This document shows positions 1 through 21,269 of a DNA stretch of 21,269 nt, one piece after another (the stretch's first letter is position 1; every line of letters starts with the position of its first letter). The DNA comes from a virus. The notes under the pieces were generated by a model, which was not told the origin of the DNA, ran no database searches, and worked only from the letters and a program-made list of their open reading frames with translations. Position numbers and translations under genes: made by a program. The stretch lies in the IMG/VR virus record IMGVR_UViG_3300048635_000111, positions 1 through 21,269 of that record, one strand, 5' to 3'.

Positions 1-930
1 TATAACTCGCTTATATCTGTTTCAATGGTGTTATCATCATTTTTAGTTAGAATTAATTTTTTATTATCCCCATCTAAACTTATTTCTTTAATATCTGCAT
101 TGGTTAAATCACTTATATCAATATCAATTGTGTTATCATCAGTTAAAGTTAAAGTTATTTTAGAGTTATTATAATCTAAATTACCCTCTTTAACATTTAT
201 ATTGTCATATAAAGATGAAATATCCCCTTTTACCTCTGTATTATCAGTTAAAGTTAGAATTAATTCTTTTGTATCATCATTTACGGCTACATCTTTAACA
301 TTTATATTATCGTATAATGGACTTACATCTAATGTTAAAATTTCATCATCATTTCTAGTTAGCTTAATTTCTTTGTTAGTCTCATCTAATTCAATATTAT
401 CTACATAGAAATTATCATAAAGCACTCCAATATCTAATTTAATAGTGCTATCATTTGTAAGAGTTGCTACTAACTGTTTATTATCATCATCTAATGATAA
501 ATTATCTAAGTTTATATTATCATATAAAGGGGTTACATCACTTTCTAAAGTGCTATCATCTGTTAGAGTTAGTATTAATTTTTTATTATCATTATCTAAT
601 GATAACTCTTTAACATTTATATTGTCATATAAAGATGAAATATCCCCTTTTACCTCTGTATTATCAGTTAAAGTTAGAATTAATTCTTTTGTATCATCAT
701 TTAAACTTATTTCTTTAACTCTTATATCATCATAAAATTTAGATATATCTAAATTTATCTTTGAATCATCATTTAAAATTGCGTTGAGAGTTTTATTATC
801 ATCATCTATTTCTAAATTTTCCAAATAAGTATCATCTAATAGAGATGATATATCAACATCAATGCTATCATCATTATTTAAAGTTGCAATTAATTTTTTA
901 TTATCTTCATCTATTTCAAGCTTAGTTAAA
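1..930 (-). repeat. Tandem 105-bp coding repeats in the fibre gene
   Basis: The fibre gene contains consecutive 35-codon units. Most are diverged, but bases 186-283 and 606-703 are identical over 98 bp and lie 420 bp apart, exactly four units. This suggests recent copying or gene conversion among units, and that unit number can change by in-frame recombination. Confidence 0.85.
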
Positions 931-1157
931 TAAGTGTTAGTTTCAGATACTGCTTTATCTATATCATTTAAAACTCTATCTAAATCTTTAAATCTAGCTG
1001 GTTTATTTGCAATATATTTTTTAGAGTTTGGATTTTGTTCTAACCAATCAGCGTTAGAATTATTATAACTAGCATTTTTTAATTTTGGTAATTGTCTTTT
1101 AGCTTTTTTAATATCAATAACTTTAATATCAATATTATCTTTTTTTCTCTTAGCCAT
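1..1157 (-). CDS. Repeat-built tail fibre protein (partial, runs off the left edge)
   Basis: An uninterrupted reading frame of 385 codons starts at the ATG ending at 1157, preceded by an AAAAGGAT ribosome binding site, and is still open at base 1. The first ~75 residues are basic and then helical (starting MAKRKKDNIDIK). The rest is a series of about nine 35-residue units with the pattern LYDNINVKELSLDxDNKKL followed by hydrophobic-alternating residues and DDST. Each unit looks like a beta-hairpin: acidic turn, strand, turn, strand. This is what trimeric phage fibre shafts look like, and the gene sits at the end of the structural operon. The receptor-binding tip and any chaperone would lie outside the window. 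It could instead be a head decoration or surface adhesin. Fibre role is inferred from repeats and position; no tip domain is visible. Confidence 0.65.
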   Translation of the reverse strand, partial: MAKRKKDNIDIKVIDIKKAKRQLPKLKNASYNNSNADWLEQNPNSKKYIANKPARFKDLDRVLNDIDKAVSETNTYLTKLEIDEDNKKLIATLNNDDSIDVDISSLLDDTYLENLEIDDDNKTLNAILNDDSKINLDISKFYDDIRVKEISLNDDTKELILTLTDNTEVKGDISSLYDNINVKELSLDNDNKKLILTLTDDSTLESDVTPLYDNINLDNLSLDDDNKQLVATLTNDSTIKLDIGVLYDNFYVDNIELDETNKEIKLTRNDDEILTLDVSPLYDNINVKDVAVNDDTKELILTLTDNTEVKGDISSLYDNINVKEGNLDYNNSKITLTLTDDNTIDIDISDLTNADIKEISLDGDNKKLILTKNDDNTIETDISEL

Positions 1158-1168
1158 ATTTAATCCTT

Positions 1169-1405
1169 TTAATTTTTAAATATTTCTGCAACAGAATTAT
1201 ATTTTTTACCATTGTGAATATAAAACCCATTAATATATTTAATAGTAGATTTATTTTTTTTAATTTTATATTTTAAATCATTTAAATATTTAATTTTCTC
1301 TTGCAATGTTTTATTTTCTGTTTCAAGATTTTTTATAATATTTTGAGAGGCTTCATATTTTTTTAATAGTTCTTCATATAATTGTTTATATGCTTTTCTA
1401 CTCAT
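1169..1405 (-). CDS. Small coiled-coil protein of unknown function
   Basis: A 78-residue ORF between the major capsid gene and the repeat fibre gene, same strand, with AAAGGG upstream of the ATG. Residues ~8-52 are a charged, heptad-like helix (KKYEASQNIIKNLETENKTL). The C-terminal 25 residues (YINGFYIHNGKKYNSVAEI) look like a small beta-rich tail. I do not recognise a family. The position after the capsid protein would suit a head accessory or head-tail joining protein, but nothing in the sequence proves that. Codon use matches its neighbours, and the short spacing to the fibre gene indicates co-transcription. Confidence 0.6.
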   Translation of the reverse strand: MSRKAYKQLYEELLKKYEASQNIIKNLETENKTLQEKIKYLNDLKYKIKKNKSTIKYINGFYIHNGKKYNSVAEIFKN

Positions 1406-1442
1406 TTAAACCCTTTTTTAACTAATGCAATATAGATTAAAT

Positions 1443-2438
1443 CTATACTGCAAAAGTTAAAAATGAAATAGGAGATAATTTTTTATCTACAATTCTTTCA
1501 TAGTTATCTTTATCTTGAAGCTCTGTAAGTGTTGCACCTGTTGATTTTTCTTGATTTACTCCTAAATATGAAAAACCATTATAAGAGAGTAAATATCTTT
1601 TTCTAGTGATTACAATTTCTTTACCCCCACCATCTCCTATAAGTTCATCTCTTTCAAACATTAAAGGGTTTGTAACATTGTCTGACTCTTCAAAAATAAC
1701 ACTGCCCATATCTGCAAATAATACGGTTGTATTTTCTCCATCAAATGGCATAATATCATCTACAATTATAATTGAATTCTCATCATATAGATGATACATA
1801 AGTTTTCCATTAGATTCATTTAATACAGCTCTAATTCTCCCTGAATCTTCTTTTTTAATACTAGCAAGTGCTTTTGAATGCATTATCATAAAATCACTCC
1901 CACTCATTCCCCTATCCCCTTTTAATGCGTGGGTATCAATTATCATTTCATAACTATAATTTTCACCTGATTTATCCAAATGCAAATCTGAATCATTTTT
2001 ATCTTTATTATTTTCTAATATTCCAATTGCCATACTTGCCATACGATGTTTAATATCATAACTCCAATATCTAGCAATGTAATCTCTAATAACTATAAAT
2101 GGGTCATTTCCACTATCAAGCATTCTAGCTATATCATAAGAACCCCAAACTTGGTTATAATTTCCTAATAGTGCAAATTGTCTAATTTTTTCAAAATCAT
2201 TTACATCTGCTAAATTCGTGCTATCATCTGATATATTAGGTTCAATATAATCTCCAATCTTTAAAAATGGAATTTCTAACCTTGTTCCCATGTCATTAGC
2301 ATTTACCATTTTTTTTATTCTTGTATCTCTTGTTAGAATACCACTATTATAAAAATTTAATAACTCTGGACTCTCATTAATATCCTCGGTAGTCCATAAC
2401 TCTCTTTGTAGAATTTTAGATAAATCGTAATGTGCCAT
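1443..2438 (-). CDS. Major capsid protein
   Basis: A 331-residue protein directly downstream of a coiled-coil scaffold gene, which is the usual place for the major capsid gene. The N-terminal half has the pattern of phage coat proteins: a short helical start, then strand-rich segments (MGTRLEIPFLKIGDYIEP) and a long helix around residues 118-145 (YIARYWSYDIKHRMASMAIG). The C-terminus (YLLSYNGFSYLGVNQEKSTG, then LTELQDKDNYERIVDKKLSP) matches the family pattern in which a His/Tyr-Pro/Asn-Gly-Phe strand is followed by a T-N-x-E-L-x-x-x-x-N-W-x-R-V stretch and a final hydrophobic strand. An HK97 fold is inferred from family knowledge. It polymerises on the scaffold to make the prohead. The start is supported by AAAGG ten bases upstream. 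Confidence 0.8.
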   Translation of the reverse strand: MAHYDLSKILQRELWTTEDINESPELLNFYNSGILTRDTRIKKMVNANDMGTRLEIPFLKIGDYIEPNISDDSTNLADVNDFEKIRQFALLGNYNQVWGSYDIARMLDSGNDPFIVIRDYIARYWSYDIKHRMASMAIGILENNKDKNDSDLHLDKSGENYSYEMIIDTHALKGDRGMSGSDFMIMHSKALASIKKEDSGRIRAVLNESNGKLMYHLYDENSIIIVDDIMPFDGENTTVLFADMGSVIFEESDNVTNPLMFERDELIGDGGGKEIVITRKRYLLSYNGFSYLGVNQEKSTGATLTELQDKDNYERIVDKKLSPISFLTFAV

Positions 2439-2528
2439 TTTTAAACCTTTATTACTTTTATTTTAATTTTAACATATTTAATTTTTTTTATAATAAAAAT
2501 ATGGATAATTTTATTTATTAATTGATAA

Positions 2529-3245
2529 TTAATTTAAATTTATTCCTAACATCTTGGCTTTAGCTAACATTTTTGCTTGAAAATCGCTTGTTATTTGATT
2601 ACTAATGTTTTGATTAGAATTAATATTATTTGCATTCCCTGAACCTTCTTTTATTTCAGATTTAAATAGATAAGGTTTTTTCTCTTTCAACTCTTTTAAT
2701 TTATCATATATACTCATAGGTAAACCTTTTTCATTCCTTAAAACTCCTTGAGAGTCTTTATATATTATATTTCCATTATCGTCTATATCAGCACTATTTT
2801 TTAAATTAAATAAAATATCTTCTAATGCTCCATCTTGTGCTTTAATATTTGGGATTACCTCTTTTATTTTATTTTCAAGCAATAGTGATTTTTTTTCATT
2901 TTCAAATGATTTTATTTTATCCTCATACTCTTTTATTTTATTTTCAAACTTTTCATTTAATTCTTTTATTAATTCATTATATTTATTTTCAACCTTAGAT
3001 AAATCTTCATTATTATTTAATTTAGATTTAATTAGTTCCTCATTTAATGGGGTATTTTCATCTAATCCTAAAAGAGTTTTTATTTTAAATAACTCTTTAT
3101 TTTTAGATTCTAAATCAGTTTTAACCGTGGTTAGAGAGTTTTTTAAATTATTTATTTCAATCTTATATTGATTTTCAAGATTATTAATATAATTTTCTAT
3201 TTCACTTCTTAAATTTTCATCTTCTATTTTTTGTAAAAAATCCAT
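2529..3245 (-). CDS. Capsid scaffolding protein
   Basis: A 238-residue, highly charged protein. Residues ~1-135 are almost continuous coiled coil rich in Lys, Glu, Asn and Leu (ENYINNLENQYKIEINNLKN). A looser segment follows, then a short basic C-terminal helix (FQAKMLAKAKMLGINLN). This is the architecture of phage scaffolds of the SPP1 gp11 type, where the basic C-terminus contacts the coat protein. The order portal, small protein, scaffold, coat is also that of SPP1-like head modules. It would direct prohead assembly and then leave or be degraded. No protease domain is visible, so proteolysis would need another gene. GGAG lies at a suitable distance from the start. Confidence 0.75.
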   Translation of the reverse strand: MDFLQKIEDENLRSEIENYINNLENQYKIEINNLKNSLTTVKTDLESKNKELFKIKTLLGLDENTPLNEELIKSKLNNNEDLSKVENKYNELIKELNEKFENKIKEYEDKIKSFENEKKSLLLENKIKEVIPNIKAQDGALEDILFNLKNSADIDDNGNIIYKDSQGVLRNEKGLPMSIYDKLKELKEKKPYLFKSEIKEGSGNANNINSNQNISNQITSDFQAKMLAKAKMLGINLN

Positions 3246-3306
3246 TATGCTAACTCCATTTTATTTTATTTTAATTATATCTAAAATTTTAAATAGTAAT
3301 AATATA

Positions 3307-3681
3307 TTATGAATTGCAATTTAAAATTTTATCTTCAAGAATTTTAATATATGCTTCATCATCTATAAATGCAATAAAATCATCAACTAAAGATTGAATT
3401 AAATAATAATCAACCTTACGACCATTTCTAATTTTTAAAACTACATCAAAATTATTACTAAAACCAAAAGATTTTAATTGCTCATCTGTGACAATCTGTA
3501 ATCTATCTCTAACAGCTTTTAAAATATTATCAGCCTTTTTTATAAACTCTAAAATATAGTAATTGCTTTCATTATTTTTAAATTTTTTAGATAACTCTTT
3601 AGTATTATAAAATCTAAATCCATTTTTATCTATATAAGATATATCCTCAAAAGTTAAATTATTTATATTTTTTTCTTGCAT
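3307..3681 (-). CDS. Hypothetical protein between portal and scaffold
   Basis: A 124-residue acidic protein read immediately after the portal gene; its GGAG ribosome binding site lies inside the end of the portal gene, so the two are probably coupled. It is mixed alpha/beta with short hydrophobic runs and no transmembrane segment (ISYIDKNGFRFYNTKELSKK; KVDYYLIQSLVDDFIAFIDD). I do not recognise a family. In related head modules this slot holds minor head or head-completion proteins, so a structural role is plausible but unproven. A 61-base gap separates it from the scaffold gene. Confidence 0.6.
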   Translation of the reverse strand: MQEKNINNLTFEDISYIDKNGFRFYNTKELSKKFKNNESNYYILEFIKKADNILKAVRDRLQIVTDEQLKSFGFSNNFDVVLKIRNGRKVDYYLIQSLVDDFIAFIDDEAYIKILEDKILNCNS

Positions 3682-3686
3682 ATTAT

Positions 3687-5015
3687 TTAAACTCCTTTTT
3701 CAATTTCATCAATAATTTTTTCTTTTTCTTTTTCTATATCATCTATTTTAACTATTTCTCCCTCTGTTAAAATTTTATATAGGGTATCTAAGCTAATATC
3801 TCTATCTTTTCTAAGATTTATAATTGCGTTTAAAATATCTGCATTTAAGCTTATATTTGATAAATCTCTATTTAACTCTATTGAGCCAATATCTTGATTA
3901 GTTAATAATTTTAAATTTTCTAATGAATGATTTATAGCTGTTTCTAAAGAGTTTAAAATTAAAGATAAGATTGATTTGTTTTTATTTTCTTTAATTTTAG
4001 CTTCTGTTGCTGTTGTAAATTTTTCAACCCTTAATATATCAAAACTCATATCAATTATATAATTTTCTAACCTCTCTAACTCTCTTTCAGCAATAGCAAC
4101 ACTAGAACCCTTTATTTCTTGCCATTCAAATTTATAAGCGTTACCTTGATTAGTTGGAAATAGAATTAAAGAATTTACACCTAATGTAATATTTTTATCA
4201 TTACTTGAATTTTGAGGTAAACCATACATGATAGGCACTGGATTACTTGCTATGTGTGATATATTCATAATACCACTATTTAAATTATAGTGAGATTTAT
4301 TTAAATTTTTAATTGTTGAAACAATTGAACTAGCATTTAAATAATTACTATCATTAGAGCCATATATAATTTCAATTGGAATATAATCTAAATCATTATT
4401 CCAACTTGAAATTAATTCAAATTTATTATTAACTTTTCTATATTTATTACCCCCACCTATAAAATAATGGTAATAAATAACTGCAATTTCTGCTTCAAAA
4501 TCATTTTTATAATAATACTCAACATCTTCAAAAACTATTGAAAAGAGTTTATTATTTTCATATCTATAATTAACTAATTGAAGATATGTAAACTCTTTTA
4601 AAAACCCTCTAATATTTAAAACTTTTTCCTCTGCTATGGATATATTTTCATCTGTTTTATTAGTATCTGCAATTATAAAAGTTAATCCAAATAATAGAGC
4701 ATTTTTAGTAGCAGTTTGCATAAATTTATTTAGAGATGTATTATTTAAATCTATATTTTTATTATAAATCTCTTTTACATTTATTACATGTTCTTTTATA
4801 AAAATTAAATTTGTTAATCCGTTTATTATTGGTTGGATAAAATTTTTATAATAACTATTTTCTTTTCTCCATAAAAATTTAAAATCTTCCTCTTTATGCC
4901 ATTTATAAAGATAATTTTTTACATCTCCAATATAAAAATTATAGAGTTCTAATAGTTCGTTTCTTTTTTCAACATCTAAAACCTTTGATATTTTACTAAA
5001 ATCTTGCATTATCAT
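3687..5015 (-). CDS. Portal protein
   Basis: A 442-residue protein that would form the dodecameric ring at the capsid vertex through which DNA is pumped. The N-terminal third has the aromatic, charged pattern of portals (WRKENSYYKNFIQPIINGLT) followed by a hydrophobic strand, ALLFGLTFIIADTNK. Around residues 305-365 a long helix (AIAERELERLENYIIDMS), then TTATEAKIKENKNKSILSLI and a helical block, matches the crown and stem region of DUF4055-type portals, where a T-A-T-E-A motif precedes a long helix. The acidic helical C-terminus is also typical. AGGAT upstream supports the first of two nearby ATGs. Unusually, the gene follows a tail fibre gene rather than a terminase gene. Confidence 0.75.
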   Translation of the reverse strand: MIMQDFSKISKVLDVEKRNELLELYNFYIGDVKNYLYKWHKEEDFKFLWRKENSYYKNFIQPIINGLTNLIFIKEHVINVKEIYNKNIDLNNTSLNKFMQTATKNALLFGLTFIIADTNKTDENISIAEEKVLNIRGFLKEFTYLQLVNYRYENNKLFSIVFEDVEYYYKNDFEAEIAVIYYHYFIGGGNKYRKVNNKFELISSWNNDLDYIPIEIIYGSNDSNYLNASSIVSTIKNLNKSHYNLNSGIMNISHIASNPVPIMYGLPQNSSNDKNITLGVNSLILFPTNQGNAYKFEWQEIKGSSVAIAERELERLENYIIDMSFDILRVEKFTTATEAKIKENKNKSILSLILNSLETAINHSLENLKLLTNQDIGSIELNRDLSNISLNADILNAIINLRKDRDISLDTLYKILTEGEIVKIDDIEKEKEKIIDEIEKGV

Positions 5016-5023
5016 TATAAATC

Positions 5024-5938
5024 CTATTTTAAAGTTATTCTAACTCTATGCGAACTTGATAAACTCCATAAATCAATGGTTTGATTTAAGCCAACCCATT
5101 GAGAATTGCCTAAATCCCATACATAAGCATTAGTTTTTGGTTCATCTGATGATTTATCCCATGCACTAGCTGTTAAAATACCGTTTCTTAATCTATCAGA
5201 ACCAACCCAACCTTGAATTAATCCTGATTGGCTATGATGTTTTTCTATTTGTAAATCTAAATTTTCTTTATCTGCAACTAAATCTAAAACTTTTACAATA
5301 ATACTATCATTGTTTGTATCTCCATCTTCAGTATCAAAACCATCATGAGAAACAATTAAAATACAATCTAAACCTAATATACCCTCATGTAAATAACCTC
5401 TAACAACTAAATATTTATAAGTTGGGTTTTCTCCCCATGAATCTTGCCAACTAACATAATTTGAAATTTCATCATGGTCATCTAATAAAATATTAATAAT
5501 TCTATTATCATCAAAATATAAATTTATTAGAGAAATAAATTTATCTCCATCAAAATATAATGGAATAATTCTATTTACTGTTATATCTCCTTTTATTAAA
5601 TCTGCACCATTTCTATTTTTTATATCATAACTTGAGCCGTTTATATCTAGTGTTACACTATCAGTATTTGCTTCGGTAAATAAAACATGAATTATTGAAC
5701 CATCTTTTAATTCATTTATAGAATTATCTACATTATTTCTACTTGCTGTATAATCATTAGCTCCACTAGCTATATAAATATCTTTTTGAATAATATCTAC
5801 TGCTTTTATTAATTGGTCTGTATCACTATTTAATTCTTGATTTGTAAAACTTACAATATTTTCTAACTCTTTTGAATGGTTATCCCACTGTTCGGCTGAT
5901 AGAGTATCTCCTTCTTGCTTATCACTTAATTTCAACAT
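5024..5938 (-). CDS. Tail fibre or baseplate-attached fibre protein
   Basis: A 304-residue protein following the gp48-like baseplate gene, where Mu-like phages place their tail fibre. The N-terminus (KQEGDTLSAEQWDNHSKEL, then NQELNSDTDQLIKAVDIIQK) fits the attachment segment of Mu-like fibres, a T-L-x-A-x-x-W-N motif followed by a helix before the shaft. Residues ~90-135 are a beta domain (SVTLDINGSSYDIKNRNGAD), and the C-terminal ~150 residues are rich in Trp, Asp, Ser and Gly, like a receptor-binding tip. The composition differs from neighbours (more Trp and Gly), as expected of a fast-evolving host-range protein. AAGGAG inside the preceding small ORF serves its start. Confidence 0.65.
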   Translation of the reverse strand: MLKLSDKQEGDTLSAEQWDNHSKELENIVSFTNQELNSDTDQLIKAVDIIQKDIYIASGANDYTASRNNVDNSINELKDGSIIHVLFTEANTDSVTLDINGSSYDIKNRNGADLIKGDITVNRIIPLYFDGDKFISLINLYFDDNRIINILLDDHDEISNYVSWQDSWGENPTYKYLVVRGYLHEGILGLDCILIVSHDGFDTEDGDTNNDSIIVKVLDLVADKENLDLQIEKHHSQSGLIQGWVGSDRLRNGILTASAWDKSSDEPKTNAYVWDLGNSQWVGLNQTIDLWSLSSSHRVRITLK

Positions 5939-6061
5939 TTATTTATTACTCCTTTTATTAATTTTACTAACAATAAAAGCTATAATAAATATTATAGCAT
6001 AGCCTAAAATAGCTATTGGAAATATTATATATATTAAAATTGCTAAAAATCCCTTAATCAT
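5939..6061 (-). CDS. 40-residue single-pass membrane peptide
   Basis: A short ORF fills the gap between the gp48-like gene and the fibre gene: its ATG begins four bases after the upstream stop and its TAA abuts the next ATG. The product is about 28 hydrophobic residues (GFLAILIYIIFPIAILGYAI and on) followed by a basic tail, KINKRSNK, giving a membrane helix with an N-out/C-in bias. Its tight fit in the operon and the downstream ribosome binding site inside it argue that it is real. Function is unknown; a holin-like or pinholin-like role is possible, since no other lysis gene is visible, but this is inference from hydrophobicity only. Confidence 0.55.
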   Translation of the reverse strand: MIKGFLAILIYIIFPIAILGYAIIFIIAFIVSKINKRSNK

Positions 6062-6064
6062 TTA

Positions 6065-6745
6065 TTATCCCTCACATTCTTGATTTATACAAGTTTTATA
6101 ATCTAATGGATTATAAATATTATCTTGTTTCATATCTTCAATACTTATAACTACATCTACCCTTTTAATATAATTATAAATAGCTGTTAATTTTTTTAAT
6201 ATTAGTTGGCTAGGATTTCCATATACTTTTATTCTAACCTCATCATAAGCTTTAAAATCTCCAAAAGGGATTGGAAATGTATAAGTAAAAGCATTGTTTG
6301 GATTACCTTTTATAAACTCTATTTCAATACTCAAACAATAAATAGAGGCTATTCTTTTATATCCTATCTCACTATTATCATTCATTAGACATTTTTTTAT
6401 AATTATATCATTTTGCCTATCTTTTGGAGTTACTTTTTTATTTGTGCTACCATCTCCAAAAGGGATTGGAAATGTATAAGTAAATTGATATAATTGTGCC
6501 TCATTGTCAAATTTAAAATTATTATCTGGTATTCCTAACTCTATTTCATGCAATTTATTCAATTCTAACCCCTCGCAAGGATATAAACTTAAATAAATCC
6601 TATTTATATAATCAATTAAAGATTGAAACTCACTATTTAAAATATTAAAAAATTTATTTAAATTTGAATTACTGCATGATAAAATAGTTTGAAATGTATT
6701 TAAAAAATAATCTTGTAATTTAAAATATTTTAAAAATTTTCTCAT
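6065..6745 (-). CDS. Mu gp48-like baseplate protein (DUF2313 type)
   Basis: A 226-residue protein just upstream of the fibre gene, the slot of Mu gp48 and YmfQ-type proteins that close the baseplate and carry the fibres. The N-terminal helical region (FFNILNSEFQSLIDYINRIY) followed by a Pro/Cys-Glu segment and EIELGIPDN fits the family, in which a helical start leads to a W/L-E-x-x-L-G-I-P stretch. The ATG overlaps the stop of the frameshifted chaperone product (ATGA). The protein contains the 11-residue string FTYTFPIPFGD twice, 65 codons apart, encoded by an identical 33-bp repeat. It is somewhat longer than is usual for this family, consistent with an inserted or duplicated middle section. 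Confidence 0.65.
   Translation of the reverse strand: MRKFLKYFKLQDYFLNTFQTILSCSNSNLNKFFNILNSEFQSLIDYINRIYLSLYPCEGLELNKLHEIELGIPDNNFKFDNEAQLYQFTYTFPIPFGDGSTNKKVTPKDRQNDIIIKKCLMNDNSEIGYKRIASIYCLSIEIEFIKGNPNNAFTYTFPIPFGDFKAYDEVRIKVYGNPSQLILKKLTAIYNYIKRVDVVISIEDMKQDNIYNPLDYKTCINQECEG
6257..6484 (-). repeat. 33-bp direct repeat pair inside the gp48-like gene
   Basis: Bases 6257-6289 and 6452-6484 are identical and 195 bp (65 codons) apart, in frame. Each encodes FTYTFPIPFGD. Recombination between them would delete 65 residues without shifting the frame. Residues outside the repeat on either side are not similar. Confidence 0.85.
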
Positions 6746-7313
6746 CTCTTTAACTCTTTAGAATGATTTACACATCTTTTATAAATCCTTTTTAATTTTT
6801 TTATATTTATTTTTTCTAAATACTCATAATTTATCCCACCTTGCATATATATAGATATATTAAAGATAATATCTTCTAAGGAGTTTAAATCTATACTCCT
6901 TAGATTTGAAATAAAAAATAACTTACCTCTGATAAAATTTTATTGTAATCTATAATAGATAGTTTTTTTAAATGATTTTCATTTACTTTTATTTCTCCGT
7001 CCCAATAACCATTAGCAGTTAAATATTTATTTATTGCTTTTGATAACTCATCAATTGTATTTGCAGTAAAAAATAATTCTAATGGAAATGATTTTAAATT
7101 ATCTTCACTATTATTTTGATTAGTTGCATTATCTTTTATTTTATTTTCAAGATTTAAAATAGATTGCATTACTATACTTTTTACATCTGCATATAATTTA
7201 AAATTTGAAACATTTGGTAATCTAACCTCTAATATTTCTACTTCTTTTAAATCTCCATTGAAACTTATTTTAATTGGGGTTGATAGTTGTATTATTTTAT
7301 TATCTTCATTCAT
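6742..7313 (-). CDS. Tail assembly chaperone, long form by -1 frameshift
   Basis: Slippage at T-TTT-TTA (6918-6912) moves the ribosome into an open frame that continues from 6912 for 56 codons to a TGA at 6744-6742, giving a product of about 190 residues. The added part begins ISNLRSIDLNSLEDIIFNIS and ends with a basic tail, INIKKLKRIYKR and on. Its stop overlaps the ATG of the gp48-like gene as ATGA, so the extension frame occupies what would otherwise be a 154-base gap. This is the lambda gpG/gpGT arrangement known to be conserved in long-tailed phages. The extension has no ATG start near the frame boundary, which supports frameshifting over a separate gene. Confidence 0.75.
6875..6918 (-). 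promoter_or_regulatory. Programmed -1 frameshift signal
   Basis: In transcript order there is the slippery heptamer TTTTTTA (6918-6912), aligned so TTT and TTA are zero-frame codons; a 7-nt spacer TTTCAAA; then a perfect 10-bp stem, TCTAAGGAGT (6904-6895) and ACTCCTTAGA (6884-6875), around a 10-nt loop. Spacer length and stem match the standard for stimulatory hairpins. The zero-frame stop lies in the 5' strand of the stem. Confidence 0.85.
6900..7313 (-). CDS. Tail assembly chaperone, short form
   Basis: A 137-residue protein directly after the tail tube gene, the position of lambda gpG/Mu gp41-type chaperones that coat the tape measure during tail assembly. It starts with a beta segment (IQLSTPIKISFNGDLKEVEI), typical of these proteins, then an Asn/Glu-rich linker and a helical C-terminal half. 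The start has AAAGGAT eight bases upstream. The last codons contain the heptamer T-TTT-TTA in the reading frame, followed by a strong hairpin, so a share of ribosomes should shift back one base and make the long form described in the next entry. Oddly, the tape measure gene that normally follows lies elsewhere (11873-14008). Confidence 0.75.
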   Translation of the reverse strand: MNEDNKIIQLSTPIKISFNGDLKEVEILEVRLPNVSNFKLYADVKSIVMQSILNLENKIKDNATNQNNSEDNLKSFPLELFFTANTIDELSKAINKYLTANGYWDGEIKVNENHLKKLSIIDYNKILSEVSYFLFQI

Positions 7314-7329
7314 TTAATATCCTTTTATT

Positions 7330-7719
7330 TTAATATATTGGGTCTCCAATAAAAGTTAATTCTATATCATCATCAATATTTAAAGCTAAATCTGGAATTT
7401 CTTCTAAACTCATTCCAACAAAAGCAAGGGTAAAACTACCATCACTATTTGATAATTCTATAACATTCATAGCAGTATTATTTAACCAAAAATCAATTAA
7501 ATCTAAATTTCTTTGAGTTGCTTTTATACTAAATATAACTTTGCTTGTAGATTCTGTTAAATCCTTACCATGAACAGTAGAAACAGCACCTCCTCCAACT
7601 GTAACAGATTTAATAATAGTTTTAGCACTGTTTGGAATATATTTTAAACTATTTGGAACATACGCAATAATTTCATCATTAATAGATAGTTGAGGGTTTT
7701 CTAAAACTCTTTCAGCCAT
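7330..7719 (-). CDS. Tail tube protein
   Basis: A 129-residue, mainly beta protein immediately downstream of the sheath gene, the order found in contractile tails (Mu L then M). It opens with ERVLENPQLSINDEIIAYVP, has a glycine-rich turn (SVTVGGGAVSTVHGKDLTES) like the loop of stacked tube rings, and ends in DDDIELTFIGDPIY, the last strand of the tube fold. It would stack as hexameric rings on the baseplate around the tape measure to make the DNA channel. The start has AAGGAG upstream, and the 19-base gap to the sheath gene indicates co-translation. Confidence 0.8.
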   Translation of the reverse strand: MAERVLENPQLSINDEIIAYVPNSLKYIPNSAKTIIKSVTVGGGAVSTVHGKDLTESTSKVIFSIKATQRNLDLIDFWLNNTAMNVIELSNSDGSFTLAFVGMSLEEIPDLALNIDDDIELTFIGDPIY

Positions 7720-7738
7720 TTTTATCTCCTTATTTTAT

Positions 7739-9229
7739 TTATATAGAAACATTTATATTTAAAACTTCAATTATATTACCATCAATAGCTCTTAATTGCG
7801 TTACTATTGGAGTTTTACAATTAATAACTACTCTACCTAATTCTAAATCATCTATAATAGTTGTATTTGAACTAAAATATTTTTCTAAACCTTTTCTAGT
7901 TATAGCCATATTTGCAAGTAAACTATATAATTTTAATAGAGTAGCTTTTATAGCACCTTTATTTGTAATATTATATCCTTGCAATAAATCCCCATCAGTC
8001 AATCTATATTGAGCATATTTATTTCTTAATTGCGTTACAAAAAATTCTCTAATAACTGACATAGTATCAACATAATTTAAATATTTAAAAGAGTTATCTT
8101 TTTCACCTAAAGTATTATATTTATATGTAGTTACTACCTCACTTAAAACTGTTTTACCATTATTAATAAATGTAGTAACTCCACTATTTAATAAATTAAT
8201 TAAATCTTCCTCTTTTATACAACCTTTAGGTTTATCAAAAGATAAAGGGGTGTTAAAATATGGATATGTAGCAAAAGAAATATTTCCAAATGTTTCAACA
8301 TTAGATAAAACATAGTTACTAATATTTGTATTATTAGTTAATCTTAACTCTCTAATAGCTACTATTTCAGCAGTGGCAACAAGATTAAAAATATTATAAT
8401 TCATCTCATCTAAATTAGAAAATAATACTAATGTTTTATAATTTAATTCATTACCTTTATCAATAGCATTAGATAGTTTATCACTAAATGTTGCAAAACC
8501 AACACCATCTTTAATCTGATTTGTTAAATTAAAAACTTTTTCAAGATAGTTAGTAACTGCTTTAGTTCCATTATTTATTTCAAAAATAATAGATGTGTAT
8601 CTCTCATCTATATTTAAATCATTTAAAAACTCTGGGTCTAACTCTTTAGATAACCCATCATCAAACATAGTTACATCATAAACTAAACCTGATTTAAAAT
8701 CTTCTGTAAGTTCAAATTTATTTCTATTATAATATGCACTTTCTATCTTACTTTCAAAATCTAATTCATTATCAGTTCTAGTTACTTCAAATAATTTTGA
8801 TAATATTTCATGCTCATTAAAAGCATTTTCTATCTTTTGGGCTATTGCAATATTATCATCTCCAACTATTAAAGGCACTTGAAATTGATATTTATCTAAT
8901 TTTATAGTTAGCATACTATTTTTAGTTACACTATCATTTACTTTTATACTACTACTAGATTTTGAGTCCCCTAAATCTAAAGGTAATATATCTAAAACAG
9001 TAAATTTATTTATTTCTTTATATTTAGAAATAGCTAATGATAATAATCCATCTCCAAATATATCTAAATCCTCTAACTTTACATCTTTTTTTATTTTATT
9101 AGTTTCAACAGTTGAATTATTTCCAACCTCTCCAATTAATAAAACTCTTCTTGTTAAATCAGTATTAATCAACTCTGCATTTTGTATATTTAAAGTTATG
9201 CTTGGTCTTTGTAATGTATTAATAGGCAT
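7739..9229 (-). CDS. Tail sheath protein
   Basis: A 496-residue protein, close to the usual length of Mu gpL-type sheaths. The N-terminus (MPINTLQRPSITLNIQNAEL, then RRVLLIGEVGNNSTVETNKI) has the typical L-L-I-G strand and loop, and FGDGLLSLAISKYKEIN matches the F-G-x-G-S-x-L-x-x-M helix of Mu-like sheaths. The C-terminal ~100 residues carry the conserved region in which a D-x-x-x-V-I-R-E-F helix (DTMSVIREFFVTQLRNKYAQ) leads to the interlocking last strands (TPIVTQLRAIDGNIIEVLNI). It makes the contractile outer cylinder of the tail. It is the first gene of the long operon; GGAAAGGAT precedes its start. Confidence 0.85.
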   Translation of the reverse strand: MPINTLQRPSITLNIQNAELINTDLTRRVLLIGEVGNNSTVETNKIKKDVKLEDLDIFGDGLLSLAISKYKEINKFTVLDILPLDLGDSKSSSSIKVNDSVTKNSMLTIKLDKYQFQVPLIVGDDNIAIAQKIENAFNEHEILSKLFEVTRTDNELDFESKIESAYYNRNKFELTEDFKSGLVYDVTMFDDGLSKELDPEFLNDLNIDERYTSIIFEINNGTKAVTNYLEKVFNLTNQIKDGVGFATFSDKLSNAIDKGNELNYKTLVLFSNLDEMNYNIFNLVATAEIVAIRELRLTNNTNISNYVLSNVETFGNISFATYPYFNTPLSFDKPKGCIKEEDLINLLNSGVTTFINNGKTVLSEVVTTYKYNTLGEKDNSFKYLNYVDTMSVIREFFVTQLRNKYAQYRLTDGDLLQGYNITNKGAIKATLLKLYSLLANMAITRKGLEKYFSSNTTIIDDLELGRVVINCKTPIVTQLRAIDGNIIEVLNINVSI

Positions 9230-9259
9230 AATCCTTTCCTTACCATCTTTTTAATTAAA

Positions 9260-9275
9260 ATTATATCTAAAAATA
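9260..9275 (-). promoter_or_regulatory. Probable promoter of the sheath-to-capsid operon
   Basis: On the minus strand TATAAT occupies 9265-9260, preceded by TATTTTTAGA. A T-rich stretch and no clear -35 box is typical of sigma-70 promoters in Campylobacterota. The predicted start, near 9253, leaves a leader of about 25 nt before the sheath ribosome binding site. Confidence 0.5.
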
Positions 9276-9304
9276 GAATAACATGATTTAAAACTATATA
9301 TTAT

Positions 9305-9316
9305 ATATTGCAATAT
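9305..9316. promoter_or_regulatory. Palindrome ATATTGCAATAT upstream of the sheath operon
   Basis: A perfect 12-bp palindrome about 40 bp upstream of the -10 box of the sheath promoter. Its position suits an activator site. In AT-rich DNA such palindromes also arise by chance, so this is weak evidence alone. Confidence 0.3.
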
Positions 9317-9398
9317 TTTTATTTTATATTACATTTAAATGAAACAATATAAATATTTTTTATAATAAATAAGCTAAATTCTAAATATTTAGCATGGA

Positions 9399-9710
9399 TT
9401 TTAAATCTATCCAAGATTTATTAAAATAGCATATATAACCCTCTTGTAACTCTATTATAACCTATACTGAAACCCCTATTTTATGGGGTTGTAACCCTTG
9501 TAACCTTATTTTTTATAAATTAAAAATAAATAAATCTCCATATAGTTTTATAAAGATAAAAGAATATATACAGATATATATAAACTATAAAATGCTAAAA
9601 AGAGGGTTATAACGGTTACAAGCCCATGAAATAATGGTTTCAAAAGGGTTATAAGAGGATTTAAAGGGGTTATAAAGAGGGTTACAAAGCTTGAAAAGCT
9701 ATTTTATACC
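9399..9710 (-). repeat. Mirror-symmetric iteron element, copy 1 (inverted relative to copies 2 and 3)
   Basis: This is the reverse-oriented, diverged copy of the 326-bp element at 17277 and 18576. Relative to those it lacks about 20 bp of iterons near 9445 and has a few substitutions and one-base indels. It keeps both TAACC arrays, both arm hairpins (CCCCTATTTTATGGGG and CCATTATTTCATGG) and the AT-rich core. Similarity to copy 3 continues weakly for about 30 bp beyond the right edge. It fills most of the gene-free stretch between the sheath operon and the small ORF at 9832. Copy 1 also contains an 11-codon ORF, 9394-9429, encoding MDFKSIQDLLK; copy 3 has an equivalent. Confidence 0.9.
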
Positions 9711-9786
9711 ATCTTATGCTTTTTATATGGAGTTGAGAGTAATTTTATATTTTTACAAAATATTTTTATAAATTTTACATTTAATC

Positions 9787-9815
9787 TTGACAAATATAAC
9801 ATTTTATTGTAATAT
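9787..9815 (+). promoter_or_regulatory. Sigma-70-like promoter for the 9832 cassette
   Basis: TTGACA (9787-9792), a 17-bp spacer and TAATAT (9810-9815). Bases 9801-9816 (ATTTTATTGTAATATT) recur exactly at 14422-14437, upstream of the other plus-strand cassette, and may be an operator overlapping this promoter. Confidence 0.65.
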
Positions 9816-9831
9816 TCAAATATAAAATAAT

Positions 9832-10058
9832 ATGTTTGATATAAAAGAAAATGATAGCAAATATATAAGAAGATTAAAAGTGTTAGGAGATGAGGAGAAA
9901 GATATCTTATTAAATAGATATATTAGTGATAGTGAATTTTTTATCTTACATTGCATTTATCTTATGCTTTTGATAGTTTAGGTTTTGATGACGCTACAAA
10001 TTATTTTAGTAAGTTATCTATATCTAAAAAAATAATTGAAATTAAAGATAAAAAATAA
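9832..10058 (+). pseudogene. Small ORF interrupted by a -1 frameshift
   Basis: From the ATG at 9832 the frame reads 49 codons to a TAG at 9979 (MFDIKENDSKYIRRLKVLGD and on). At the T6 run near 9935 the -1 frame becomes better: SEFFYLTLHLSYAFDSLGF and on to a TAA at 10056-10058, giving about 75 residues of continuous helical, charged protein. This suggests a one-base indel in a T homopolymer, or slippage on it; no canonical heptamer is present. The ORF has its own promoter and a terminator-like hairpin, and is transcribed against the structural operons, as an accessory phage gene (moron) would be. There is no clear Shine-Dalgarno before the ATG. I recognise no family. Confidence 0.45.
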
Positions 10059-10063
10059 TATAA

Positions 10064-10100
10064 TAATAATGCCACATAATTAAATATGTGAGTATTATTA
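10064..10100 (+). terminator. Terminator-like hairpin after the 9832 ORF
   Basis: CACATA/TATGTG around an AATTAA loop is extended by nine further pairs (one G-T pair, one bulged A) between TAATAATGC and GTATTATTA. Scattered T tracts follow from 10105. It lies just after the stop of the small plus-strand ORF. Confidence 0.5.
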
Positions 10101-10184
10101 CACTCTTTTAAAAGATTTTTTCACATTTTTAATTAGTATGAGTAGTTAAAGCACAAACTAATTTGAGATTCATCTAAGTATTCA

Positions 10185-10204
10185 AAACCCTTTCTTAAGG
10201 GTTT
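10185..10204 (-). terminator. Hairpin after the baseplate J gene
   Basis: AAACCCTT and AAGGGTTT form a perfect 8-bp stem with a 4-nt loop, 25 bases past the stop of the gp47-like gene. The minus-strand transcript then reads TGAATACTT, so the U-run is poor and termination may be partial. The 10101-10184 stretch shows nothing else I can support. Confidence 0.5.
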
Positions 10205-10229
10205 GCTCCTATCTATAATAAATCAATAT

Positions 10230-11507
10230 TTAAGTTACTGTTAGATTTACTATTGCAATACTATCATCATTGATAGAAATATCATTGTTAGGGTCAATAT
10301 CAAAACTAATAACTTTTGTATTATCATTAGGATTATAGATATTATATATGAATGCTTTTAATTTATCAATTAAAATATCTTCTCCCATATCTAAGGAGTT
10401 AATATAATATATAGTATTAATTCTAACCAATTCTTTAAAATCTTGAATACTTGGTATAAGATTTGTAATATCAATATTAATTTCTTGTTGATTTGGGTTT
10501 AATACTTCATAATCACTTAAATTTATTGGTTTAATGGTCTCTATAAACTCTTTAATACTATTTATAGTTGAATCTGATACCAAATAATTAGTAGCATTAT
10601 CATTTACAACATAAATATATATAATTGCGTTATCTCTATCAAACTTAATAAAAACCCTTGTGACATCTGAAAACTTATTTAAAATTTGAGATTTGATAAA
10701 ATTCTCATTAAAAAAAGCTTGAGGAGTTCTAATATAATCTAAAAATCTTAATCTAAATTGCTCTAAAGTTTCATTATCTTTTCCACCGTAAAGAGAATTA
10801 AAATTAACTGCACTTTGATTTATATCTACATTATCGTTATCTAATTTGAAATAAGGGTTTAAATTATATTTACTTCCAATTTCTAAAGCTTCAATATCTC
10901 CATAACCAATATTTAAAGATATTTCAATATCTGTTAAAGAGTCTTCATTTTCATTAGCATTATCTATAATAAATTTAATTTTATAATCATCTAATATTGA
11001 TATTTGCCAAGTTCCATCAAAAGTATTATCATCTGAATTTTTAATATCTATAATCAAATCATTTATTAGATTATGTCTAGTTTTAAATGTTAAAATAGCC
11101 TCTTTTTCATTTGAAACTAGGCTATCTAAGTTATCATTATCTAAAATCTTTTTATCTATAATTGTGCTATCTAATAGTTTATATTGCAAATCTAAATAAT
11201 AAAATATCTCTCCACTATTTATTTCTTTTGGGACTTCATCACTAGATAAAACTATTACCCCTTTAGCTTTAAAACCATTTAAAGGCTTAATTCTTTCTTG
11301 TGCTTGTAGTTGGAGATGTTCTAAATCTGCTGTATGTGCAAATGTTTGTAGAATTAAATTATTAAAATCTCTATAAACCCTATATAAACCAAATGCAAAG
11401 GTGTTTATTAAGTAAGAGAGAAAGCTATTTTTTTCAACCTTAATATTAAATTCATCATTCATTTTATTTTTTAAATTCTCAATAATTAAAGAGTAATCAA
11501 AATTCAT
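10230..11507 (-). CDS. Baseplate J-like protein (Mu gp47 type)
   Basis: A 425-residue baseplate wedge protein, following the gp46-like gene as in Mu. The N-terminal segment SYLINTFAFGLYRVYRDFNN and the following ADLEHLQLQAQERIKPLNGF match the family start, where a helical domain ends in an L-D-x-x-A-x-x-x-G-x-x-R motif. It leads to a beta segment, KAKGVIVLSSDEVPKEINSG, the A-x-G-x-V-x-F and I-P-x-G core of the Baseplate_J domain. Residues ~238-270 (SLYGGKDNETLEQFRLRFLD) contain the G-G-x-D-x-E-S/T-x-x-x-x-R-x-R hallmark. The strand-rich C-terminal part would sit toward the baseplate rim. AAAGGAT precedes the start. Confidence 0.9.
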   Translation of the reverse strand: MNFDYSLIIENLKNKMNDEFNIKVEKNSFLSYLINTFAFGLYRVYRDFNNLILQTFAHTADLEHLQLQAQERIKPLNGFKAKGVIVLSSDEVPKEINSGEIFYYLDLQYKLLDSTIIDKKILDNDNLDSLVSNEKEAILTFKTRHNLINDLIIDIKNSDDNTFDGTWQISILDDYKIKFIIDNANENEDSLTDIEISLNIGYGDIEALEIGSKYNLNPYFKLDNDNVDINQSAVNFNSLYGGKDNETLEQFRLRFLDYIRTPQAFFNENFIKSQILNKFSDVTRVFIKFDRDNAIIYIYVVNDNATNYLVSDSTINSIKEFIETIKPINLSDYEVLNPNQQEINIDITNLIPSIQDFKELVRINTIYYINSLDMGEDILIDKLKAFIYNIYNPNDNTKVISFDIDPNNDISINDDSIAIVNLTVT

Positions 11508-11520
11508 TTCAAATCCTTTA

Positions 11521-11880
11521 TTATAATTTTACATCATATATAATAGATTGTTGATTATTAAAAAATATCTTAATATATGCAATAATAGAGTTATCAATTA
11601 TAGATATATTTACCTCATAATCATCAATATCTTTATTATCATTTAAAAACTCTAAAGAATAAATTATTTCTGATTTTAAATCTTTTAAATATTTAGTAGT
11701 AATTCTATTTTGATTAATTAAATATGGAGTAAATGAACCCTCTATATTATTACATATTAACTCTAAATCTCTATTGGCTGTGATTGCATTATAGATACTA
11801 AATTTTAAACTATTAGTAGTTTTTAAATCATTATCTATAAATTCTATATCCAAATCACTATTTAAATAAATATCAATCAT
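11521..11880 (-). CDS. Baseplate protein, Mu gp46/gp25 type
   Basis: A 119-residue protein in the slot of Mu gp46, between a tape measure gene and gp47. The start, MIDIYLNSDLDIEFIDNDLK, followed by a helix (IYNAITANRDLELICNNIEG) matches the family, in which a D-x-x-x-x-D-G-D-L strand leads to a helical section and a small beta domain (YEVNISIIDNSIIAYIKIFF). It belongs to the lysozyme-like gp25/W wedge group that links the hub to J. Its ATG overlaps the end of the tape measure gene by eight bases, with AAGGAT just upstream, indicating translational coupling. Confidence 0.75.
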   Translation of the reverse strand: MIDIYLNSDLDIEFIDNDLKTTNSLKFSIYNAITANRDLELICNNIEGSFTPYLINQNRITTKYLKDLKSEIIYSLEFLNDNKDIDDYEVNISIIDNSIIAYIKIFFNNQQSIIYDVKL

Positions 11881-14008
11881 TTAAAATCCTTACACTACCT
11901 TTTATTTTACTAGCAGATACTTTTAAATTATCTGCACTAGATACATTTAAATTTACATAGCCTAAATCTTGAGTATCTCTTTTAAAATTAATTTGTTTTG
12001 TATTCCAAGTATTATTTTTAATAGATTTATTTTTATTTCCAAATCCTAAAAAGTTTTTAGCACTACTCCAACCACTAGAAACACTATTTTTAAACCCTTG
12101 CCATTTATTAGAAACATATTCACTTACATTAGGTAGTTTTATATTTGATACACTAGATATAATGGATTTTATTTTACTAAAAATATTTGTTAGCCAATTA
12201 TAAATTGATTTAATAGAGTTTATAGGAGATTGTAAAGCATTTATAATAAATATTCCAACTATTTTAAATAATTCTCCCATGTATGCCACTTTATCTAAAA
12301 TCCATTTAATTATATTTAGCATATTATTTAAAATAAATATAACTCCATTTATAGCAGTTCCAATAATATAACCAATTATTTTAAATAATTCTCCAAAGAA
12401 TGAAACCTTTTGTGTGCTTTCATCTACTTTAGAATTAAAATTAAATATTTTTAAAAATAAATCTCCAAAAATTAATTTAATTATATTCCATAGACCGATA
12501 AAAAGGTTTTTAATAAATGATAATTTTTCTAATAATATATTTAGCTGTGTAAAATCTATTGCATATAATAGAGAGGATTTAAACTCATTCCAATATTTAA
12601 TGAACCCATATATAAGGGTTGAAATTATAATTAATGGGGTGATTATTGGACTAATTACTGCAAGTAATCCACCTAATACAGATATAAATCCACTAAAAGC
12701 AAATGTAACACCAATCATAGCTATTTTAAAAGCTATAAAAACAGTTGTAATAATTGCAATTAATCCTAATACTTTTAAAATAACTCCAAATAGATTTTTA
12801 TGAGAGTTAGCAAATTCTACTATTTTTTGTAATATAGGATTAATAAAAGATAAAATAGTTCCAAATAATTTTAAAATACTATCTCCTATTTTAATCATTA
12901 AAATATTTATTAATCCTTTGAATTTTTCTATCCTTTTTAATGCTGTGGCTTCAACTTGTTCAAACTCTTTAGTAACTGAATTACTCCAATTTTTTACGGT
13001 TGATATATCTTTTAATCTTTTTTCTAATCCGTCTAAATCATTTAAAAAGTTTACTATGAGGTTTTTTTGTTCTCCTTTTCCAAATATATCTACAATCATA
13101 CGAAATTTCATATCTAAATCTTTTTCATTTTTTATTTGCTTTAATATTTGCAATAGTGCCTCATATCCATAACCTTTTTCTATTGCTTCAAATCCAGATA
13201 TAGATTTACCCTCAATTTTAGGTAACTCTATTTTTACATTTTTTTTCTTTAATAGTTTTTCAACTTTACCTATATCTAACTCACTCAAAGAGTTCATAAT
13301 AGAATTTAAACTTGTTGCTGTTACTTCAGGGCTTACACCTTTTTCTACTCCAAAGTTAATAAGGGTTGCTATCTCTTCCTTTTTAAATTTAGATAAACTT
13401 CCAGCTGTTCGAGATAATACATTAAGCATATCTACCATTTTTGAACTACTTATATTTGTTGAATAGTTGAGCATATCAAAGAGTTCTTTAGTATCTTTTA
13501 CACTATATTGCAACTTTGATAAACTAGCATTTAAAGCTTTTCCTAATTGGTCATTAGTAACCTCAAACGCCACTTTAGATTGATTTGCAAGGTTTACAAA
13601 CTCTCTCATATCTTTTAATGGAATTTTTCCAGTAGCAATCCCTTCAGCTGTAATTTTAGTAATATCTTTAACACTTGCTGAAGATGTTTTAGCAATATCA
13701 AATATCATTTTTTTAATATCTTGCAATTCTTTATCAGTTCCATTAAAAACTTTTGCAACATCTACAAATTGTAATTCAAAATCCATAGATTGTTTTAATG
13801 GGGTTGCTATTGTCATCATTGCACTTATTGCACTAAGCCCAATAGATTTTAAATCATTTAAATCCTTTTTAGCCTTTTCTAACCCTTTTAATTTTACATC
13901 TAAAATTATCTCTTGGCTTTTAGATGTAAAATTATTTAAAGTTGATTTTATTTTATTTAATTCTCTACTAACTAAATCATTTAATTTTATATTTATTGCA
14001 TAGTCCAT
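11873..14008 (-). CDS. Tail tape measure protein
   Basis: A 711-residue protein that sets tail length. Residues ~1-75 are a helical start, and ~75-350 match the TP901-type tape measure core, with alternating helices such as FEQVEATALKRIEKFKGLIN and a segment rich in G and K (TAEGIATGKIPLKDMREFVN). Around 400-470 there are three strongly hydrophobic stretches (LKVLGLIAIITTVFIAFKIA and others), expected of a protein that enters the host membrane during DNA injection. The C-terminal ~80 residues are Ser/Asn/Lys-rich. At about three residues per 4.5 angstroms the tail would be roughly 100 nm long (inference from length). It is normally next to its chaperone gene; here it is 4.5 kb away. Confidence 0.9.
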   Translation of the reverse strand: MDYAINIKLNDLVSRELNKIKSTLNNFTSKSQEIILDVKLKGLEKAKKDLNDLKSIGLSAISAMMTIATPLKQSMDFELQFVDVAKVFNGTDKELQDIKKMIFDIAKTSSASVKDITKITAEGIATGKIPLKDMREFVNLANQSKVAFEVTNDQLGKALNASLSKLQYSVKDTKELFDMLNYSTNISSSKMVDMLNVLSRTAGSLSKFKKEEIATLINFGVEKGVSPEVTATSLNSIMNSLSELDIGKVEKLLKKKNVKIELPKIEGKSISGFEAIEKGYGYEALLQILKQIKNEKDLDMKFRMIVDIFGKGEQKNLIVNFLNDLDGLEKRLKDISTVKNWSNSVTKEFEQVEATALKRIEKFKGLINILMIKIGDSILKLFGTILSFINPILQKIVEFANSHKNLFGVILKVLGLIAIITTVFIAFKIAMIGVTFAFSGFISVLGGLLAVISPIITPLIIISTLIYGFIKYWNEFKSSLLYAIDFTQLNILLEKLSFIKNLFIGLWNIIKLIFGDLFLKIFNFNSKVDESTQKVSFFGELFKIIGYIIGTAINGVIFILNNMLNIIKWILDKVAYMGELFKIVGIFIINALQSPINSIKSIYNWLTNIFSKIKSIISSVSNIKLPNVSEYVSNKWQGFKNSVSSGWSSAKNFLGFGNKNKSIKNNTWNTKQINFKRDTQDLGYVNLNVSSADNLKVSASKIKGSVRILND

Positions 14009-14010
14009 TA

Positions 14011-14343
14011 TTAACCCTTTTTAATCTTTTCTATATATCTTATAATACTATCCATTAGAATAATTTCATTTGTAGGGCTAAGATAACTAACTAACGCTTT
14101 TTTTAAATCTTTATCTATGTTTTCATCACTCCAATTTTTCATAATACTCTCAACTATTGCAGATTTTTTTAACCTCTCATTATCTAAATAATCTAATGCT
14201 TTTTTTAAATCTTCTATTTTATTTTTATTTTTACTTCTAAATAGATATTTTATTACATTACTTATATTAAAATTTAAATTTAATGTTTCTATTATTTTTA
14301 ATGGCTCTAATCTATTTTGATAATATTTTGGTCTCTTTTGCAT
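14011..14343 (-). CDS. DUF3310-like phage protein
   Basis: A 110-residue protein whose first half, PKYYQNRLEPLKIIETLNLN followed by FNISNVIKYLFRSKNKNKIE and DLKKALDYLDNE, matches the DUF3310 pattern: H/Y-Y-x-x-x-x-x-E-P, then F-x-x-x-N-x-x-K-Y-x-x-R, then K-x-x-D-L-x-K-A-x-x-Y-L. DUF3310 proteins are common in phages and are usually annotated as unknown or nucleotide-kinase related. The second half (from residue ~60) is helical and not part of that domain. The gene is the first of the tape measure operon, two bases before the tape measure ATG, with GAGGAT upstream. Placing a putatively metabolic gene at the head of a tail operon is unusual. Confidence 0.7.
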   Translation of the reverse strand: MQKRPKYYQNRLEPLKIIETLNLNFNISNVIKYLFRSKNKNKIEDLKKALDYLDNERLKKSAIVESIMKNWSDENIDKDLKKALVSYLSPTNEIILMDSIIRYIEKIKKG

Positions 14344-14448
14344 TATATATCCTCTTATTTATATTTTAAAAATTATATCAAATCTTATCAATATTATTAT
14401 TACTTAACCTATAAATATATTATTTTATTGTAATATTATTTAAATTAC

Positions 14449-14477
14449 TTGACATTTAAAATATTTAATGTTTCAAT
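14449..14477 (+). promoter_or_regulatory. Promoter of the plus-strand accessory cassette
   Basis: TTGACA at 14449-14454, a 17-bp spacer and TTCAAT at 14472-14477 with a TG one base upstream (extended -10). The 16-bp motif ATTTTATTGTAATATT, also found at 9801, ends 11 bp before the -35 box. GTTTC and GAAAC (14470-14487) form a short dyad around the start point. Confidence 0.5.
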
Positions 14478-14510
14478 ACAAAGAAACAATTAAATTGAAA
14501 GGATTTAAAC

Positions 14511-14918
14511 ATGAATAAAATAAATGCATATCATGTAAAAAGAGTAGATTTAAAAATAAATTTAGATTTATATATAATAAAATTAGATGATATGAGGCTT
14601 AAACTACCTCACAATATAAATAAATTAGCAGAAGATAAAAGGTGTAAAATAATAAGTGAGCATATTGCTAAGATATATTCTATTGTTTCAGATGAAAATC
14701 CTAATAGATTAATAGCTATTTTTAGAGATGAGACTTTAGAAAAATATCTAAAATTAAATGAAGATATTTTAAAAGATGTTTGGAATGAAAAAAGAATAGA
14801 CACTTATAAATTTATTTTAGGTGTGTTTGAGAGAAATTTTAAATATCATTTATATCAAGGTAATGAATTAAAATATAGATTAAATAAATTTGATTGGGTT
14901 TATGAAAGTATAAATTAA
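14511..14918 (+). CDS. Hypothetical protein, first gene of an accessory cassette
   Basis: A 135-residue protein read against the flanking structural operons, with its own promoter and GAAAGGAT before the ATG. It is mostly helical and charged, with regular stretches such as KLAEDKRCKIISEHIAKIYS and KFILGVFERNFKYHLYQGNE. It has no signal peptide, membrane segment or recognisable catalytic motif. Isolation on the opposite strand with private promoter and terminator marks it as a moron-type gene, expressed apart from the late genes. Candidate roles are superinfection exclusion, anti-defence or regulation; none can be chosen from sequence. Confidence 0.65.
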   Translation: MNKINAYHVKRVDLKINLDLYIIKLDDMRLKLPHNINKLAEDKRCKIISEHIAKIYSIVSDENPNRLIAIFRDETLEKYLKLNEDILKDVWNEKRIDTYKFILGVFERNFKYHLYQGNELKYRLNKFDWVYESIN

Positions 14919-15174
14919 ATATAAAAAGAGCAGATTAAAATTTATCAAAACTATAAATAGAAAAGAGTTAAAAGAGCTTAAAAATAGACTTGTAGCTGTT
15001 AATTATGTTGGAGATTTTACTAATAAAAGCATTGATTATAGTAAGCTACATGATTATATTTTTGATTATTATACATTTTCAATTCTTGATAAAGATGACT
15101 TAATATCACATTTAAAGAAATGCAATTTTAAATATATGTTGATAGCAAGTTCTAAACTATTTGAAATTATATGA
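14914..15174 (+). CDS. Possible ATT-initiated or start-lost small ORF
   Basis: An open frame of about 86 codons runs from 14914 to the TGA at 15172-15174 with coding-like composition (LKELKNRLVAVNYVGDFTNK; DYYTFSILDKDDLISHLKKC) but contains no usable ATG, GTG or TTG before its last 13 codons. The only candidate start is ATT at 14914, which overlaps the stop of the preceding gene (ATTAA) and has a poor GAAAG upstream. Its end overlaps the ribosome binding site of the next ORF. Either it is translated by reinitiation from an unusual start, or it is a remnant whose start was lost. I recognise no family. Confidence 0.35.
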   Translation: MKYKKSRLKFIKTINRKELKELKNRLVAVNYVGDFTNKSIDYSKLHDYIFDYYTFSILDKDDLISHLKKCNFKYMLIASSKLFEII

Positions 15175-15185
15175 AAGGATATAAA

Positions 15186-15362
15186 ATGATATTTAACAAA
15201 CTTTTAACTGTTGAAGATGTAGCAAACCTTTTAATAAAGCATGACAAAGATTTAAGCACTTTTAGATTATTTTTTAAATGTAATGATGAAGCTATATTTT
15301 TAAAACAATTTGGTTTTAATGTTTATTGCATTAAAGATATTAAATTAAAAAAATTGCATTAA
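15186..15362 (+). CDS. Small hypothetical protein with a possible frameshifted extension
   Basis: A 58-residue ORF starting at the second of two in-frame ATGs, chosen because AAAGGAT lies six bases upstream; the earlier ATG at 15171 lacks one. The start (MIFNKLLTVEDVANLLIKHD) resembles the first helix of winged-helix or excisionase-type DNA-binding proteins (L-T-V-x-D-V-A-x-L-L), but the rest (LSTFRLFFKCNDEAIFLKQF) does not continue that fold convincingly. The frame ends at TAA after TTA-AAA-AAA-TTG-CAT, and the -1 frame continues another 50 codons, as described in the next entry. It belongs to the accessory cassette begun at 14511. Confidence 0.5.
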   Translation: MIFNKLLTVEDVANLLIKHDKDLSTFRLFFKCNDEAIFLKQFGFNVYCIKDIKLKKLH

Positions 15363-15505
15363 GTAATAGTATTGTTACTAAAGATACATTGATTGAGGAT
15401 TTAAAATATTTTATTCAAGTAGAAACAAATTTAAGAGGAGATGAATTTAAAAACAGATTACTTAAAATTATCAATGTTACAAATAATAAAATAATTTATA
15501 ATTAA
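15347..15505 (+). other. -1 frame extension of the preceding ORF at A-AAA-AAA
   Basis: At 15347-15353 the heptamer AAAAAAA is positioned as A-AAA-AAA in frame, the most efficient bacterial -1 slippery sequence. The shifted frame reads KIALSNSIVTKDTLIEDLKY and on to a TAA at 15503-15505, making a product of about 107 residues. This may be programmed slippage or a one-base indel in an A tract. No strong stimulatory hairpin follows. Confidence 0.45.
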
Positions 15506-15531
15506 TTAGGATAAATTTAATCCTAATTAAT
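15501..15531. terminator. Bidirectional terminator between convergent genes
   Basis: ATTAATTAGGAT (15501-15512) and ATCCTAATTAAT (15520-15531) form a perfect 12-bp stem with a 7-nt loop, followed by TTTTT on the plus strand; on the minus strand the transcript ends in ATAAATTAT. The hairpin includes the stop codons of both the plus-strand cassette and the minus-strand gpF-like gene. Confidence 0.8.
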
Positions 15532-16393
15532 TTTTAGATTTAATTAAATCTTTTATTGGATAAAATTTCTTTTGTTTGAAATTAATTAAATCCTCTGCTT
15601 TTAATTTATTTTCTTTGTATAATTTATATCTCTTTTCTCCTAATAATTTTTTAGCCTCATAAGGTTCACTTTTTAAAAATTCATCAAGAGTTTTATTTTT
15701 ATATTTAGATATATCCTCTCCATTATAGATAGTTAATAGCATACTTCTACAATTAATATGTGTGTTTATATTTGGGATATATGGGAGATTAGAACGCTTT
15801 TTATATCTTTTAAACTCATAAAATTTATTATTTAGAGTTAAACATATTGTTGATGTTCTCCTATCTAATATTGCAGAGTATAGCCAACCTTTTATATCGC
15901 TTTTATATTGCATTTCAATATATTCATAAGCTAAATTTCTATTAGCTTTTAAATAATTATATGTTAGAGAACTCATAGCATAAGTATTTGCTTTTTTAAT
16001 TTTATTTATATCATTTAAATTTAAATTTGGAGTAGTTGCAAGTTGTAGCAATGATTTAAAATGTGTATTTATTCTTGATTTAATTAAATCATCTAAAGAT
16101 AGTCCAAACACTAAAGCATTTTTTATATTAGCATTTGGATTAATTTCAAAAGATTTTAACTGTTCCTCTTTTAATTGCAATAGTTGTAATTTAATTTTAG
16201 ATTTATAGTAATCTTCTAGCTCCTTTCTAATATATGCTTTTATATATCTTAGAGATATATTTTTATCAAGCATACTTTTTACTTTATCAATTAATTTTTT
16301 ATTCAGTGTTGCCTTAAAATCCCCAATAAATGGATATTCAATTTTGAAAGCGTTTAATTCAATTTTGATTATATCACTAGGATTTAATTTCAT
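15527..16393 (-). CDS. Head morphogenesis protein, Mu gpF/SPP1 gp7 type
   Basis: A 288-residue protein with the C-terminal signature of the phage head morphogenesis family: GWLYSAILDRRTSTICLTLN (about residues 166-185, the D-x-R-T-x-x-x-C-x-x-x-N/D-G motif) and later IPNINTHINCRSMLLTIYNG, where H-I-N-C-R-S is the H-x-x-C-R motif. These cysteines and histidine may bind metal. The N-terminal half is helical (residues ~30-120). Such proteins bind the portal and join the capsid in a few copies, with a role in DNA ejection. It is last in the thyX operon, far from the portal gene at 3687 that it normally follows. The ATG overlaps the preceding stop as ATGA. Confidence 0.85.
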   Translation of the reverse strand: MKLNPSDIIKIELNAFKIEYPFIGDFKATLNKKLIDKVKSMLDKNISLRYIKAYIRKELEDYYKSKIKLQLLQLKEEQLKSFEINPNANIKNALVFGLSLDDLIKSRINTHFKSLLQLATTPNLNLNDINKIKKANTYAMSSLTYNYLKANRNLAYEYIEMQYKSDIKGWLYSAILDRRTSTICLTLNNKFYEFKRYKKRSNLPYIPNINTHINCRSMLLTIYNGEDISKYKNKTLDEFLKSEPYEAKKLLGEKRYKLYKENKLKAEDLINFKQKKFYPIKDLIKSKN

Positions 16394-16623
16394 TTAAAAT
16401 CCTTTATAAAATATAAAACTTCTTTAATCGATTTAAATTTAAACTCTTTTTCTTGATACATAGTATATATAAATTTAGTTGTAAGTAGTGTAAATTTGCA
16501 TGTAATAGGATTTCTATATATTATAAAAATATAACTATTTTTTCTATCATATTCACTTATGGTTATAGTTGGTTTAAAAGGAGTTGTAAACATACATTTT
16601 AATTTAGCTATTATTTTCTGCAT
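16390..16623 (-). CDS. Small hypothetical protein between thyX and the gpF-like gene
   Basis: A 77-residue basic protein overlapping thyX by 20 bases at its start and the next gene by four (ATGA) at its end, so it is tightly coupled to both. It looks beta-rich in the middle (YIFIIYRNPITCKFTLLTTK) with a short C-terminal helix (FKSIKEVLYFIKDFK). There is no known motif and no membrane segment. GGGAT eight bases before the ATG supports the start. Its role is unknown; the double overlap argues that it is translated. Confidence 0.55.
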   Translation of the reverse strand: MQKIIAKLKCMFTTPFKPTITISEYDRKNSYIFIIYRNPITCKFTLLTTKFIYTMYQEKEFKFKSIKEVLYFIKDFK

Positions 16624-17230
16624 TGTTTATCCCACTTATAATTAAATTATAAATCCTATCATCATATTTTTTAATCTCATCTAAAAATATAGTCATTAAC
16701 TCTCTAAATTCCCATAATGCACTTTTTGATAATCTAAGTTTAGCTATATGGATAAACTCTCTAAGATTTAAAGTTATTGTTAATTGTGTTAAATAGCATT
16801 CAGGGAGAGCATATTTAATAAAATCATTAGAGTATCCCTTTTCAATCAAACTTTTAATATTATTAAGAGTTTTCATATTTAATTGGTCTATTTCTAAATT
16901 TCCAACCAATTTAATATATTTCTCATAATCGCTAATAGTATTTAATTTAGCTCCTTTTAATTCCTTTAATGTATATCTAGTGCTTTTCACACTTAAAGAT
17001 ATATGTCTATGTCTTGATAACTGTTGTAATAATGCACGACTAATTTTATTAATTTCAGCTTGAATTATTATATGTTCTAATGTGCTTGAATGCTTATATT
17101 TATTTCCAACTCTATCAATCAATTCTAAATCTTTTATATCCTTATCAGAATGTTTAAACGATTGCCAACATGTTCTTATAGCATGAGAACATATAAAAGG
17201 GTCTGTAATATTTAGTATTTTTACGTCCAT
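16604..17230 (-). CDS. thyX: Flavin-dependent thymidylate synthase
   Basis: A 208-residue enzyme that makes dTMP from dUMP with methylene-tetrahydrofolate, FAD and NADPH. The ThyX signature R-H-R-x7-S-x-R-Y is present as RHRHISLSVKSTRY at about residues 73-86; the second serine is the active-site residue that positions dUMP. Upstream, SSTLEHIIIQAEINKISRAL is the conserved E-H helix that binds FAD, and the C-terminal ELM segment with flanking helix closes the fold. The length is a little short of the usual 215-250 residues, from a brief N-terminus. It is first in an operon with a gpF-like head gene. Phages carry thyX to raise dTTP during replication; thyX is also the Campylobacterota form of the enzyme. 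Confidence 0.95.
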   Translation of the reverse strand: MDVKILNITDPFICSHAIRTCWQSFKHSDKDIKDLELIDRVGNKYKHSSTLEHIIIQAEINKISRALLQQLSRHRHISLSVKSTRYTLKELKGAKLNTISDYEKYIKLVGNLEIDQLNMKTLNNIKSLIEKGYSNDFIKYALPECYLTQLTITLNLREFIHIAKLRLSKSALWEFRELMTIFLDEIKKYDDRIYNLIISGINNAENNS

Positions 17231-17260
17231 TTTCTATCCTTGTTTTAAATCTAGTAAATT

Positions 17261-17269
17261 ATTATAGCA
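17261..17269 (-). promoter_or_regulatory. Extended -10 promoter of thyX
   Basis: On the minus strand TGCTATAAT (17269-17261) is a perfect extended -10 box. TTGAAA, at the edge of element copy 2, lies 19 bp upstream of the TATAAT and could act as a -35 box, so the repeated element may contribute to this promoter. A start near 17254 leaves about 24 nt before the ATG. Confidence 0.6.
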
Positions 17270-17276
17270 TACTATA

Positions 17277-17602
17277 AAAATAGCTTTTCAAGCTTTGTAA
17301 CCCTCTTTATAACCCCTTTAAATCCTCTTATAACCCTTTTGAAACCATTATTTCATGGGCTTGTAACCGTTATAACCCTCTTTTTAGCATTTTATAGTTT
17401 ATATATATCTGCATATATTCTTTTATCTCTTTTAAAACTATATGGAGATTTATTTATTTTTAATTTATAAAAAATAAGGTTACAAGGGTTACACCCCATA
17501 AAATAGGGGTTTCAGTATAGGTTATAAGAGGGTTATAAGAGGGTTACAAAATTAAAAAGAGGGTTATATATGCTATTTTAATAAATCTTGGATAGATTTA
17601 AA
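17277..17602 (+). repeat. Mirror-symmetric iteron element, copy 2
   Basis: 326 bp identical to 18576-18901. The left arm has TAACC motifs in near-helical spacing, TGAAACC, a CCATTATTTCATGG hairpin, then GTAACC and TAACC. A core of about 100 bp almost without G or C follows. The right arm repeats the same order in inverted orientation: GGTTACA twice, CCCCATAAAATAGGGG hairpin, GGTTTCA, then GGTTATAAGAG units with an 11-bp period. The right end is AAATCTTGGATAGATTT, a 6-bp dyad around TGGAT. Here that end codes the last eight residues of the tail hub gene. It occupies nearly all the gene-free space between thyX and the hub gene. Confidence 0.95.
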
Positions 17603-18447
17603 TCAAAATCAAAGTTATCTCTATCTATTTGCAGATTAAAGGAGATTATTTTAAATCTTCCTTGAACCTCATTAAAATTTATATTGATAGCTCTATTCAA
17701 ATTTAAAAGGTTTTCATCAAAATTACAATTTAATATTAATTGAACCTCATCAAGCATATTTTTATAGTTTAAATTATTTTCAATAGTTTTAACGCTATTT
17801 TTAGATAATCTAAAATTACTATAAATAGCATTGCTATAATCTGCTAATTTTGAATTAATACTATAACAGGTTTTAAAATTATTAAAATTACTATTACCAA
17901 ATATATAACTATTATTTTCAATCACATTTTCAATTATTTCTAACTCATTATAAGAGTTTAAATCTAATAGAGATGTATTATAGTTTAAATTATCCAAAAT
18001 AAGAGAGTTTTTATTAGTAATCAATACTAACCCATGTAATGCAAATAAAACATCTAAAAAGGCTTTTAAATTGGTTGTAGGATATATAATTATATCTTCA
18101 TCAAATAGTAATATTTTATTAGTATTATCTTTTATTGGCACATTCAATAAATCTTTTAATAGAGATGAGATTTTATACCCCTTATTAAACATTTTAACTT
18201 GTGTAAATCTATATTGATTTATTAAATATTTTCTACTAAATGCAAAATATTTAAACTCTTTTCTATCTTTTTTATATATCTTATGGGAGTTATAAACTGT
18301 ATATACTTTATTATAAAAATTTACCTCTGCTTTCAAAGGCAATTTATAATCTGTTTCAAACTCTAACATTTCTATATTATTAAAAATACCTCCATTGCAT
18401 TTTAAAGAGGTAAAATTAACCTCATCATTATTATAAAATATCATCAT
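17578..18447 (-). CDS. Probable tail hub protein (Mu gp44/gpD type)
   Basis: A 289-residue protein that probably forms the ring joining tube to baseplate and spike. Evidence is a mid-protein pattern of the family: GYKISSLLKDLLNVPIKDNT, then YPTTNLKAFLDVLFALHGLV and NKNSLILDNL, comparable to the hub segment in which a short helix and N-P/V turn lead to an F-L-x-x-L-x-x-x-x-G-L-x-L motif. The rest is strand-rich. The first ATG is used because AAGGAT sits seven bases before it; that site is part of the 81-bp inverted repeat shared with the gene at 19009. The last eight residues (DLNLSKIY) are encoded by the end of element copy 2. The gene is enclosed by identical direct copies of the element. 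Confidence 0.5.
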   Translation of the reverse strand: MMIFYNNDEVNFTSLKCNGGIFNNIEMLEFETDYKLPLKAEVNFYNKVYTVYNSHKIYKKDRKEFKYFAFSRKYLINQYRFTQVKMFNKGYKISSLLKDLLNVPIKDNTNKILLFDEDIIIYPTTNLKAFLDVLFALHGLVLITNKNSLILDNLNYNTSLLDLNSYNELEIIENVIENNSYIFGNSNFNNFKTCYSINSKLADYSNAIYSNFRLSKNSVKTIENNLNYKNMLDEVQLILNCNFDENLLNLNRAININFNEVQGRFKIISFNLQIDRDNFDFDLNLSKIY

Positions 18448-18526
18448 ATATCCTTTTATTTTTTATATATTTTATCACTTTTTAAATAGATTTAAAATAG
18501 CTTAAAATGTTGCTTATATCTCTTTT
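18446..18526 (-). repeat. 81-bp inverted repeat, left arm, with promoter and ribosome binding site of the hub gene
   Basis: Perfect reverse complement of 18924-19004. On the minus strand it contains TAAAAT (18474-18469) as a probable -10 box and AAAAGGAT as ribosome binding site, and it ends at the hub start codon. No recognisable -35 box is present, which would suit a phage-activated late promoter. Confidence 0.9.
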
Positions 18527-18575
18527 AAATATTGATTTTATATTTCAACCCCATATAAATAGCATGAGAGAGTAT

Positions 18576-18901
18576 AAAATAGCTTTTCAAGCTTTGTAAC
18601 CCTCTTTATAACCCCTTTAAATCCTCTTATAACCCTTTTGAAACCATTATTTCATGGGCTTGTAACCGTTATAACCCTCTTTTTAGCATTTTATAGTTTA
18701 TATATATCTGCATATATTCTTTTATCTCTTTTAAAACTATATGGAGATTTATTTATTTTTAATTTATAAAAAATAAGGTTACAAGGGTTACACCCCATAA
18801 AATAGGGGTTTCAGTATAGGTTATAAGAGGGTTATAAGAGGGTTACAAAATTAAAAAGAGGGTTATATATGCTATTTTAATAAATCTTGGATAGATTTAA
18901 A
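18576..18901 (+). repeat. Mirror-symmetric iteron element, copy 3
   Basis: Identical over its full 326 bp to copy 2, in the same orientation, and placed between the two arms of an 81-bp inverted repeat. Its arrays, hairpins and AT-rich core are as in copy 2. On the minus strand the right end gives an 11-codon ORF, MSFKSIQDLLK, parallel to that of copy 1. The remaining gene-free bases of this intergenic region (18527-18575 and 18902-18923) are AT-rich filler in which I see nothing further, apart from residual similarity of the left flank to the flank of copy 1. Confidence 0.95.
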
Positions 18902-18923
18902 ACTCATTGCATATTAATTTATA

Positions 18924-19004
18924 AAAAGAGATATAAGCAACATTTTAAGCTATTTTAAATCTATTTAAAAAGTGATAAAATATATAAAAAATAAAAGGAT
19001 ATAT
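18924..19004 (+). repeat. 81-bp inverted repeat, right arm, with promoter and ribosome binding site of the N-like gene
   Basis: Perfect reverse complement of 18446-18526. It contains TAAAAT (18976-18981) and AAAAGGAT and ends four bases before the ATG at 19009, so the two divergent genes have the same upstream 81 bases. Confidence 0.9.
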
Positions 19005-19008
19005 AAAA

Positions 19009-20166
19009 ATGCTAAATATAACCAAGATAGAAAATATAGAGATAAAACAATTAGATACATCTTTATCAAGTGCTAATAAATATCAAGATAAAGACCAAAT
19101 AAAAAAGGGTAAAAATACAATTGCAGATTTAGGAGAGGGTAAAAAAGCTTTGCAAACTACTTTTATAATTGAAGATGAAAACATATTTACAAAAGTATTT
19201 AAGATTATATCCAAAAAGAGATATGTAATGTTTACTGATAAATTTTATGGTAAATTTAAAGCATTTATTACAAGTTATAATATTAAGGGTTCAGATTCTC
19301 ACATAGGATATATGCTAATAGAATTGAATCTAAAAATAATTGAAGATATAGACCTCTCAATTAATTTCAAATCAAGATTAAAAAACTTTTCAAACCAATT
19401 AAAAGATTTTAAAGTAAGAGAGCATGTGATTAATTTTGATAATAAAATTATTGAAAATAATATTAATCCTCTAACTTTAACCCAAATAAAAGATTTGCCA
19501 TTAAGTCAAACATATAATAAGAGTTATGATTATGTGCAATTAGATTATAACTCTAAAGTAAATGATTTTATGCAATATTGCTTTAATAATTATAATTTTG
19601 ATAGTTCAATAGAGTTTTCAAAAATGAAACTTATTTTTGAAAGCATTGATATTTTTAATCAAGATATTTCTATGGTTTTTGAACTATTGGATTTAAATTT
19701 TAAATCTATCAAACCTATTAAGGATTATCCTTATATCTTGCAAGGGGATATAAAATCTATAAATAATATTTGGAGTATTGAAAATATTATCAATAGTAAT
19801 ATAAATTTAAACACAATTGCAATTATAAATTTATACTTATATATATTTATAAATAAAATGATTATAAGTGATTTAGATAGATTAAATTTAAGTAGATTAA
19901 CTATTGCTTTAATTGATAGAATTTTAAATACTCCAATATTAAATTTAGATAGTTTAAATATTGATTATTATCTAATTAGAAATGATATAGTTAATTATTA
20001 TGAGGCTAACAGTTATAAGGAGTTAGAAATAATTCACAATCCTTTAAACATTGATTATTTTGCATATAAAGAGTATAAAGATTTAAATATGAGTGAGAAT
20101 TTAAAATATATAAATAATTTAAATATAGAAATAATTGCTATTGGAAATAAATTTAAATATATTTAA
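19009..20166 (+). CDS. Probable DNA-circularisation (N)-like tail protein
   Basis: A 385-residue protein divergent from the hub gene. The N-terminal ~110 residues fit the DNA_circ_N domain of Mu gp43-type tail proteins: a G-E-G-x-x-A/R-L-Q-x-x-F strand (GEGKKALQTTFIIEDENIFT), an I-x-x-x-R segment, a Y-G-x-x-x-A-x-I strand (KFYGKFKAFITSYNIKGSDS) and a final L-I-E-L-N-L-K-I-I-E strand. After residue ~130 it is an Asn/Ile-rich helical region without a known domain. In Mu the N gene lies directly before the hub gene on the same strand; here they face away with identical upstream sequences. Name and role rest on the N-terminal pattern and on the neighbouring hub candidate. Confidence 0.5.
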   Translation: MLNITKIENIEIKQLDTSLSSANKYQDKDQIKKGKNTIADLGEGKKALQTTFIIEDENIFTKVFKIISKKRYVMFTDKFYGKFKAFITSYNIKGSDSHIGYMLIELNLKIIEDIDLSINFKSRLKNFSNQLKDFKVREHVINFDNKIIENNINPLTLTQIKDLPLSQTYNKSYDYVQLDYNSKVNDFMQYCFNNYNFDSSIEFSKMKLIFESIDIFNQDISMVFELLDLNFKSIKPIKDYPYILQGDIKSINNIWSIENIINSNINLNTIAIINLYLYIFINKMIISDLDRLNLSRLTIALIDRILNTPILNLDSLNIDYYLIRNDIVNYYEANSYKELEIIHNPLNIDYFAYKEYKDLNMSENLKYINNLNIEIIAIGNKFKYI

Positions 20167-20175
20167 CATTTTTAA

Positions 20176-20204
20176 TTGACAAATAAAAATTTTTAATATA
20201 TAAT
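20176..20204 (+). promoter_or_regulatory. Consensus sigma-70 promoter of the candidate RNA
   Basis: TTGACA (20176-20181), exactly 17 bp, TATAAT (20199-20204): both hexamers are perfect. This is the strongest promoter in the window. A start about seven bases on, near 20211, is almost exactly where the closing stem of the candidate RNA begins. Confidence 0.85.
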
Positions 20205-20210
20205 TATTGC

Positions 20211-20354
20211 ATGTTTAAAGTTTGGGGGCTGAAATTAAATCCTTTCAATTTATTAGTTAAATCTACAAGAACGATTTTATCTAACTATTTATTTTAATTT
20301 CTACAACAATACAACTATTAGCTGAAATAAAACCCTAAACTTTAAACTTTTATT
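20211..20354 (+). ncRNA. Candidate structured RNA, about 140 nt
   Basis: Between the N-like gene and the ORF at 20434 lies a non-coding segment with a clear fold. P1: GTTTAAAGTTTGGGG (20213-20227) pairs with CCCTAAACTTTAAAC (20333-20347), 15 bp with one G-U. P2: GAAATTAAA (20231-20239) with TTTAATTTC (20293-20301), 9 bp. P3: TAGTTA (20254-20259) with TAACTA (20282-20287), capped by a smaller AATC/GATT helix. GCTGAAAT occurs twice, beside each strand of P1. The 3' end is TTTTATT, which with P1 would terminate transcription. The segment is richer in G and C at the stem than anything nearby. It matches no RNA family I recognise; it may be an independent small RNA or the first domain of a leader. 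Confidence 0.6.
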
Positions 20355-20386
20355 CTCCTTTACTCCTATCTAAACAGTTAAAAGTA

Positions 20387-20435
20387 ATTACAAATCTTTT
20401 TTTATATAATTATATAAATTAAAAAGGTTTGTAAT
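20387..20435 (+). promoter_or_regulatory. Hairpin sequestering the ribosome binding site and start of the next gene
   Basis: ATTACAAATCTTTTT (20387-20401) pairs over all 15 positions (one U-G) with AAAAAGGTTTGTAAT (20421-20435), around a 19-nt AT loop. The 3' strand contains the AAAAAGG Shine-Dalgarno and the first two bases of the ATG at 20434, so translation should be blocked while the stem is closed. Confidence 0.7.
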
Positions 20436-21156
20436 GATTTTAAATATATGTGATATTTTAAAAGCAAAATTAAAATGTGAAAATATAAAATTATTTTCTG
20501 ATTTAAAAGCAAGTAGTAATATATTAAATATTATAAATGGCTCATTTAATTTTAATAATTTTGATGGAGTTGAAAATAAATATTATAGATTATGCTCTAA
20601 TTTAAATAGTGATGAAGATTGTTTAAATATGCAAGTTGGAACAGAAAATATTTTTACCTATCTTCCATTTAATGAAAACTTTTTTTATACTCCATACAAG
20701 TATTTAAATGCAGAATTAAGAGGAGAATTTTATCTATATGATAATCTTAGAATATTAAATATTATAGATGAGGTTCAAGCTTTTGAGATGTTTAAAAAGT
20801 CTCCTAATAATTATATTTTTATCATGATAGATAAAATAAATTATAAAGATTTTGGAAAGGGTTTGATACAACAGCAAATTAATTTTAAAGTGCTTTTATA
20901 TCTCTATGAGATTGCAAGATTTAATTTAAATGCAAACTCTTTTTATGCTATTGAGAGTGATATTTTATCTATTTTATATAAATTAAAAATATATCCAATA
21001 AATAGTGATTTTAAATGGAGTAGTGATAAAACTATAATAAGAGAAATAAATTTTAAATATTTGAGTGATAGTTTAGAAGTTAATAATATTTGTGATAGTA
21101 GAATGTTTGATTTTGAAATAGATATAAATGAGTGTAAACCTATTATAGATATATAA
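20434..21156 (+). CDS. Unrecognised protein, probably structural
   Basis: A 240-residue protein following the N-like gene and candidate RNA on the same strand. It is mixed alpha/beta. Residues ~70-100 are aromatic (TYLPFNENFFYTPYKYLNAE), the middle has a strand pair (NNYIFIMIDKINYKDFGKGL), and a segment around 155-185 is helical (LLYLYEIARFNLNANSFYAI). It contains four or five cysteines in the N-terminal third and two near the C-terminus, more than its neighbours. There is no membrane segment or enzyme motif. In contractile phages a gene beside N often encodes a tail completion or terminator protein, which this could be, but no family match is visible. Its start codon lies in a stable hairpin, so expression is probably controlled at translation. 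Confidence 0.55.
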   Translation: MILNICDILKAKLKCENIKLFSDLKASSNILNIINGSFNFNNFDGVENKYYRLCSNLNSDEDCLNMQVGTENIFTYLPFNENFFYTPYKYLNAELRGEFYLYDNLRILNIIDEVQAFEMFKKSPNNYIFIMIDKINYKDFGKGLIQQQINFKVLLYLYEIARFNLNANSFYAIESDILSILYKLKIYPINSDFKWSSDKTIIREINFKYLSDSLEVNNICDSRMFDFEIDINECKPIIDI

Positions 21157-21168
21157 AAATATATCTAT
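21145..21168 (+). terminator. Terminator-like hairpin overlapping the stop of the last gene
   Basis: ATAGATATAT and ATATATCTAT form a perfect 10-bp stem with an AAAA loop, followed by TTTAAA. The stem is all A-T except one G-C pair and the U-run is short, so termination may be weak. Confidence 0.5.
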
Positions 21169-21176
21169 TTTAAATC

Positions 21177-21200
21177 TTACAATAAAATGATATATTGTAA
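21177..21200. promoter_or_regulatory. Operator-like palindrome TTACAATA...TATTGTAA
   Basis: 8-bp arms around an 8-bp centre. TTACAATAAAAT in it is the reverse complement of the ATTTTATTGTAA core found at 9801 and 14422 upstream of the two accessory cassettes, so one regulator could bind all three. The remaining bases to the right edge show nothing I can support. Confidence 0.35.
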
Positions 21201-21269
21201 ATATTTCTATATCAAATCATAGCTATTTTAATTGCACTTAGATAGAATAATTAATAAAATCATGATAAA

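Follow-up and report, generated by a model that had tools for sequence, protein, structure and literature searches.

The window (the whole stretch of 21,269 nucleotides analysed here) is a 21.3-kb fragment of a phage with 22% GC, and its portal, capsid, sheath, and MuF-like genes indicate a contractile tail. Because the closest matches of its ThyX are Campylobacter phages, the host is, judging from sequence, likely but unproven to be a member of the Campylobacterota. Protein-level relatives comprise, in IMG/VR, only a 48-kb phage (G1; contigs L015–L017), a 12-kb fragment (G2; L018), and the distant L020, and in genome_contigs none; G1 and G2 were used as relatives here. The capsid proteins of G1 and G2 are 68–69% identical to that of the window, and other proteins of the window phage and G1 are 30–69% identical. 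The locus contains the following features:

20176..20204 (+): sigma-70-type promoter, TTGACA-17-TATAAT
20211..20354 (+): proposed RNA, about 144 nt, from a presumed start at TATAAT +7 to a presumed end at the U-rich tail
20213..20227 (+): 5′ arm of the closing stem P1, GUUUAAAGUUUGGGG
20230..20247 (+): inner hairpin UGAAA/UUUCA with an 8-nt loop, UUAAAUCC (20235–20242)
20235..20252 (+): antisense-RBS tract, UUAAAUCCUUUCAAUUUA
20333..20347 (+): 3′ arm of P1, CCCUAAACUUUAAAC
20348..20354 (+): U-rich tail, UUUUAUU (in the G1 counterpart, AUGUUUUUAU past the 3′ arm)
20387..20435 (+): predicted hairpin masking the Shine-Dalgarno sequence (20421–20427) and start codon of gene 20434, from its fold and opening cost
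20405..20410 (+): TATAAT without −35 box, proposed own late-type promoter of gene 20434, inside the hairpin
20434..21156 (+): downstream gene, 240 aa

Promoter, closing stem, and presumed RNA ends

The promoter matches the consensus at all 12 positions (TTGACA at 20176–20181, a 17-nt spacer, and TATAAT at 20199–20204), as the original prediction had stated, and is the only 12/12 match in the window (P = 0.0003 for such a match in a random stretch of 56 positions). On the minus strand at the element, the best promoter reaches only 9/12. TATAAT without a −35 box lies 22–40 nt 5′ of the ATG of many genes with an intergenic gap in the window and G1, and TTGAC-type promoters are rare (20176 in the window; 23458 and 45181 in G1, with TTGAAA at 10614), a distribution in sequence that suggests the use of two promoter classes by both phages. 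A further perfect TTGACA-17-TATAAT in G1 (L016:2886–2914) is antisense within the primase gene, and an ATG 4 nt past its TATAAT opens a 36-codon hydrophobic ORF.

Directly behind the promoter, GTTTAAAGTTTGGGG (20213–20227) pairs with CCCTAAACTTTAAAC (20333–20347) through 14 Watson-Crick pairs and 1 G-U pair, with 105 nt between the arms and pair probabilities of about 1.0, confirming the predicted 15-bp closing stem. The further claim that this stem is unlikely by chance holds for its position but not genome-wide: when the window was shuffled 20 times, the median of the best stem scores was about equal to the P1 score of 34, with about one such stem expected per shuffled 21-kb sequence, whereas its placement directly behind the sole perfect promoter has P about 0.0005. 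The fold of the element has a z-score of −3.2, and 1 of 200 shuffles was equally stable.

The inner helices are weak (pair probabilities of 0.3–0.8), and the predicted 9-bp helix P2 with its enclosed hairpin P3 is not supported. The best-supported inner feature is the 5-bp hairpin at 20230–20247 (pair probability 0.7–0.8), which presents the anti-Shine-Dalgarno seed UUAAAUCC as its loop (unpaired 0.84–1.0). The predicted repeat beside each arm of P1 is real, with copies of GCTGAAAT at 20228–20235 and 20321–20328; it is given no weight, because it was not found in the G1 RNA described below. A CRISPR-repeat mimic was dropped, since the copies have no longer repeat in common; a retron and transposon ends were likewise dropped, with no reverse transcriptase seen in this fragment and no target duplication seen.

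The U-rich end is present as TTTTATT at 20348–20354, but a consensus scan revealed no canonical terminator at the 3′ end of the RNA. Directly past P1, a pyrimidine-rich segment (20352–20369; UUCUCCUUUACUCCUAUC) complements AAAGGAG-type Shine-Dalgarno sequences and, as read from the sequence, is a possible second anti-Shine-Dalgarno segment if the transcript is longer. Rfam searches of the element, at gathering score and again with E values allowed up to 10, yielded no credible match and no riboswitch match. Together with the recurrence of the architecture in a second phage, this supports the suggestion of a small regulatory RNA of no known family; for the suggestion of a packaging-type RNA nothing was found in support, and it was dropped.

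An antisense copy of the ribosome-binding-site consensus

In a self-search of the window, 20235–20252 matched, in reverse complement, the region where translation of a distant gene starts:

14491..14508 (+): proposed target site, RBS TAAATTGAAAGGATTTAA of gene 14511–14918, from complementarity and interaction energy
14511..14918 (+): proposed target gene, 135 aa, on the plus strand among late minus-strand genes, with TTGACA upstream at 14449

The match is perfect over 18 nt, and none of 1000 element shuffles reaches 17; apart from an 81-bp inverted duplication, the tract is the only stretch of the window outside translation initiation regions (TIRs) that matches a start region so well. Specifically, AAATCCTTTCAATTT (20237–20251) is the exact antisense of the phage RBS consensus AAATTNAAAGGATT. 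With accessibility taken into account, the net interaction between the RNA and 14511 is −12.5 kcal/mol, and that of the next target is −7.3 kcal/mol. Since 1 of 60 shuffled-loop controls equalled the duplex energy, the length of the match is stronger evidence than the energy; a duplex test without accessibility was unremarkable. Near-zero gains in cofolding were discarded, because cofolding cannot represent outward pairing by a loop inside P1. The seed AAAUCC is unpaired in the folded RNA with probability 0.84–1.0 in the window and 0.89–0.96 in G1. Gene 14511, the best target, lies 5.7 kb from the RNA gene, and its product has no family or phage match; gene 20434 is absent from the best-scoring targets. 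Both the tract and the RBS-masking hairpin at 20387–20435 are additional to the original prediction.

Across the window, G1, G2, and L020, perfect copies of AAATTNAAAGGATT number 11, all in the first three and none in L020. Eight of the 11 precede the ATG of a gene and one lies inside the tape-measure gene; at these nine gene-associated sites, promoters on the antisense strand reach at most 8–9/12, the background level. The remaining two, at 20251(−) in the window and 10689(−) in G1, are without a gene and lie opposite promoters of 12/12 and 11/12, respectively (probability of a promoter this good at one site, 0.0003 and 0.0013), and the distance from the end of TATAAT to the tract is exactly 33 nt in both. 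The G1 site came from a search for antisense RBSs; the promoter, distance, and stem of the site are outside that selection. A descriptor of the form TATAAT-GGG-tract, composed after both copies had been seen, has 13 matches in IMG/VR, among which only that of G1 has a good −35 box; the 11 other distinct matches are in unrelated contigs and have poor −35 boxes.

A proposed counterpart RNA in a related phage and its predicted targets

The counterpart emerged when G1 was scanned for antisense-RBS sites not associated with a gene. There is one such site, at L015:10677, behind a TTGAAA-17-TATAAT promoter (10614–10642; 11/12):

L015:10649–10772: proposed G1 counterpart RNA, 124 nt, with its own promoter, closing stem, and U-rich tail

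In this RNA, GUGUGGG (10649–10655) pairs with CCCACAC (10756–10762) across a loop of 100 nt, as compared with 105 nt in the window; the CCCACAC partner has P = 0.0012, and none of 3000 shuffles yields any such stem. The pair probability of P1 is at least 0.98 in the 124-nt RNA ending at the U-rich tail (10772), and the fold is modestly stable (z = −1.5); an alternative 17-bp stem (10713–10729/10777–10793) would compete if the transcript were longer. Read from the inner end, the P1 pairs are U-A, U-A, U-A, G-U, G-C, G-C, G-C in the window and G-C, U-A, G-C, U-A, G-C, G-C, G-C in G1, which amounts to three two-sided changes in a register fitted by hand to the structure of two sequences. The original prediction had staked its helices on their conservation in homologues; the one relative found carries a differently spelled, GC-rich P1 with a near-equal loop, but P2/P3 and the repeat are unsupported.

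Sequence comparison links the two RNAs only loosely. The exact P1 pattern was found nowhere else across IMG/VR, and both blastn and a single-sequence covariance model missed the counterpart when run against G1 and G2. Because of the unequal arm lengths, P1 was missed by RNAalifold on a MAFFT alignment of both elements. The plain alignment score is reached by 8 of 1000 shuffles with the promoter and by 71 of 1000 without it, and other stretches of G1 outscore the counterpart against the RNA of the window. Because the plain alignment is weak, common descent is unproven, and architecture rather than sequence identity carries the case for the two RNAs. The similarity of the tracts may represent convergence on one RBS consensus; such convergence, too, would imply function. 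The variable base of the tract is C in the window, where gene 14511 has TTGAAAGG, and A in G1, where starts have TTTAAAGG.

The weak alignment would also be expected if the element were a coincidence, that is, a chance promoter and stem around the relic RBS of a lost minus-strand gene, with no functional RNA. RBS motifs are common in these genomes, and 21 kb of sequence can be expected to hold a P1-like stem. We nevertheless consider this reading somewhat improbable, given that the layout of promoter, 33 nt, and tract recurs in G1 together with a second unlikely stem at a near-equal offset, and that the good −35 box is confined to G1 among the IMG/VR pattern matches.

A different account of the same architecture takes it for a structured mRNA whose leaderless ORF (ATG at 20211, 28 aa, MFKVWGLKLNPFNLLVKSTRTILSNYLF), at the 5′ end of the RNA, encodes a small basic peptide, as in type I toxin mRNAs such as Helicobacter aapA. 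It merits mention because a start codon (ATG in the window, GTG in G1) lies exactly 6 nt past the TATAAT in both phages and opens 28 and 31 codons, respectively. aapA mRNAs are likewise closed by a 5′–3′ long-distance interaction (PMC6733600), and the ThyX suggests a Campylobacterota host. The two peptides, however, share almost nothing beyond the tract, in phages whose other proteins are 30–69% identical; the ORF lacks a Shine-Dalgarno sequence, unlike nearly all genes here; and the exact RBS complementarity of the tract is left unexplained. In further contrast to aapA/IsoA, there is no Shine-Dalgarno-led toxin ORF, no conserved peptide, and no clear promoter for an antisense RNA, and we regard a peptide-encoding function as very improbable.

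The preferred reading, an RNA acting through its antisense-RBS tract, is also consistent with the predicted targets in G1. The G1 RNA has complementarity of 17–25 nt to several gene starts, with energies of −11 to −14.4 kcal/mol at six mostly non-structural ones: those of a Dda-like helicase, a 23-codon leader ORF of the operon that extends to the primase gene, and genes 7132, 26243, 30342, and 45242. Gene 45242 (796 aa, without firm assignment) could be structural. In contrast, energies at the capsid, portal, tube, and sheath starts are −5.9 to +0.7 kcal/mol. The G1 DNA polymerase start has the RBS consensus, but it is self-masked in long transcripts. The putative "early" class of targets is deduced from gene function.

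Gene 20434 and the proposed mode of action

The hairpin at the start of gene 20434 has a predicted opening cost of 14.2 kcal/mol, as compared with a mean of 5.0 (SD 3.5), and ranks 3 of 71 starts. With its Shine-Dalgarno sequence and AUG in a stable hairpin and a predicted promoter that would exclude the 5′ arm, gene 20434 is, on the predicted fold, of the T4 gene-e type. In T4 genes e, soc, and 49, the RBS is masked in long transcripts, and a promoter in or just behind the 5′ arm yields a translatable mRNA (PMC3014915). The design here is the same, but it occurs in another phage group, with TATAAT without a −35 box in place of the T4 late promoter and with initiation probably inside the hairpin. 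Hairpins of this type at RBSs and start codons are also predicted in G1, at L015:8774(−), 8845(+), and 17807(−) and at G1 20105(−); some have TATAAT inside the palindrome, and the DNA polymerase gene is among those affected. The region holds predicted T4-style RBS-masking hairpins in an unrelated phage group.

The promoter at 20176 and gene 20434 are on the same strand with no canonical terminator between them, and, with the strong hairpin at the RBS and AUG, the region could be a structured 5′ leader (riboswitch-like or for timing) in which P1 senses and the hairpin at 20387–20435 is the expression platform. The original prediction had offered such a sensing domain as one possibility; it is disfavoured, and we consider it unlikely. 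A TATAAT of its own lies 23 nt upstream of the ATG of gene 20434, the arrangement found at most genes of the group; similar hairpins are present at further G1 genes that lack such a domain; the G1 homologue of gene 20434 is in a late tail operon without a leader; and no alternative pairing to open the hairpin was seen. The G1 element (10623–10774) occupies the gap that separates the convergent MuF and helicase genes, stop codon to stop codon, with no downstream gene on its strand, and is therefore not a leader.

We therefore favour a trans-acting anti-Shine-Dalgarno RNA that would repress non-structural phage genes, a reading based on the sequence and predicted folds of two genomes, to which we assign a probability of about 0.52. 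From the promoter, P1, tract, complementarity, two-phage architecture, and RBS hairpin found computationally, we infer transcription, RNA ends, repression, and timing as follows. The strong sigma-70 promoter would produce an RNA of ~125–145 nt, closed by P1 and ending in the U-rich tail, whose exposed loop inside P1 would present the exact antisense of the RBS consensus AAATTNAAAGGATT used by a subset of genes. The RNA would cover the Shine-Dalgarno sequences of its target mRNAs (gene 14511 in the window; in G1 the helicase gene, the leader ORF 5′ of the primase gene, and several small genes) and block ribosome entry, while structural genes, which mostly have other RBS contexts, would largely escape. 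Non-structural expression would be lowered, plausibly at the early-to-late shift. The late gene 20434 would be silenced by its RBS hairpin in read-through transcripts from 20176 and translated from mRNAs initiated at the promoter inside the hairpin.

Several known RNAs act in related ways. The C4 RNA of phages P1 and P7 is a structured, trans-acting RNA with loops complementary to a Shine-Dalgarno region; C4 and its target belong to one operon, with C4 upstream, and C4 is released by processing of the operon transcript. The window RNA differs in its distant and apparently several targets and in having no Rfam match; in particular, the C4 covariance model gave none at gathering score or with E values of up to 10. 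In the C-rich-loop (UCCC) sRNAs of Firmicutes, such as RNAIII and RsaE, a pyrimidine-rich loop is the seed against the Shine-Dalgarno sequences of many mRNAs. The window RNA likewise has a pyrimidine-rich anti-Shine-Dalgarno loop, but those sRNAs are host-encoded and have short seeds, whereas the matches in the window and G1 extend over 18–25 nt and follow the RBS consensus of the phage. P22 sar and lambda OOP, in a review's account of them, are short phage RNAs that base-pair with phage mRNAs and so repress the genes concerned; sar blocks initiation of ant translation, the effect of OOP on cII is due in part to RNase III decay, and both are encoded opposite their targets (PMC12197685). The window RNA, in contrast, is encoded away from its target, with complementarity of ~18–25 nt, and matches the RBS consensus of several genes. 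It works like sar, OOP, and C4 in the proposed scheme, yet fits no family definition. The phage sRNAs treated in the relevant sections of that review are directed at single antisense partners or at host RNAs or genes (PMC12197685).

More tentatively, one clamped antisense copy of the RBS might shut off a whole gene class, with RNA and RBS consensus co-evolving between phages, as a regulon-wide RNA counterpart of T4 RegB. RegB is an endoribonuclease that cleaves GGAG and shuts off early mRNAs at the Shine-Dalgarno sequence (PMC3014915); the logical role would be the same, but RegB is a cleaving protein, whereas here an RNA would mask the site. According to the same review, no trans-acting RNA has been functionally characterised in T4 (PMC3014915). 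If the reading is correct, an RNA directed against a class-wide RBS consensus would give a small phage a simple means of switching its entire translation programme, and similar RNAs would be predicted in other phages with a strong RBS consensus; the signature, an easy one to search for, would be an RBS consensus without a start codon, opposite a promoter.

Apart from the RNA, the window phage and G1 each have three near-identical intergenic repeats of 300–500 nt:

9394–9763 (−), 17277–17602 (+), and 18576–18907 (+): window intergenic repeats
L015:2646–3150, L016:13526–14000, and about L016:3450–3932 (reverse): G1 intergenic repeats

The copies are about 98–100% identical within the phage of the window, hardly alignable between phages, and rich in long hairpins and in GGTTAC/GTAACC and GGTTATAA units. 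Close to these repeats, which are possible recombination or inversion sites, an origin, or a common control region, the window and G1 differ in gene order by scrambled blocks. One copy is flanked by a perfect 81-bp inverted repeat (18446–18526/18924–19004), upstream of the divergent genes 17578–18447 and 19009–20166 and including the RBS of both; it could be an invertible segment, a recent duplication, or an assembly artefact. The gene at 3–1157 (−) consists of consecutive 105-nt repeats with diverged copies; its protein, built of 35-residue units, is possibly a tail fibre.
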